Assembly: GCA_905612515.1 (NCBI GenBank)
Contig: CAJQSI010000062.1
Coordinates: forward strand, 1-53,182
Direction of reading: 5' to 3'
Length of the DNA: 53,182 nt
From: an uncultured Opitutales bacterium
GTDB lineage: Bacteria > Verrucomicrobiota > Verrucomicrobiia > Opitutales > Seribacteraceae
Shown: positions 1-53,182 of the stretch, in pieces
How the letters are laid out: each line of letters begins with the position of its first letter
Position numbering within the stretch: the first letter of the stretch is position 1
The notes under the pieces: generated by a model
What the model saw: only the letters and a program-made list of their open reading frames with translations
Databases searched by the model: none
What the model was told of the DNA's origin: nothing
Translations under genes and position numbers: made by a program

Positions 1-3000
1 GCCGTCCCTGTCGTTGCCGCTGAGGTCGTGGAGGACGGTGCCTTCGTCCTCGTCGAAGTTCCAGTAGCCGATGAGTCCCGCCTCGGCTTCCACCTCGGGT
101 TCCTGGTTGAGGGCGATGCCCCACTTGGAGCAGAGGTAGCGCTCGACCAACCGTATCTCGGCTTCCGACAAGGCCCGGTCGTAGACGAGGATTTCGCCGA
201 GGTTGCCGGTGAAGTAGTTTTCGTAGTTTCCTCTTTTGCCGATGCGGTCGGCGGGTTGGAAGTCAGTTGTCCGCAGGGAGATGACCTGCAGATCCGTCAG
301 AAAGGAGTAGTCGGTGGTGGTTAAATGGATGCTTTCTCCGTTACGGTGCTGTAGCCCGTTTTTGACATAGTTAGACGCACCAGAAAAAACTGCTTGATTC
401 AAAAAACGCCCAAAACCGCTGGACGCATTCTGCCCGAAGAAAGCAGAATCACCATCGTTCCCCGCTCCTCGGTTGATCACCCAGAAGAAGGTTTTTCCTT
501 GGTTGATGGTGGGGAAGGCGAGCGACTGGTTGCCGTCAAAGCGTAGGAGGTTGAGCCCGGGGCGCTCGGGGAGTTGCCCGGAGCGTATCTCGGGCTGGCG
601 AAAGGCGGTGGCTTGGGTGGCGTTGTGGTCGTGGCCCGCCTTGTCCGCCCAGTTGGCAAGGTGGAGGTGGTCGGTGCCGGCGTCGAATTCATCGTCGGCG
701 CCGACGTCGTTGGCGTCGAGCCAGAGAACTAGGCCGTTCTGCGGAATGGATGAACCGTCGGGGACGTCGACGGGCCAACCGTCGTCGTCGATCGCGGGGC
801 GGGCGTGGATGGCGACCACCGCGGAGGTTTTGCCGTGGTCGTTCGATGCGGTGAGGTAGACGCGGTGGTAGCCGGGGTTTTGGGCGATGCCGGAGATTTC
901 CCCCGTTGCTATGTTCAGGCTGAGCCCCGCGGGCAAGCCCTCGGCTTGGAAGAAGTTGGCTCCGTTGTCCACCTGCAGGCTGAGCGAGAAGCCGGACCCG
1001 ATGGTGGCGTTGTGCTCGCCCGTGGTGCGAATGATGGGGTTCTCCACGGCGGCATGGAGAGCCTGTATCTCGGAGGCGGTGAGGGATATGTCGTAGAGGC
1101 GCAGCTCGTCGATGGCGCCGTCGAAGGGGGGGATAGACTCTGTATTTGTTGTATATACGCGCTTTCCGAACTCAAGTGAAGAGCCGCTAATCAAAGCGTA
1201 GTGAGGGGGAAGACCGGTAGCGGAAACCTTCTCTCCGTCCAAGTAGTATTCGTAATGGCTGGCTCCGACGTTCCAGGACAGGGCGAGATGGAACCAGCCA
1301 TTGGGAATCGTCGCCGTGGTGGCGGTGTGAGTATATGGCCAATCGCGTCTGTAGATGGAAATGGTCTCGCCGACCAGAGAGGTAGCAGGAGGGAATTCGT
1401 TGAAGAGCAATCCATTAATATTAGTTAATGAATTCCTGAACAACGCGCGGCCAGGAGCTCCGGCCTGTATGGTGAAGTCGGGCTTGAGCCAGAGGGCGAT
1501 GGTCTTGAGGGGAGCTTCGTAGGCGGGCAGAGAGAGATAGGTGGCGTCGTCGCCGGGGAGGTCGAGGGCGTCCCCGTCCACCCCGGAAGTGAGCGGCGTG
1601 GAAGCAAGCGGTGTGTTGAGTGTGACGTGGTGGCCGTTGCCGCTGGAGTCTGCGATGAATTTGGGGTGGTTGGGCTCGAACTTGTAGTAGGCGAGGAGTC
1701 CGTCCTCGGGCTCGGGAGCGGGAACTAAGTCGGCCACGCCCCACTTGTCCATGAGGTAGTCCTCCACGTCGGAACGTTCGGCCTCGGAAAGGATGCGGTC
1801 GTAGAGCAGGACCTCGTGAATGAGGCCTTCCCATGTGGCGCCGGCGTTCATTCCGTGCGTGTAAGTCCAATTCGTTAGGGTTCTTGGAGTCGATATCACG
1901 GAGGGTTGGTCGAAAAGCAACAAGCCGTTCAGGAGGGCCCCATTTGTGCGGATATATCCAGGATGAGAGATAAAAGAAGGCCCACCCGTACCGAAACTAG
2001 AGGAATTGCTATGTTTATAAAGGCCACGACCGTAAACGTCGGAAAGCAAACTGGCATATACCTCGCGTAGCCCGGCGGGGACGTTGAGGGCGAAGAACAC
2101 TTGGTTCACGGTGGCGTTTTCGTCGTTCTTCAGCCAGGCGGTTTGGGCGAAGTGGAGGGCCTGGCGGTTGCCGACTATTTTGACGGTGGGGGCCTTGTTG
2201 GGATCGGACTGGGTGAAGTTGCGGTCGTCGCCCGAGAGGTCGGCCCAGTTGAAGATCTTGGTGTCCTCGGCGAGGTTGTCCGCTACGCCGTCGGCGTTCA
2301 GGTCCTCGGCGTCGAGCCAGAGGACGAGCCCGTCGCGCGGCACCTCGGTGGCGTTGGCTTCCTCGAGCGGGGGGCTGGGTGCCCCGATGGCGTCCTGCAG
2401 GGAGACGACTTGGCTGGTGGCTTCCCCGAGTGAATTGGTGATGCGGACGGCGTAGGTAGCGTTGTCGTCGGTATCGGCGTCGGCGATCTCGAGCACGGGG
2501 GCGGTTGCCCCGTTGATGGATTGCCCGTCCTTGAGCCACTGGTAGGAGAGTTCGTGCCCGCGGGCGGTTACCTCGATTTGGGCGGAGCCATCGTAGCGGT
2601 CGTAGCGGGCGAAGGGCTGGGTGGAAACGGAGGGCAGAATCCGGAGGGCAGCGAGGACCTCGGGAGAGAGGTTGTCGAGACTGACGGCCCCTTGCGAAAG
2701 CGTGGCGTTGAGATCTTCCAGAACGTCTGAGGGCAGGTCGCCTCGGGTAATTGTTTTGTTAAGGTCGTCGAGCACGTCCAAGGGGAGCATTCCGCGTGTG
2801 ATGGTACGGTTGAGATCCGCCCGAACGTCGGCGGGGAGCATGTTGCGGGTGATGGTGCGGTTGAGGTCCTGACGAACGCCGGGAGCGAGCCGAGCACGGG
2901 AGATAGTGGCATTTAGCTCGGCGAGCACTTGGGGAGAGAGCATGTCGAGCGTGACGGCCCCTGCCCTGACGCTCTCTGCCAATTGAGCGAGAAGCGCGTT

Positions 3001-3453
3001 TCTAGCCAGTTCGGCGGTAAGGGCGTGGGGGGTCGAGGTGATGCGCTGGTCGGGCTGCAGGTGGAGCCATTGTTGAGCATCGGCTCTGTAAAATCGTACT
3101 TGGAGGTAAAGCTCGGGATGATCGAGGAACAGTTCCTCGCCAATGGAAGTCATTCCCTGTCCTCCCAAGAGAACGATATAATGACCGCGATCTACAGGAA
3201 CCTCGATTGATGCATTGGCATCCGCCCCGTTGCGCCAATGAACGGTGCCGTTGGCATCGCGCAGGGCGAAGGTAAATTGAGCCGTCCCGTCGAAGTTAAC
3301 TCCATTTACGGAAATCTTGCCACTGAAAGGTACGGGGGCGGCGGAAAGGACCGATCCGAACATGAAAGTCATGGCCAACGCCATGGATGCACGCCGCAAT
3401 AAAGAGAATTTCGGGAATGTCGAAACGTTAAAACCTCTAGGAAACTCATACAT
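1..3453 (-). CDS. Secreted multidomain LamG / Ig-like protein, C-terminus cut off by window edge
   Basis: The minus-strand frame is open from the ATG at 3453 to base 1 (1151 codons, no stop), so this is the N-terminal part of a larger protein. Residues 1 to about 41 form a signal peptide ending in VLSAA. A beta-rich domain follows (about 42-150, ending near RITSTPHALTAELA), then five 17-residue repeats (180-264) and an Ig-like segment (about 275-340). A module starting LVLWLDAED (about 372) and ending YLMDKWG is followed by a LamG segment (starts LLAYYKFEP), a putative He_PIG-like Ig segment (LPAGLSLNIATGEISG), a second LVLWLDAND module ending YLCSKWG, and the start of another LamG (LIGYWNFDE). 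LamG folds usually bind carbohydrates, and secreted proteins of this type are frequent in Opitutae. The real role is unknown. No Shine-Dalgarno motif is seen before the start. Coding potential is clear; function is only inferred from domains. Confidence 0.85.
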   Translation of the reverse strand, partial: MYEFPRGFNVSTFPKFSLLRRASMALAMTFMFGSVLSAAPVPFSGKISVNGVNFDGTAQFTFALRDANGTVHWRNGADANASIEVPVDRGHYIVLLGGQGMTSIGEELFLDHPELYLQVRFYRADAQQWLHLQPDQRITSTPHALTAELARNALLAQLAESVRAGAVTLDMLSPQVLAELNATISRARLAPGVRQDLNRTITRNMLPADVRADLNRTITRGMLPLDVLDDLNKTITRGDLPSDVLEDLNATLSQGAVSLDNLSPEVLAALRILPSVSTQPFARYDRYDGSAQIEVTARGHELSYQWLKDGQSINGATAPVLEIADADTDDNATYAVRITNSLGEATSQVVSLQDAIGAPSPPLEEANATEVPRDGLVLWLDAEDLNADGVADNLAEDTKIFNWADLSGDDRNFTQSDPNKAPTVKIVGNRQALHFAQTAWLKNDENATVNQVFFALNVPAGLREVYASLLSDVYGRGLYKHSNSSSFGTGGPSFISHPGYIRTNGALLNGLLLFDQPSVISTPRTLTNWTYTHGMNAGATWEGLIHEVLLYDRILSEAERSDVEDYLMDKWGVADLVPAPEPEDGLLAYYKFEPNHPKFIADSSGNGHHVTLNTPLASTPLTSGVDGDALDLPGDDATYLSLPAYEAPLKTIALWLKPDFTIQAGAPGRALFRNSLTNINGLLFNEFPPATSLVGETISIYRRDWPYTHTATTATIPNGWFHLALSWNVGASHYEYYLDGEKVSATGLPPHYALISGSSLEFGKRVYTTNTESIPPFDGAIDELRLYDISLTASEIQALHAAVENPIIRTTGEHNATIGSGFSLSLQVDNGANFFQAEGLPAGLSLNIATGEISGIAQNPGYHRVYLTASNDHGKTSAVVAIHARPAIDDDGWPVDVPDGSSIPQNGLVLWLDANDVGADDEFDAGTDHLHLANWADKAGHDHNATQATAFRQPEIRSGQLPERPGLNLLRFDGNQSLAFPTINQGKTFFWVINRGAGNDGDSAFFGQNASSGFGRFLNQAVFSGASNYVKNGLQHRNGESIHLTTTDYSFLTDLQVISLRTTDFQPADRIGKRGNYENYFTGNLGEILVYDRALSEAEIRLVERYLCSKWGIALNQEPEVEAEAGLIGYWNFDEDEGTVLHDLSGNDRDG
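2662..2916 (-). repeat. Five tandem 51-bp (17-residue) repeats inside the LamG protein
   Basis: Unit boundaries on the minus strand fall at 2916, 2865, 2814, 2763 and 2712. The protein units begin LNATISRARLAPGVRQD, LNRTITRNMLPADVRAD, LNRTITRGMLPLDVLDD, LNKTITRGDLPSDVLED and LNATLSQGAVSLDNLSP. The consensus is LNxTITRGxLPxDVxxD. The last unit is the most diverged. The period is exact and in frame. Such short helical repeats probably form a stalk between the N-terminal domain and the Ig/LamG modules (inference). Confidence 0.85.
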
Positions 3454-3647
3454 GACTATGTCATGATCGGGCGCTAACGGGACTAAGCAAGACAATTCGA
3501 TATGATCGATTAGCCTTTAAAACTGATAAGTTATAAACAAGAGGGCAACAGTATGCACAATTCCCATCAGTGCACTGACTCGAGTTCTCAAGAGGGATTT
3601 CCTTGTGAGCAAAACAAATATTGCTTCCCATCCAACAACGAAAGGAG

Positions 3648-3665
3648 CGACTTGCGAACAAGTCG
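3648..3665 (-). terminator. UUCG-loop hairpin downstream of ftsZ
   Basis: On the minus strand the sequence is CGACTTG, loop TTCG, CAAGTCG: a perfect 7-bp stem capped by a UUCG tetraloop, 8 bases after the ftsZ stop. It is followed by CTCCTTTCGTTGTT, an imperfect T-rich tract. This fits an intrinsic terminator for the dcw operon. The rest of the gap up to the LamG start (3454-3647) shows only a 12-bp palindrome at 3567-3578 and no convincing gene. Confidence 0.6.
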
Positions 3666-3672
3666 AGCAGCT

Positions 3673-4965
3673 CTAGACGTCGATCTTTATGCCTTTTCGC
3701 AGGTAGGTGGGAACATCGAGGTCTTCGCCCTCGTACAGGTTCCGCTTTCCTTGGTCGCCGAAGATTCCGCGTTGGTTCTCGGTCTGCATGAAGTCGAAGA
3801 ATTCCTGATCATCGGGAGTCTTGGGATCGGCTTTTTGCTTCTTGGCCTTTTTCTTGGCTGCGGCAGTTTCGCGCTTGAGCTTGGATGCATGGGCGCGGGA
3901 AACGGGCTTGGTCTTCTTGGCCTTGGGAGAAGTGGTGAGGACGGGATCGGCGGCGGGGGCGACGTCGGCGGTAGGTATGCCCGCCTCGAGGTCGGTGGCT
4001 CCGAGCACGCAGATTTCCACGCGATCTCCCATGTTCTCGTCGACGTGGGCGCCGAACACGACGTGTTCTCCCGCCCTGAATTCCTCGCGTATGCTACCGG
4101 CCACTTGCTGAAGGGCGGTCATGTTCATGTCGGGACCGCCGTTGACGGTTATCAGGAGCACATCTGCGGCGCGTGAAACGTCAGGCAAATGCAGCATGGG
4201 GCAAAGCAAGAGATCCCGCAGGGCGTGCCTGATGGCGTCCACGCCCTGCCCTTCCCCATAGCCGAAGAGGGTGCGACCGGATCGGAGGGTGAAGGCCTTG
4301 CGAAGGTGAGCGAAGTCGACATCGATCATGCCCTTGCGAAAGACGAGCGAGCAAATGGCGGATATGCCGCGACTTACGTTCATACCCGCCTGGGCGAAAC
4401 ATTCGAGGGCAGTGGCGTCTGCCCCACCGATCTGAATGAGGGAGTCGTTGGGAAGAGGAATTACGGCATTGGCGAACTTCCGAAGCTCGGCCAAGGCGTC
4501 GTCCGCCATTTGGTGACGCTGCTTTTCCCAGCTAAAGGGCAAAGGAGTGAAGGCGAACACGAGGGCACCGGATTCACGGGCGAGCTTGGCGATGGCGGGA
4601 GCGGCGCCGCCGCCGGTTCCGCCTCCAAGACCGGCAAGAAGAAATACCAGATCCACGCCGTCGAGGTTCTTGCGAATGAGATCGCGGTCCTCGTCCACGG
4701 CCTTTCGGCCGAGGGAAACTTCACCGCCCGTGCCCATGCCGCGAGTAAGACGTCGGCCAATGGGAAGCTTTTCGGAGGCAATGGAATCGGAAAGGACATC
4801 GGCATCGACGTCGATCGCGATAGTGCGTACAGCGTCAAACCCATCGAGGCAAAGGCCATCCACCAAGCTAACCCCCGCTCCACCGATACCGAATACCTTG
4901 GCTCGCACGGAGGAGCTGGAATCGGATTGAAAAGAACCGGATGAGAACATGGTTTGTTGTGACAT
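3673..4965 (-). CDS. ftsZ: Cell division protein FtsZ, divergent (430 aa)
   Basis: Tubulin-like GTPase that forms the cytoplasmic Z ring. The T3 loop is well conserved (GRRLTRGMGTGGE, residues 70-82). The tubulin signature reads GGGTGGG at 114-120 instead of the usual GGGTGTG, and the first glycine loop is GIGGAGVSL (26-34) rather than GGGGN. The T7 loop, which completes the GTPase site of the neighbouring subunit, reads MIDVDFAHLR (213-222) where E. coli has MNVDFADVR. The usual Asn is Asp215, the first Asp is kept (217), and the second catalytic Asp is His220. A basic and charged linker follows (about 330-410), then a recognisable C-terminal peptide LDVPTYLRKGIKIDV that should bind FtsA. 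It is the last gene of the dcw cluster, 80 bases after ftsA. Identity is sure; normal GTPase kinetics are doubtful. Confidence 0.95.
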   Translation of the reverse strand: MSQQTMFSSGSFQSDSSSSVRAKVFGIGGAGVSLVDGLCLDGFDAVRTIAIDVDADVLSDSIASEKLPIGRRLTRGMGTGGEVSLGRKAVDEDRDLIRKNLDGVDLVFLLAGLGGGTGGGAAPAIAKLARESGALVFAFTPLPFSWEKQRHQMADDALAELRKFANAVIPLPNDSLIQIGGADATALECFAQAGMNVSRGISAICSLVFRKGMIDVDFAHLRKAFTLRSGRTLFGYGEGQGVDAIRHALRDLLLCPMLHLPDVSRAADVLLITVNGGPDMNMTALQQVAGSIREEFRAGEHVVFGAHVDENMGDRVEICVLGATDLEAGIPTADVAPAADPVLTTSPKAKKTKPVSRAHASKLKRETAAAKKKAKKQKADPKTPDDQEFFDFMQTENQRGIFGDQGKRNLYEGEDLDVPTYLRKGIKIDV

Positions 4966-5045
4966 GGGCGTGATGGGTAGCTGGTTTTATCTATTTTTGC
5001 TTCTACAGAGTCTGTGAAGATCGGATTTCGGTTAAGGTGGACTCG

Positions 5046-6251
5046 TCAATTCATTCCGACGAGGTGAACGAGTTTTTTGAACAAGCCTTCCGAACCGTTA
5101 CTTTCGGCAGGGACTGCGCTGTCCTTTAAACCGTAGTGAAGGAGACCCAACACCGTGGCATTTCCGGGATGGGCGAGATCTCCATCGATTCCGGACGGGA
5201 ACGAGGCTTTTTCGGTGCGAAGCCCCAAGACGTTTTCCGCTACGCGATCAATTCCCGGGAGCAGGGACCCGCCACCGGTAAGCAATACGCCCGAGGAGAC
5301 CATCTCTGGATCCAGCAAGGAGCCGATTTCCTTGGCGATGATTTCGAAAAGCTCGACCACCCTCGCATTGATGACTTGGCAAATGGATTTCCGTGAGACG
5401 GTGCGATCGCCGATCGTCTTGTTGCCTATGAGCCACACGTCCTCTTTGGCATCGGACTCATCGACCATGGCCTTGCCGTGCTTTATCTTGATAATTTCGG
5501 CATAAGGCTCGAGAATGCGAAGCCCCATGCTGAGGTCGCCACTTACGTGATCTCCTCCCACGCACACTACGCCGGTAGCCGCAACGTGACCGTGCCGATA
5601 CAGGACGTAATCGGTGACTCCGGCCCCGATGTCTACGACGAGTACGCCCGACTGCTGAAGATCGGCCCCCGCCACGATGGCCCCGGAGGCAATGGACGAA
5701 ACAAAAAGATCAGAAATGGGGAGGCGTCCGTAACCGTCAATGATGTCAACGGTTTCCTGGATGGCATTGTTGTCGCCTTCGATGGCCCAGTATCCGATCT
5801 CGATGGACGAACCGCACATGCCTACGGGATCTTCGACGATGCGATCGTCGAGCACAATGGGAGAGCGCACGTGGTGGACGAAACACCGACCTTCCTCGGG
5901 TTCCTTGCGTTTGGCCTCCTCCGATGCACGCTCGATATCGGAAAACTCCACACGATTGTCGGAAGCGGCGGTTGAAGAACTGCCACGAAGTTGAGCCCCC
6001 CTCAGGTGCGACCCGGTCTGGGCAAGGTAAACCTCGTCGATTTTTGCTCCCGCGGCCTTCTCTGCTTCCTCGAGAGCGGCATGGACGGCAGAGGCAGTCT
6101 TGCGGTAATCGACGATTTCACCTTTACGCACGCCCTTGTTCCTAACGCTAGCAGCGGAAACGACGTTGAGATCGCCCGCAGGAGAAAGTACGCCAACCAT
6201 CGCTTTGGCCTTATGGGTTCCAATTTCTACGGCTCCGAGAATTTTGCTCAT
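5046..6251 (-). CDS. ftsA: Cell division protein FtsA (401 aa)
   Basis: Actin-like ATPase that tethers FtsZ filaments to the membrane. The phosphate-1 motif is at the N-terminus (ILGAVEIGTHKAKAMVG, 4-20). The SHS2/1C subdomain lies roughly at 80-170. Phosphate-2 is VVDIGAGVTDYVL (205-217) and the adenosine motif is LLTGGGSLLPG (323-333). The C-terminal GLFKKLVHLVGMN (389-401) is a classic amphipathic membrane-targeting helix. Length is normal for the family. It sits between ftsQ and ftsZ, the standard order. No Shine-Dalgarno is visible before the ATG (the upstream reads AAATTCGCCC). Confidence 0.95.
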   Translation of the reverse strand: MSKILGAVEIGTHKAKAMVGVLSPAGDLNVVSAASVRNKGVRKGEIVDYRKTASAVHAALEEAEKAAGAKIDEVYLAQTGSHLRGAQLRGSSSTAASDNRVEFSDIERASEEAKRKEPEEGRCFVHHVRSPIVLDDRIVEDPVGMCGSSIEIGYWAIEGDNNAIQETVDIIDGYGRLPISDLFVSSIASGAIVAGADLQQSGVLVVDIGAGVTDYVLYRHGHVAATGVVCVGGDHVSGDLSMGLRILEPYAEIIKIKHGKAMVDESDAKEDVWLIGNKTIGDRTVSRKSICQVINARVVELFEIIAKEIGSLLDPEMVSSGVLLTGGGSLLPGIDRVAENVLGLRTEKASFPSGIDGDLAHPGNATVLGLLHYGLKDSAVPAESNGSEGLFKKLVHLVGMN

Positions 6252-6308
6252 GGGCGAATTTAGTTTGATTTAATGGCTTGGGCCAGTTTCGGGACAAATT
6301 TCAGAGGT

Positions 6309-7232
6309 TCATAAACGAGCGAAGACCGAGCGACCGTGTGAGAGGTCGATTGAATTGATGCTTTTGTTATTTTTAAAACCGGGTTCCAGAAGAAGGTATT
6401 TGAGACGACGAAGCTGGGCTCGATAATTACGAGGCGCGAAACGCATCTCCTTCACTTCCTTTGATTCAATCAGAACATGGGCACCAGGATCCGATTCATC
6501 GGCATCGGGTCGAAGAAAAGATACGACCTTCCATTCTCGATATAGTTCGGGAAAGTCGTTCCGGGCAATTTCGAGAAGCGGCGAAACCTTCTCTAAAACA
6601 AGAATTCTTTGGTAACCGTTCCTTTCGTCTTTCTTCAACAAGCCGGGATCGGGATTGAGATTGAGATAAGGCAAGGCGCGCAAAGTAGCATTGCGGAAGT
6701 CTTTGCCTTTGTAAATTACGCCCGCTCCCGAAACGAGCCACATTTCGGGAATGCCTTTCTTGGGGCGAATGAAAAGACGATAGAGAGGCTTGTGTTCAGA
6801 GATTTCAACTTGAAGAGTGGAAGGGAATCGACGTCGCACTCGAGCGAAGGCGATTTGCGGTTCCCTTTCCAATTTGCTCCGAAGATCCTTCAGTTCCAAG
6901 TCCATGAGAGTGGCATTTTCGGGGATTTGGAGCGTCCTCTTGATGAAGTTCCGGCTCAACACCCCATCAGTCGCGTATTTAAGAGAGTCGACAGGAAGAG
7001 CCGGACCCGTGAGGTCGACAGGACCCGGATTATTCTGAAAGTGTTCGCAACCGAGCCAAATTCCATATCCGGAACCACCTAGGAGAGCGATGAGCAAAAG
7101 AACTTTTCCGACACCAAGAAGAGAACGTCGCCAAGCAACTGAAGACATCGGGCGCCGACGTTTAACGGAAACAAGGTTACGCCAACTTCTATCGGGATTG
7201 GACTTGGGGTTCTTTTTCCGTGTAATTGCCAT
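6309..7232 (-). CDS. ftsQ: FtsQ/DivIB-like division protein with POTRA domain (307 aa)
   Basis: Bitopic inner-membrane protein of the divisome that links the cytoplasmic ring to FtsI/FtsW. The sequence shows a basic cytoplasmic tail (1-38), one membrane segment (about 41-61, VGKVLLLIALLGGSGYGIWLG) and a POTRA-like domain (about 82-150: a helix, then FARVRRRFPSTLQVEISEHKPL, typical of FtsQ). A poorly conserved beta domain runs to the end. Location between ddl and ftsA supports the call. The gap to ddl is only 28 bases, consistent with one transcript. Confidence 0.85.
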   Translation of the reverse strand: MAITRKKNPKSNPDRSWRNLVSVKRRRPMSSVAWRRSLLGVGKVLLLIALLGGSGYGIWLGCEHFQNNPGPVDLTGPALPVDSLKYATDGVLSRNFIKRTLQIPENATLMDLELKDLRSKLEREPQIAFARVRRRFPSTLQVEISEHKPLYRLFIRPKKGIPEMWLVSGAGVIYKGKDFRNATLRALPYLNLNPDPGLLKKDERNGYQRILVLEKVSPLLEIARNDFPELYREWKVVSFLRPDADESDPGAHVLIESKEVKEMRFAPRNYRAQLRRLKYLLLEPGFKNNKSINSIDLSHGRSVFARL

Positions 7233-7260
7233 TATGAGCTTCTCGTTTAGGATCGTTTTA

Positions 7261-8196
7261 TCAGGAAGCCTTGCGTTGGGTGAAGCGATCGATTGCCGGC
7301 TCTATCAACTCCTGGGCCAAGTGGCCGAAATCGTAACCTGCGCAAGATGCGCTTTTGGGAAGCAAGCTGGTTTCGGTGAGCCCCGGAAGGGTGTTCACCT
7401 CAAGAAAATGTGAATGCCCGTCTTCACAGACGATGAAATCCACCCGAGCGAAATCACGGCACCCGCAAACGTCGAAGGCCGTGCGAGCAGCGTCTTTGAC
7501 CTCTTCCTCCACCTCACAATGCAAAACGGCGGGATAGCGGTATTCGGTCTGTCCCGACTGGTACTTTCGCTCGTAGTCGTAGACACCACCGATCGGAATG
7601 ACTTCCACCACTCCGAGAGGCTTGCCCCGCAACACGCCAACGGTCAACTCGCGACCACGGATTCGTTTTTCAATCAACCAGTTCCCCTTGGGCAATTCGG
7701 GAAGCAAGGCTTCCAATTCTTGTTCACTTTTAACGACTCTCAACCGAACACTGCTTCCTTGGTCGTTAGGCTTGACGATCAAATCGTTTCCGAGAGTAGC
7801 AACCAAATCACTTGCGGAAACCTCGCTCAGATCACGGAAGAATCTTCCGGGAGCAACTCGAACGCCGGCTTCCCATACCCGATTTTTCGCCAGGTGCTTT
7901 TCCATGCACAGCTTGCTCGAGGTGGAACAGCTTCCGGCGTACTCGACTCCGCGCTCATCCAAGAGTCTCTGCAAGGTGCCGTCTTCACCAAAAGTTCCGT
8001 GAATGGCGGGAAACACGATCGTATCCGAGCCGTCCAAGTCGGGCGGAAGAGCAGTTTGCTCCAAGTCCACGAGGGTGACGCCAAAGCGGTCCCGCAGGGC
8101 GGATGAAATCGCTTGTCCTGTCTCAAGTGAGACCTCTCGTTCTTCCCCCACTCCACCTGAGAGCACCGTAATCGATGGTAAATTATTTTCTGTCAT
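7261..8196 (-). CDS. ddl: D-alanine--D-alanine ligase (311 aa)
   Basis: ATP-grasp ligase that makes the D-Ala-D-Ala dipeptide that MurF attaches to the peptidoglycan precursor. Visible marks are the N-terminal glycine-rich strand (VLSGGVGEEREVSLETG), the ATP-grasp core (KPNDQGSSVRL, then EKRIRGRELTVGVL), the metal-binding end (DFIVCEDGHSHFLEVNTLPGLT) and SLLPKSA. These match the Ddl family in order and spacing. Length is normal. It lies between murC-murB and ftsQ, a common position for ddl in dcw clusters. Confidence 0.95.
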   Translation of the reverse strand: MTENNLPSITVLSGGVGEEREVSLETGQAISSALRDRFGVTLVDLEQTALPPDLDGSDTIVFPAIHGTFGEDGTLQRLLDERGVEYAGSCSTSSKLCMEKHLAKNRVWEAGVRVAPGRFFRDLSEVSASDLVATLGNDLIVKPNDQGSSVRLRVVKSEQELEALLPELPKGNWLIEKRIRGRELTVGVLRGKPLGVVEVIPIGGVYDYERKYQSGQTEYRYPAVLHCEVEEEVKDAARTAFDVCGCRDFARVDFIVCEDGHSHFLEVNTLPGLTETSLLPKSASCAGYDFGHLAQELIEPAIDRFTQRKAS

Positions 8197-8253
8197 ATAT
8201 TAGTACCCGCCAACTCGTTAAGGCCACCACAGCCCTTGGTTTTCAGTGTTCAA

Positions 8254-10455
8254 TCAATTCAATGCTTCCTCCCAGCTTTTCCCCAGAAGGGTGACTTCAG
8301 GTTGCAGTTCCACACCAGTGGAATCCTTAACCTTTCCGCGCACCCGCCGGATCAGGCGAATAACCTCATCCGCGGTAGCACCACCTTGATTGACGATAAA
8401 ATTCGCGTGAACGTTTGAAATCGAGGCAGCTCCGAGGGACTCTCCCTTGAGACCGTGATGGTCGATGAGCCGTCCAGCGGAATCGTCGGTCGGGTTCCGA
8501 AAGATGCATCCGGCGCTGGATTCGCGAGGTTGCGATACCCAACGTTTCTTGGAAAATTCGTCTATTCGTTGACGAACCTCGGTCTTGGTCGAAAAACCGG
8601 TGGCCCGAAGACGAGCCCGCAACACGATGCCCTCCTTGGCCTCTGCGCAAATACGATACCCGACGGTTAGGTTTTCGCCTGCAATCTCACGGACACGACC
8701 GTTCGGCATAAGGAAAGTCACGGTCTCGACAAGGTCGCAAGTCTCCCCGCCCATGGCGCCGGCATTCATTCGCAAGGCTCCACCCAAGGTGCCGGGGATA
8801 CCTTCCAGAAACTCAAAGCCTGCCAGCCCGTGTTCACAAGCCAACCGGCAAATTTCTTTCAACTTGGTTCCGGCCTCGACAACAAAAGTATCGTCGCCGA
8901 CTAGGCGAACTTCTCTCCAAGCAGGCCCTACGAGACGAAGAGCCAGACCGGCAAAACCATCGTCGGGCACGATCAAGTTGGAACCACGTCCCATTACGAA
9001 AAAAGGGAAATCGAAGAGGGAACAAGCATCCACCAATTCGCGCAAATCCTCCGAACAGGAAGGTTCCGCATATGCGGTGGCGGAACCACCTACCCGCAAA
9101 GTAGTCTTGTCGGCCAACGGTTCGTCCATGCGAATGATACAGTCCTTCGACAAGCGCGTTTGAAGATAATCGGACCATGCGCGCCAAGCATCGCCGCTTG
9201 ACAGTTGCCAGGAGGCAAAGGCGTGAGCATGTCGATCCAGATCACCCGCACCCAGAAACAAAACTTGATCACCTTCGGGAGGTGCTGTTCCGATGGCATC
9301 CCGCAAGTCTGAAAAATGCGAGAAGACCCGCGTCGCTTTGCGAAGACGAGGGGGCAAGTAGCCCATCATTTTCTCCACCGATCCATCGACGTCCGGAGAC
9401 TCGTAAGCACCATAGGTAGGCAGAAGAAACAAATCGTCCGCCGCGGACAATTCCTCGGCGAACTCAGCGATCAAGTCACGTGTTCGTGAATAGCGATGAG
9501 GCTGAAAGACGACCTTCAGCCGACGCTCGGGAAAGTGATTTTCGGCTTCCGCCAATACGGCGCGAATTTCCGTGGGATGGTGGGCGTAGTCCTCCAATAC
9601 AAGCCGGTCGGGCGATTCGGCAAGAACGACTTGTCGACGGGCGAGGCCCGGAAAATCAGCCAACTCCTCCGAGTCAGGATTTAGGCCGAGATAACGACAT
9701 GCAGCAAAAGCAGCGGCCGCATTACGTGAATTGTAGGCTCCGGGTTCCAGAGAATTCTCAAAAGTGATCGTTGGACAGGTTGCCGAGGATTGAGCCAACT
9801 TCACCAGCTCATCACCCTCAGGAATAATTACGGCGCTCTCGGTACGAGAAAAAAGTCCGCCGAGCGTTTCGCTAAACCCCTGTTGCGAAGAATATTGAGC
9901 TGTGTGATCCCAATCGCAGTTTAAGCAGAGAGTGACGGTTGGGCTAAATCCATCGATCGTCCCGTCGCTCTCGTCCACCTCGATTACAACCCAAGGCGAA
10001 TTCGAATACGCTCCGGGAGGGATCTCCGGATCACGAAACAATCCTCCGACGAGGTATCCGCATGGAAAATCGGCTTTACGCAAAAGCCACGCAAGCATCG
10101 CCGCAGTGGTGGTCTTTCCGTGACTTCCGACCACGGCCAAAACTTTGCATTCGGCAGTCAGCTTAGCCAGAAAATCTCCTCTCCTCAAAACAGGTACGCC
10201 TTGCTCCTTCCATTGATCCAAGACAGGCAGGTTCTCGGCAATGGCGGAAGACCTAACCACGACGTCGGGACGAAAACTAGGAACGGGTTCCGAAAGAATA
10301 CGCACTCCAGATTGTTCAAGCAAACTGCGGACAGGTTCCCGAAACGAGTCGTCAAAAGCTTCCACATCGACACCTGCTCCTTGCAAGTACATGGCCAATG
10401 GAGCCATACCCATGCCACCGGCCCCTAGAAGAAAGCATTTGCGAGGAACCTTCAT
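8254..10455 (-). CDS. murC/murB: MurC-MurB fusion: UDP-MurNAc--L-Ala ligase / UDP-MurNAc dehydrogenase (733 aa)
   Basis: One protein with two enzymes of UDP-MurNAc-pentapeptide synthesis. Residues 1-425 are MurC: Rossmann N-terminus (LLGAGGMGMAPLA), ATP loop VVGSHGKTTT (108-117), VIEVDESDG (157-165), YAHHPTEI (290-297) and FQPHRYSRT (317-325). Residues about 433-733 are MurB: FAD-binding VMGRGSNLIVPD (487-498), EGIPGTLGGALRMNAGAMGGE (551-571) and the C-terminal catalytic Glu720 in LQPEV. The MurB proton-donor position, usually Ser in GSxF, is Cys650 (SAGCIFRNP). There is no frameshift or stop at the junction, so the fusion is real. It overlaps the end of murG by 4 bases. From general knowledge, fused murC-murB genes occur in several Verrucomicrobiota. 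Confidence 0.95.
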   Translation of the reverse strand: MKVPRKCFLLGAGGMGMAPLAMYLQGAGVDVEAFDDSFREPVRSLLEQSGVRILSEPVPSFRPDVVVRSSAIAENLPVLDQWKEQGVPVLRRGDFLAKLTAECKVLAVVGSHGKTTTAAMLAWLLRKADFPCGYLVGGLFRDPEIPPGAYSNSPWVVIEVDESDGTIDGFSPTVTLCLNCDWDHTAQYSSQQGFSETLGGLFSRTESAVIIPEGDELVKLAQSSATCPTITFENSLEPGAYNSRNAAAAFAACRYLGLNPDSEELADFPGLARRQVVLAESPDRLVLEDYAHHPTEIRAVLAEAENHFPERRLKVVFQPHRYSRTRDLIAEFAEELSAADDLFLLPTYGAYESPDVDGSVEKMMGYLPPRLRKATRVFSHFSDLRDAIGTAPPEGDQVLFLGAGDLDRHAHAFASWQLSSGDAWRAWSDYLQTRLSKDCIIRMDEPLADKTTLRVGGSATAYAEPSCSEDLRELVDACSLFDFPFFVMGRGSNLIVPDDGFAGLALRLVGPAWREVRLVGDDTFVVEAGTKLKEICRLACEHGLAGFEFLEGIPGTLGGALRMNAGAMGGETCDLVETVTFLMPNGRVREIAGENLTVGYRICAEAKEGIVLRARLRATGFSTKTEVRQRIDEFSKKRWVSQPRESSAGCIFRNPTDDSAGRLIDHHGLKGESLGAASISNVHANFIVNQGGATADEVIRLIRRVRGKVKDSTGVELQPEVTLLGKSWEEALN

Positions 10456-11588
10456 CCGGCAAAAGGCAGGGCGCCTGCAACGACGTCGGGATTACCGCTT
10501 TCTTTTAGCACATTGGTGACATCGAAAACGATTTCCGACACCACGTCTCCGGGGTCGGTCGCCACCAAGTTCCGACGCAAAACTGCTCGAAACTCCTCGT
10601 TGAACATTACTTCGCGGGCTTCCTCAAAAAGCAATTCCCCGATCTGATCCTGCGGACATACGATGGCAGCGCCCTTCTGCTCGATAAAGGAGGCGTTAAG
10701 GGCTTGGTGATCGTCCGCCGCAAAGGGGTAAGGAACCAAAATCGAAGGGACGCGACATCGGACAATTTCGGAAATAGAACCTGCGCCGGCTCGAGAAATC
10801 ACCAAGTCAGCGGCGGAAAGAACGGTGCTCATCTCATCGCTGAAAGGCACGAACCTCATTGGCACGGAAGAACCGTCGGGATCCGTCATCTCAACAACGC
10901 CCGAACTTTCATTACCCATTCCCGTAAGGCAATAAACACTGATCCCATTCGAGGCGAATGCCTCCAAATGCTCTTTCACCCATTTGTTGAGAGAGGCTGC
11001 GCCTTGGCTTCCGCCCAATACCACGAGCAGTCGTTCGGTGGAACCCACGCCCAAACTCCTGCGGGCTCGTTCCCGTGGGATTCGACGAAATTCTCTGCGG
11101 AGCGGATAGCCTAGGTTACGAACCACTTTGGAAGAAACGCCATCCATCCTGATTCCTTCCGGCAGGTATAGCCTACTCGCCTTTTTGCGAAGCAAACGCA
11201 CAGCACGTCCGACAGCTCGATTGGCTTCATGCAGAAACACCGGTATCCCGCGACTACGCGCTGCCAAAACCGGCCCGACTGAGGTAAATCCGCCAAAACC
11301 AAACAAAGCGTCCGCCCCAATGTTGCGATAGAATCGGAGCGAATGAAAATAAGAGGACACCAAGCCCTTGGCGAACCGGCCTAATCCGATCGGGGTTTTA
11401 AGAAAAGGAGCACCGGGGACGCGTTCGAAACTAAGTTCGGGATAATTCTCCGCCAGACGCGAATCAACCATTTTGTTGCTGATAAACATCCAACAGGGGT
11501 AGCCTTTTTCTTCCAAACTCTGTGCAAGGGCGATCCCGGGAGTCAGATGACCTCCGGTTCCTCCGCATGCTATTACGACGTTTCTCAT
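10452..11588 (-). CDS. murG: MurG, lipid II-forming GlcNAc transferase (378 aa)
   Basis: Transfers GlcNAc from UDP-GlcNAc to lipid I on the inner face of the membrane, giving lipid II. The glycine-rich N-terminal loop is IACGGTGGHLTPGIALA (6-22). Later come FLHEANRAVGRA, the second glycine loop VLGGSQGAASLN, and the UDP-GlcNAc site SRAGAGSISEI. This is a GT-B (GT28) enzyme of normal length. Its stop overlaps the murC-murB start by 4 bases, and it follows ftsW by 25 bases. Confidence 0.96.
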   Translation of the reverse strand: MRNVVIACGGTGGHLTPGIALAQSLEEKGYPCWMFISNKMVDSRLAENYPELSFERVPGAPFLKTPIGLGRFAKGLVSSYFHSLRFYRNIGADALFGFGGFTSVGPVLAARSRGIPVFLHEANRAVGRAVRLLRKKASRLYLPEGIRMDGVSSKVVRNLGYPLRREFRRIPRERARRSLGVGSTERLLVVLGGSQGAASLNKWVKEHLEAFASNGISVYCLTGMGNESSGVVEMTDPDGSSVPMRFVPFSDEMSTVLSAADLVISRAGAGSISEIVRCRVPSILVPYPFAADDHQALNASFIEQKGAAIVCPQDQIGELLFEEAREVMFNEEFRAVLRRNLVATDPGDVVSEIVFDVTNVLKESGNPDVVAGALPFAG

Positions 11589-11613
11589 GATGCTGTAATC
11601 ATCTCATCCCTCG

Positions 11614-12762
11614 CTACAATTCTCTCGACCGCGAGAGGACGGGACCTCCCCAGCTTCGGAATACGTTTAGAATCAAACCGATCAGCACGAAAGTAACCAT
11701 CAAGTTGGAGCCTCCATAGCTGATGAAGGGTAACGACATGCCTTTGGTAGGCATGGAACCGGTCACAACGCCCACGTTTATGACCGCCTGTAGAGCGATT
11801 GCTAAAATAGCTCCTGAACCAATAAGAAAAAGGTATAGATTTGGAGCCTCCCTCAATCGCCAGGCAACCAGAACGAACAATGCTAGGAAGCATGCGACGA
11901 TTCCGAGCGAGAAAATCAAACCGAGTTCCTCGCCGATTACGGAAAAGATAAAGTCGGTATGAGCCTCGGGCAGGAAATGCATCTGCTGTCTTCCCTTGCC
12001 GAGCCCTACTCCATCGATCCCTCCGACACCGAAAGCGAGCATACCTTGCCAAAGTTGGTAGGCGCTGTCGTTGGCATTGGCCTCTACGTCGAGAAATGAA
12101 GTGACTCTTCGAATTCGCACGGGGTCTAGATAAACCAGCACAGCGAAGCCGGATACGGCCAAACCAGCAAAAGGAAGCAACCATCGTAAGCTGACCCCGG
12201 CCAGAAACATCATGGTTGCGCCGACAGCCCCGCACAGAAAGGTCGTACCGAAATCGGGTTGCAACATAATCAAACCGAGAACGAGTCCGAGAACTAGGGA
12301 GGGGCAAACAAAACCTCGCCAGAGGGACTTGATCTCCCTTTGATTCGCGGAAAGGTAAACGGCAAGAATCAAAACAAGTCCGATTTTGGCGAACTCCGAA
12401 GGTTGCAATCGCAAAGGGCCCAGACCAAGCCAGCGCTGAGCTCCATTCACCTTGACCCCGAACCCCGGAACCAAAACCAGTATCAATGCCAGAGCACAGA
12501 TGCCATAGAGCAGCCAAGCCCGTTTGCGTAGCCATTCCAGATTGACGAACGCCGAGATTCCCCCTGCCACAATCGAGAGGCACAACCAAATTGCCTGCTT
12601 GGAGACCAAGGCGTACGGACCGCTCTTCGTTACGGCACCCGCACTGAAGAGCATAACCAGACCCAAAGTCGTAAGGGCCAAAGCTACGGTGATGACGAAA
12701 ATGGGAATGAAGTGACCACCGCTCATCGATGAACGCGTTGCCGTAGCTTGTCCAACGATCAT
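11614..12762 (-). CDS. ftsW: FtsW, SEDS peptidoglycan polymerase (382 aa)
   Basis: Polytopic inner-membrane protein with about ten membrane segments. It polymerises lipid II at the septum together with the class B PBP encoded at 19303-21096. Family marks are NGAQRWLGLGPLRLQPSEFAK, MLQPDFGTT, the loop HTDFIFSVIGEELG, and the C-terminal GMSLPFISYGGSNL. The start at 12762 is the first ATG; a second ATG at 12726 (MSGGHF) is also possible because the first 12 residues are not typical of the family. A longer open frame overlaps the same bases in another register and is a shadow. Confidence 0.95.
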   Translation of the reverse strand: MIVGQATATRSSMSGGHFIPIFVITVALALTTLGLVMLFSAGAVTKSGPYALVSKQAIWLCLSIVAGGISAFVNLEWLRKRAWLLYGICALALILVLVPGFGVKVNGAQRWLGLGPLRLQPSEFAKIGLVLILAVYLSANQREIKSLWRGFVCPSLVLGLVLGLIMLQPDFGTTFLCGAVGATMMFLAGVSLRWLLPFAGLAVSGFAVLVYLDPVRIRRVTSFLDVEANANDSAYQLWQGMLAFGVGGIDGVGLGKGRQQMHFLPEAHTDFIFSVIGEELGLIFSLGIVACFLALFVLVAWRLREAPNLYLFLIGSGAILAIALQAVINVGVVTGSMPTKGMSLPFISYGGSNLMVTFVLIGLILNVFRSWGGPVLSRSREL

Positions 12763-12810
12763 ATTTTACCACCACCCAATTTCGACTTTTGCCTTATTCG
12801 AACAAGGAAC

Positions 12811-13857
12811 TCATTCCTCGGGGGCATCCACCACGGGGGGCTTGTCGTTATTGAAGAAATCTTCAAATGTCTTGGGATCGGGAGTGGCGGGAGGAGGGAT
12901 AGTAGGAGTTGTAACTGGATCCACGGGAGATGGCGCCAAAGGAATAGGAGGAGTTGCCCCAGATACAGACAGGACTTGACCGACTCGAATGCTGTTGGCA
13001 TTCGTCATTCCGTTCAGTTCCATTAGTTTTGCCACTGTCGTGCCGTAGGTGACGGCGATGCGGGATAGGTTGTCACCGGAACGCACCGTGTGAGTATTAC
13101 CTCCCAGCGAAGGTTCCGGCGTTGGAACAGATGTAGGTGTGCTTGGAATTGATCCACCACTGCCAGGTAAAACGAGAGTTTGGCCGATCTGGAGAGTGTC
13201 GCCGGATAGTCCGTTCGCGGTCCGCAACGCCTGTATGGATACACCATGGGAAGAAGCGATTCGAGTGAGATTATCTCCTTTCTTAATGACATAGGAAGTA
13301 GCTCCCGGAGAAACAACCGTAGGATCCGGCCCGGATGGCGCCCCAGTTCCGCCAGTGGCAGTGGTTCCGGCCCCCGGCACTAGAACTTCCTGCCCTACAC
13401 TTAATGAGGCATTTTTGTTCAATCCCGGATTTGCCCCGAGGAGAGCATTCAAGGAGACGTTATTCTTGCGGGCAATTCCCCAGAGCGTGTCTCCTCTCGC
13501 AATTTTGTAAACGCTTACTCCCTCGGGTCGCAGGCCAACTCCAGTAGCATCCCCCGTCCCGGAATTAACGATTCCTTCCGTCCCTCCGGGAACGATCAAT
13601 TCGCCCGGATTGGGTCGAGTGGGAGAAGACCGTCCCCCTGGCGCAGTTCCTGATGCAGACTCACTTGTCGGATCCTCAGTCTCGGTACCTGCGTTAAAGG
13701 CAGGATCCACTCCGGTCTCGGGAGGAGAAGTTTCTGTAGTTCCGTTTTGGTCTCCCTTGCCCTTCTTGAGGGTATTGCAACTGGGTTGGAACATCACGAG
13801 GAGGATTACTCCCACGTGCAATGACAATACAATTCCGAATATTTTAGTTAGTTTCAT
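12811..13857 (-). CDS. Exported protein with three LysM domains, inside the dcw cluster (348 aa)
   Basis: The N-terminus (MKLTKIFGIVLSLHVGVILLVMF) is a membrane anchor or signal. Cys27 sits in QPSC, a poor lipobox, so lipidation is uncertain. A low-complexity Gly/Thr/Pro stretch follows, then three LysM domains: YKIARGDTLWGIARKNNVS, YVIKKGDNLTRIASSHGVS and HTVRSGDNLSRIAVTYGTT, each ending in a VGQ/IGQ strand. Pro/Thr-rich linkers separate them. LysM binds the glycan of peptidoglycan, so the protein should sit on the periplasmic wall. There is no catalytic domain. Its place between murD and ftsW, in the same transcript, suggests a role tied to septal wall synthesis (inference). Confidence 0.9.
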   Translation of the reverse strand: MKLTKIFGIVLSLHVGVILLVMFQPSCNTLKKGKGDQNGTTETSPPETGVDPAFNAGTETEDPTSESASGTAPGGRSSPTRPNPGELIVPGGTEGIVNSGTGDATGVGLRPEGVSVYKIARGDTLWGIARKNNVSLNALLGANPGLNKNASLSVGQEVLVPGAGTTATGGTGAPSGPDPTVVSPGATSYVIKKGDNLTRIASSHGVSIQALRTANGLSGDTLQIGQTLVLPGSGGSIPSTPTSVPTPEPSLGGNTHTVRSGDNLSRIAVTYGTTVAKLMELNGMTNANSIRVGQVLSVSGATPPIPLAPSPVDPVTTPTIPPPATPDPKTFEDFFNNDKPPVVDAPEE

Positions 13858-13883
13858 GGTACGGTTCTCCTATTTATAATCTC

Positions 13884-15188
13884 TTAAGCCTGCGTAACTT
13901 GAGTACGCCTACGCGTGCGATCCTTCAATTGTAAAACATATCGAACGAATGTTTTTCCGCGTTCCGAGTAATCCGAATAAGTGTCAAAGCTGGCAAATCC
14001 CGGACTGAAAAGAATGTCAGTGGCTTCGCGAACGTCTTCAAAAGCCGCTTTAACGGCTTGGGTCAGTTCCCCGAAAACATTGGAAGGCAATCCAAAGGCG
14101 GAAAGCCGCTTGCCGAGTGAAGGCCCCGTCTCGCCAATGAGGTAAGCTCTGGCTACAAGCTTGTGAAGCCGGTGTGCAAATGCCTCCTCATCGGCACCCT
14201 TGGATTGTCCGCCACCTATCCAGAAAGCTTTACCCGCGAAATGCCGGCACGCCGCCAATGCGGCAGAAAAATTCGTGGCCTTGGAATCGTTCCAAAAGGT
14301 CGCGTTGCCCACGGTTGCGACTTTTTCCAACCGATGCGGTTCGCCAACAAATTCGGCCAACACCTTAATCACGGACTCATCGCTTATTCCCTGCGAATCT
14401 GCAAAAGCCAAGGCGAGAGCAAGATTTTCTCTCTGAGGAAAAGTCGCAAATGGAGAACCATCGGGAACGGAGACCCGATTCGCATCTTCCCTTGAAATTG
14501 TTTTTGGTTGGCAAGACAAAGTCACTCCCATTTCGTGAACAGACTCAAGTACGGAAACACCAGCGAGAAACGGACCGCTCTCCAACCTGTCGACCAATTG
14601 ACCTTTTGCCCGGATATAAGACGGCATGTCTCCATGACGATCGAGATGATCCTCGTCGATGTTTGTCCAGATTACCGCATCTGGCCGTAAAAGCCTAAGA
14701 TTCTCTGTCTGAAAAGAACTTAGTTCGAGCATAGCCGTAATCGAACTATCCCGCCTTTCGGCAACCAAGTCCGAAAACGAGTACCCTACGTTTCCCGTGG
14801 CCACGGCGGACCGGTTCGTTTCATTGAATAGTTTCGCCAGAAAGCGAACCAAGGTGGTCTTGCCGTTCGTACCCGTCACCGCCACAATTTCACCAGGCCA
14901 AAAAGCCGAGGCGAAATCAGCTTCCCCCAGTACATTCATGCCCGCTTTTTTCGCTATTTCGATCCAAGAGTGATCCGGAGCGAACCCCGGGCTCACAACC
15001 GCGACCGAGCAAGCCTTTGCCTCCGTCCACCCGAAGGCTCGGCTTTGCTGGTCGAAGGTCGCGTATTCCCAATCCAATGAGCGTAGAAGTTTTTCCACTC
15101 CTCTACCGCTCACACCCGCGCCAAGAATTGCGACGGGTTTACGCCGCAACTCATGCCAATCCAAAGATAATTTACTCACTGCGCCCAT
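13884..15188 (-). CDS. murD: MurD, UDP-MurNAc-L-Ala--D-Glu ligase (434 aa)
   Basis: Adds D-glutamate to UDP-MurNAc-L-Ala in the cytoplasm. The N-terminal Rossmann loop is VAILGAGVSGRGVEKLL. The ATP loop is VAVTGTNGKTTLVRFLAKL (starts near residue 100). Further marks are the ELSSFQTENL and NIDEDHLDRHG motifs, FWNDSKATNFSAALAA, and the C-terminal ILFSPGFASFDTYSDYSERG. All are standard MurD features. Its ATG follows the mraY stop by one base (TAGTATG), so the two are translationally coupled. Confidence 0.96.
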   Translation of the reverse strand: MGAVSKLSLDWHELRRKPVAILGAGVSGRGVEKLLRSLDWEYATFDQQSRAFGWTEAKACSVAVVSPGFAPDHSWIEIAKKAGMNVLGEADFASAFWPGEIVAVTGTNGKTTLVRFLAKLFNETNRSAVATGNVGYSFSDLVAERRDSSITAMLELSSFQTENLRLLRPDAVIWTNIDEDHLDRHGDMPSYIRAKGQLVDRLESGPFLAGVSVLESVHEMGVTLSCQPKTISREDANRVSVPDGSPFATFPQRENLALALAFADSQGISDESVIKVLAEFVGEPHRLEKVATVGNATFWNDSKATNFSAALAACRHFAGKAFWIGGGQSKGADEEAFAHRLHKLVARAYLIGETGPSLGKRLSAFGLPSNVFGELTQAVKAAFEDVREATDILFSPGFASFDTYSDYSERGKTFVRYVLQLKDRTRRRTQVTQA

Positions 15189-15189
15189 A

Positions 15190-16326
15190 CTACCGTAGTT
15201 TCAATGTCGCCAATCCCACAATGGCGAAGAGTAGTGAAAGAATCCAGAAACGGATTACCACCTTCGTTTCCTTCCAGCCTTTCAGCTCGAAATGGTGGTG
15301 AATAGGAGCCATTCGAAAGATTCGATTGCCCGTCAACTTGAAAGAAGCCACTTGCAGTATGACCGACCCCGCCTCGATAACGAAAATTCCGCCCACGATG
15401 ACCAAGGTGAAGGGTTGATGAATCATCAACGCTATTATCCCCACAAGCCCCCCGATGGCCAGGGAACCCGTATCCCCCATGAACACTTCCGCCGGAGGAG
15501 CGTTGTACCACAGGAAGGCCAGGCAACCTCCCAGAAGAGCTGCGCAGACTACGGTAAGTTCTCCCGTTCCGGGAACCATGCTGATGAGGAGGTAGTCGGA
15601 AATGATCGAGTTTCCGGAGGCATAAGCCATGAGCCCGTACGCCAAAGCCACCGTTACGGTACAGCCTATTGCCAGTCCATCCAGACCGTCGGTTAGGTTT
15701 ATGGCGTTGCTCGAACCGCAAAGTGTAAAAAAGAACAGTACGAAAATGGCTGTCAAAGGCATCGTCTGCCACAAGACGTGCTTGTAGAATGGAACCCACA
15801 GCTGGGACATTTTTGCCGCGCTGCCCGAGGCATTCCCCTTGATACCGGTAAGCATTTCGCCGACAGGTCCAATCAAAAGATACAAGGCTACGGCCACGGC
15901 GATTAGTTGGCCGAGAAGTTTCATTTTCCCGGACAACCCCTTGCTGTTTCTCTTCGCGACCTTTAGATAATCGTCTGAAAATCCTACCACTGTGAGCAAT
16001 GCATAAACCGCCAAAGCCGTAACCACGTAAATATTCGGGTCTGCCCAAAGTAAAGAAGACAATACCACCGACACAAAGATGAGTAGACCTCCCATCGTAG
16101 GGGTGCTCGCCTTCTCCTTGTGCAAGCCTGCCAGTGCTCCCACTTCCTCCTCGCTTCGGAATGCTTGCCGCGCATCCAAGGAGCGGAGGAGGGTAAACAG
16201 ACGCGGCCCAAGATAAAACCCAAGAAAAAGCGAGGTCAAGCCCGCCATCATGGCGCGAACGGAAATGAATTGAAACAAGCGCAAAGGGCCGAACAGATCC
16301 TCCAGATGTTGAAGATAGGTCAGCAT
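15190..16326 (-). CDS. mraY: MraY, phospho-MurNAc-pentapeptide translocase (378 aa)
   Basis: Integral membrane enzyme that moves phospho-MurNAc-pentapeptide onto undecaprenyl phosphate to make lipid I. Seen: KEKASTPTMGGLLI, the Asp pair GFSDDYLKV, NLTDGLDGLAIG, FMGDTGSLAIGG and the C-terminal histidine motif PIHHHFELKGWKE. Around ten hydrophobic segments are present. It overlaps the end of murF by 7 bases. A second long open frame over the same bases is a shadow. Confidence 0.97.
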   Translation of the reverse strand: MLTYLQHLEDLFGPLRLFQFISVRAMMAGLTSLFLGFYLGPRLFTLLRSLDARQAFRSEEEVGALAGLHKEKASTPTMGGLLIFVSVVLSSLLWADPNIYVVTALAVYALLTVVGFSDDYLKVAKRNSKGLSGKMKLLGQLIAVAVALYLLIGPVGEMLTGIKGNASGSAAKMSQLWVPFYKHVLWQTMPLTAIFVLFFFTLCGSSNAINLTDGLDGLAIGCTVTVALAYGLMAYASGNSIISDYLLISMVPGTGELTVVCAALLGGCLAFLWYNAPPAEVFMGDTGSLAIGGLVGIIALMIHQPFTLVIVGGIFVIEAGSVILQVASFKLTGNRIFRMAPIHHHFELKGWKETKVVIRFWILSLLFAIVGLATLKLR

Positions 16327-17738
16327 CCGGCATATTCCATCTTCCCTTCTTCAGTGGCCCAATCGGGCACGAGCGTTTCCAAAGCGTTTGTCCTGCTCCC
16401 CTTTAGTAAAACAGCTCCCTCGAAATCGCTCACAAATGATTCGGCCTCCAGTACGTCAGCAACTGATTCAATCGATTCTCTTTCGATTCCGGACTGAAGA
16501 ATCCCGGCCTTCATCCATTGAGCTTTTTCGCCGATGAGGAGAACCTTGTCGGATGGACCAATATTAATTCGAGAGCCTGTTTCTTGGTGTAGTCGGGGAC
16601 CTTCATCGCCTAGCTCCTCCATTCCGCCCAAGGTCAAGAGTTTTGGAAGGTCTCCGGCTTGGCGTTGAAAGAAACGGATGGCATCCAGCATGGACGCCGG
16701 GTTGGCGTTGTAACAATCCACATAGTAAAAATTCCCTCGGCCCTTTAGCCATTTGCCCCTTAGGGCCGAGGGTTTATATTGGGGCAGGCGTTCAAATATC
16801 TCATCTTCCGAAACGCCCAGCTCCAGCGCTGCCGCCACTGCTAGAGCACAGTTACTTGCCATTCCTTCCGACACCAACGGCAGAGGGAATGATAGGGGTG
16901 GGTAACCGCGTCGCCTTAGCCTAAGCGACGCGGTATCCCCAACCCTGTTTGTTTCGGTCTTCGTATCGAAAAACAGGAATCCCTTGGGAGGTTCGTCAGT
17001 CGGGTCTCCATACTTTAGGACAAGGGTTTCCGCCTCGCCCTCTTGGACCTCTTGAAATGCATCGAATCGTAAACAATGCTCGGGAAAGATTGCTGTCTTT
17101 ACGGTTCCGGAATCTTGAATTAACCTAGCTTTCTCTTGAGCTACCTTCGTCTCGCTTCCCAATCCCTCCAGATGAGCCGACGCCACCATGGTTACTAGAG
17201 TAATATCGGGAGCAATTGTCTTGGCCAATTTAGCCATCTCCCCGATTTGATTGATTCCAGCCTCGACCACGGCCTGGCGATGAAGGGAATGTTCCAGTCG
17301 GAGCAAAGTCAGTGGAACCCCCAACAAATTGTTGAAATTGCCGTCAGTCGCTAGACAAGTATCAGGTCCAAGTAAAAGTTTGAGAGCATCTTTTGTCGAG
17401 GTCTTGCCGCAGCTCCCGGTCACACCGACAATTTTTCCTTTGAAATTGCTGCGATGCATGTGAGCTATTCGGAGAAATGCCTCGCCCACATCGGGCGTCT
17501 TAAGTTGGGGTAGATCGGACTCTGCTACGAAATGATCCACCATAGCGGATGATGCCCCTAATCTAGCTGCATCTCCGATGAAATCGTGCCCGTCACGTTC
17601 CGCCTTTACGGCCACGAACATCTCACCCGACTCCATCCTTCGGGAATCATGAGAGAATCCTGAAACCAAGTTTCGTGGAGAGCGATTCCACTCTCCTCCT
17701 GACCATTCAGCCAATGATTCGGGGTCAAAAAACGGCAT
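16320..17738 (-). CDS. murF: MurF, UDP-MurNAc-tripeptide--D-Ala-D-Ala ligase (472 aa)
   Basis: Last cytoplasmic ligase of the stem peptide; it attaches the dipeptide made by Ddl. The N-terminal domain contains the MurF-type GFSHDSRRMESGEMFVAV. The ATP loop is GVTGSCGKTSTKDALKLLL (105-123; Cys110 replaces the more usual Asn or Gly). EAGINQIGEMAKL and the Asn-rich DCYNANPASMLDAI are typical of MurF. The start codon shares one base with the murE stop (TAATG), so coupling is tight. Confidence 0.95.
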   Translation of the reverse strand: MPFFDPESLAEWSGGEWNRSPRNLVSGFSHDSRRMESGEMFVAVKAERDGHDFIGDAARLGASSAMVDHFVAESDLPQLKTPDVGEAFLRIAHMHRSNFKGKIVGVTGSCGKTSTKDALKLLLGPDTCLATDGNFNNLLGVPLTLLRLEHSLHRQAVVEAGINQIGEMAKLAKTIAPDITLVTMVASAHLEGLGSETKVAQEKARLIQDSGTVKTAIFPEHCLRFDAFQEVQEGEAETLVLKYGDPTDEPPKGFLFFDTKTETNRVGDTASLRLRRRGYPPLSFPLPLVSEGMASNCALAVAAALELGVSEDEIFERLPQYKPSALRGKWLKGRGNFYYVDCYNANPASMLDAIRFFQRQAGDLPKLLTLGGMEELGDEGPRLHQETGSRINIGPSDKVLLIGEKAQWMKAGILQSGIERESIESVADVLEAESFVSDFEGAVLLKGSRTNALETLVPDWATEEGKMEYAGC

Positions 17739-19276
17739 TAGAATCCTAAAGATTTTGCATTCAAAAGTTCATCGGCAACAAGACGGTCGTCGAATGGGAT
17801 CGAGGTGTACTGAACCTCTTGAAAAGCCTCATGTCCCTTACCTGCAATTAGAACGCAGTCATCTTTATCCGAAGCATCCAGAGCCAAGCTAATAGCCCTT
17901 CGGCGATCATCCACAAAGTTGACTTTAGATCGCTTGGGCAGACCTTTTCTCATGTCGCGAAAAATTTCATCCTGCGGTTCAGTCCGAGGATTGTCGGAAG
18001 TAGCCCAGGATTCGTCCGCACCTGCAGAAGCCACTCGAGTCATTTCCATTCTCTTGCCTCTATCTCGATCACCTCCGCAGCCAAAAACTAGATGGAGTTT
18101 CCCTTGTGTAAATTCTCGCAACATACCAAGTGCATTGCGGAGCGCATCCGGCGAATGAGCATAATCAACCAACACCTTGTAGGGTTGACCCCTCTCAATT
18201 GGTTCCATCCGACCATCCACACCGTTGAATGTACCTACCTTGTGAACGACCTTTGAAACAGAAAAGCCCATTGCGTAAACAATTGCCAGACTCGCTGCTA
18301 TGTTCATTACGTTGTAACGGCCCAGCATCGGGCTTCGGGTAACTATTGAACCCTCGGGACAATCCAGAACAAATTCCGTACCTTCGGGGGACAAAGATAT
18401 ATCCCTGACGCGAAAATCACTTTGAGGGGCTTCACCAAAGGTAATGCTTCGAACTTGAGTGGGAATCTCTTCAAGCAATCTTTTACCGTAAGGACAATCG
18501 CCATTGATAACGGCCACTTTCGGCAGTGAGGCGTTGTCACCATTGAAAATTCTCCTTTTTTCAGAAAAATAGTCCTCCATCGTACCGTGGTAATCTAGGT
18601 GATCGCGGCTCAAGTTTAGAAAGGCCGCCACTTCTATGGATAGTCCATTCACGCGAGATTGATGAATACCGTGCGAACTCACTTCCATGACTGCCTCCGA
18701 ACAACCCGCCGCCAACATACTGCGCAGCATCGCATATAAATCGGCCGATTCCGGGGTGGTCTTGAAAGATGGAATTTCTCTGTCTCCCAAATGGTATTTA
18801 ACAGTTCCGACCAGTCCAACCGGACGCCCTGGTCGCTCCATCAGATGGCGACTCAAGGCAGTAACGGTCGTCTTTCCGTTAGTGCCGGTTATTCCCGAAA
18901 CACGTAAAGTCTTATCGGGCCATCCATGGTAACGACGAGCAAAACGAGCCAATGCTTTTCGAGCGTCGGACACACGTAGGGAAGCGACCCCTGAATGTTC
19001 AACGTGATCCAGACCGGTTACGATCCCCGCGGCGCCACGGTCAACAGCTTCCTGTATGTGAGTGTTTCCATCTACGCGAGAACCCGAGAATGCGAAAAAG
19101 AGAGATCCGGGAGAAACTCGCCGACTATCGGTTACTAGATCGCTGATCAGGCAACTCGAATTACCCCTCAAATCGCAGTCCGTGTCCGGCATAAGTTCTC
19201 CCAATGGCATGATCCCGCGCATTCGCTCGCGGAAGTCAGTCGCTGGGTCGGTGATTTGGTCAGGTTGCGTTTTCAT
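17738..19276 (-). CDS. murE: MurE, meso-diaminopimelate-adding ligase (512 aa)
   Basis: Adds the third residue of the stem peptide. Marks: DSRRVSPGSLFFAFSG (50-65), ATP loop GITGTNGKTTVTAL (128-141), EVSSHGIHQSRVNG (198-211), NLSRDHLDYHGTMEDY, and YNVMNIAASLA. The substrate loop reads SDNPRTE with DNPR at 428-431, which in this family goes with meso-diaminopimelate rather than L-lysine. The cell wall should therefore be of the meso-DAP type, as expected in a Gram-negative lineage. It follows ftsI by 26 bases. Confidence 0.96.
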   Translation of the reverse strand: MKTQPDQITDPATDFRERMRGIMPLGELMPDTDCDLRGNSSCLISDLVTDSRRVSPGSLFFAFSGSRVDGNTHIQEAVDRGAAGIVTGLDHVEHSGVASLRVSDARKALARFARRYHGWPDKTLRVSGITGTNGKTTVTALSRHLMERPGRPVGLVGTVKYHLGDREIPSFKTTPESADLYAMLRSMLAAGCSEAVMEVSSHGIHQSRVNGLSIEVAAFLNLSRDHLDYHGTMEDYFSEKRRIFNGDNASLPKVAVINGDCPYGKRLLEEIPTQVRSITFGEAPQSDFRVRDISLSPEGTEFVLDCPEGSIVTRSPMLGRYNVMNIAASLAIVYAMGFSVSKVVHKVGTFNGVDGRMEPIERGQPYKVLVDYAHSPDALRNALGMLREFTQGKLHLVFGCGGDRDRGKRMEMTRVASAGADESWATSDNPRTEPQDEIFRDMRKGLPKRSKVNFVDDRRRAISLALDASDKDDCVLIAGKGHEAFQEVQYTSIPFDDRLVADELLNAKSLGF

Positions 19277-19302
19277 GATCAGATCAGTTTATCTTGTAAA
19301 CC

Positions 19303-21096
19303 CTACAAGGCTCGCGCCCTTCTGTTTTGCATTGTGGCCAATTCTTCATCGGTTTGATTTGGTCTTACGCCCAAGTAGCCAATAACCTCCTTTGCCACTC
19401 GTTGAAAAGCGGGACCCGCCACACTGCCTCCATAACCTATCCGACCCGGTTTCATCTTTGGTTCATCAACGATCACGGAAATTACGATTCGAGGATCGTT
19501 TGCAGGAAGGAAACCAACGAATGAGGCAATGTGGTGGCGATTTGAGTATTGTCCTTCAATTATTTTTTTAGTCGTCCCTGTTTTACCTGCTACTAGATAG
19601 CCTTTGATTTTAGCTCTTTTAGCAGTTCCCTCGGATACGACTTTTGCGAGCATACCCGTTAAGTTTTTTGCCACTTCCGTTCGCAGCACCCTTCGAATGC
19701 TTCTTGGCTTGAATTCAACAACCGTTTTTCCTTCAGAATCATACACCCTCCTAACCACTTGGGGCTTCATCAAAATCCCGTTACTCGCCACTGCCGACAT
19801 AGCCGAGTGCATTTGCATTGGAGTGACGCTTATTGCGTGCCCCATAGGCATCCTAGTAATCGTTAATCCATCCCAGCGTTTTGGGTGATGAAGCGTACCT
19901 CTCCGTTCGCCCCTGAATCCCACACCCGTCCTGGCTCCGAAACCAAAACTCTTGCAGTACTCGTAAAATCTACTTGCCCCAAGCATTATACCGAGTTGAG
20001 CCGCTCCCCTGTTGCTGGAATGGACAACTACCTCCTCAACGCTTATTTTACCTAAAGGATGATCATCTCTAGGTAGGCGATACTTCCTACTTCCACGCAT
20101 CGTGATCGAAGTTGAGCAATCGATGATACTTTCTCCCGTAACTAAGTTTTCATTCATTGCCCCTCCGGCGGCTACGATCTTAAATACCGAACCCGGTTCA
20201 TAAACATCGGTTATGGTGCGGTTTCGTAGATTCCCCATCTCATATTTGTTGAATTTATTGGGATCGAAATCTGGTGCATTTGCCATGGCCAACACGTATC
20301 CCGTAGATGGTTCGCTTACTATAATGCAAGCACTCATCGGGTTGTACTCCTCCACAACCGAAGCCAACTCGCGCTCCACAATGTCCTGAATCATCCTATC
20401 GATGCTCAGTTCCACGTTCAGTCCATCTTCCGACGGAACTTCCCTGGTACGGTATTGCAACAATTCCCGACGACGACCATCTCTCTCCCACTCACGCCAT
20501 CCCGCTTGACCTCTTAAGTAATAATCAACCGTCTTCTCAACACCCATTGAAGGGATGCCTTCCTTGTTCACAAAACCAATTACGTGTGAAGCTAGTTTGT
20601 TTCCCGGGTAAAGTCGTGAATGCTTAAAGTTTCCATACACTCCTTTGATTTCGAGTTCCATCAATCGCCGGTAAACATCCTCCTCCACGTCATCGGCTAT
20701 CTTTGTCCAGCGAATAGGGCGAACCTCCCCACTGAATTCATTACCCGGACGAGTCTTATTTGAAAAGGCCTTGATAATTTCTTGCTCTGAGATTTGCAAT
20801 AATTCAGCCAGCTTAGAAACTTTAATAAGATCTATGTCCTGAGCTGCTTGTGGATCCACTCCCACTTCGACTAAGGAACGAGTCGTAGCGAATAAATTCC
20901 CCTTAGCGTCAACGATGTCGCCACGACGAGCCAGAAGAACTGAAAAGTTTTGGCGGGCATTCTGAGCCGAGTCTCTCAGTGCGTCACCCTTAACTACCTG
21001 CAGGTAAACAAGTCGACCGGCAAGAGAACAGAAAACACAAGTTATTGCAGCAAAGACCAAATAGCACCGACATGGACTGAGAAATGCGCTTCTCAC
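19303..21096 (-). CDS. ftsI: FtsI/PBP3-like class B penicillin-binding protein (597 aa)
   Basis: Septal transpeptidase partner of FtsW, anchored by one N-terminal membrane segment (about 11-33). The pedestal domain begins with RRGDIVDAKGNLFATT (58-73). The transpeptidase domain has all three active-site motifs: SxxK at Ser303-Lys306 (EPGSVFKI), SxN at Ser360-Asn362 (VHSSNRGA) and KTG at 505-507 (VAGKTGTTKK). Length is normal. It overlaps the ftsL-like gene by 4 bases. No PASTA domains are visible at the C-terminus. Confidence 0.95.
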   Translation of the reverse strand: MRSAFLSPCRCYLVFAAITCVFCSLAGRLVYLQVVKGDALRDSAQNARQNFSVLLARRGDIVDAKGNLFATTRSLVEVGVDPQAAQDIDLIKVSKLAELLQISEQEIIKAFSNKTRPGNEFSGEVRPIRWTKIADDVEEDVYRRLMELEIKGVYGNFKHSRLYPGNKLASHVIGFVNKEGIPSMGVEKTVDYYLRGQAGWREWERDGRRRELLQYRTREVPSEDGLNVELSIDRMIQDIVERELASVVEEYNPMSACIIVSEPSTGYVLAMANAPDFDPNKFNKYEMGNLRNRTITDVYEPGSVFKIVAAGGAMNENLVTGESIIDCSTSITMRGSRKYRLPRDDHPLGKISVEEVVVHSSNRGAAQLGIMLGASRFYEYCKSFGFGARTGVGFRGERRGTLHHPKRWDGLTITRMPMGHAISVTPMQMHSAMSAVASNGILMKPQVVRRVYDSEGKTVVEFKPRSIRRVLRTEVAKNLTGMLAKVVSEGTAKRAKIKGYLVAGKTGTTKKIIEGQYSNRHHIASFVGFLPANDPRIVISVIVDEPKMKPGRIGYGGSVAGPAFQRVAKEVIGYLGVRPNQTDEELATMQNRRARAL

Positions 21097-21467
21097 TGCA
21101 CGAAATTCCCCACAAGTGTTCTTTGTCGTGGTGAAGCAATAGACGAATCATCAGGAGAGAGGCGTCTTTTCATCTCGTCCTTGGTAATATAAAATTGATT
21201 CGAGACCGGTGGCATCGAAAGCCTACCTTGTACCAATGCGGCCAAACGCGTTGGTCTCATCGAAGCTGACCTTTGGCCACGTAGTGCTCTTAATCTGCGG
21301 TTAACTTTTTCACGTTCGTCCTCTAATAGACCGCAAGTGGAAGCATTTTCGGATATTTCCATCCTCAGCCATACGATGCCAAGTGAACAAAAGCCAAATA
21401 CTGCAAGGGAAAACAGGCTTGCCACCGCACCAAAACGTGTAAAACGCCTATCCTTCGCCTTCGCCAT
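21093..21467 (-). CDS. ftsL: FtsL-like small bitopic division protein (124 aa)
   Basis: Short protein with a basic cytoplasmic tail (1-12), one membrane segment (about 13-35) and a periplasmic helix rich in Glu, Arg and Leu (ENASTCGLLEDEREKVNRRL) that could form a coiled coil. FtsL is poorly conserved in sequence, so the call rests on topology, size and position between rsmH and ftsI, where ftsL lies in most dcw clusters. Its ATG shares one base with the rsmH stop, and its end overlaps ftsI by 4 bases. Confidence 0.7.
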   Translation of the reverse strand: MAKAKDRRFTRFGAVASLFSLAVFGFCSLGIVWLRMEISENASTCGLLEDEREKVNRRLRALRGQRSASMRPTRLAALVQGRLSMPPVSNQFYITKDEMKRRLSPDDSSIASPRQRTLVGNFVQ

Positions 21468-22438
21468 CAGAGTTCAGGTTGCGCAACCTTTTGGAGCACT
21501 CGCATACGAGCAGACCGACTTCTCGTATTCCGCTCGACCTCCTCAGCGGTCGGTTTCACGGCCTTGGTCGAAGTTAGCTTCGCGTAGGCAACGCGTTCGT
21601 GAATTGAACGAGAATCACGACGATGCTCTGGCCTACCCGCCATTCGCCGCATGAAGCGCTTTACGATACGGTCCTCAAGAGAGTGAAAAGCGATCACCAC
21701 TAGAAATCCACCCGACTTCAATGCTCGAAACGCCTTTGGCAATGCCACGGCAATGGCTTCCAGTTCGCCATTGATAGCAATTCGAATACCTTGAAAAGTT
21801 TTTGTAGCAGGATGCATGCGAGGCTTTCGACCTGTGTGGCCAATGGCTCGAGACACCACTTCCGCTGCACTTACCGTTCGTTGTAGCTTGCCCGTTCCGC
21901 GGGCATCTAAAATTGCATTCACCACGCGATTCCAGCGACGCTCTTCCCCATATTCGCGAACCGCTCGAACAAGACTTTCCCGAGTTGCTGTTTCCATAAA
22001 ATCTGCAGCGCTCTGCCCTTCACGCGGATTCAAACGCATATCAAGAGGTGCATCGAGCCTGAATGAAAAACCTTTCTCCGCTTCCGCCAACTGGAAGGAC
22101 GAGATACCCAAATCGAAGAGAACTCCGTCAAACTCGCCTTCCGAACTTGCCTCGTCCAAACGCTGAAAGCTCAGATCGCAAAACCGAAAACGCTCACCGT
22201 ATTCTTCCGCAAGTGGTTCGGCTCTTGTGCCTGCGTCGGGGTCACAATCGAGAGAGACTACTTCAGCATCCTCGGAAGAGTCGAGCAGGCCCCGCGTGTG
22301 GCCTCCGCCGCCGAACGTACAATCCAAATAGCGTTTTGAAGGACCGGGGGCAAGAGCCTCCAGTGCCTCGTCTAGAAGTACTGGTATATGCCTCACCTTT
22401 GAAGGAGCGCAGACGAACTCAGCCGTGCCGCAAAACAT
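21467..22438 (-). CDS. rsmH: RsmH (MraW), 16S rRNA m4C1402 methyltransferase (323 aa)
   Basis: SAM-dependent N4-methyltransferase acting on C1402 of 16S rRNA. Family marks are RHIPVLLDEALEAL, DCTFGGGGHTRGLL (SAM loop), FDLGISSFQLAEAEKGFSF, PLDMRLN, RIAINGELEAI, and near the end VIAFHSLEDRIVK. The annotated ATG at 22438 gives 14 residues before the usual family start; a GTG at 22396 (VRHIPVLL) is a plausible alternative. It is second in the dcw cluster but separated from mraZ by 210 bases with no gene. Confidence 0.95.
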   Translation of the reverse strand: MFCGTAEFVCAPSKVRHIPVLLDEALEALAPGPSKRYLDCTFGGGGHTRGLLDSSEDAEVVSLDCDPDAGTRAEPLAEEYGERFRFCDLSFQRLDEASSEGEFDGVLFDLGISSFQLAEAEKGFSFRLDAPLDMRLNPREGQSAADFMETATRESLVRAVREYGEERRWNRVVNAILDARGTGKLQRTVSAAEVVSRAIGHTGRKPRMHPATKTFQGIRIAINGELEAIAVALPKAFRALKSGGFLVVIAFHSLEDRIVKRFMRRMAGRPEHRRDSRSIHERVAYAKLTSTKAVKPTAEEVERNTRSRSARMRVLQKVAQPEL

Positions 22439-22648
22439 TTAATATCCGTGATTAGGTTCCGAATGCTTACAGTTTGCGCCCTCCAGGCGCCAATTGGGGG
22501 GTAAAAAGTGGGGCGGAGCATGCACGGGGCAAAAGAAGGCAATGCGAAAATGAATCGATGACGCGAGGAACCTGAGAAAGAAACGCACCAAACTCCCCTT
22601 CCAAAGACGGAAATCCCCAAAACCGTCGTGTATGAAAAAGTGCGGATC

Positions 22649-23095
22649 TCATAATCCCAGGTCCCTCATCGCATCGAAAAACGTTCGTTCGGAAGCTTGA
22701 TCGCGAGCCGAGTAACGGCCCTCCCCCCAAACGGCAAAGGCTGAAAAGTTGCCGACCAACACGGCTTTTTTGCGAATGTCCGCATGACCCAGCAACTTGT
22801 CGTTCAAGTTGATTCGCCCCTGTTTGTCGCAACCAAATGAATGCGCCTTTGAAAAAAGTTCCATCAAGAGAGCTTGGGCTCTCGCATCGCTCATGCTGGC
22901 CTCCGCCACCTTCTCCTCCAATCGAGCCACCATCTTTGGCGGATAAACGGTCACGTACCCCCCCGGATTCGGGAGTGCTAGATAAGTGTTTTCCCCGCCC
23001 TCGATACGCCATTTCGAAGGAATGGTGATACGACCTTTGTCGTCCACCGAATGAACGAATTCCCCAACGAAAAAACTGACGGCTGAATTGTCCAA
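22649..23095 (-). CDS. mraZ: MraZ, transcriptional regulator of the dcw operon (148 aa)
   Basis: Small DNA-binding protein with two AbrB/SpoVT-like halves. The first half has VGEFVHSVDDKGRITIPSKWR and the second has FGCDKQGRINLNDKLLGHA, the matching DxxGR motif. MraZ proteins bind TGGGN repeats in front of their own gene and usually repress the operon; such repeats are present here at 23111-23155. The best start is a TTG at 23095; no in-frame ATG precedes the conserved region. The coding region thus begins only 16 bases after the last box. It is the first gene of the dcw cluster. Confidence 0.93.
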   Translation of the reverse strand: MDNSAVSFFVGEFVHSVDDKGRITIPSKWRIEGGENTYLALPNPGGYVTVYPPKMVARLEEKVAEASMSDARAQALLMELFSKAHSFGCDKQGRINLNDKLLGHADIRKKAVLVGNFSAFAVWGEGRYSARDQASERTFFDAMRDLGL

Positions 23096-23410
23096 GAGAT
23101 CTCACTTTCTATCCACTGTGTTCCATTTCACCCCATTTCTTGACAATTTCTCCCACTACCGTCAAGCGATTTTGCAAAACAATTGCATTTTAATCCTTCC
23201 AGTATTTTCATTAAACACTTTACTACAATTACTTAGGTGGATATTAAGTAGGAATAAAAAATTTAAAACCGATGTTATAATTTCAGCCGTGTTCCCCACT
23301 TCACTGCAGAGAACTGCTCAAACGGCACCATTTGCTCTTCCATTGAGGAACTGTGACGAAAGTCATCTCCGACTTGTAAACGGGAGCAAAATCAGAACAA
23401 TCAAGGAAAA
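23096..23410. other. Divergent intergenic region between mraZ and tlyA (315 bp)
   Basis: The region holds no credible gene. On the mraZ side is the MraZ-box array. The middle (about 23166-23282) is markedly AT-rich and contains the palindrome TTTTGCAAAA near 23170. A perfect TATAAT lies on the plus strand at 23276-23281 and could be the -10 of tlyA, giving a leader of about 120 bases, but no -35 consensus precedes it at 17 bases. Assignment of the tlyA promoter is therefore weak. Confidence 0.5.
23106..23155 (-). promoter_or_regulatory. MraZ-box operator array upstream of mraZ
   Basis: Read on the minus strand, five 10-base units follow each other exactly: TGGGAGAAAT, TGTCAAGAAA, TGGGGTGAAA, TGGAACACAG and TGGATAGAAA. 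Each starts with a TGG-like box (23155, 23145, 23135, 23125, 23115) and a 5-base spacer. This is the TGGGN-N5 arrangement known for MraZ operators; the second unit (TGTCA) is degenerate. A TTGAC that could be a -35 element lies just upstream at 23165-23161, so bound MraZ would cover the likely promoter core. No good -10 hexamer was found. Confidence 0.75.
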
Positions 23411-24166
23411 GTGAAAATCAAAAGAACAAGAGCCGACGAGCTTATCCTTGACCTCGGACTATGCGAAAGCCGCACCCAAGCCAAAGCCCTGATACTAGGA
23501 GGGAAGGTTTGGATCGGGACCGAACGGGTGGACAAACCCGGACGCCTTCTCCCCGAAGACGCCGAAGTGAGAGTCGAAACGCCTCCTCCCTATGTGGGAC
23601 GAGGTGGAGAAAAGCTACGGGGGTTCCTCGACGAGTTTCCTCTAACCATCAAGGGAGTCGACGTTCTGGACCTTGGGGCATCTACGGGAGGTTTCACCGA
23701 TTGCCTGCTGCAGGCGGGGGCAACATCGGCGACCTGCCTCGACGTAGGACACGGACAGCTCCATTACAAGCTTCGTCAAGACAAACGTGTGACCAACATA
23801 GAGCGCACGAATTTGCGTAACATACAACCCGGCGATCTCCCTATGGACCAATACCCTATCATCGTAATGGACCTATCCTTCATCTCCCTTCGCAAAGTCA
23901 TCGTCGCCGCATGGGCCTTTCTCAGCGAAGGTGGACACCTCATCGCCCTCGCCAAGCCGCAGTTCGAAGCAACCAAGAAGGAGGCAGACCGAGGAAAAGG
24001 AGTAATACGAGACGAGGAAGTTCGCGCGCGTACTTTAGAAGAAGTAAAAACCTTCGTTGCGAAAAACCTTCCCGACGCCCAGCTTTTCGCCGAAACCGAA
24101 TCCCCTCTCAGAGGAGCGGAAGGCAATGTCGAATACTTCTTGGGCTGGAAGAATAACCGGAAGTGA
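23411..24166 (+). CDS. tlyA: TlyA-family rRNA 2'-O-methyltransferase, S4 domain plus FtsJ-like domain (251 aa)
   Basis: An N-terminal S4 RNA-binding domain (about 3-62; [24 protein letters not shown]) is followed by an FtsJ-like methylase domain. The SAM loop is [18 protein letters not shown]. Catalytic tetrad residues of this fold can be traced: Lys in GRGGEKLRG, Asp in VMDLSFISL, Lys in ALAKPQFE and Glu in NVEYFLG. TlyA proteins methylate ribose in rRNA and were first called hemolysins. The start is GTG with AAGGA just upstream, one of the few clear ribosome-binding sites here. It diverges from mraZ and converges on the next gene. Confidence 0.92.
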
Positions 24167-24195
24167 TAGCCATCCGGCAGCTACCCGTTTTCTGA

Positions 24196-26883
24196 TTACT
24201 CTTCCGAGCCTGCGGCGACAAGATCGCCGATAATACGGTCGCGGGCTTCTTCGGCTCTTGCGGACTGCAGGTCTTCGAGACGGTCGTCGACGGATGCGTC
24301 GGAATGCTCCAGCTTCTTTACGTAGGCTCGCTTAAGGCGAGCGAAGGTGACGAGGTTTTCGGTTCTTTCGAGTTCCTTCCAACCTGCACCTATTTCGAGG
24401 TCTAAAGCCTTATCCACGACTTGCTGAGCCAAGCTTCGCTCGGCATTAAGCTCGCCCCGCTCTTCCCGAAGGTTTTCCAAGAGGAGATCGATTTCCTTTT
24501 TGCGAGCCGTGTCTACAGTGGTTGCATTTTCATCCCCCGTCTCCTTCTTCACAATGTCTTCTCGCTCGCCTTCCAGCTTGCGTTGCTTGGCGTCCGACCT
24601 GCGTGAGCGACCATCGTAGGAAGCGCTAACGCTTTGTGAGTTCTTGGCCTTGAGGGAAACGATTCTAGCTTTTTTCGACAAGGCGGCGGCAACCGAGGCG
24701 TCGTCGGACTCCAAAGCATTCGTCAACTTGTCGGTAGCTTCGGAAAAAGCTTTAGCCCGAACATCCTTCCCATACTCCCGATAGAGGAGGCGAAAGGAAG
24801 CATTCTCATACTTGCCTGGACCAGCTGGGGAATGACCATCGAGAATGAAGACGACGTAACTGTCTCGAGCCTTACGAACGGACGGGGTAAAGAAACGACG
24901 TTCATTGAGGGCGGCAACCTCCTCGAGAGGTTGTTTGCCGGAACGATTCTCGGATGGTCTCTTCTCCAGCCCGAGGACATGGGATTGGAGAGCCATTTCT
25001 TTTTCGGTAAAGGAAATCGACCGGGAGGAACTGCCTTTTTCCTTGATAAGCTGAGTAATCTCGGGTGATTGGCGAAACTGAGGATACGGCTTGTATTTGC
25101 TTTTGAGACGGTTTCCTTTTTGATTCAATTCGTCGAGAAACTCGATTGCGTTTTCACGCGCAATTTCCATGGCCTCGCGTTCGGCGTCCAAGCGATTCTC
25201 CTCCTTGACCCGTTCTAGAATCTCCGCCCGAACTTCCTCGAAGGTAACCTCGGGAGCTAAGAAGGTGGCATTGGCATCGAGCAGTGCTAGAGAAGCATTG
25301 CTTTCCGCGGACAAGTTCGCCGTGGCGTTTGTGTCGGCAGTGATGCTGTTCAAGTTGGCATCGGCGACGACGGAAGCGTTTGATTCCGCAGTGGCGTTGG
25401 CTTCACCCTTCGGACCCGCCTTGCCATCGGGACCGGGCTGTCCTTTGGTCGCGTTGCCTTCTTTTAAGACAGGGGCAGGCGGCGGAAGAGGTTGTGGTTG
25501 AAATTCCGCCTTATTGGACTCGAAGTAGCGCCGAAGCCTATCCTCGGTTGGTTCTGAAGTGGGTGGCAGATAATCGTTCATTGCGAATGTGACGGCAGTG
25601 GCGATGGTGCGAACAGGTTCCTGAAACATGGGGTCATCTTTGCGTTCCTCATGAAAGGTCTGTAGGCGAAGGGACAAATCACCCGAAACGACAAGGGCGG
25701 AGGAGGGAGTCGTGATGCTCGGGATGGCGGAGGGCAGTTGATCTTCGTCCAAAGTGAAGGCCAAGCTGGCATTGCCATCAGCTTCGGAGGCAAAGCCTAG
25801 CTCCGCCTTTTTGATGGCCGCCAAGAGGTTGTCTCGAGTGGCGGTGAGATTGCCTGCAGCGCCGAGAAGAACTTCCGTCAAAGTCGAATTCGAATCGACG
25901 TGCTTTTCGCGAAACTCGACATCGAGAACCTTGCCGCCCGAACGGAGGGTCAAGCGATCCTTGGGCTTGGGCTGCTCTTTAAGATTAAGGGTAGCAAAGG
26001 GCGGAACGGGCAGATCCAGATCCTCGGAAGAAAGGGTAAGTCCGTCGATGTCCCAAGACAGTTCTTCGCCAAACATATCCCAGCGGGCTTCATCACGAAG
26101 AGCAAAGCCTGCGGCAGCAAGGGTCTCCTCCGCCTTGGCCGCCCGGAAGTAGGAATAAAGTATGCCTTCCACGGCGCTTTTTCTGACTCCGCGATTGCGA
26201 CTGACGACTTCGAATGCGCGGGAACGATTGGCATCGTCTACAAGACGTGGGTCGATCTTGGCCAAAAAGCGGAAATAGGCATTGTTCACATCGGAGCCTT
26301 GGGCCTCGGGAGGGAGCAGCCCCCATTGATCGGCCAAATGGTCGAGGGCCACCTTCGCCTTGAAGGAACCTTCGGAGAAATCACGGTCGGCTGCGTTTTG
26401 TTCCGCGATCAGACGAGCTTTCTGGTCTCGTGGCAAATACGCCCAATTGTTCATAACGTAGTTTATGCGCTGAAACTCCGAGGATAGAGACTGCTGAAGC
26501 TGTTGCCGAAATTCCTCGGGGAGTTCGCCGAGACGGTTCTGCATTTCCATGTACCTGCTCATGAGTGCACGTTGATTCTGTTGCGGGATCTCCGGATAAA
26601 ACCGGTTTTCCGCCTCATCCATGACCTTGGATGAAGGAACGATGATCGCTCCAAAGTCGGCCGCGACTCGATGAGATACCTCCAAAGTGCCGTAAACGTC
26701 GGGGTCGTTCAGGTCACGATCGTAGTAGACTTGACGATTCCGAGACTCGTCGGGCAAAAGATCAAAGATCGAAGAGCCTTGAGAAAGGTACAGCACGAAA
26801 GAAACGACGATGATGAGAAGCAGCAAGGAGAACAAGACCTTGCCCAACTTCCCACTAATCAGGTTTTGCAAAGCGGTAATCAT
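24196..26883 (-). CDS. Membrane-anchored SurA/PpiD-like periplasmic protein with low-complexity insert (895 aa)
   Basis: The N-terminus (MITALQNLISGKLGKVLFSLLLLIIVV) is a single membrane anchor like that of PpiD, followed by about 230 residues of helical sequence similar in style to SurA_N domains (PEIPQQNQRALMSRYMEMQ). No clear PpiC-type isomerase signature was found. Residues about 470-545 are a low-complexity insert with a short collagen-like run (KGQPGPDGKAGPKGE) and many Asn-Ala-Thr/Ser units. The C-terminal third is strongly charged and helical. It is most likely an envelope folding factor anchored in the inner membrane; the family call is tentative. It is the last gene of a minus-strand run and converges with tlyA. 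Confidence 0.6.
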   Translation of the reverse strand: MITALQNLISGKLGKVLFSLLLLIIVVSFVLYLSQGSSIFDLLPDESRNRQVYYDRDLNDPDVYGTLEVSHRVAADFGAIIVPSSKVMDEAENRFYPEIPQQNQRALMSRYMEMQNRLGELPEEFRQQLQQSLSSEFQRINYVMNNWAYLPRDQKARLIAEQNAADRDFSEGSFKAKVALDHLADQWGLLPPEAQGSDVNNAYFRFLAKIDPRLVDDANRSRAFEVVSRNRGVRKSAVEGILYSYFRAAKAEETLAAAGFALRDEARWDMFGEELSWDIDGLTLSSEDLDLPVPPFATLNLKEQPKPKDRLTLRSGGKVLDVEFREKHVDSNSTLTEVLLGAAGNLTATRDNLLAAIKKAELGFASEADGNASLAFTLDEDQLPSAIPSITTPSSALVVSGDLSLRLQTFHEERKDDPMFQEPVRTIATAVTFAMNDYLPPTSEPTEDRLRRYFESNKAEFQPQPLPPPAPVLKEGNATKGQPGPDGKAGPKGEANATAESNASVVADANLNSITADTNATANLSAESNASLALLDANATFLAPEVTFEEVRAEILERVKEENRLDAEREAMEIARENAIEFLDELNQKGNRLKSKYKPYPQFRQSPEITQLIKEKGSSSRSISFTEKEMALQSHVLGLEKRPSENRSGKQPLEEVAALNERRFFTPSVRKARDSYVVFILDGHSPAGPGKYENASFRLLYREYGKDVRAKAFSEATDKLTNALESDDASVAAALSKKARIVSLKAKNSQSVSASYDGRSRRSDAKQRKLEGEREDIVKKETGDENATTVDTARKKEIDLLLENLREERGELNAERSLAQQVVDKALDLEIGAGWKELERTENLVTFARLKRAYVKKLEHSDASVDDRLEDLQSARAEEARDRIIGDLVAAGSEE

Positions 26884-26977
26884 AACGGAGATGAGGGAAA
26901 AAAGGGCTTCATCATGCCTAAAGCGGGACGCAAGTCAACCACGGCTAACGTTACGTACGCATCTACGGTCGACCTAT

Positions 26978-27886
26978 CTAACGAGGCTTGAGAACCGGCG
27001 GATCCTCGAAAACGGTATGGTACATCCAGTTTTTTCTTTTGAGTTGTCGAGTGCCCGGTTCAAACCCCTTCACCTTATTAATGGGAATCCAATTTTGCTT
27101 GTCGTGCGAGGCTTCATGCCGTTCGTCGAATCGGCCACCGTCGAAGCCCTCTCTCAGTTCCTTGGTGGAAAAAGGACCGGAAGGCTTGGCTTCATCCGGT
27201 AATCGAACGTAGTACTTCTGGAAAAACGGCAAATACATAGTGAGCTTCTCAATCGCCAAGTTGTCTCCCTTCCAAAAAAGAAAATATTTTTGGCGTTCAC
27301 CCGTACTTTCATGTAAAAAGCTGGCGGCAACACGTTTGCCTATCATCTGCCACTCACCAGAGACACCTTTCGGCATAGCCTGACTGGTGAAACGGGCTTC
27401 GCCGTCGGATTCGAAAGTAAAAGTGATGGGAAAAGAGCGTTTTCGCGATTTACCTTTGTTGCGGATAAGAACGAACATCGAGCCATTGTCGTCAACCAAG
27501 CCCCATCTATCCTCCAGCACAAAACGAGATCCTTTTTTATAGAGGTAATACTCTTGGACTTCTTTGCCGTCGGGAAAAGCAATTACCCGTTTCCCATCTC
27601 CCATGCTCCAAGTACCTGTCCGAAGTTTTTCTTTGTTGGTTTTTTGATGCCTGAACAGCAACTCGGCGGGCATGTCCCTGCCCACTTGCCTCAAAATGAG
27701 TTGCAAAAAGTAATCTTGTCCTTCGATACGAAGGGACGGGGCTTGAAAAACTTCGCTTTCCCAGTCGGAAATTCCTCCCACGTATTTTCCATCGGGTTTC
27801 TTTCCGCAGGAAGCGAAAACCAATGGAATCAGAACGCAAAGAAAAAAAGCAATTGCTCTGCGCCCGCTATCATAAAAAAAAGTCAT
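26978..27886 (-). CDS. Predicted lipoprotein of unknown function (302 aa)
   Basis: The signal sequence ends in a good lipobox (PLVFASC, Cys27), so the mature protein should be lipidated and periplasmic. The rest is beta-rich, with two similar halves: GTWSMGDGKRVIAFPDGKEVQEYYLYKKG and GEWQMIGKRVAASFLHESTGERQKYFLFWKG each place a Gly-x-Trp-x-Met strand before a Tyr-Leu/Phe strand, suggesting an internal duplication. No catalytic motif is recognised. It lies 23 bases after the pseudokinase gene and is probably co-transcribed, so the two may work together in the envelope (inference). Confidence 0.75.
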   Translation of the reverse strand: MTFFYDSGRRAIAFFLCVLIPLVFASCGKKPDGKYVGGISDWESEVFQAPSLRIEGQDYFLQLILRQVGRDMPAELLFRHQKTNKEKLRTGTWSMGDGKRVIAFPDGKEVQEYYLYKKGSRFVLEDRWGLVDDNGSMFVLIRNKGKSRKRSFPITFTFESDGEARFTSQAMPKGVSGEWQMIGKRVAASFLHESTGERQKYFLFWKGDNLAIEKLTMYLPFFQKYYVRLPDEAKPSGPFSTKELREGFDGGRFDERHEASHDKQNWIPINKVKGFEPGTRQLKRKNWMYHTVFEDPPVLKPR

Positions 27887-27909
27887 TCCTCACCAACACT
27901 GGCCTAGGC

Positions 27910-29607
27910 TTATGCTTGTGTCGAATCAGATTTCTTAGACCTACCCAAAAGGCGTATTCGCTCAAAACGGTAAAGTAAACTGGCCGCGAGAAAGCCAAGT
28001 CCGAAAAACAAGGTCCAGTGCGATTCTCCATTTTTCTCCCGATCGAACCGTAATTCAGTTTTTTTGAAACCGTTGGCAGGATTTCTCAGTCGGCTCTCAA
28101 ACACAAAGCGGATGTCCTCATGCTTATCGATAATGGGGAGATAGGTTTCACCCTTGTCACCTATTCGTTTCACAAACATCAATGCATCCGAGTCTCGATC
28201 GTAGCTGAGGAAATCCGTCCAAACGAAGTAATCCTCAGCACTGTTAGAATCCGTGCCCATGCTCTGCCAACGTTTTTTCCCGTTATCGTTTGGACCTACA
28301 AATTTGTATTTTCGAAAACGTAGCTGGAAATGTCCGTCATCGAAGGTCCATTCCCCGGGAACATCTTGGCCACCTTTCTTGAAGGGATCGTAAATTTTGG
28401 GGGTCACTCCCCATGCTTTTCCACTCCACAAGCCTACGCCCAGTTGAAAACTATCTAGAGCCGTAGCGTGCTTGTATTCCACCCAAGGCTTTGGATAGAG
28501 CCAACCGTAAATGCTGGAAACAAGATAACAGACAAGGAAGATTCCCGCCAAAAGGCCGGTGATACCTCGTTTGGCTTTGAGGCTTCGAGCTTTCTCGGCC
28601 GCTTCCCACTCGATCTCTCGTTGCAGACGGAGTTCCTCGGCATCGATAAGGCTTTGCTCGTCCGGTTCTTCATCCGAGCTCAAACCAAACCGAGTGACGT
28701 CCCCGATTCCAGGCAGGGCCACAATCGCTCGACTGGCATCTGGAAAACGATCCTCCGGTTTCTTCGCAGTGGCTTTTGCCATCCATTCGGCCCACGCAAG
28801 AGGTAGGTTTTCATCCGATTCTGGGGAACGGATCTCTTCGGGCGAACATCCAGTCAACATTCGTCGAGCCATGAGACCAATGGAGAAAAGGTCGCCCTGC
28901 TCTTCCCCCACTCCTCCGGCAAGTTCCTCGGGCGATCGATGAAGAAAAGTTGCCCGAGACGCAATCATGGTCTCGGGTAGTTCCTCAGATGGATTAGCAT
29001 CCTCGGCGGCCTTCCATCGAGCACGGAACCATTCTTCGCCGGTTAGGCGGGAAAGGCTGAACTCAGTCAACCGGGCGTCGATGCTTCCCGCGTCCGTCAT
29101 TCCCAGCAACACATTGCTCGGTTTCAGGTTGCCATGCATGAGACCAACGGCATGGGCACTCCTTAGCGCAAGGAGAATGGATGTCGAAATGGCTAGAACT
29201 TCTTCCTCCAGCAAAGGTTCGGCCCGTGCGTCCATGTACTCCGACAAGGAAGACGCTCGGCGAAACTCGGGAGGCCCATCAGTTTCCTCCGCAGTTTCAG
29301 TCGCTGCGGCAAGTTCGAGTCCAGGTTCCCATGCGTAACGCAGCCAGTGCTTCCATTTGGTAACACCATAACTCTCGAGAGCGGAAATTCCGTCTTGGTC
29401 GAGCTGCTCGACAACTTGACATTCGCGTAGAAAGTGATCCGAAAACCCGGGATCTTCTAACAGTTCGCGAGGCAAGACCTTCACTAAAAAGTGATCCCCC
29501 TTCCCTGTCCCAGCTTCCCCAACCACCTCGTAGGCATCCCCGAACAAATTCTCGCCCAAATGCCGAAGGATGCGAGCAGGTCCGATGCGTGTGCCGGGGG
29601 AGAGCAT
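27910..29607 (-). CDS. Membrane-bound Ser/Thr-kinase-like protein, predicted pseudokinase (565 aa)
   Basis: A eukaryotic-type kinase fold spans about residues 6-310. The ATP-binding Lys43 (FLVKVLP) and a Glu62 fitting helix C are present, but the catalytic loop reads HGNLKPSN (158-165), with Asn160 where catalysis needs Asp, and the DFG motif reads EFS (182-184). The glycine loop is also weak (HLGENLFGDA). It is probably catalytically dead. A membrane segment follows (about 355-377), then about 150 periplasmic residues with Trp/Tyr-rich strands, a second membrane segment (about 530-547) and a basic tail. The topology suggests a sensor or scaffold across the inner membrane. It lies between nadK and a lipoprotein gene. 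Confidence 0.8.
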   Translation of the reverse strand: MLSPGTRIGPARILRHLGENLFGDAYEVVGEAGTGKGDHFLVKVLPRELLEDPGFSDHFLRECQVVEQLDQDGISALESYGVTKWKHWLRYAWEPGLELAAATETAEETDGPPEFRRASSLSEYMDARAEPLLEEEVLAISTSILLALRSAHAVGLMHGNLKPSNVLLGMTDAGSIDARLTEFSLSRLTGEEWFRARWKAAEDANPSEELPETMIASRATFLHRSPEELAGGVGEEQGDLFSIGLMARRMLTGCSPEEIRSPESDENLPLAWAEWMAKATAKKPEDRFPDASRAIVALPGIGDVTRFGLSSDEEPDEQSLIDAEELRLQREIEWEAAEKARSLKAKRGITGLLAGIFLVCYLVSSIYGWLYPKPWVEYKHATALDSFQLGVGLWSGKAWGVTPKIYDPFKKGGQDVPGEWTFDDGHFQLRFRKYKFVGPNDNGKKRWQSMGTDSNSAEDYFVWTDFLSYDRDSDALMFVKRIGDKGETYLPIIDKHEDIRFVFESRLRNPANGFKKTELRFDREKNGESHWTLFFGLGFLAASLLYRFERIRLLGRSKKSDSTQA

Positions 29608-29638
29608 AAAACGTAAGATTATTTCACGACGTTGAGGG

Positions 29639-30457
29639 TCAATCCCACTTCAGTTTATTCCGTAATACCCGGAAATGAGAATGGTTCTCCTCCTCAAGGA
29701 GGGGAAAGGTTTCTTCCGCCACGACCACTTCGAGCGGAAAAGGGTTGGCTCCGGCGTAAGCGTCTTGCCCATCGGCAGCCACTTTCGGCGGATCCTGCTC
29801 GCCAATGGATTCCACAAAAAGCCGAGTCTCTCGAGGGAAGACAACGCTGCGGCTGGTCAAAGTATGAGCGGAAATAGGAGTCATTACAACCACGTGGGCA
29901 GCGGGATGAACGAGGGGGCCTCCAGCAGCCAAATTGTAGGCAGTCGATCCAGTGGGCGTGGAAAAGATGACCCCGTCGCAGGCGTACTCGGCCACGGGCT
30001 CGTCCTCAACCCGGACGGCCAATCGAGCAAGCCGAGAATCGGAACCACTTTTCACGACAATGTCATTCAGGGCCAATCGCGAATCCCCCGAGCCAAATTT
30101 GCACCTCAGCAGAGATCGACGACGAACTTGATAAGCTCCGCGAAAGATTGGAGGTAACTGATGCGCTAAATCTTCCGGAGAAAAAGTTGCGAGAAATCCC
30201 AACTGTCCATGCTTTACTCCGGCAACTGGTACGTTCAAACGCACGGCTTCATCGAGCATTCCAAGAAGCGTTCCATCCCCGCCCACCACGAAACAGGCAT
30301 CCACGCCTTCAAGAAAATCTTCGGATGGGGGAAACTCCGCAGTTGAGCGAACCTCAACACCTTCCGCCTGCGCAATCGCCTCCAAGACGGAGGCAGCTTC
30401 GACCGCACCAACCTTGGTGGAGTTGGTAACGATGGCTATTCGGGACAAGGGTTCCAT
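29639..30457 (-). CDS. nadK: NAD kinase (272 aa)
   Basis: Phosphorylates NAD to NADP in the cytoplasm. The key motif VVGGDGTLLGML (57-68, GGDGT at 59-63) and the second conserved block CDGVIFSTPTGSTAYNLAAGG are both intact, as is LNDIVVKSGS. The length fits the family. It is separated from miaA by 73 bases; a possible promoter with TTGACC at 30529-30524 and CAAGAT 17 bases on is only a weak match. Confidence 0.95.
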   Translation of the reverse strand: MEPLSRIAIVTNSTKVGAVEAASVLEAIAQAEGVEVRSTAEFPPSEDFLEGVDACFVVGGDGTLLGMLDEAVRLNVPVAGVKHGQLGFLATFSPEDLAHQLPPIFRGAYQVRRRSLLRCKFGSGDSRLALNDIVVKSGSDSRLARLAVRVEDEPVAEYACDGVIFSTPTGSTAYNLAAGGPLVHPAAHVVVMTPISAHTLTSRSVVFPRETRLFVESIGEQDPPKVAADGQDAYAGANPFPLEVVVAEETFPLLEEENHSHFRVLRNKLKWD

Positions 30458-30530
30458 CGGCTCGAAAAGGTTAAGAGATAAAGAATGAGGTGAAGTTCAA
30501 TCTTGGATGGTGAAACGGTCGGGGTCAAGT

Positions 30531-31463
30531 TTAGGGCGCCAAAGGAAAGTCGTTTATCGAGAAAGACTCACCTGCACCCGCTACCAACCTTACATCAGGA
30601 TGAAACTGGTTTCGAAACCATTTTCGCTGCTTCGCCGCCAGCTGCAACGTAGAACGAACGATGGTCTCCAATAATTGGTCTTTGGGCAAATTGCCGGCCA
30701 ACATGGCCAAAACCTCTCGGTAACCAACGGCTCTGCAGGCGGTCGGGTTTTCCTCCAACCCATGTTCAAGCAAGTGTTCGGTTTCCTCCACCAATCCCGC
30801 GTTAAGAATCGCGGCAGCGCGCAGGCGAATCCGTTTCTCTAAATCGGAAGACTCCCTCTCCAAAAGACAAGAACGCCTTACATAGCGATCGAAGGGACTA
30901 GGGACTTCCAGGAAACGTTTTTGAAGCACTGTCACTGACTCACCACTTGCGAGACAACGTTCCAGAGCACGAGCAACTCGGCGAGGATTCATCAAGTCGA
31001 GATTACCTAGATCGCCGGGGCTGTGTTCTCGTAATTGGTGAAGCAACCCATTGAGCCCTTCCTCACGTTCCAAAAGTTCGACCTTTTCGCGTATCGCATC
31101 CGGAATCACCAATCCATCCGACACCGGTTCAAAAAAGCCTTTTAGGTAAAACCCGCTCCCTCCCACAACCAGCACGGGACGACCGCGTTCGTGAATCTCC
31201 TTCACTTTCGATTTGGCATAATCCACGTAGCGAGCAACATCAAAGGAATCGGACGGTTCGCACAAATCGATCCCGTGATGCGGCACTCGATCCCGTTCTA
31301 ATTTCGTAGGTTTGGCAGTCCCTAAATTCGTTCCGCGATAGAACAAAAGAGCGTCGCAGGATAAAACTTCCGCACCTTCACGCTCAGCCCAATCCAAAGA
31401 GAAAGCTGTCTTACCAACCGCAGTAACCCCCGCGACAAAATAAATCCGAGGGGCTTCCTCCAT
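30531..31463 (-). CDS. miaA: MiaA, tRNA dimethylallyltransferase (310 aa)
   Basis: Adds a dimethylallyl group to A37 of tRNAs that read codons starting with U. Seen: P-loop VAGVTAVGKTAFSLDWA (10-26), the substrate block SCDALLFYRGTNLGTAKPT, HHGIDLCEPSDSFDVARY, VGGSGFYLKGF, the NPRRVARALE block and the C-terminal AAKQRKWFRNQF. These match MiaA throughout. It lies 38 bases after trpA and is probably in the same transcript. Confidence 0.95.
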   Translation of the reverse strand: MEEAPRIYFVAGVTAVGKTAFSLDWAEREGAEVLSCDALLFYRGTNLGTAKPTKLERDRVPHHGIDLCEPSDSFDVARYVDYAKSKVKEIHERGRPVLVVGGSGFYLKGFFEPVSDGLVIPDAIREKVELLEREEGLNGLLHQLREHSPGDLGNLDLMNPRRVARALERCLASGESVTVLQKRFLEVPSPFDRYVRRSCLLERESSDLEKRIRLRAAAILNAGLVEETEHLLEHGLEENPTACRAVGYREVLAMLAGNLPKDQLLETIVRSTLQLAAKQRKWFRNQFHPDVRLVAGAGESFSINDFPLAP

Positions 31464-31501
31464 AAGATTAACGCCTGAGGCGAAATGAGTTCACCGACAT
31501 C

Positions 31502-32320
31502 TTACGCCGACAAGGGCTGCAACCCCTGAGCCAACTCACGGGCCTTGTCGCCAATCTCGGTGGAAATTCTGTCGATAGATTCAATATTTGGGGGAATGCA
31601 GTTCACTAAAGCACTGCCTACCACTACCCCGTCCGCTACCTCACCGACTTCCCTAACCTGCTTGGAATTGGAAATACCAAAACCGACCACCACCGGCAAA
31701 TCGGCATGGCGACGAATAGTAGCCACCTTCTCGGCAAGATCCCCAGCCAAGTCTTCACGTTCTCCCGTTACCCCTTCTCGTGATACGTAATATAAGAAAC
31801 CGGAAGCGGATGCCGCAATAAGTGGAATGCGCTCCTCGGGAGTAGTGGGAGCCACGATAAAAATGTTTTTCATCCCTCGTCCACGGGAAGCGGCTACAAG
31901 GTCATCCGCCTCCTCGGGCGGCAAATCGAGAGTCAGCAAACCATCGACACCGGCCTCGATACTTTTCTGAACATAAGTTTCCACACCTTGAGAGAACACA
32001 AGGTTGTAATAGGTATAAAACACGATGGGAGCCTCCGAAAACTCTCGAATCGCCCTCACTAGTCTCAAAACGTCTTCCTGCAAACAGCCCGCATCCAAGG
32101 CTCGCTGCGCTGCAAGCTGGTTGGTTTGGCCGTCTGCCAAAGGATCGGAGAAGGGTACCCCCAACTCGAGCAGATCCACGCCGTTTGCGAGAAGAGATTT
32201 ACAAATGCTCAAAGAATTCTCAAAATCGGGATCGCAGGCGCAAACATAGCCAATGAAGACCGACAATCCTTCTTTTTTCTTTTGTGCGAATAGTTTCGCG
32301 ATACGATCAATGTTTTCCAT
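31502..32320 (-). CDS. trpA: Tryptophan synthase alpha chain (272 aa)
   Basis: Cleaves indole-3-glycerol phosphate to indole, which passes to TrpB. The catalytic Glu in LLELGVPFSDPLADG and the catalytic Asp in the same block are both kept. The block ends GQTNQ instead of the common GPxIQ, and the early motif YVCACDPD replaces the usual YxTAGDP. The C-terminal phosphate-binding GFGISNSKQV and VVGSALVN are present. No trpB or other trp gene is adjacent, so the pathway genes are scattered in this genome. It diverges from waaA. Confidence 0.93.
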   Translation of the reverse strand: MENIDRIAKLFAQKKKEGLSVFIGYVCACDPDFENSLSICKSLLANGVDLLELGVPFSDPLADGQTNQLAAQRALDAGCLQEDVLRLVRAIREFSEAPIVFYTYYNLVFSQGVETYVQKSIEAGVDGLLTLDLPPEEADDLVAASRGRGMKNIFIVAPTTPEERIPLIAASASGFLYYVSREGVTGEREDLAGDLAEKVATIRRHADLPVVVGFGISNSKQVREVGEVADGVVVGSALVNCIPPNIESIDRISTEIGDKARELAQGLQPLSA

Positions 32321-32403
32321 ATTATTTAAAAAATGGAAATTTTCCTAGCCAAAGCGAACAAGGCAACGGTAAAGCGACTTTTCACCGATAATACATCTGA
32401 AGA

Positions 32404-33693
32404 GTGATTTGGCTGTATCGTATTTTGTTTCCCCTCGCGGCGCTGATTTCCGCCCCGTATTACCTCCGGCGCATGCTCAAGCGGGGTGGGTACGGCAAGA
32501 ACGTCGGGATGCGTTTAGGCCTTTGGCCCAAACTCCCACCAAAAAAGCCCGGAACAAAACGTATATGGATTCAGGCCGTAAGCGTCGGGGAGGTAGTTTC
32601 CATCTCACCTTTACTTGAAGAATTGGCTACTGAGGAGAACATCGAAGTTGTACTATCCTGCACCACAAGCACGGGGCTTCACGTGGCCCAAAGGCAGCAT
32701 CGAGAAAACATCATCGCTCTCGGTCCATTCCCGATCGACTGGTTGCCATTCTCCTCCAGAGGATGGGAAAGAATTCAACCCGATCTCGTAGCCATGGTGG
32801 ATAGCGAATTATGGCCCGAACATATGGAACAAGCCCGAAAAAGAAACATTCCCATCGTAATTCTTAACGCTCGCCTGTCCGACCGCACGTTTTTACGTTT
32901 AGGAAAATTACGTTTACTGCGTTCTCTTGTTTTGCCCAAACACATTCAAGTATTCGCTGCATCCGAGCGCCAAGCGGAACGTTGGAAGACAGTCGGCATT
33001 GCTACTAAAAAAATAAAGGTCACGGGTAACCTGAAACTGGACGCCGAACCAAAACTTCCGCAAACTAAGGAAGTAACCGAATCGCTAAAGAAAGAGTTCG
33101 GTTTCCCCGAAACAGACCTCGTTCTCGCAGGAATTTCCACTTGGCCGGGTGAAGAACAAGCACTCGTGGAAGCTTTTTTAGCCGCACGAGCTGAAAACCT
33201 ACCTGTTCGACTACTTATAATTCCTCGGCATGCCGAACGAAAACAGGAAATTGCAGATGGCTTCGCACGGCGACAGAACCTTGCCATCCATTTCCGCTCC
33301 AATGGGAATCAAGCACCTTCGAACAACTCCGTTTACATAGGAGACACAACGGGAGAACTTGGCTCTCTCATTCGCGTTGCCGACCTCGCATTCGTTGGCA
33401 AGACCTTGCCTCCCAATGCAGGTGGCCAAAACCCCATTGAACCTGCAGCGAGAGCGATACCGCTCCTATTCGGTCCCAATTATCAAAATTTCCAAGAAGT
33501 GTGCGAAGGCCTTCTTGCATTGGGCGCAGCTATAGAGGTGGGAAATCAGGAACAACTTGAAGAACAGGTGATTCGGCTGCTTGGAGATGCGAAAGCCCGC
33601 CGAAAAACAGGGCAAGCGGCAAGGCAATGGAAGCAAACGCACTCGGGAGCCACCGACAGAACCCTGAAGGGATTGATTGAAACCTTAAAGTAG
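32404..33693 (+). CDS. waaA: WaaA (KdtA), Kdo transferase (429 aa)
   Basis: Inner-membrane-associated GT-B glycosyltransferase that adds Kdo to lipid A precursor, so the organism makes LPS. The N-terminus has a membrane helix (IWLYRILFPLAALISAPYYL) followed by RRGGYGKN-like basic residues. The catalytic Glu is in IWIQAVSVGEVVSISPLL. Later marks are VDSELWPEHM, ILNARLSDRT, GNLKLDAEP, STWPGEEQ and GGQNPIEPAAR. Length is normal. The start is GTG. GATAAT in the 82-base divergent gap could be its -10, without a clear -35. Confidence 0.94.
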   Translation: MIWLYRILFPLAALISAPYYLRRMLKRGGYGKNVGMRLGLWPKLPPKKPGTKRIWIQAVSVGEVVSISPLLEELATEENIEVVLSCTTSTGLHVAQRQHRENIIALGPFPIDWLPFSSRGWERIQPDLVAMVDSELWPEHMEQARKRNIPIVILNARLSDRTFLRLGKLRLLRSLVLPKHIQVFAASERQAERWKTVGIATKKIKVTGNLKLDAEPKLPQTKEVTESLKKEFGFPETDLVLAGISTWPGEEQALVEAFLAARAENLPVRLLIIPRHAERKQEIADGFARRQNLAIHFRSNGNQAPSNNSVYIGDTTGELGSLIRVADLAFVGKTLPPNAGGQNPIEPAARAIPLLFGPNYQNFQEVCEGLLALGAAIEVGNQEQLEEQVIRLLGDAKARRKTGQAARQWKQTHSGATDRTLKGLIETLK

Positions 33694-33777
33694 AATTAAA
33701 TCGGACGAACCCTTTGTCGATTGACGCAATGGCACCAAGGCCTTATTGAGACAGAGTATCAATAAATCTAAAACTAT

Positions 33778-34719
33778 ATGAACATCACCTATAAAAGCAT
33801 TGCCCCTATTTTTTCATCTGCATGCCTAGCTGCAGGCACCTTTCTGTTCGCCGCCTGCGGCGGCAATGGTACCGATGATGATGCCAACGGTGCCTCCTCC
33901 GACAACGGATTGAGCCTCAAGCAACTCGTCATCGCGCTCAAGGCGAATAAAAATCCAGAGAAAATGCTGGCGGAAAAGGAATCCTTGGAGAAATACCTGT
34001 CAGAGAAATTAGCAAGACAAGTAAAGGTAATCATTCCGACAAGCTCGGCGGCTATTGTGGAGAGTTTCAAGAATGGCACGCTCGACATTGGTTACCTGAG
34101 CTCAACTGATGCCGCAAGGAACTTGGACGATGCCGCCGCTTCCATTCTGCTCATCCACTTAAAGAATGGGAATCCCCATTACAATAGCATCTGGCTTAGC
34201 CTTAAGGACAAGGACTACGGCTCGATCGAAGACCTAAAAGATAAACCGGTGGCATTCGCTAGTCATAGCAGCACATCTGGTTTTCTCATCCCCACTTGGG
34301 ATCTCTCCAAGCGCGGACTAGTTGGTTCCCAAAAAGCCCTGACCGACTATTTTTCCCAGACTATCTACGGTACGGGCTATGTCTCCGCCGTAGAAAAAGT
34401 ATTGAGCGGCGAAGTAGAGGCAGCAGCCGTCAGCGACTACGTATACAAGGGAGACAACAAGTACTTGTCGGACAAACAAAAGGCGAAACTGAAGATCGTA
34501 CAAGAGCAGGGGCCCGTGCCCTCGCACACCATTTGCTATCGGCTGAGCCTTTCCGCTGCAGATCGCGACGTCATCCGGCAAACCCTTTTGGGAATGAACG
34601 AAGACAATCCTGAATTGCGCGACAAGGTTTTCAACGGTGAGCTGGTCACCGTGGATCCGGAAGAGCACCTGAAAGTTACCCGAGAAGCACTAGAGGTCCA
34701 GAAAACACTCAAGCCATAA
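33778..34719 (+). CDS. phnD: PhnD-like substrate-binding lipoprotein of a phosphonate-type ABC transporter (313 aa)
   Basis: The signal peptide ends in a lipobox (LFAAC, Cys27), followed by an Asp/Asn-rich linker. The mature part is a periplasmic binding protein of the PhnD family: VIIPTSSAAIVESFKNGTLDIGYLSS, KPVAFASHSSTSGFLIP and GEVEAAAVSDYVYKG are typical blocks. Members bind phosphonates, phosphite or phosphate; the ligand cannot be told here. A TTGACG with TATTGA 17 bases on (33721-33749) is a weak promoter candidate. It heads a three-gene operon with the ATPase and permease. Confidence 0.88.
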   Translation: MNITYKSIAPIFSSACLAAGTFLFAACGGNGTDDDANGASSDNGLSLKQLVIALKANKNPEKMLAEKESLEKYLSEKLARQVKVIIPTSSAAIVESFKNGTLDIGYLSSTDAARNLDDAAASILLIHLKNGNPHYNSIWLSLKDKDYGSIEDLKDKPVAFASHSSTSGFLIPTWDLSKRGLVGSQKALTDYFSQTIYGTGYVSAVEKVLSGEVEAAAVSDYVYKGDNKYLSDKQKAKLKIVQEQGPVPSHTICYRLSLSAADRDVIRQTLLGMNEDNPELRDKVFNGELVTVDPEEHLKVTREALEVQKTLKP

Positions 34720-34745
34720 TTTAGCGGAGAGAATTTCCGCGACCA

Positions 34746-35441
34746 ATGACAAGAGACAATGTTTTGCCTCTGCTAACCGCCCGTGGTCTCGGTTTACGTT
34801 TGGACGGACGCTGGCTTTTTCGAAATCTTGACTTCAGCCTTCTTCCCTACGAATTCCTAGCCCTTACAGGCCCTTCAGGCGTCGGAAAATCAAGCCTGCT
34901 CTCCTGTCTGGCAGGCACAAAGGAACCAACTGAAGGAGAAGTTGTCCGTAACTTTCCAAAAGACAAAGGCATTGGCATTGTCTTTCAAGATCTCTTGTTA
35001 ACCGATGGGGCTTCAGTCCTCACAAATACACTTTGCGGCAGGCTAAACCGATATGGCTTTGCTCGAACCCTTTGGGGGTTCTCCGAACAAGATCGGGCGG
35101 ATGCCTTCAATACATTGCAAGAGCTCGGCATAGCCAACCTCGCTCACAAATGGTCGGCAGAAACCTCCCGAGGCGAACAGCAACGAGTGGCGATTGCCAG
35201 AGCACTCTTGCAGGAACCTGCACTCTTTCTGGCAGACGAACCAGTAGCTAGTCTCGACTGCCCTCGAGCTGATGCCGCCTTGAACATTTTCCAACGAGAG
35301 GCAAGAAAACACGGGCGACCGGTTTTCGCGGCCCTTCACGACCCTCGGCAAGTTGAACAATTCGCAGACCGCGAACTGAAGCTTTCAGCCAACTGTCCCG
35401 AAGACTGGACTCTTCAATCCGTGTCCCGCCATGCCATCTGA
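34746..35441 (+). CDS. phnC: PhnC-like ABC transporter ATPase (231 aa)
   Basis: Cytoplasmic ATPase of the importer. Walker A is GPSGVGKSS (42-50), Walker B is LFLADEPVASLD (160-171), and the Q-loop is VFQDLLL (79-85). The ABC signature is unusual: TSRGEQQR (140-147) instead of LSGGQ/E-QQR, with Arg in place of the first Gly. The downstream block QRVAIARALL is normal, so the protein should still fold and dimerise. It overlaps the permease start by 11 bases, indicating coupled translation. Confidence 0.9.
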   Translation: MTRDNVLPLLTARGLGLRLDGRWLFRNLDFSLLPYEFLALTGPSGVGKSSLLSCLAGTKEPTEGEVVRNFPKDKGIGIVFQDLLLTDGASVLTNTLCGRLNRYGFARTLWGFSEQDRADAFNTLQELGIANLAHKWSAETSRGEQQRVAIARALLQEPALFLADEPVASLDCPRADAALNIFQREARKHGRPVFAALHDPRQVEQFADRELKLSANCPEDWTLQSVSRHAI

Positions 35442-36246
35442 TCCACGCGAAGACCTAGTTCCTTGGTATAATCGCCTGAACGTGGTGAACCTCACCTTTC
35501 TCGTATTTCTTCTTGCCGTAGGCTTTTCCCTTCCTGCCTTGGAAGGGTCCGGACGAGATTTGAACTACTGGGAAAACCTTACTCGTTTCGGAGCAAAGTT
35601 TTTCCCTCCGGATTTATCGATTCTGGAACGCACTCTTGCCAGTCTATGGGAAACTTTCCAAATCGCGGCTTGCTCGACCTTTTTTGCCATCACTCTTTCG
35701 CTCCTTATTTCTCTCGGGGCTGCGCAAAACTTAGCCCCCAAGTGGCTAGTGATTATTACTCGCATGCTCCTTAATATGATTCGCACTATTCCCAGTCTCC
35801 TCTGGGCCTTGCTGGCAGTGGTTATCGTCGGATCCAACTCGTTGGCAGGCGTCATCGCCCTAACGTTCTATAGCATCGGTTACCTCGGCAAGTTCTACAG
35901 CGAGGCATTTGAGGCGGCCGATGTTCGCGTGCGGTCAGCGCTCCGCGACATAGGGGCAAGCCGCATGCAAGCCTTTCAATACGGACTCTGGCCAAACGTG
36001 AAACCCTTAATATGGAGTCACTCTCTGTGGATGCTGGAGTATAACGTGCGCTCGGCAAGTATCATTGGCTACGTGGGAGCCGGTGGAATCGGACTGCACC
36101 TTAAACTTTATGCCGATTCACCCAATAGTTGGGACAAGTTCAGCACAGTGCTGTTGTGTATTCTTTTTGTCGTGACCTTCTTGGATTTCCTCGGTGAACG
36201 TATCCGCAAACGGATCAAGCAGAGACTGACGGGCAAAAACGCCTAA
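35431..36246 (+). CDS. phnE: PhnE-like ABC transporter permease (271 aa)
   Basis: Integral membrane permease with about six segments. It has the binding-protein-dependent transport signature in EAFEAADVRVRSALRDIGAS, which forms the coupling helix for the ATPase, and the PhnE-type end SIIGYVGAGGIGLHL. It completes a minimal PhnD-PhnC-PhnE set. No C-P lyase, phosphonatase or phosphite dehydrogenase gene is in the window, so the imported compound and its use are unknown. Confidence 0.9.
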   Translation: MPSDPREDLVPWYNRLNVVNLTFLVFLLAVGFSLPALEGSGRDLNYWENLTRFGAKFFPPDLSILERTLASLWETFQIAACSTFFAITLSLLISLGAAQNLAPKWLVIITRMLLNMIRTIPSLLWALLAVVIVGSNSLAGVIALTFYSIGYLGKFYSEAFEAADVRVRSALRDIGASRMQAFQYGLWPNVKPLIWSHSLWMLEYNVRSASIIGYVGAGGIGLHLKLYADSPNSWDKFSTVLLCILFVVTFLDFLGERIRKRIKQRLTGKNA

Positions 36247-36253
36247 ATCATTA

Positions 36254-37108
36254 TCATTCGTTTTCTCGCACAAAGCCGAGTACGTCTTTGAGAAAAGGCT
36301 TTGGCCATATGTGCCACGAGGTGGTTCGACGAACGAGGGAGAAATGGCCATGGGAAGAGTAAATCTTACGCGTTACCTTCCCGCCCACCGCACGGACTTT
36401 CTTGATGAATGTCTCGGCCCGTTCTACGGCGACAAGGGGATCGAAAAGTCCATGCATGACGAGTATCGGCGGTTCGGTCCCGCCGTCCACATGATTCAGG
36501 GGCATGAATTCCTTGTGGTCCCTGCCGACGTCAAAGACGTCGCGATAGAGAAATTCCTTTGATGGATCGAAATAATAAGGGCAGGACATAGCGATAACGC
36601 CTTTGATCCAGGAAAAGTCTCCGCCCACCTGCTTAAGATAAGTTTCGTCGAGTCCCACCAATGCCATGCTGTGGGCACCCGACGAGTGCCCCATGAGGAA
36701 TATCTTCTTCGGGTTGCCACCATATTTGGCGACATTGTCCCGAATCCACTTAACGGCAAGAACGGCGTCCTCGGGAAACGCGGGGAAGCGGACCTCGGGA
36801 TAAAGGCGATAATTGGCAGTCGCGAATACCACACCCGCTTTCGCGAACTGTTTCCCGATGGTTCGGTGGTAGTCTTTTCTACCCCAACGCCAACTGCCTC
36901 CATGAAAAAAAAGAATGACGGGACAATCCTTCGCCCCCTCCACATGCACCACGTCGAGAACCTGCCTCTCGTGCTTGCCATAGGAAAGGTTAAGCGTCTC
37001 CAGAACTTTTGGCTGTTTATCGAAAATTCCTGCCTGAGCGGTAGGGAAACCGGCAAAACAGGCAAACAACCAGCAGAAAACGATTCTCATCAGCTTTTCA
37101 AGTAACAT
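36254..37108 (-). CDS. Secreted alpha/beta hydrolase, esterase type (284 aa)
   Basis: A signal peptide is best read from the second Met at 37090 (MRIVFCWLFACFAGFPTAQA), so the true start may be 37090. The fold is a BD-FAE/HSL-like esterase. The oxyanion motif is ILFFHGGSWRWG, the nucleophile elbow is GHSSGAHS, the likely acid is Asp in HGLFDPLV, and the likely base is His in SSHGHFS. The block YRLYPEVRFPAFPEDAVLAVKWI is typical of the family. The substrate is unknown; carboxylesters of sugars or lipids are likely. It converges on phnE with a 7-base gap. Confidence 0.88.
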   Translation of the reverse strand: MLLEKLMRIVFCWLFACFAGFPTAQAGIFDKQPKVLETLNLSYGKHERQVLDVVHVEGAKDCPVILFFHGGSWRWGRKDYHRTIGKQFAKAGVVFATANYRLYPEVRFPAFPEDAVLAVKWIRDNVAKYGGNPKKIFLMGHSSGAHSMALVGLDETYLKQVGGDFSWIKGVIAMSCPYYFDPSKEFLYRDVFDVGRDHKEFMPLNHVDGGTEPPILVMHGLFDPLVAVERAETFIKKVRAVGGKVTRKIYSSHGHFSLVRRTTSWHIWPKPFLKDVLGFVRENE

Positions 37109-37317
37109 AGTTGAGAGACCCGTGCAATTCGGAAATAAACCGACTCACAAATGAACAGGGCGTTACGAGATACGGCAGCCCAAGTCTCCTTTTGCTCGGG
37201 CATGAAGATTCGGGGAGGGAAGGGAGCGGCTATGATTCTACGAGCGGCGCCAAGGTCGCAGGCAAGAAAACGGGCGGGCATCGTGGACTTAGAAGAACTT
37301 TCTTCAGGAAGAGGAAC

Positions 37318-37395
37318 TGGGGCGATAGACCGGATTCGAACCGGCGACCCCCGGCACCACAAGCCGGTGCTCTAACCAACTGAGCTACTACCGCC
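37318..37395 (-). tRNA. tRNA-His (anticodon GTG)
   Basis: The minus strand folds as a full cloverleaf. The acceptor stem begins with the extra G-1 paired to C73, diagnostic of tRNA-His. The D stem is GCTC/GAGC. The anticodon stem CCGGC/GCCGG closes the loop TTGTGGT with anticodon GTG. The T stem GCCGG/CCGGT closes TTCGAAT. The CCA end is encoded (37320-37318). TTGACT about 50 bases upstream (minus strand) may be part of its promoter. Confidence 0.97.
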
Positions 37396-37470
37396 ACAAA
37401 GTAAGCTGACTAAACTAAAAACTATTCGGATACAGTCAACGCGAAAGGTTGCGATTCACGTCTTGCCTTC

Positions 37471-37499
37471 TTGACCGAACAGGAAGTTTCGGGCATCAT
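37471..37499 (+). promoter_or_regulatory. Candidate sigma70-type promoter of ychF
   Basis: TTGACC at 37471-37476, exactly 17 bases, then CATCAT at 37494-37499. The expected transcription start (about 37506) lies just before the ATG at 37519, so this supports the shorter ychF start and gives a very short leader. The match was found by eye; the -10 fits the consensus at four of six positions. Confidence 0.45.
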
Positions 37500-37518
37500 T
37501 TGTCCCTTTTCGATAATT

Positions 37519-38622
37519 ATGCTACGAGCTGGAATAGTAGGTTTGCCCAACGTCGGCAAGAGTACCCTTTTTAACGCGTTGACCAAGAGTCGCAAAGCGG
37601 AGGCGGCGAATTACCCCTTTTGTACGATCGACCCGAATGTGGGGATGGTCCAAGTGCCTGACGAAAGGCTCGCTCCGTTGGCTGAACTAGTTGGTACCGA
37701 CACCATTATTCCCGCAGCGATTGAAATGGTGGACATCGCGGGCCTAGTGGAAGGCGCCAGCAAGGGAGAAGGCCTGGGAAACAAATTTCTCGCCAACGTT
37801 CGTGAAGTGGATGCCATCGTGCATGTCGTACGATGCTTCGAGGACGAGGACGTGATCCACAACATGGGAGGAGTCGATCCCCTTCGAGATGCCGAGGTCA
37901 TAATGACGGAACTTGTGCTTGCGGATGCGGAATCGGTGGAAAGCCAGCATCACAAAACGATCAAAAAGGCTCGCGGCAAGGACAAGGACGCCGCTTTCAG
38001 CGTGGCCCTCCTAGAACGCCTCGCCCCACATCTGGATGAAGGCAAACCGGCAAATCTCCTGCCCATGGATGATGACGAGGTGGCGAGACTGAAGTCATTT
38101 TGCCTGCTCACTGCCAAGCCCATGCTGTATGCCTGCAACGTAAAGGAGGAAGACGTAGCCGACCCGAGTGGCAACCAAAACGTATCAAAACTTCGCGAAT
38201 GGACCGCCAGTCAACAAGACGCCGGTTCGTGCGTGATTTCGGCAAAAATGGAAGAAGAGCTTACCGAACTGGAAAATAGTGAGGTAGCCGAGTATCTGGA
38301 GTCGATGGGTGTAAGCGATTCGGGTGTTTCGGGGCTAATCCAAGCCACCTACGATTTACTGGGCTTGGCCTCGTTTCTGACCGCAGGGGAAAAGGAAGCC
38401 CGAGCATGGACCTTTCGAAAAGGCATGAAAGCTCCGCAATGCGCCGGGGTCATACATACTGATTTCGAGAAGACCTTCATCAAAGCCGACGTGATCTCTT
38501 ACGACGATCTGATAACCGCAGGTTCCATGCAATCCGCCCGAGAGATCGGCAAATGGCGTTTGGAAGGAAAGGAATATCAGTTTATCGATGGCGACGTCAC
38601 CCTCTTCAAGTGCGGAGCTTAA
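37519..38622 (+). CDS. ychF: YchF/OLA1-type translation-associated NTPase (367 aa)
   Basis: P-loop protein of the Obg group that prefers ATP and associates with ribosomes. Start chosen at ATG 37519 because the family begins [22 protein letters not shown]; the frame extends upstream to a TTG at 37471, but that overlaps the likely promoter. Walker A is GLPNVGKST, switch regions follow in [12 protein letters not shown] and [22 protein letters not shown], and the base-recognition motif is NVKE (in YACNVKEED) instead of NKxD, typical of YchF. The C-terminal TGS-like domain contains [21 protein letters not shown]. Confidence 0.96.
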
Positions 38623-38676
38623 ATTCCTCGTCTTAGAATTGAGTCTCAGAAACCTTTCGATAGGATATTAACTATT

Positions 38677-39255
38677 ATGCCGGTGAAAATATTTCGCATG
38701 TGGTCGCCAGTCTATTTGGGGACGATTCTCTTGTGGATAGCCTCCTGTTCCGATTCCTCGGAAATAAGTAGTTACTCCATCCCCAAAGAGAAGCAAAGCC
38801 CCCTTACCATGGACAATCTAGAGATGGCTCAACCCATTTGGGATGTCCCCTCGGGATGGAAACCCGGAAAGGAATCATCGATGCGCGTGGGGAGCTTTGC
38901 CGTAGAAGACGAAAATGGTTCCGCCTTGGACATTTCGATCAGCAACTTGTTAGGAGACGGCGGCGGACTCCTATCGAACGTAAACCGTTGGATCGGCCAG
39001 ATTGGAATGAGCGCAACAACCGACGGAGGACTTCCAAATTACGTCAGCGATATTACGGTAGCAGGTAAATCCGCAACTTTGGTAAAAGCGTCGAACAAAG
39101 AGCAAACCCTTGTTGCTGCGATTGTTAAAACAGGAGACCGATCATGGTTCTTCAAAATGATAGGTGAATCAAGACTCGCCGAAAAGGAACAAGCAAATTT
39201 CGATTCACTCCTCAATTCCGTCCGCTTCGAAGGCAACGATGAAGAGGAGGAGTAA
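38677..39255 (+). CDS. Predicted lipoprotein upstream of the cytochrome c maturation genes (192 aa)
   Basis: Signal peptide with lipobox LWIASC (Cys24), then a Ser-rich linker. The mature part (about 45-185) contains a block that begins WDVPSGWKPG and continues with MRVGSFAVEDENGSALDISIS, reminiscent of a small beta domain seen in secreted lipoproteins. A poly-Glu tail ends the protein. It is 6 bases before resB and clearly in the same operon, so a role in periplasmic electron transfer or cytochrome c assembly is possible but not shown. No haem-binding CxxCH is present. Confidence 0.75.
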   Translation: MPVKIFRMWSPVYLGTILLWIASCSDSSEISSYSIPKEKQSPLTMDNLEMAQPIWDVPSGWKPGKESSMRVGSFAVEDENGSALDISISNLLGDGGGLLSNVNRWIGQIGMSATTDGGLPNYVSDITVAGKSATLVKASNKEQTLVAAIVKTGDRSWFFKMIGESRLAEKEQANFDSLLNSVRFEGNDEEEE

Positions 39256-39261
39256 AGCAAA

Positions 39262-40938
39262 GTGACTGCGCAAAAGCAAAGTTGGCGGAAACGCTGGCGG
39301 AAAAACCCGATCATCAGTGTGTTCACCTCCTTGCGGCTAACGGTGACGTTGCTCGCTTTTTCGCTGGCCTTGGTATTTTTCGGTACTCTCGATCAAGTGA
39401 ACATCGGTATAAACAAGGCCCAAAAAGACTATTTCGAGTCTTTTTTCGTGGCGTGGAAATATCCCGAAGAATGGCCCTTGGGAACGAAAATGGTGCTAGT
39501 CACACATCCGGAAAGCGACATTGCCAAGAAACACGAACAGATCGCGATAAACGACAAGCAATTGGAAAACTTTCGATTCCTTGGGTTCATCGACAACACC
39601 TTTCATTCCCAAATAAAATCCGTTTTCGAGGATTCAGAAGGTTTCTTGGAACCCGACCCGAATTTACGCTTTCACACTCTCGAGGAAATCAAGTCAGTTC
39701 TAGCCAAAGAGGAGTACAAGAATGGTCATGGAGCCATCCTTCCGGATTCGGCCATGGATCAACCGAAAGACTCTCAGAATTCCAATAAGGATTCTAAGGC
39801 CAAACCGAACAACGAACCCGATTTGGCAATCATCGAACTCGAAGGTCAAATGCCCTTTGCGCTGAGGGGGTTTCCCGTGCCTCTGCCCGGGGGATACCTA
39901 TTGGGAGGCTTGCTACTCATTAATCTAATGACTTCGGCAGCCTTCCGCTACCAGCTGAACATACGGCACGCAGGTATTTGGATTACCCATAGCGGACTTG
40001 CCTTGATGCTGATTAGCGAGTTGGTAACGGACCTCACGGAGAAAGAGAGCATCATGATTCTCGACGAGGGTGAATCCGCCAACTATTCGAAAGATTTCCA
40101 TGATGATGAGTTTGTTTTGATCGATGAATCCGGAGAAGAAACGGATGAAGTTCTCAGCTTGCCCATTAATCTATTGGATCCGGAGCCCGAAAACGTCGGT
40201 GGACTCTTGGGAAACTTGTTCAAAGGCGATGCCGGAGACTTACCGGAAATAAACTTGAAAGAATCCGACTCGAGGTTTCCTTTCGTTGTCCGCGTCAAAA
40301 AGTTTTATAAGAACGCTGACTTCAACACCCCTAAGGAGGGTGACCAAAGTTTTACCCTGAAAAACGCCAATGGAAGGAAGGTTCAAATCGCCCCCATTGA
40401 GCAACCTGAAACCTTCAGGGCGGACGAGATGAACTTCCGTACGGCAGTTGTAGAATTGAGGTCGACCGAAGATACCAACAACACGATTGGGGAATGGCTA
40501 ACATCATCCTTCTTTGATGCAGCCGGATACCAACCACAACGATTCAAACACGGCGAAAAAAGCTACCGTTTGGAAATTCGGCGCAAGCGATACCATTATG
40601 ACTTCCACATGGAATTACTGGATTTTCGTTTCCTGCGCTATCCAGGAACGGATAGACCCAAGGATTTTTCAAGCGACATAAACATCCGGATTCCGGGAGA
40701 ACCTGTTCGGAAGACTCGCATTTACATGAATCATCCCCTCAGTCTCAAGGGAAACACCTTCTTTCAGGCGGGATTTGATTCTACTACGGAAACTCAAACC
40801 AGACTCCAAGTCGTCAACAATCCGGGTAGCATATTGCCATACATTGGCGTCACTTTGGTGGGACTGGGTTTGTCAGTCCAATTCCTCTTTCACCTTTTAG
40901 GATTTGTAAAGAGAAGAAAGAAAGTAGGCGTTGCATGA
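39262..40938 (+). CDS. resB: ResB/Ccs1-like System II cytochrome c biogenesis protein (558 aa)
   Basis: Membrane protein that, with CcsA, delivers haem to apocytochrome c in the periplasm. The start is GTG with GGAGG about 10 bases upstream, a good ribosome-binding site. The first membrane segment (about 22-44, VFTSLRLTVTLLAFSLALVFFGTLDQV) is characteristic of ResB. Further segments are near 210-225 (GGYLLGGLLLINLMTSA) and 235-255 (IWITHSGLALMLISELVTDL, with a possible haem-ligand His). A large periplasmic beta domain follows, and a C-terminal segment lies near 528-550. The stop overlaps the next start by 4 bases. Confidence 0.88.
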   Translation: MTAQKQSWRKRWRKNPIISVFTSLRLTVTLLAFSLALVFFGTLDQVNIGINKAQKDYFESFFVAWKYPEEWPLGTKMVLVTHPESDIAKKHEQIAINDKQLENFRFLGFIDNTFHSQIKSVFEDSEGFLEPDPNLRFHTLEEIKSVLAKEEYKNGHGAILPDSAMDQPKDSQNSNKDSKAKPNNEPDLAIIELEGQMPFALRGFPVPLPGGYLLGGLLLINLMTSAAFRYQLNIRHAGIWITHSGLALMLISELVTDLTEKESIMILDEGESANYSKDFHDDEFVLIDESGEETDEVLSLPINLLDPEPENVGGLLGNLFKGDAGDLPEINLKESDSRFPFVVRVKKFYKNADFNTPKEGDQSFTLKNANGRKVQIAPIEQPETFRADEMNFRTAVVELRSTEDTNNTIGEWLTSSFFDAAGYQPQRFKHGEKSYRLEIRRKRYHYDFHMELLDFRFLRYPGTDRPKDFSSDINIRIPGEPVRKTRIYMNHPLSLKGNTFFQAGFDSTTETQTRLQVVNNPGSILPYIGVTLVGLGLSVQFLFHLLGFVKRRKKVGVA

Positions 40939-43592
40939 GTACTGATCCGGAAGAAACCGAGAGGGACAGAGCGTCCTTCAGCGCCAAGGTCGCCAAATGG
41001 GCACCCATCGTATTAGTCGTAATCTTCGCACTATACGCCCTCAGCAAACTGCGTCCGCCTCGCCACGAAGGAAATTTTGATTTGGTAACCTTGGGAGGTT
41101 TGCCCGTGCAGGAGAAAGGGCGAGTTAAACCTCTCGACACGGTAGCCCGCAATGCCCTGTTGGTAATGCGAGGCAAACAAACCGTTCCCGATGGTCCCGA
41201 CGTCGGTTACTTCGAAAAACTTTTCTACGGCAAAAAATCACCTCGTTACCTTCCCGCAATTGAATGGTTCGCTGAGCTAACACTCCGCCCACAGGAGGCG
41301 GACGAATACAAGGTGTTTCGGATCGATCACCCAGAAGTGCTGGGACTCTTCGGTTTTGAACCCGGAAAGGAGAAGTATTTTTCCTTCAATGATCTCTTCC
41401 ACGCCGGAGAGATACAGGCTCTTAGAGGAAAGATGGATGACGTCTTGCAGGAGGTTAATGACTTCGTGGCAAAAAATCCCGACGCCACGGAAAAAGAGCG
41501 GGATGAAATGCGCGAACGGCTGGTACCACTTTACGAAGAAACTCAAAAAAAGCATGACGCCTTGTTGGCAATGGTAACCAAAGTCGAGCGGGCCACCCGC
41601 TCCATCAAACTAGGCGAAGACTTAAATAGAAACAACAAACTCGACGATGGAGAAGATCTCAACCAGAACAACGAGCTAGACCCGGGGCCCGACCCGAAGA
41701 AGTACACGCCCTATCAACGCAACTTGGGTCACCTCTACGAATCGGTAACTCTATACGACCAGCTCAAGAATGCTCTTTACCCACAAGCCAGAGCGGAACT
41801 GTTCGGTTCTTCTTACTCCAACGATCTTGCGGTTCTCGCATTGCGCAAGGAATTACTTGAACTCGGCGCACTTGAAAACGAAAGCATGGCAATCGAAGCC
41901 CTACGCGACAAACCAGGCGCCCTCAAACAGATACAAGACTTTCAATCTTCCGAGACATTCCTTCAAGGCCAAGCCCGATTTGCGCCCTTGGGCATTGTTC
42001 CTCCGGCCAGCTTCGAGGGAACGATAAGTATAGAAGACGGCAGCAACAAGCTGCGTGCGTCCACAGGGAAGCTTCCGGAGTTCCTAAGCGCTCAAGATCA
42101 AGTGAAAATCGGGTCCTACTCCACCTTTCGTGGGATCTGGCGCGAAAACCAGTTGCGGGAAAAACTGATCAAGTCGGTAGAGGGCGATGATTCAGCAACC
42201 CTCACAAACGTTCACGAAGGTCGCTACTGGGTCATCGACGTATGCTTCTACCTCGCTTTCGGTCTGATCGCCTACGGGCTCTTCCGACGATTGGAAAAGA
42301 AGAGGTCGCTTGGTCTGGCCGGTTTTACTGCCGTTTGCATATTTGCCGGGTTGTCTTGTATCTGGCAGGTCCTCTTCGGCGTCCCCTCGGCAACGACGGA
42401 GAACGTAACCCTGCACGACATCGATTGGATTTCTCTTCCGGATTCTCTACTTGAGACCAGAGGACAATCCGCCAAAGGCGATCCGGGCAACGTTGGCAAG
42501 ATCAACCCAATAGTTAAATCCTATGCCGACCTCTCGAAAACCTTTCAAGAAGGTGACTACGCCAAGTTCAATGGCATTGTAAAAAAGCTTTCGGACGATT
42601 TCGCAAAGGTCGCGCCTTTGCAGTGGCATGACTTCAAGAACCTTTCCCCCGAACAAAACTTTAATGCCGCCCAGCCTTTCGTCACATGCATGGCGCTATA
42701 CCTCGTTGCTCTCATATTGGTCTTCTTCTCCTGGCTAATTTGGCAGGACCCACTTCAAAGGTCGGCCGTAGGCATTGCCTACGTAGCCCTTTTTATTCAT
42801 ATCGCGGGACTTCTAGTCCGGATCTGGATACAGGGGCGACCTCCAGTAACCAATTTATACTCCTCCGCCATTTTTATAAGTTTGGGAGCAGTGCTATTCG
42901 GCTTGATCTTCGAACGCATATACCGAAACGGAATTGGAACGGCGGCGGCCTCCATCGTGGGTTTCGTCTCTTTGATTATAGCCCACAACCTCGCCATGGA
43001 TGGAGACACCTTGGAAATGCTTCAAGCCGTTCTGGACACCAACCTCTGGCTCGCCACGCACGTCGTATGCATCACCATGGGTTACGTCGCAATGTTCGTG
43101 GCCGGGATACTCGCGATCCTCTATGTTCTGAGAGGTGTGCTAGATCGACGTTTCGATAAGAAGACCGCTAGTTCCATCTCTTCCATGATATATGGGGTCA
43201 CCTGCTTCGCCGTTATTTTCAGTTTCGTCGGCACCATGCTCGGGGGCATCTGGGCCGACCAGTCTTGGGGGCGTTTCTGGGGCTGGGATCCCAAGGAAAA
43301 CGGTGCCTTGCTCATTGTCATCTGGAGTGCCATCGCACTTCATTCAAGATGGGGAGGTCTCGCCAAGGATCGAGGTATCGCCGCCCTAGCCATCGGGGGA
43401 AACATAGTCACCGCTTGGTCATGGTTCGGTACAAATCTTCTTCAAGAAGGCTTACACAGTTACGGTTTCTCGGACGCGGGCTTCCTCTGGTTGATGCGAT
43501 TCATTGGACTACAGCTATTCTTCGTTGCTATTGCCTATCTTCCAAAACGCCTATGGCGTAGTGAACTCCGATCGGACGCAAAGACCGCCTAA
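40935..43592 (+). CDS. ccsA: CcsA/ResC-like cytochrome c assembly protein with long N-terminal extension (885 aa)
   Basis: The C-terminal half (about 580-880) is a CcsA-type haem handling domain: GRPPVTNLYSSAIFISLG, LATHVVCITMGY, and the WWD-type motif WGRFWGWDPKENGALL (about 778-793), followed by LHSRWGG and the last segments. The N-terminal half has a membrane segment (23-38) and about 400 periplasmic residues starting VQEKGRVKPLDTVARNALL. Residues 229-252 hold two 12-residue Asp/Asn repeats, DLNRNNKLDDGE and DLNQNNELDPGP, like a calcium-binding loop. It overlaps resB by 4 bases. System II assembly implies the cell makes c-type cytochromes. Confidence 0.9.
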   Translation: MSTDPEETERDRASFSAKVAKWAPIVLVVIFALYALSKLRPPRHEGNFDLVTLGGLPVQEKGRVKPLDTVARNALLVMRGKQTVPDGPDVGYFEKLFYGKKSPRYLPAIEWFAELTLRPQEADEYKVFRIDHPEVLGLFGFEPGKEKYFSFNDLFHAGEIQALRGKMDDVLQEVNDFVAKNPDATEKERDEMRERLVPLYEETQKKHDALLAMVTKVERATRSIKLGEDLNRNNKLDDGEDLNQNNELDPGPDPKKYTPYQRNLGHLYESVTLYDQLKNALYPQARAELFGSSYSNDLAVLALRKELLELGALENESMAIEALRDKPGALKQIQDFQSSETFLQGQARFAPLGIVPPASFEGTISIEDGSNKLRASTGKLPEFLSAQDQVKIGSYSTFRGIWRENQLREKLIKSVEGDDSATLTNVHEGRYWVIDVCFYLAFGLIAYGLFRRLEKKRSLGLAGFTAVCIFAGLSCIWQVLFGVPSATTENVTLHDIDWISLPDSLLETRGQSAKGDPGNVGKINPIVKSYADLSKTFQEGDYAKFNGIVKKLSDDFAKVAPLQWHDFKNLSPEQNFNAAQPFVTCMALYLVALILVFFSWLIWQDPLQRSAVGIAYVALFIHIAGLLVRIWIQGRPPVTNLYSSAIFISLGAVLFGLIFERIYRNGIGTAAASIVGFVSLIIAHNLAMDGDTLEMLQAVLDTNLWLATHVVCITMGYVAMFVAGILAILYVLRGVLDRRFDKKTASSISSMIYGVTCFAVIFSFVGTMLGGIWADQSWGRFWGWDPKENGALLIVIWSAIALHSRWGGLAKDRGIAALAIGGNIVTAWSWFGTNLLQEGLHSYGFSDAGFLWLMRFIGLQLFFVAIAYLPKRLWRSELRSDAKTA

Positions 43593-43603
43593 CAGAAGTT
43601 CCG

Positions 43604-44053
43604 TCACTTCTTCAACGAACTCGTCAAGGTCTCGAAAACTTCGCGTGCAGAACGACCGAAAGAGCAAGAAAAAGGAATTTCACAATTCTCCAAGGATCGT
43701 TCCAGAGCTGCTGCTTCGGTAAGCCTAACGAGGATCAAGTCTCTATTCATGTAGTTTTTAAGAACAAACTCCTCCACCTCGTCCTTGCGTAATTCCAATC
43801 GGCGGAACCATCCCCTCAAGGAATAGCCCTTTTCGTCGATCCGCAGACGAGACCACTCGAACATTTGATCGAGGAGGCTGAGCGTCGCAAGTACTCCAAA
43901 GAAAACCCGAGCAATCCAATTAAAAGCCTCGACCTCAAAGGTGAGCATCCAGAAGAACGCCGCAAGTAACGCAAAAAACAAGCTCAGAGCTAATTGTCTC
44001 CACCAAATTGGCTTAACGACGATGTCTCGACCTTTGGATTGTGTTCGACTCAT
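43604..44053 (-). CDS. Small two-helix membrane protein, PH-domain-like (149 aa)
   Basis: A basic N-terminus is followed by two adjacent membrane segments (about 19-40 and 44-63, LALSLFFALLAAFFWMLTFEVE and WIARVFFGVLATLSLL). A cytoplasmic C-terminal domain has a short beta pattern (RLRIDEKGYSLRGWFRRLELRKDEVEEFVL) typical of bacterial PH-like domains in membrane proteins of this size. Function unknown. It starts 29 bases after lysS on the same strand and converges on ccsA with an 11-base gap. Confidence 0.7.
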   Translation of the reverse strand: MSRTQSKGRDIVVKPIWWRQLALSLFFALLAAFFWMLTFEVEAFNWIARVFFGVLATLSLLDQMFEWSRLRIDEKGYSLRGWFRRLELRKDEVEEFVLKNYMNRDLILVRLTEAAALERSLENCEIPFSCSFGRSAREVFETLTSSLKK

Positions 44054-44082
44054 CTCGAGCGAAAAGTAGTTACGCCAGACAT

Positions 44083-45564
44083 CTACGAAGGACGGAGCGT
44101 GGGAAAAAGAATGGTATCTCGAATGTTGGCCGCCTTCGTGAGAAAGATCACTAGGCGATCGATGCCTAGCCCCATACCGCCGGCAGGTGGCATCCCGTGC
44201 TCAAGCGCCATGAGAAAATCTTCGTCCATTTCTTGGGTTTCCTCTCCCACTTGGCGTTGGAAAGCTTCTCGTTGAACGAAGGGGTCATTCTGTTCGGAAT
44301 AGGCGGGGGCAATCTCCTGCCCATTGATACAGAGTTCGAACACGTCGATGGTGGAAGGATCGTCTTGAGTGATTTTGGCTAGAGGACATAGCTCACGAGG
44401 AATGTGAGTGACGAAAGTAGGTTGCACGAGGGTGTGCTCAATAACTTTCTCGAAGACGTCGTTGGTCACCTCAAAATCTTCCAATCCGGGATCCACTTCA
44501 ATACCGAGTTCCTTGGTCTTTTCCAGTTTCGCAGCAGTGGGTAGATCAAACCAGTCGTCGCGACCGACGGTCTCGATGATGAGATCCTTGTACTTGGCTT
44601 CACGCCATTCTCCGGACAGATCGATTACGTCGCCTTCCGGACGCTCGATCGTAAGCGTGCCAATCGCTTGTTCGGCCACATGCTGAACAAGGGATCGAGT
44701 GAGTTCCATCATGCCGCGAAAATCGGTGTAGGCCTGGTAAGCCTCCAACATGGTGAACTCGGGGTTGTGCCTTCGGGAAAGTCCCTCGTTACGAAACACT
44801 CTCCCGATTTCAAAGACCCGATCAAAGCCGCCGACGAGAAGGCGCTTCAAGTGCAACTCGAGGGCAATACGCAGATTGAAATCACAGGAAAGAGCATTGA
44901 AGTGAGTTTGAAAAGGCCGAGCGGCGGCCCCACCGGATACGGCTTGCAGCATGGGCGTCTCGACTTCGAGGAATTCGCGCTCCCAAAGGAATTCGCGCAT
45001 GTGCCGAATGATGCTGCTGCGCGCCTTGAAACGTTCTCGAGAATCTTCGTTGACCACGAGATCCAGATAGCGTTGACGGTAGATTTGCTCGTTGTCAGTG
45101 AGGCCATGCCACTTCTCGGGAAGAGGACGAAGAGATTTTGAAACCAAGGTATACTCTTCAGCCCTAACGGTAATTTCACCCGTCTTGGTACGGAACAACT
45201 TTCCGCGTACACCAATGAAGTCGCCCAAATCCAGTTTCTTGAACTCGGCGTAGGACTCGTCCCCTATCTCGTCTCGCCTCACATAGGCTTGGATACGACC
45301 ATCCCTATCCAGTAATTTCAGGAAAGTGGCTTTCCCCATCAAGCGAAAGATCACAATCCGGCCAACGACCGACACCTCCGGCCCCTCCTCCTCTTCTTCA
45401 GGCAAAAGAGCTTTTGCCTGCTCCGAAGTGTGGGATTGATGGCAATTGGCGGAAAAGGGATCGGCACCCGACTCACGCAAAGAGTCCAGCTTGGCCTTCC
45501 GTACGGCAAAGAGATCACTCGTTTCGATATCGGTTGAATCGTTCGGTTCTTGGGTTTCGCTCAT
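44083..45564 (-). CDS. lysS: Lysyl-tRNA synthetase, class II (493 aa)
   Basis: Charges tRNA-Lys. The start is taken at ATG 45564 (MSETQEP); an upstream TTG would add four residues. The N-terminal OB-fold anticodon domain includes VVGRIVIFRLMGKATFLKLLDRDG. Class II motif 1 lies around REFLEVETPMLQ, motif 2 is FEIGRVFRNEG followed by RHNPEFTMLEAY, and motif 3 is PPAGGMGLGIDRLVI. ELCINGQEIAPAYSEQNDP is specific to LysRS. Length is normal. Confidence 0.97.
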   Translation of the reverse strand: MSETQEPNDSTDIETSDLFAVRKAKLDSLRESGADPFSANCHQSHTSEQAKALLPEEEEEGPEVSVVGRIVIFRLMGKATFLKLLDRDGRIQAYVRRDEIGDESYAEFKKLDLGDFIGVRGKLFRTKTGEITVRAEEYTLVSKSLRPLPEKWHGLTDNEQIYRQRYLDLVVNEDSRERFKARSSIIRHMREFLWEREFLEVETPMLQAVSGGAAARPFQTHFNALSCDFNLRIALELHLKRLLVGGFDRVFEIGRVFRNEGLSRRHNPEFTMLEAYQAYTDFRGMMELTRSLVQHVAEQAIGTLTIERPEGDVIDLSGEWREAKYKDLIIETVGRDDWFDLPTAAKLEKTKELGIEVDPGLEDFEVTNDVFEKVIEHTLVQPTFVTHIPRELCPLAKITQDDPSTIDVFELCINGQEIAPAYSEQNDPFVQREAFQRQVGEETQEMDEDFLMALEHGMPPAGGMGLGIDRLVIFLTKAANIRDTILFPTLRPS

Positions 45565-45644
45565 TAGAAAAAACAAATAAGGCTACCTTTAGCGGGGGCT
45601 GAGGCAATGGAAATCCCGATGACTTCGAAAAATCAAATAGCCTT
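45565..45644 (-). terminator. Possible terminator after the TIR-FGE gene, next to lysS
   Basis: On the minus strand AAGGCTA (45644-45638) is matched by TAGCCTT (45585-45579) with a 52-base loop, followed by ATTTGTTTTTTC. The T-run is good but the loop is long, so termination is uncertain. If real it separates the TIR locus from lysS. The run touches the lysS start codon, so lysS would then need a promoter inside this short gap; none is clear. Confidence 0.3.
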
Positions 45645-45648
45645 CAAC

Positions 45649-47136
45649 TTAGGATACTTTGGCCAAGACTACACGAAATCCAAGATTGCGAAAACGGTGG
45701 TAGAGGGAATTCGTAGAACGCGACGAGGATTTACACTCCGTAGCGCTTTTCATGTATCCACCGCCACGACTTATTCGAAACTCGTCCTGTTCGGAATCCC
45801 CAAGCAATGTGTTAACGAAAGAATTGCCAACCCACTCTCGAATGTTGCCGTAGAGGTCATACAATCCCCATGGATTCGCTTGCTTCAAGCCAACCGGGTG
45901 AATGTGCTTTTTGCTGTTTTCCTTGAACCAAGCGTGTCTCAACAACTCGGCAGGGTCATCACCGAAATAATAGTCAGTGGCAGATCCTGCTCGGCAAGCG
46001 TATTCCCACTCTACCTCCGAGGGCAGTCGATACTCGTAACCCTTGGGCAAATGATCATGACGTTTGCCAAGATTGGTCATTGCCTTGCAAAAAGACACGG
46101 CATCGAGCCAGGAAACGTTGTTTACGGGCAAATTTTCGCGAAAAAAGCCTTCTCCGTCATCAATGTGACTTGGATTCAGTCCCATGACGCTGCCATAGAC
46201 TTCTTGGGTTATGAGATGCTGCCCCATCCAAAACCCCTCTTGCATTTCAACCAAACGAGCCTCGTTTGCATAGGGAACCCAAACGGTTAGAGAACCTGAG
46301 GGTATCCAAGAGTAATCGGAACCTAAAATGTCTTGATGCGCATCCGGCTCACTTGGCTCGCTTTCGGATCTGGCTTCAACCTTAGCCTCCAAAGCGACGG
46401 GGATGCGTGTATTGGAAGGCTTTCGAGACTTTCTCGCAATCGCAAAGTCACTGGGAGGTCTCACCGGCAAATTCAGCTTAACTCGGGAAGAATCTTTCTC
46501 CTTGGGAGCAACTGGAACGACTTCCTCTTTGGGAGAAACAGGGATAACTTGCTCTTTATTTGTCTCAAGTCGGCGAAGAACTCTCCGCCTCTGCGCCTCG
46601 CCGGCAGCATCCCATATCGGCCACAAATCGGCTTCGAAAATATCGACTGAGGTAATGGGCTTAGACGAAATCCCACTGACTGTTTGTCGCTCCTCAGTTT
46701 CCCCCAAGATATCAAGGACAGCGCACTTGGCCTTTTTTCGCCAATCGTTGTCGGAAGTCTGGATAGACTGAAAGGGCTGTAGACAAAGATCAAGACCTGC
46801 CGGGAGATCAGTCTCTTTTAGATAAATAGAAAGGATATCCTTATCGAGACTAAGAGCGTATCCCACCTCGCTTCTCACATATCGAGATTCAACCGCATCA
46901 GGAGAAATAAAAACGACGAATAGCTTGGAGCCCTTTATCGCGGAGGCGATTTCCTCAACCCATTCACCGGCTGGGGAAATGCCCTCGTCATACCACATAT
47001 CCACACCTTGCTTGCGCAGCCAGTCCATGCATTCGTATACGAAGGCTTTATCGGCGTGGGCATAACTTACAAAAGAGTAAGAGCCTTCCCCTGAATAAGC
47101 CTCGAAAGGAACTGGAGTGGTATTGTTCGCAATCAT
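45649..47136 (-). CDS. TIR domain fused to an FGE-sulfatase (C-type-lectin-like) domain (495 aa)
   Basis: The start is taken at ATG 47136 (MIANNTTPVPF), 16 bases after the upstream stop; a longer frame overlaps that gene. Residues about 19-130 are a TIR domain: SFVSYAHADKAFVYECMDWL, WYDEGISPAGEW, VVFISPDAVESRYVRSE, with Glu90 at the position used by TIR NAD hydrolases. A charged linker with repeated PKEEVVPV-like units covers about 190-285. Residues about 290-493 are an FGE-sulfatase domain: FWMGQHLITQEVYGSVMG, LPVNNVSWLDAVSFC, YRLPSEVEWEYACRAG, GLYDLYGNIREWVGN, RISRGGGYMKSATEC, LGFRVV. Compared with the human enzyme, the first catalytic Cys is Lys and the second is kept, so oxidase activity is unlikely. 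It is probably an effector: TIR output with an FGE-fold binding module. Confidence 0.88.
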   Translation of the reverse strand: MIANNTTPVPFEAYSGEGSYSFVSYAHADKAFVYECMDWLRKQGVDMWYDEGISPAGEWVEEIASAIKGSKLFVVFISPDAVESRYVRSEVGYALSLDKDILSIYLKETDLPAGLDLCLQPFQSIQTSDNDWRKKAKCAVLDILGETEERQTVSGISSKPITSVDIFEADLWPIWDAAGEAQRRRVLRRLETNKEQVIPVSPKEEVVPVAPKEKDSSRVKLNLPVRPPSDFAIARKSRKPSNTRIPVALEAKVEARSESEPSEPDAHQDILGSDYSWIPSGSLTVWVPYANEARLVEMQEGFWMGQHLITQEVYGSVMGLNPSHIDDGEGFFRENLPVNNVSWLDAVSFCKAMTNLGKRHDHLPKGYEYRLPSEVEWEYACRAGSATDYYFGDDPAELLRHAWFKENSKKHIHPVGLKQANPWGLYDLYGNIREWVGNSFVNTLLGDSEQDEFRISRGGGYMKSATECKSSSRSTNSLYHRFRNLGFRVVLAKVS

Positions 47137-47152
47137 GATGGAAGAGAACAGG

Positions 47153-49111
47153 TCAGTAATCAATGTACCCGGAACGCTGCAAGAGGTAAATAGGGAAACT
47201 ACCAAATCCTTTGGCAAGCTCGATGTTTCCTACGTACTCGAAGTCAAAGTCATCATGACCAAAGGAAAGTAGACCGGCGACCGTTTCCGAAACGTAAACA
47301 CATCCCGGCAAGGCAATCGGCTCGATTCGAGCTGCCTTGTTAACGTGAGAGCCAAAAAAATTCGTCTGGCGCAGGAGAGGATCATGAGCCGCGTAAGCGG
47401 GACCAGCATGCAACGCGATGCGTATGTCGAAATCAAAAGGTAGGCCTTTCTCGCTCCAATCGGTCTGAGAAACAAAATCTCGCAAGTCCAAGGCTAAGGC
47501 CAGACCGTCTTCAACCTCATCGAAAACGCAAAAAATGGCATCCCCCCAAGTATTGATGAAAGCAGGGCGTCGAGATTGCTTGTCCAAAAGTGAGGCAAGA
47601 CCTCCTAGGAATTGCTCAACGTATACGGGGGAATCGGAGTCAGGGAGTTTGCTAAAGCCTTGTACGTCGGCGAAAAGCATAGTCTTAACTAGACGTACAG
47701 GCCCTGTTTCCGCGGTGCGGGATGCTGCCACGAGAAAGGCAGGTTTCGTTTCACCCGATTTGCGAACAGGTGTGGACTCTATCTCGGCTGAAGCAAGCAT
47801 TTGGGCCGAGTCGATTATTACGGGAAGACCGAAACGCTTGCTCCAGCGGGTAACCAACTGGCCGGTGCCACCGGTACTTCCTCCCTCGCCATCCCAGAGC
47901 ACCAGTAGTTTCGGATCCTCGTCCAAGGTATGGGCCCTCATTGCGGCAAACCCCACGAGAACGTCGTTACAAAGCTCAAAGAGAGTATCATCGCCGAGGT
48001 ATTCTTCCTCGGTTACGTAATGGACGTATTCCGCTTTATCCAAGGCGCGTTCAAAACGTTGCACCCAGTTCCCCCCCGCCCGACGGACACTTGTCTCAAT
48101 AAAATCCTTCTTATTGAAGGGTAGAAACACATGCACCTCACCTCCGCGAGCAAGCATGGCCTCGATGAACAGAATATCCGTACCGCAGGCAGCGGAGCTA
48201 AAGCCGTAGGAACAATCGAGTTTATCCAAAGCCGCCTCGATTTCTGCCTTTGCCAATGCCTCGACTTCCGGAGGGAACCGAACGGACCCACCCGTGTTAT
48301 CGATAACATGACCGGAGCAAGCGAGTATTCCCGTCTGCGGGAAAACCCCTGAAATTTTTTCCAAGACCATGGGGTCTTCATAGGCGGAGGCAATCTGGAT
48401 TGCCTGCGTTCGGGTGGTCGCAATTTTGGCAGGTTCGGCATCAGGCATGGCCACCGCTTCCGCATAGGCTTCCAATGATGCATCGAGCTCTCCTTCGATT
48501 AGGTATGCCTCACCGGTCGTTGCCTGTGACCAATAATCTCCAAGTGAGTTTAGCTTCAGGTTCCGGCAGATTGCCAAAGCGCGCGTCGAATAAGAACGGG
48601 CCTCTTCCGCATCTCCGGACAACAGGTACATGAAAGCTACGTTGATGCAGGGGTAATACTCAGTTCCGACATCCTTTACGCGGCTTTGCTTAAAGGCATC
48701 AAAACTAGTGGTGGAAAACCCTTCCTTGTATCGAGCAATGGCAAGATCTGCGTATCGTTGCTTGCTTTCGGGATCAGAAGCATATTGCCACAAATCCTTG
48801 TAAGCGCTTGCAAGAAGACTATGTGCCTCGACGTCACGATCTCCCACGGCCAGCAATTCTTCGAGAATATGGGTAGCTTTGAGAGGAGACCCGGCGTTAA
48901 TCAATGCCGAGGCTGCTTTTTGGCTGAGTGTTCTATCTTCCGGAAATCTCTTAAGTCCAACCTTCGCCACGTCGTAAGCCAGAAGAGAATCGCCAACGTC
49001 AATCATACGCTGGCACAATTTTCGAAATTCTAAAGAACTCGAATTATCGCGATCAAAGAATTCCCACTCTTTTCTTATATTCGGAGTAAATCTGGGGCTT
49101 AGCTGAGACAC
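47153..49111 (-). CDS. TRAFs-binding-like/TPR protein with C-terminal class III nucleotidyl cyclase (652 aa)
   Basis: The N-terminal 230 residues resemble the TRAFs-binding (DUF4071) helical domain: RMIDVGDSLLAYDVAKVGLKRFP, ASAYKDLWQYA, and EYYPCINVAFMYLLSGDAEEA. The middle (about 255-430) is a Rossmann-like segment with CSGHVID, GFSSAACGTDILFIEAMLA and EVHVFLPFNK, similar in style to SLOG-type domains. The end (about 475-645) is a class III cyclase: metal Asp482 (MLFADVQGF) and Asp524 (NTWGDAIF), Asn591 and Arg595 (HVNKAARIE), and a Lys in ELAKGFG. The two base-selecting positions are Asn520 and Asn584, not Lys/Asp or Glu/Cys. The start is GTG 49111. It precedes the TIR-FGE gene by 16 bases and should be co-transcribed. 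Confidence 0.85.
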   Translation of the reverse strand: MSQLSPRFTPNIRKEWEFFDRDNSSSLEFRKLCQRMIDVGDSLLAYDVAKVGLKRFPEDRTLSQKAASALINAGSPLKATHILEELLAVGDRDVEAHSLLASAYKDLWQYASDPESKQRYADLAIARYKEGFSTTSFDAFKQSRVKDVGTEYYPCINVAFMYLLSGDAEEARSYSTRALAICRNLKLNSLGDYWSQATTGEAYLIEGELDASLEAYAEAVAMPDAEPAKIATTRTQAIQIASAYEDPMVLEKISGVFPQTGILACSGHVIDNTGGSVRFPPEVEALAKAEIEAALDKLDCSYGFSSAACGTDILFIEAMLARGGEVHVFLPFNKKDFIETSVRRAGGNWVQRFERALDKAEYVHYVTEEEYLGDDTLFELCNDVLVGFAAMRAHTLDEDPKLLVLWDGEGGSTGGTGQLVTRWSKRFGLPVIIDSAQMLASAEIESTPVRKSGETKPAFLVAASRTAETGPVRLVKTMLFADVQGFSKLPDSDSPVYVEQFLGGLASLLDKQSRRPAFINTWGDAIFCVFDEVEDGLALALDLRDFVSQTDWSEKGLPFDFDIRIALHAGPAYAAHDPLLRQTNFFGSHVNKAARIEPIALPGCVYVSETVAGLLSFGHDDFDFEYVGNIELAKGFGSFPIYLLQRSGYIDY

Positions 49112-49160
49112 AGGCGTTTAAAACACCTAATTCCTAAGAACGCCACGCAGTTGTGCGAGG

Positions 49161-49200
49161 CAAAAAAACAAAGAGAAATGAGAAACAGTTAAAGTTTCTC
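49161..49200 (-). terminator. Intrinsic terminator of rpsU
   Basis: On the minus strand GAGAAAC, a 7-base loop TTTAACT, and GTTTCTC form a perfect stem (49200-49180) that overlaps the rpsU stop codon. It is followed by ATTTCTCTTTGTTTTTTT, a strong T-tract. This is the clearest terminator in the window and isolates rpsU from the cyclase/TIR locus downstream. Confidence 0.85.
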
Positions 49201-49389
49201 GTATCGCGTCCGAAGCATTTGGCTGAAAGCAGCTACTTCTCTGGCACGACGCTTCTTGTCCGAGGGCTTCTCGAAATACCGCTTGGCCCGGGCATCACGA
49301 ATGATACCTTCGCGATCCAGACGCTTCTTGAGACGCCGAATGGCGCGGTCCATGGTTTCACCCTTACGAATCTTTATTTCAACCGACAT
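49189..49389 (-). CDS. rpsU: 30S ribosomal protein bS21 (66 aa)
   Basis: Small basic ribosomal protein of the 30S platform near the anti-Shine-Dalgarno end of 16S rRNA. The sequence [20 protein letters not shown], the [13 protein letters not shown] block and the basic KKRRAREV match bS21 throughout, at normal length. It has its own promoter and terminator, so it is a single-gene unit. No Shine-Dalgarno motif precedes its ATG (upstream ACATAAGCAAT). Confidence 0.97.
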
Positions 49390-49418
49390 ATTGCTTATGT
49401 AATGTGAGAAAGATGATC

Positions 49419-49447
49419 AAAGTAGACTTGACTGGAAAAACGGTCAA
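49419..49447 (-). promoter_or_regulatory. Promoter of rpsU with overlapping dyad
   Basis: On the minus strand TTGACC (49447-49442), exactly 17 bases, then TACTTT (49424-49419). Transcription should start near 49412, giving a leader of about 23 bases. A perfect 7-bp inverted repeat, ACTTGAC and GTCAAGT (49449-49426), covers the -35 and most of the spacer and could be an operator. The rest of the gap to dnaE (49450-49552) shows only weak stems. Confidence 0.6.
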
Positions 49448-49552
49448 GTGCGAAGAAGCTACATTTCGATCCTACTGAAAACGGAGAAATAGCCTACCTC
49501 GCTTGCCATTTCAGCGGCTCGTGTCCGCTCCATTTCCGGGAGGAGACAACCA

Positions 49553-52500
49553 TCAACTGCTCTTAGATCGCTTCGCCCAAGCAGGTTCCTCCGGCGGAGG
49601 AGGCGGATCCAAGACGACCTTTGCCCCAAGCACACCCGAGCGCGCCCGTAAACTCTTGAACCCTTCGGGAGAGAAGCTCACCGCAAACCGGGGATCCGTT
49701 TCCGCGACAAGAGCGTCCTTTCCATTCGCAGCGGCGAAAGCGAAGTGCATTCTGGTATTTCCTCGACCTTCTCCGGATACGGCATGTACTTCCTCCATAA
49801 AGGCATTCGCATCCTCGCTATCGTGTTCTATCAACCAAGTCACCTCCTTGGTAATCTTCGCCAAAGACCTTTCGGCAGGCAGGATCGAAACGACGTTTAC
49901 GCGAGTTTCTCCGTTTCTTTCCGACGCCACACCTTCCACGATTACGATTTCGCCCTCCACCAAGTTTACTCCGTACTGCTCGTAGGCCTCGGAAAAAACC
50001 ATAAGGGGAAAATCCTTCTCCTTTGCAGCGAGGTTAAAGCGCGCCCATGGGCGACCATTCTTCTTCGTAAAACGTTTTTCCACCTCGGCGATAACTCCGC
50101 AAAGCCGGAAGGGGCGCTTGCCCTCCACAGTTTCGAGATCCTTCGCAGTCAAATCGGAAGCAAGCTCCCCAAGTCCGCCGAGCGTATCAACGGGATGTCC
50201 TGAAAGGTAAAAACCCAACAACTCTTTTTCATAGGAAAGTTTCTCCAGTTCGTCCAAGTCCTTCCCCTGAGTCGCGACGTCGCCAGTGGAACCGTTATCG
50301 GAAGTCGGCGATGAAACCGGCCCCGCATTCATCATGTCCGCGCCCATCATATCGAAAAGGGTCTCCTGCCCCGCATCATGATCCTTCCGACGCAACTGGG
50401 CCTCCCCCATGATGCGATCAAGATCCACAAGCAAGGCCGACCGATTCTCTCCCAAGGAATCGAACGAACCCGTCTTGGCCAAGCATTCGAACACCCTTTT
50501 GTTCACCGCCTTCGGATCCACTCGCTCGGCAAAGTCGCTAAAGCTCTCAAAGGGTCCGTTCGCCTCGCGCTCGGCAATGACTAACCTGGATGCCACGTCG
50601 CCCACGCCCTTGACCGCAGCCAGACCGAAACGGATGCTCCCCTTGTCGCCCTTTTTTCCGTGAACGGGGGTAAAGCTGCCCCCCGATTCGTTCACGTCCG
50701 GGCCCAGCACCGATATACCCATTTCCGAGCACTCCCCTATGAAGTGGGAAAGCTTTTCCGCATTTCCCAGTTCGCAGGAAAGCACCCCCGCCATAAAGTC
50801 GACGGGGTGGTTCGCCTTCAGGTAGGCCGTCTGGTAACTGATTATCCCGTAAGCCGCGGAGTGCGACTTGTTGAAACCGTAGCCCGCGAATTTCTCCAGA
50901 ATGTCGAATATCTCGTCCGCCTTCTTCTTGTCGATGTCATTGGTTTCCTTGGCCCCCTTGACAAAAATCTCTCGCTGCTTGGCCATCTCCTCGGGCTTCT
51001 TCTTACCCATGGCCCGCCTCAGGATATCAGCCCCGCCGAGGGTATAACCCGCCACGCGTTTGGCCGCTTCCATTACTTGCTCCTGATACACCATCACGCC
51101 GTAAGTTTCCTGGCAGATATCCTCCAGCAACGGATGGGGGAAGCGAATGGTGGAGGAATCCTCCTTGCCCTTGATGTAGTCGGGAATCCATTCCATCGGT
51201 CCCGGCCGGTAAAGGGCGATGAGAGCGATGATCTCGTCGATGTTCATGATGTTCATCTGCCTGCACAGACGTCGCATGCCGTCCGACTCCAGTTGAAACA
51301 CACCTATCGTCTGGGCCTCGTTGAGCAGGGCGAAGGTGGGTTCGTCCTCCAAGGTCACGTTGCTCACGCTGAATGTATTGTCGCCCGTGGTTCGTCTCAC
51401 ATGTGCCTCCGCCTCGGCGATCACGGTCAAGGTCTTCAGCCCCAAAAAGTCCATTTTCAATAGGCCCAAGTCCTCCACCGGATCCTTGGGGAACTGCGTG
51501 GTGAGGATACCGTCCTGCAAGGTAAGCGGCACCAGTTCCCGCAGCGGTCGGTCCGCGATTATCACTCCCGCCGCATGGGTACCGACGTTTCGCACCATGC
51601 CCTCGATCACCTTGCCCGTGTCGACGATTTGCCTGCAGATCGGATTTTTCTCGTACTCCGCCTTGAACTCTGGGTTCTTCTCGATCGCGTCGGCCAACGA
51701 TATGTTCAAGTCGTCGGGCACCATCTTGGCCATACGGTCCGCCTCCGCGAAGGGAACGTCTCGCACTCGGGCCACGTCCCGCATCACCATCTTGGCCCCG
51801 AAGGTACCAAAGGTTATGATGTTGGCCACGCACTCCCGCCCGTACTTTTCCCGAACGTACTCGATCACCTCGCCACGCCTGCGCATACAGAAGTCGATAT
51901 CGAAATCGGGTGGCGACACTCGTTCGGGGTTGAGGAACCGCTCGAAAAGCAAGCCGAACCGCAAAGGATCGATATCCGTGATGCCCAACAAGTAGGCCAC
52001 CAGGCATCCGGCTCCGGAACCCCGCCCGGGTCCCACCGGAATGTCCTGTTCGCGAGACCACTTTATAAAGTCCGCCACGATCAGGAAATAGTCGTTGAAA
52101 CCCGACGAGTCGATGATGCTCAGCTCGTAATCCACCCGCTCGCTCAGTTCCAACACCTTGGCATCGGTATCCTCGTTCCGCTCTCCCTCCTTCAGATAAG
52201 AAAGCTCGTAGCGCTCCACCATGCCCTTGTCGCAGAGGCTCTTCAGGTAGGTCGGGCGATCCGCAAACTCCTTCGAAATCTCCACCGGCATCGGGTACAC
52301 CGGATAATGGTTCTCGCCGAAGGGCAGCTTCACGTCGCACATCTCGGCCACGCCGAACACGTTGGTCACCGCCTCGGGCACCTCGCGAAAGATCATTTCC
52401 ATCTCCTCCCGCGACTTAAGGTAGAACTCCTTGCCGTCGTATCGCATCCGTTTGGGGTCATCCAACTTGGAACCCGTCTGGATGCAGAGCAAGGCATCGT

Positions 52501-53167
52501 GCGGGTCCCAGTCCTCGCCGCGTACGTAGTGCACGTCGTTGGAGCCCACCACCTTGAGGTCGAACTCCTTGGCCAGCTTCAGGAGATCGGGAATAATCTT
52601 AACCTGCAAGGGAATCCCGTGGTTCTGCAGTTCTACGAAATAATTCTCCTTGCCGAAAATATCCACGAACTCGCCCATCGCGACGCGGGCCGCCTCGTAA
52701 TCATCCTGCAACAAAAGTTGGGGCACCCTACCCTTCAGGCAACCCGTAAAACCGATCAAACCCTTGCCGTGCTCCGCCAGCTTCTCCATATCCGTTCTCG
52801 GATGATAGTAGAAACCATTCACGTGGGCATCCGAGACAAGCAGCGACAAGTTTTTGTACCCCTCGTAATCCTTGGCCAACATTCCCAAGTGATAATAGGT
52901 GTGCTTGTCGCGCCCGGGGCGCTCCACGTTCTTGTGGTCGGCCACCAGGTACGCCTCGCAACCGATCAAGGGCTTTATACCGTGCTTTTCCGCCTGCTTT
53001 AGGAACGATATGGTGCCGAACAAGTTCCCGTGGTCCGTAAGCGCCATCGACGTATGTCCCATCTCCTGCGCGCGCTGCATGAGACGATCCATCCTGCAGC
53101 ACCCGTCCAGCAAGCTGAAATCGGAGTGCACGTGCAAGTGAACGAAATCCGTATCCTTCTTAGCCAT
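49553..53167 (-). CDS. dnaE: DNA polymerase III alpha subunit DnaE (1204 aa)
   Basis: Replicative polymerase catalytic subunit. The N-terminal PHP domain starts FVHLHVHSDFSLLDG and has ALTDHGNLFG. The polymerase core has VGPGRGSGAGCLVAYLLGI, the catalytic Asp pair in PPDFDIDFCMRRR and the third Asp in LLKMDFLGLKTL, then GYGFNKSHSAAYG. A helix-hairpin-helix region and an OB domain (RPFRLCGVIAEVEKRFTKKNGR) follow. The C-terminus is proline-rich (DPPPPPEEPAWAKR) with no obvious tau-binding signature. The start is taken at ATG 53167 (MAKKDTDF); a TTG at 53179 would add four residues. The gene is complete or nearly so at the right window edge. Confidence 0.96.
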   Translation of the reverse strand: MAKKDTDFVHLHVHSDFSLLDGCCRMDRLMQRAQEMGHTSMALTDHGNLFGTISFLKQAEKHGIKPLIGCEAYLVADHKNVERPGRDKHTYYHLGMLAKDYEGYKNLSLLVSDAHVNGFYYHPRTDMEKLAEHGKGLIGFTGCLKGRVPQLLLQDDYEAARVAMGEFVDIFGKENYFVELQNHGIPLQVKIIPDLLKLAKEFDLKVVGSNDVHYVRGEDWDPHDALLCIQTGSKLDDPKRMRYDGKEFYLKSREEMEMIFREVPEAVTNVFGVAEMCDVKLPFGENHYPVYPMPVEISKEFADRPTYLKSLCDKGMVERYELSYLKEGERNEDTDAKVLELSERVDYELSIIDSSGFNDYFLIVADFIKWSREQDIPVGPGRGSGAGCLVAYLLGITDIDPLRFGLLFERFLNPERVSPPDFDIDFCMRRRGEVIEYVREKYGRECVANIITFGTFGAKMVMRDVARVRDVPFAEADRMAKMVPDDLNISLADAIEKNPEFKAEYEKNPICRQIVDTGKVIEGMVRNVGTHAAGVIIADRPLRELVPLTLQDGILTTQFPKDPVEDLGLLKMDFLGLKTLTVIAEAEAHVRRTTGDNTFSVSNVTLEDEPTFALLNEAQTIGVFQLESDGMRRLCRQMNIMNIDEIIALIALYRPGPMEWIPDYIKGKEDSSTIRFPHPLLEDICQETYGVMVYQEQVMEAAKRVAGYTLGGADILRRAMGKKKPEEMAKQREIFVKGAKETNDIDKKKADEIFDILEKFAGYGFNKSHSAAYGIISYQTAYLKANHPVDFMAGVLSCELGNAEKLSHFIGECSEMGISVLGPDVNESGGSFTPVHGKKGDKGSIRFGLAAVKGVGDVASRLVIAEREANGPFESFSDFAERVDPKAVNKRVFECLAKTGSFDSLGENRSALLVDLDRIMGEAQLRRKDHDAGQETLFDMMGADMMNAGPVSSPTSDNGSTGDVATQGKDLDELEKLSYEKELLGFYLSGHPVDTLGGLGELASDLTAKDLETVEGKRPFRLCGVIAEVEKRFTKKNGRPWARFNLAAKEKDFPLMVFSEAYEQYGVNLVEGEIVIVEGVASERNGETRVNVVSILPAERSLAKITKEVTWLIEHDSEDANAFMEEVHAVSGEGRGNTRMHFAFAAANGKDALVAETDPRFAVSFSPEGFKSLRARSGVLGAKVVLDPPPPPEEPAWAKRSKSS

Positions 53168-53182
53168 TGCCCCTAGCAATCA

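What the first reader, a model, noticed from the sequence alone, without database searches (positions are those of the whole stretch)
3673..4965. FtsZ with altered GTPase residues (T7 loop His220, signature GGGTGGG)
The T7 loop reads MIDVDFAHLR where E. coli has MNVDFADVR. The Asn is Asp and the second catalytic Asp, needed to activate GTP hydrolysis in the neighbour subunit, is His. The tubulin signature has one change and the first glycine loop is degenerate. The C-terminal FtsA-binding peptide is intact and the gene is in the normal place, so the protein is surely used. It may hydrolyse GTP slowly or rely on another mechanism. Codons were checked on the raw strand.
Basis: partly seen in the sequence, partly recalled or inferred. 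Interest (0 to 1): 0.6.

Follow-up and report, generated by a model that had tools for sequence, protein, structure and literature searches.

The report
FtsZ lacking one catalytic aspartate
This bacterium's only detected copy of the cell-division protein FtsZ has lost one of the two acidic residues thought essential for breaking down GTP, and the same loss is fixed across nearly the whole order it belongs to, so either FtsZ needs only one acid or these bacteria divide with an unusually slow FtsZ.

Summary
In detail: the minus-strand gene 4965-3673 encodes FtsZ (430 aa). Its T7 loop is GMIDVDFAHLR, i.e. N207D and D212H in E. coli numbering. It is the only FtsZ found in the 52%-complete bin and in each congener with a match, lies at the end of a normal dcw cluster, keeps its C-terminal peptide and is under purifying selection (dN/dS 0.05-0.08). 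His220 is not a quirk of this gene: all four genus members with FtsZ have it. In the family the position is His 17, Tyr 7, Asp 6, all one nucleotide apart. Across the order (109 sequences, 24 families) 99 lack an acid there (Thr/Ser/Ala/His/Tyr), while 104 keep the other acid (D209). The 17 sampled sequences from six other families of the class show the reverse: D209 is lost (mostly Gly), D212 kept. Phylum outgroups usually keep both. So the class runs FtsZ on one T7 acid, against the published NxDxx[D/E] consensus. I think it is a working FtsZ that hydrolyses GTP slowly through D209; the rate is unmeasured. New variant of a known kind.

The parts
3673..4965 (-). ftsZ, 430 aa, only FtsZ found in the bin
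   Evidence: Pfam Tubulin 6e-33 and FtsZ_C 9.7e-12; TIGR00065 6.6e-66, 223 bits, under its 295 cut-off like most of the phylum; AlphaFold model matches solved FtsZ (TM 0.84-0.93 by target for nearly all of the top 50)
4300..4332 (-). T7 (synergy) loop, residues 212-222 GMIDVDFAHLR: N207D, D209 kept, D212H
4306..4308 (-). His220 codon CAC, position of E. coli D212 / S. aureus D213
4606..4626 (-). tubulin signature GGGTGGG (residues 114-120); Gly at this position in 28 of 30 family members, Thr of the motif lost in 12 of 30
4792..4818 (-). T2 loop AIDVDADVL: S. aureus N44 to Asp, D46 kept, Q48 (K+ lock) to Asp
   Evidence: residue roles PMC8936486
4870..4893 (-). first glycine loop FGIGGAGV, ordinary for relatives
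3685..3726 (-). C-terminal peptide EDLDVPTYLRKGIK (E. coli LDIPAFLRK), presumed FtsA/partner binding
5046..6251 (-). ftsA
   Evidence: Pfam FtsA 2e-28, SHS2_FTSA
6309..7232 (-). ftsQ
   Evidence: POTRA_1 FtsQ-type 5e-9
7261..8196 (-). ddl
8254..10455 (-). murC-murB fusion
   Evidence: Mur ligase plus MurB domains in one ORF
10452..11588 (-). murG
11614..12762 (-). ftsW

Best explanation
This is the working division FtsZ of an Opitutia bacterium. Shown: a single ftsZ in its dcw place, with intact fold and tail, under purifying selection, and with one of the two T7 acids (D212) replaced; the replacement is ancient and near-universal in the order. Inferred: filaments form in the usual head-to-tail way; GTP of the lower subunit is hydrolysed by the kept acid D209 (the S. 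aureus D210 that swings the attacking water) with the kept Arg (R150), but without the second acid that also holds the water, so hydrolysis and subunit turnover are slow compared with E. coli. The residue at 212 is then free to drift among His, Tyr, Thr, Ser and Ala, and Asp can return. The Z ring would turn over slowly and act mainly as a scaffold.
For: Sequence and loop. Only FtsZ in the own bin and one each in G002-G004. dcw neighbours ftsW-murG-murCB-ddl-ftsQ-ftsA. dN/dS 0.05-0.08 among congeners. Order: 104 of 109 keep an acid at 209, 99 of 109 lack one at 212; the order's FtsZ is one supported clade. His/Tyr/Asp codons differ by one base, at least 4 changes in the family, with Asp nested twice inside His. 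R142-equivalent kept 30 of 30 in the family. Mechanism: S. aureus D210 swings and with D213 holds the water; D213N blocks assembly (PMC8936486). E. coli D212G: about tenfold lower GTPase, rings form but are static (PMC7320174). Alpha-tubulin E254A at the matching site blocks hydrolysis and makes stable polymer (PMC7018511). ftsZ is essential in Verrucomicrobium spinosum (PMC12283558).
Against: No rate measured. S. aureus D213N does not assemble at all, so the slow-but-working reading needs compensation elsewhere, which I did not identify. N207D and the Q48 changes (Asp, Lys or Arg) could compensate or could further impair. Asp returning within the family hints that an acid is still useful there.
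Confidence: 0.55

Rival explanations
1. Fully compensated enzyme: hydrolysis is near normal because other changes (N207D adding an acid in T7, altered T2 loop, His acting as a base or water holder) rebuild the site around one acid.
For: N207D in 28 of 30 family members and absent elsewhere in the order; the 17 sampled sequences of other class families also carry one acid, the opposite one, so a one-acid site seems viable; at least one of the two acids is kept in 166 of 170 sequences.
Against: N207D also accompanies D212 when Asp is present (4 sequences), so it is not tied to the loss; Thr/Ser/Ala elsewhere in the order cannot act as a base; the exclusivity of the two losses rests on few independent events and is not significant on the tree.
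Confidence: 0.25
2. GTPase-dead scaffold: this FtsZ binds GTP and polymerises but does not hydrolyse it meaningfully; division relies on other drivers of turnover and on wall synthesis.
For: Beta-tubulin keeps N and D of the motif but has Lys at this place and its partner's GTP is not hydrolysed (own knowledge); the T7 state of most of the order (N-D-Thr) resembles that; signature Thr is also lost in 12 of 30 family members; several small genomes of the order seem to have lost FtsZ altogether.
Against: D209, the swinging acid, is kept in 104 of 109 sequences, which would be needless if hydrolysis had been given up; R142 is kept.
Confidence: 0.15
3. The changes are irrelevant or misleading: a second canonical FtsZ does the work, or the sequence is an artefact.
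For: The own bin is only 52% complete; G001, G014 and some other bins gave no FtsZ match.
Against: Three congeners of 69-90% completeness each have a single copy with the same loop; well-assembled relatives in the order, including single-contig genomes, have one FtsZ lacking the acid; strong purifying selection; second copies in G024 and G107 branch outside the order and look like contamination.
Confidence: 0.04

Closest known systems
Canonical bacterial FtsZ (E. coli, S. aureus)
   Same: Fold, GTP-binding signature region, T7 position, D209, R142, C-terminal peptide, dcw position
   Different: D212 replaced by His, N207 by Asp, Q47 by Asp; NxDxx[D/E] consensus not met
Verrucomicrobium spinosum FtsZ (PMC1845146, PMC12283558)
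   Same: Same phylum, divergent FtsZ in a dcw cluster, near-consensus signature (GGGTGSG), murC-murB fusion; essential gene there
   Different: The sampled sequences from other families of this class lose D209 rather than D212; the V. spinosum sequence itself was not fetched here
E. coli FtsZ D212G (ftsZ2) laboratory mutant
   Same: Loss of the same acid
   Different: A single laboratory change in a protein adapted to having it; here it is a natural, fixed, clade-wide state
Beta-tubulin T7 (Lys254) and alpha-tubulin E254A
   Same: No acid at the matching site; N and D of the motif kept
   Different: Tubulin heterodimer; resemblance in logic only, from own knowledge and PMC7018511
Ca. Thiosymbion oneisti FtsZ, natural low GTPase (PMC8953583)
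   Same: A natural FtsZ with low GTPase that appears functional in cells
   Different: Its catalytic residues are conserved; the cause is elsewhere

Membership tests
FtsZ | Tubulin/FtsZ GTPase domain plus FtsZ C-terminal domain | tested here: met
   PF00091 6e-33, PF12327 9.7e-12, both over cut-off
FtsZ | TIGR00065 equivalog score over the curated cut-off (295 bits); a scoring convention rather than a biological trait | tested here: not met
   223 bits; but only 24 of 289 genomes of the phylum pass, so this reflects divergence of the whole phylum
FtsZ | FtsZ fold | tested here: met
   AlphaFold model, core pLDDT mostly 70-96; best PDB matches are all FtsZ, probability 1.00
FtsZ | dcw location next to ftsA/ftsQ and C-terminal partner-binding peptide | tested here: met
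FtsZ | GTP-binding signature GGGTG[T/S]G | tested here: inconclusive
   GGGTGGG, one residue off the consensus; Gly there is the family norm
FtsZ with canonical catalytic T7 loop (NxDxx[D/E]) | N207, D209 and D/E212 all present | tested here: not met
   D-D-H instead of N-D-D; motif as quoted in PMC12583498
FtsZ | GTP-dependent assembly and hydrolysis | not testable with these tools
   needs purified protein
FtsZ-like second-copy or non-division paralogues | present beside a canonical FtsZ | tested here: not met
   single copy in own bin and congeners

The most novel reading that the evidence does not exclude
A whole class of bacteria divides with one-acid FtsZ: the order of this window dropped D212 and sister families dropped D209, and in the window's order the protein is slow or nearly dead as a GTPase, so treadmilling at E. 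coli speed is not needed for septation in these bacteria.
Probability: 0.35. Interest if true: 0.78.

Novelty: new variant of a known kind. Interest (0 to 1): 0.52.

Why it matters
Structural work treats both T7 acids as conserved across species and needed for assembly or hydrolysis. A natural order-wide FtsZ without one of them, and a sister group without the other, gives ready-made natural experiments for two open questions: which acid does the chemistry, and whether fast GTP turnover and treadmilling are needed for division at all. It may also bear on how related phyla of the same superphylum (Planctomycetota, Chlamydiota) came to divide without FtsZ.

Tried and rejected
Second canonical ftsZ: searched with TIGR00065 and PF00091 in the own genome and with the protein in 110 relatives; none credible. 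The extra FtsZ of G024 (contig 107) falls beside E. coli and that of G107 (contig 5) falls inside another family's clade, so both read as contamination. Compensation between positions 209 and 212 was tested as independent pairs on the tree: when both differ they go in opposite directions (209 against 212), but there are too few events for significance, so I do not claim it. N207D as a compensator for D212H was rejected as a strict pair because it also occurs with Asp at 212. The 'degenerate glycine loop' was rejected. No paper on an Opitutia FtsZ's enzymology or T7 loop was found in ten literature searches (open-access library only; I recall a 2008 study of division genes in these phyla and Vaughan 2004, neither of which I read).

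Full report
Observation. The finding sits on the minus strand: an ORF of 430 aa from ATG at 4965 to a stop at 3673. It is FtsZ by Pfam (Tubulin 6e-33; FtsZ_C 9.7e-12), by PDB sequence search (51 solved sequences, all named FtsZ, best 3e-51) and by an AlphaFold model whose best PDB matches are all FtsZ. Its NCBIfam ftsZ score (223 bits) is below the curated cut-off of 295, but so are most FtsZs of the phylum: only 24 of 289 genomes pass. The T7 loop reads GMIDVDFAHLR at residues 212-222 against GLMNVDFADVR in E. coli. In E. coli numbering that is N207D, D209 kept and D212H. The codons (GAT, GAC, CAC) were read from the raw strand.

Is it used? It is the only FtsZ found in the bin, with the caveat that the bin is 52% complete. 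The three other congeners with a match also have one copy each. It ends a dcw cluster in normal order: ftsW, murG, murC-murB fusion, ddl, ftsQ, ftsA, ftsZ, preceded upstream by ORFs that look like rsmH, ftsI, murE, murF, mraY and murD (read from sequence, not searched). The C-terminal peptide DLDVPTYLRKGIK is intact. Between congeners dN/dS is 0.05-0.08. This is a gene under purifying selection, not a relic.

Is His220 a clade trait? Yes, and more than that. All four genus members with the gene have His. In the family (30 sequences) the position is His in 17, Tyr in 7, Asp in 6; codons CAY, TAY and GAY differ in one base, the fewest changes are 4, and Asp is nested twice inside His-bearing clades on a careful tree. 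Named records that match these loci are Opitutia/Verrucomicrobia MAGs. Across the order, after setting aside one contaminant, 109 sequences from 24 families give: acid at 209 kept in 104; acid at 212 missing in 99, mostly Thr, Ser, Ala, His or Tyr; both missing in 4. The order's FtsZ forms one clade with SH-aLRT 99 in a quick tree of 173 sequences built without the T7 columns.

The neighbours show the mirror image. In 17 sequences from six other families of the class, the acid at 209 is gone in all (mostly Gly, as in NVGLDDL) and the acid at 212 is kept in all (Asp or Glu). Three further families of the class with weak ftsZ matches (f30, f34, f37) were not fetched. Outside the class, 27 of 44 sequences keep both, 9 lack the 212 acid and 8 lack the 209 acid. 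So the published consensus NxDxx[D/E] (quoted in PMC12583498) fails across this class, usually by exactly one acid. I did not find this stated in the literature reachable here; the 2007 V. spinosum paper notes eight changes at otherwise conserved positions without discussing the T7 loop in the parts I read (PMC1845146). The exclusivity of the two losses is suggestive only: on supported branches there are too few independent events to test.

Other active-site residues. R142 (S. aureus R143, needed for catalysis) is kept in all 30 family members. D46 is kept. Q48, which locks the T7 potassium ion in S. aureus, is Asp in this genus and Arg or Lys in the rest of the family; N44 is Asp. The Thr of the tubulin signature is lost in 12 of 30 family members, though not in this one. 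The glycine loop is ordinary. So the whole family has a reworked, not merely damaged, nucleotide interface.

Mechanism. In S. aureus, D210 (E. coli D209) swings to place the attacking water and D213 (D212) holds it and bridges to R143; D210N and D213N both stop assembly (PMC8936486). In E. coli, D212G cuts GTPase about tenfold in one assay and is cited as under 1% in another, and rings become static (PMC7320174). I recall that the E. coli ftsZ2 (D212G) strain is viable and was read as showing that stable polymers can support division; I could not fetch that paper. In tubulin the matching glutamate (alpha E254) is the catalytic acid, and E254A gives stable GTP-state polymer (PMC7018511). From these I infer slow hydrolysis through D209. 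That is inference: I know of no measured rate for any FtsZ of this order.

Verdict. It is a new variant of a known kind with a clear, cheap test.

Noticed in passing
G046, G065, G068, G073, G082, G083 (loci L208-L213): Six small genomes (0.8-1.0 Mb, 90-95% complete) from five families of the same order show no FtsZ with three different probes, and their FtsA matches look like MreB or are absent, while FtsW/RodA and MurG are present. In L209 ftsW-murG runs straight into non-dcw genes, and in L208, L211 and L213 the cluster stops after ftsW. Possible loss of FtsZ and FtsA in reduced Verrucomicrobiota, which are usually described as FtsZ-bearing.
   Followed up: partly
window 3673-3810 (minus strand), residues about 385-430: The last 45 residues (QEFFDFM...QRGIFGDQGKRNLYEGEDLDVPTYLRKGIKI) are conserved well beyond the usual short C-terminal peptide in relatives; this may be an extra partner-binding motif.
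   Followed up: no
L086, L087, L096, L094 (f22), L097, L099, L100, L092 (f3), L089, L090 (f19): Some families of the order have much more degraded FtsZ nucleotide sites, e.g. GCLGRGFASG in place of the tubulin signature (f22) and GLYAFDLSTL as T7 (f3), yet those checked keep the C-terminal peptide.
   Followed up: no
window 8254-10455 (minus strand): murC and murB are fused in one 733-aa ORF, as reported for Verrucomicrobium spinosum (PMC12283558).
   Followed up: partly
window 12811-13857 (minus strand): A LysM-repeat-like protein sits between murD and ftsW inside the dcw cluster; a similar protein lies beside ftsW in L208 and L209 of distant small genomes.
   Followed up: no
L093 (G024 contig 107) and L084 (G107 contig 5): Extra FtsZ genes in two bins that branch outside the order, most likely bin contamination.
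   Followed up: partly

Follow-up and report, generated by a model that had tools for sequence, protein, structure and literature searches.

A core TIR-FGE/cyclase gene pair of Seribacteraceae that may link a NAD-derived to a cyclic-nucleotide signal

The genes for a nucleotidyl cyclase and a TIR-FGE protein found between rpsU and lysS in the window (the whole stretch of 53,182 nucleotides analysed here, contig CAJQSI010000062.1 of an uncultured Opitutales bacterium) form a core, vertically inherited chromosomal locus in the family of this bacterium, Seribacteraceae. Our best reading, tentative and slightly short of an even chance, is that they constitute a domesticated immune-type signalling pair passed on by vertical descent, which may relay a NAD-derived signal into a cyclic-nucleotide one.

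The genes of the locus lie on one strand in the order dnaE-rpsU-cyclase-TIR-FGE-lysS (Table 1). An initial annotation of this DNA had proposed a two-gene locus, with a TPR-S-class III cyclase gene followed after 16 bases by a TIR-FGE gene, flanked by the housekeeping genes lysS, rpsU and dnaE. Both ORFs, their Pfam domains and the positions of the flanking genes are as it described, including the 16 bases between the cyclase stop and the TIR-FGE start. The other same-strand gaps are 77 bp (rpsU/cyclase) and 84 bp (TIR-FGE/lysS). Given these short gaps, the pair need not form a separate transcription unit. The same annotation had closed the pair off with a strong rpsU terminator on one side and a possible terminator on the other. 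The former corresponds to an existing T-tailed hairpin, but its strength is not established: the interval 45300-49600 has five terminator-like sites, a count not above chance given the 5.4 expected from shuffles. The latter was not recovered, as our hairpin/T-tail scan of that interval lists no terminator-like hairpin between TIR-FGE and lysS.

Table 1. Positions of the genes, domains and residues of the locus in the window
Feature	Position	Strand	Remarks
dnaE	49553-53179	-	Beyond rpsU
rpsU	49189..49389	-	Upstream neighbour, constant in the window's family
7-pair hairpin with T-rich tail, end of rpsU	49180..49200	-	Possible terminator; kept in two relatives
Cyclase gene	47153..49111	-	652 aa, GTG start; TPR-S + SLOG + class III nucleotidyl cyclase
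TPR-S (Tetratricopeptide Repeats-Sensor), residues 52-161	48629..48958	-	PF20308, E 1.9e-13; model helices continue to about residue 256
SLOG (YpsA/DprA/LOG-type Rossmannoid), residues ~260-435	47807..48334	-	Predicted model and structure comparison; invariant D312, E317
Class III cyclase domain, residues 477-644	47180..47683	-	PF00211 (Guanylate_cyc), E 5.6e-16
Metal Asp482	47666-47668	-	In 38/38 aligned family cyclases, window included
Metal Asp524	47540-47542	-	In 37/38 aligned family cyclases, window included; the remaining one ends before this position
TIR-FGE gene	45649..47136	-	495 aa counted from ATG; ORF and Pfam
TIR domain, residues 22-132	46741..47073	-	TIR_2, E 6.9e-21; ThsB_TIR, 5.4e-8
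TIR Glu90	46867-46869	-	In 35/35 TIR-FGE proteins, window included
Variable TIR/FGE linker, residues ~151-270	46327..46686	-	Insertions; dN/dS 0.20-0.52
FGE/C-type-lectin-like fold domain, residues 289-490	45667..46272	-	PF03781 (FGE-sulfatase), E 1.4e-32
lysS	44083..45564 from its ATG	-	Downstream neighbour, constant in the window's family

The cyclase gene is present in 40 of the 42 genomes of the family. The initial annotation had held that its proposal would fall if the two genes were not neighbours in related genomes; they clearly are, since of the 38 family genomes with a readable arrangement, window included, 36 have TIR-FGE directly after the cyclase gene. The gene order is fixed across the family, the locus lying between rpsU and lysS. 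Regarding the two genomes with no cyclase gene, in one (G290) the contig breaks off within TIR-FGE, and the other (G321) has no locus; as the family loci were fetched via the cyclase, a TIR-FGE gene without it could hardly be seen. Distances of the pair follow those of dnaE (Mantel r 0.89), in a comparison of the window with 19 other genomes in which all four genes are near full length. Both proteins evolve clearly faster, with mean p-distances of 0.37 and 0.43 versus 0.16 and 0.23 for lysS/dnaE. Their dN/dS values are low, and those of the cyclase and FGE domains are near the lysS value, indicating strong purifying selection. On the strength of the occurrence in 40 of 42 genomes, the fixed rpsU-lysS position, the correlation with dnaE and the lack of cyclase matches in plasmid or phage records at the limits given below, we rejected a mobile or defence-island setting for this family. 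Among 26 rpsU loci from outside the family (52 genomes searched), none has lysS or the cyclase gene within about 1.5 kb of rpsU, which is not informative as an empty-site test in sister families. The start of dnaE lies near rpsU in five of these 26 loci.

TIR-FGE alone is missing from two of the 38 resolved genomes, G322 and G326. An internal-deletion scar of the gene is visible in G322, which suggests that the loss is recent there. In both genomes the cyclase gene is still open with the inspected residues kept, and other TIR matches are found elsewhere in the genome. Thus, the link between the cyclase and this TIR is not a strict one.

The cyclase protein was modelled at full length with a pLDDT of 86.9. 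As a fold search with the whole model was filled by cyclase-domain matches, residues ~260-435 were folded separately, yielding a predicted model with a pLDDT of 91.2. It matches YpsA (2nx2; Foldseek E 1.9e-7; VIA-align Z 18.2, rmsd 3.3, 164 aligned), and TRPM2 channel chains are also among its structural matches (Z 8.3-10.1). ThsA is absent from the structure matches listed, which excludes nothing. At an E threshold of 0.01, Pfam matches nothing in this region across 66 aligned members, and a sequence profile of the region gave no convincing solved relative (best E 0.7). According to the predicted model, residues ~260-435 are a SLOG fold, a domain overlooked in the initial annotation.

The cyclase domain resembles the catalytic domains of guanylate and adenylate cyclases in structure comparisons (Z 19-22). 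The residues singled out initially, Asp482, Asp524 and TIR Glu90, are all present in the family alignments (Table 1), and the conservation analysis also noted N591/R595 in the cyclase domain. The stretch N520-T-W-G-D524 presumably stands where the usual Lys would be. Both metal Asps are also retained in a broad alignment of 62 members, composed of 61 of the 72 complete relatives plus the window protein. Therefore, cyclase catalysis seems to be under selection. This alignment omits class-level relatives, including L045 and L046, in which both metal Asps are missing.

In the TIR-FGE protein, Pfam detects no families other than TIR and FGE up to E 1. The initial statement that it has no CRP-type nucleotide-binding domain is thus right as far as Pfam shows. 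TvpA (2y3c) is the best solved relative of the FGE domain by sequence (E 1.2e-22). With a dN/dS of 0.03-0.13, this domain ranks with the best-conserved parts of the pair, and it is nearly invariant across five genus members. Such conservation points to a ligand that stays the same and not to a phage trigger that diversifies; we retain the earlier idea of the FGE fold as a sensing module with that change. Diversification of the FGE end by a DGR was considered and rejected on the same values, together with the lack of a hypervariable C-terminal stretch. Cys468 is found in all 35 TIR-FGE proteins and Lys463 in 34 of them; judged by the active-site motif of FGE enzymes, Lys463 appears to occupy the position of their first active-site Cys.

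More distantly, TPR-S/MAP3K TRAFs-binding proteins with cyclase ends are recorded from many phyla, with identities of about 25-40%. They are patchily distributed, occurring in 27 of 286 genomes of the class, counting the window's own. We collected 106 loci, namely 26 (including L006) and the best 80 of 396, from which 9 with no recognised target in crude gene calls, 4 from the window's genus and 6 near-duplicates were removed, leaving 87. Beyond the family, TIR genes neighbour the cyclase gene more frequently than chance would give. In crude gene calls, a TIR gene is adjacent to it in 16 of the 87 loci and none is adjacent in the other 71. TIR genes represent 17 of 169 adjacent genes versus 5 of the 499 genes at least four positions away (p 2.9e-7), with a TIR profile partly seeded with adjacent TIRs. 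A check by Pfam positions, among the matches listed, used rounded genome sizes and covered 25 of the 26 genomes, the exception being G234, where the cyclase domain has no match. It placed a TIR within 2 kb of the cyclase in 8 of 25 genomes against 0.22 expected, in four lineages, this limit being chosen after the positions had been seen, and within 1 kb in 5 of 25 against 0.15 expected, in two lineages, with a lineage-level p of only 0.01.

The C-terminal parts of these TIR partners or near neighbours vary and include WD40, TPR, Sel1 and DUF4062. The DUF4062 matches are below the Pfam cut-off in L077 and L113 and above it in L095, and the Sel1 example (L053) lies at two genes' distance from the cyclase instead of next to it. 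The TIR parts of L049 and L064 were found with a purpose-built profile and are absent among the Pfam matches listed; the TIR part of L049 was also among the matches used for the Pfam-position check. An RyR domain (PF02026), which is absent from the window protein, is fused to the cyclase relative in 22 of the 87 independent loci. Some distant loci are found beside genes of the kind that characterises conflict systems (TIR, NACHT or nSTAND), and others beside metabolic genes. In a Pfam scan of 10 of the 77 close same-strand neighbours there, unrelated-looking ones were CobW, malate synthase, a solute-binding protein, phospholipase B, and ceramidase/cytochrome-type and beta-helix proteins, with two more having little or no Pfam match. 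Of all the loci read, none outside the window's family had TIR-FGE as the partner or the fixed place between rpsU and lysS. No cyclase relatives were found in phage records (E 1e-10) or plasmid records (E 1e-20). For TIR-FGE, 25 plasmid records contain a match, and no match extends over 80% of the protein. Viral contigs gave no confirmed relative of TIR-FGE or of the 62-member cyclase alignment, which, with few patterns, is weak evidence.

In the relay that we favour, the FGE-fold end of TIR-FGE would bind a conserved ligand, possibly a self-damage, envelope or infection signal, upon which the TIR domain would cut NAD to give an ADP-ribose-type nucleotide. By analogy with ThsA in Thoeris, the SLOG domain of the cyclase protein might read that nucleotide and switch the cyclase on. 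The cyclic nucleotide would then act on receptors elsewhere in the cell, and this two-stage relay could end in dormancy, ion flux or cell death. A candidate receptor is an MscS-type channel with a cyclic-nucleotide-binding domain, encoded in the window's own genome. We infer the direction of the relay, as well as any phage defence by the pair.

Several observations support this reading. The cyclase protein has a predicted SLOG fold with invariant polar residues, and the SLOG domain of ThsA reads TIR-made 3'cADPR (PMC11204291). Of the 28 RyR matches in relatives, 15 keep, at exact spacing, the four cADPR-contact positions of RyDEP (PMC13232231); phage members of the RyR fold bind 2'/3'cADPR. 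Further support comes from the TIR genes adjacent to the cyclase in distant loci, with their varied C-terminal parts, and from the core status of the pair, its purifying selection and the cyclic-nucleotide-binding proteins found in 42 of 42 family genomes. The reading is weakened by the lack of RyR in the window protein, the majority of distant loci with no adjacent TIR gene, and the open cyclase genes of G322 and G326. It also has to be reconciled with the fact that core, slowly evolving genes are unusual for phage defence. The broader proposal of a new signalling architecture, in which SLOG (joined by RyR in relatives) is the receptor of a two-stage relay served by swappable TIR sensors across several phyla and made a permanent core pair in the window's family, is possible, with the balance leaning against it.

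The pair had initially been viewed as related to Pycsar, with the cyclase acting on the TIR protein. The conserved two-gene unit was borne out and is related, but it is not Pycsar; with the SLOG domain in place, the reverse order, TIR signal first and cyclase second, is at least as likely. A Pycsar-like order, in which the cyclase protein would sense through TPR-S/SLOG and make a cyclic nucleotide that sets off killing or arrest of the cell by a TIR-FGE NADase, appears unlikely to us. The cyclase and TIR genes do share one unit with the cyclase first, the metal Asps and the TIR Glu are invariant in the family, and the loss of the TIR gene alone in two genomes fits the shedding of a costly effector. 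Nevertheless, TIR-FGE has no cyclic-nucleotide-binding domain by Pfam, unlike PycTIR (PMC11224242). Searched with the PADLOC PycC model, the window protein gives no hit up to E 1, and only 14 of the 62 aligned members give one (best 2.1e-6). If deprived of its effector, a cyclase would be expected to decay; in G322 and G326 it is still open, although the scar in G322 suggests a recent loss.

A non-immune role in ordinary housekeeping or envelope-stress signalling, with the FGE domain as an enzyme or a binder of an envelope component, would agree with a core, syntenic locus whose distances follow dnaE, with cyclase and FGE dN/dS values near that of lysS, and with the lack of cyclase relatives in the plasmid and phage searches above. 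We hold it to be improbable, since both proteins diverge faster than lysS/dnaE, some loci outside the family lie beside TIR, NACHT or nSTAND genes (though others are beside metabolic genes), an immune gene may also be core, and Lys463 apparently replaces the FGE active-site Cys. More improbable still is control by protein-protein contact, with the TPR-S protein restraining or assembling TIR-FGE in a toxin/antidote-like manner and the cyclase as a regulatory nucleotide-binding module: the tight linkage, the loss of TIR-FGE but never of the cyclase alone (which the search via the cyclase could hardly reveal) and the relatives devoid of both metal Asps fit it, but the metal Asps kept in the family and the 62 aligned members argue for selected catalysis, and the neighbour elsewhere is usually not a TIR gene.

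If true, the NAD-to-cyclic-nucleotide relay would unite NAD-derived and cyclic-mononucleotide signals, the two nucleotide alarms of bacteria that have been studied best, within a single pathway, and the SLOG and RyR folds would gain a new kind of output. In its core, slowly evolving form, the pair looks as if a lineage had permanently adopted an immune-type TIR system, and the locus makes the role of such systems, when they are not optional, directly testable. Our literature search, covering titles and abstract openings, found no description of the pair or of a TIR/SLOG-cyclase relay; earlier prediction of its parts is quite possible. The likeliest places for TPR-S to have been discussed together with SLOG, RyR and cyclases are papers by Burroughs, Aravind and colleagues (NAR 2015 and J Bacteriol 2020).

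Among known systems, the pair is reminiscent of Thoeris (ThsB TIR + ThsA SIR2-SLOG) in that a TIR protein is found beside a protein with a SLOG domain, the latter identified here by predicted model and structure comparison. TIR-FGE scores 33.6 bits against the Pfam ThsB_TIR family (cut-off 21.2). It matches the ThsB models of PADLOC at 5.2e-7 at best and a SAVED-TIR model better (5.4e-10), and is far below the cut-off of NCBIfam ThcB4. The window SLOG is, however, joined to a cyclase with no SIR2 or macro match by Pfam, its TIR has an FGE end, and the locus is core in its family. The pair is not standard Thoeris. With Pycsar (PycC + PycTIR/PycTM) it shares a class III cyclase and a TIR protein in one unit. 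It differs by the TPR-S and SLOG domains of its cyclase, by residues F480, N520 and W522, which, when placed by their distance from the metal Asps, agree with none of the PycC sets taken from PMC11224242, and by the lack of a cyclic-nucleotide-binding domain on its TIR protein, because of which we do not assign it to Pycsar. Its cyclase has the architecture of the TPR-S/MAP3K TRAFs-binding cyclase proteins, some of which carry the RyR domain that the window protein does not have. Lastly, as in TvpA and the DGR-diversified proteins, which are FGE-fold conflict proteins (PMC10907252, PMC7159879), an FGE/C-type-lectin fold forms the C-terminal end of a conflict-type protein, here with no hypervariable region, in contrast with DGR variable proteins.

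The minus strand of the window carries, in this order, dnaE, rpsU, a cyclase gene, a TIR-FGE gene and lysS, with gaps of 77 bp between rpsU and the cyclase gene, 16 bp between the latter and the TIR-FGE ATG, and 84 bp between the end of TIR-FGE and the lysS ATG. The pair of genes and the catalytic residues proposed for it in the initial annotation stand, and the interpretation given there finds partial support. In the family alignments, window included, the cyclase residues D482 and D524 are present in 38/38 and 37/38 proteins (the remaining sequence is cut before D524), and TIR E90 is invariant in 35/35 TIR-FGE proteins. The strong rpsU terminator also proposed is less secure: a hairpin at the end of rpsU is kept in two relatives, yet it was not above chance in our scan. 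Structure comparison aligned the cyclase domain with guanylate and adenylate cyclases (Z 19–22). Asn520, within an NTWGD motif, is found in 37/38 family members (the other one is cut) and occupies what we take to be the site of the usual substrate-selecting Lys in such cyclases. F480, N520 and W522 fit no PycC residue set given in the available portion of PMC11224242.

Genes of the cyclase/TIR-FGE pair in the window
Gene	Position	Strand	Product (domains by Pfam)
cyclase gene	47153-49111	minus	652 aa; TPR-S + class III cyclase
TIR-FGE gene	45649-47136	minus	495 aa; TIR + FGE-sulfatase domain

An additional domain, overlooked in the initial annotation, lies between TPR-S and cyclase (residues ~260–435) and is confidently predicted to fold as SLOG (model pLDDT 91.2). 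YpsA is its best structural match (Foldseek E 1.9e-7; Z 18.2, rmsd 3.3, 164 aligned), followed by DprA (Z 12.9), ShosA (11.8), LOG enzymes (about 10) and TRPM2 channel chains (8.3–10.1). This region gave no Pfam family match in any of 66 aligned members and no convincing solved relative by sequence search. G267, H268, R278, D312 and E317 are invariant across 38 family members; in the alignment of 61 cyclase relatives with the window protein, G267, D312 and E317 are invariant in all 62 members, and H268 and R278 reach at least 90%.

The FGE end of TIR-FGE has TvpA, a DGR protein, as its best solved relative. It is nearly identical across five genus members, which rules out DGR diversification within the genus. 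The window's own genome encodes a second TIR-FGE fusion with an N-terminal GYF_2 domain (L257:5878-7518; contig C63, 56877-58517), with no cyclase-family gene within the 15 kb read around it, and a ~1200-aa protein, its frame still open where the contig stops, that carries two consecutive FGE-fold domains (L258:7333-10941, contig C97).

Among 42 genomes from 4 genera of the family, the cyclase is present in 40. Its absence from the other two is explained by assembly: the lysS-bearing contig of G290 (3,694 bases) stops inside TIR-FGE, and G321 is 60% complete and has no lysS match either. In 40 loci from 39 other genomes, rpsU lies 61–121 bp ahead of the cyclase match in 36, and the remaining four have no rpsU match within the stretch examined. 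The search for the same gene pair suggested in the initial annotation found TIR-FGE next after the cyclase in 36/40 genomes (35 others plus the window; that of G317 is partial, at a contig end); it is missing in two, and contig ends make another two unreadable. In the two genomes without TIR-FGE, G322 and G326, the cyclase is directly followed by lysS and retains all 13 inspected residues. G322 keeps the last TIR-FGE residues and, by eye, the first ones, the middle being deleted; no recognisable remnant is found between cyclase and lysS in G326. At 26 rpsU loci from other families of the order, neither cyclase nor lysS occurs within about 1.5 kb. In one locus (L056, genome G297), the cyclase gene looks as if recently exchanged, since its dS to the window's copy is 0.09, far below those of TIR-FGE (0.71) and lysS (0.47, partial gene).

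Protein distances correlate with those of dnaE for the cyclase (Mantel r 0.89), TIR-FGE (0.80) and lysS (0.76), with 0/999 permutations as high, and the cyclase and TIR-FGE are both evolving more quickly than either lysS or dnaE. Within the genus, dN/dS is 0.06–0.11 for the cyclase gene, 0.03–0.13 for the FGE end, 0.06–0.14 for the TIR, 0.20–0.52 for the linker and 0.03–0.09 for lysS. Defence genes are seldom inherited so stably by vertical descent, or held under purifying selection, and the pair may therefore have a non-immune role, which we keep as an alternative.

Beyond the family, the cyclase protein was found at E 1e-20 in 27/286 genomes of the class sample, own genome counted; a wider genome scan, of which the best 80 of 396 loci were kept, reached many phyla judging by record titles. 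In the 87 independent distant loci, drawn in part from these best 80 of 396, a TIR gene adjoins the cyclase relative in 16, and TIRs represent 17/169 adjacent genes vs 5/499 genes at least four away (p 2.9e-7). The TIR profile behind this count was partly seeded with neighbouring TIRs, and the test was therefore redone using Pfam positions. A TIR lies ≤2 kb from the cyclase in 8/25 genomes (0.22 expected; 4 lineages, lineage-level p 8.5e-5), a limit chosen after the positions were seen, and within 1 kb in 5/25 (0.15 expected; 2 lineages, p 0.01). These adjacent or near TIR proteins bear TPR, WD40, Sel1, DUF4062 or BioY-type parts; a few distant loci have an NACHT-TPR, nSTAND1-WD40 or nSTAND1-WD40-FGE partner instead, and in others the cyclase relative sits beside metabolic genes. 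Runs of many TIR genes occur in G155 (C11, 75.7-96 kb), G117 (C1, 1192-1204 kb) and G236 (C20, 87-118 kb), the first two adjoining a cyclase gene. Two relatives (L045 and L046, from G164 and G236) are probably inactive cyclases, as both metal Asp residues are replaced in the alignment.

Of the 87 distant loci (in part from the best 80 of 396), 22 encode a cyclase relative with a fused RyR domain. The cADPR-contacting H..W, H and D of RyDEP, as described in the accessible part of PMC13232231, are kept with unchanged spacing in 15/28 RyR matches, and H..W in 26/28. Two relatives (L044:7209-9833 and L048:6914-9592) have two RyR matches each, behind the cyclase rather than in front of TPR-S, and one RyR-TPR-S-SLOG-cyclase gene adjoins a fusion of TIR with a BioY-type membrane domain (L078:8842-10041).

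We favour an order in which TIR-FGE would act upstream, as sensor and NAD-consuming enzyme, and the SLOG-cyclase downstream, as receiver of its signal and source of a second messenger; ligand and outcome are equally conjectural. This preference comes from the SLOG domain of ThsA reading TIR-made cADPR (PMC11204291, in the part available), from RyR domains of phage proteins binding TIR-made cADPR molecules (PMC13232231, likewise), and from the module being found with TIR genes. The cyclic nucleotide would then reach cyclic-nucleotide-binding receptors in the cell; proteins of this type occur in 42/42 family genomes. An MscS-type channel with such a domain, encoded in the window's own genome (L268:3-1571, contig C32), is a possible receptor. 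The reverse, Pycsar-like order from cyclase to TIR, suggested in the initial annotation, is no longer favoured, and we consider it rather unlikely.

The new elements are the SLOG domain, the recurrent TIR and RyR link of the cyclase family, and the finding that the pair is core to one bacterial family; parts of this may well have been described before. The pair is not filed as Pycsar because it has no cyclic-nucleotide-binding domain, as the initial annotation had recognised, nor as Thoeris because it has no described Thoeris effector. It differs from both in composition, and may nevertheless work like one or the other.
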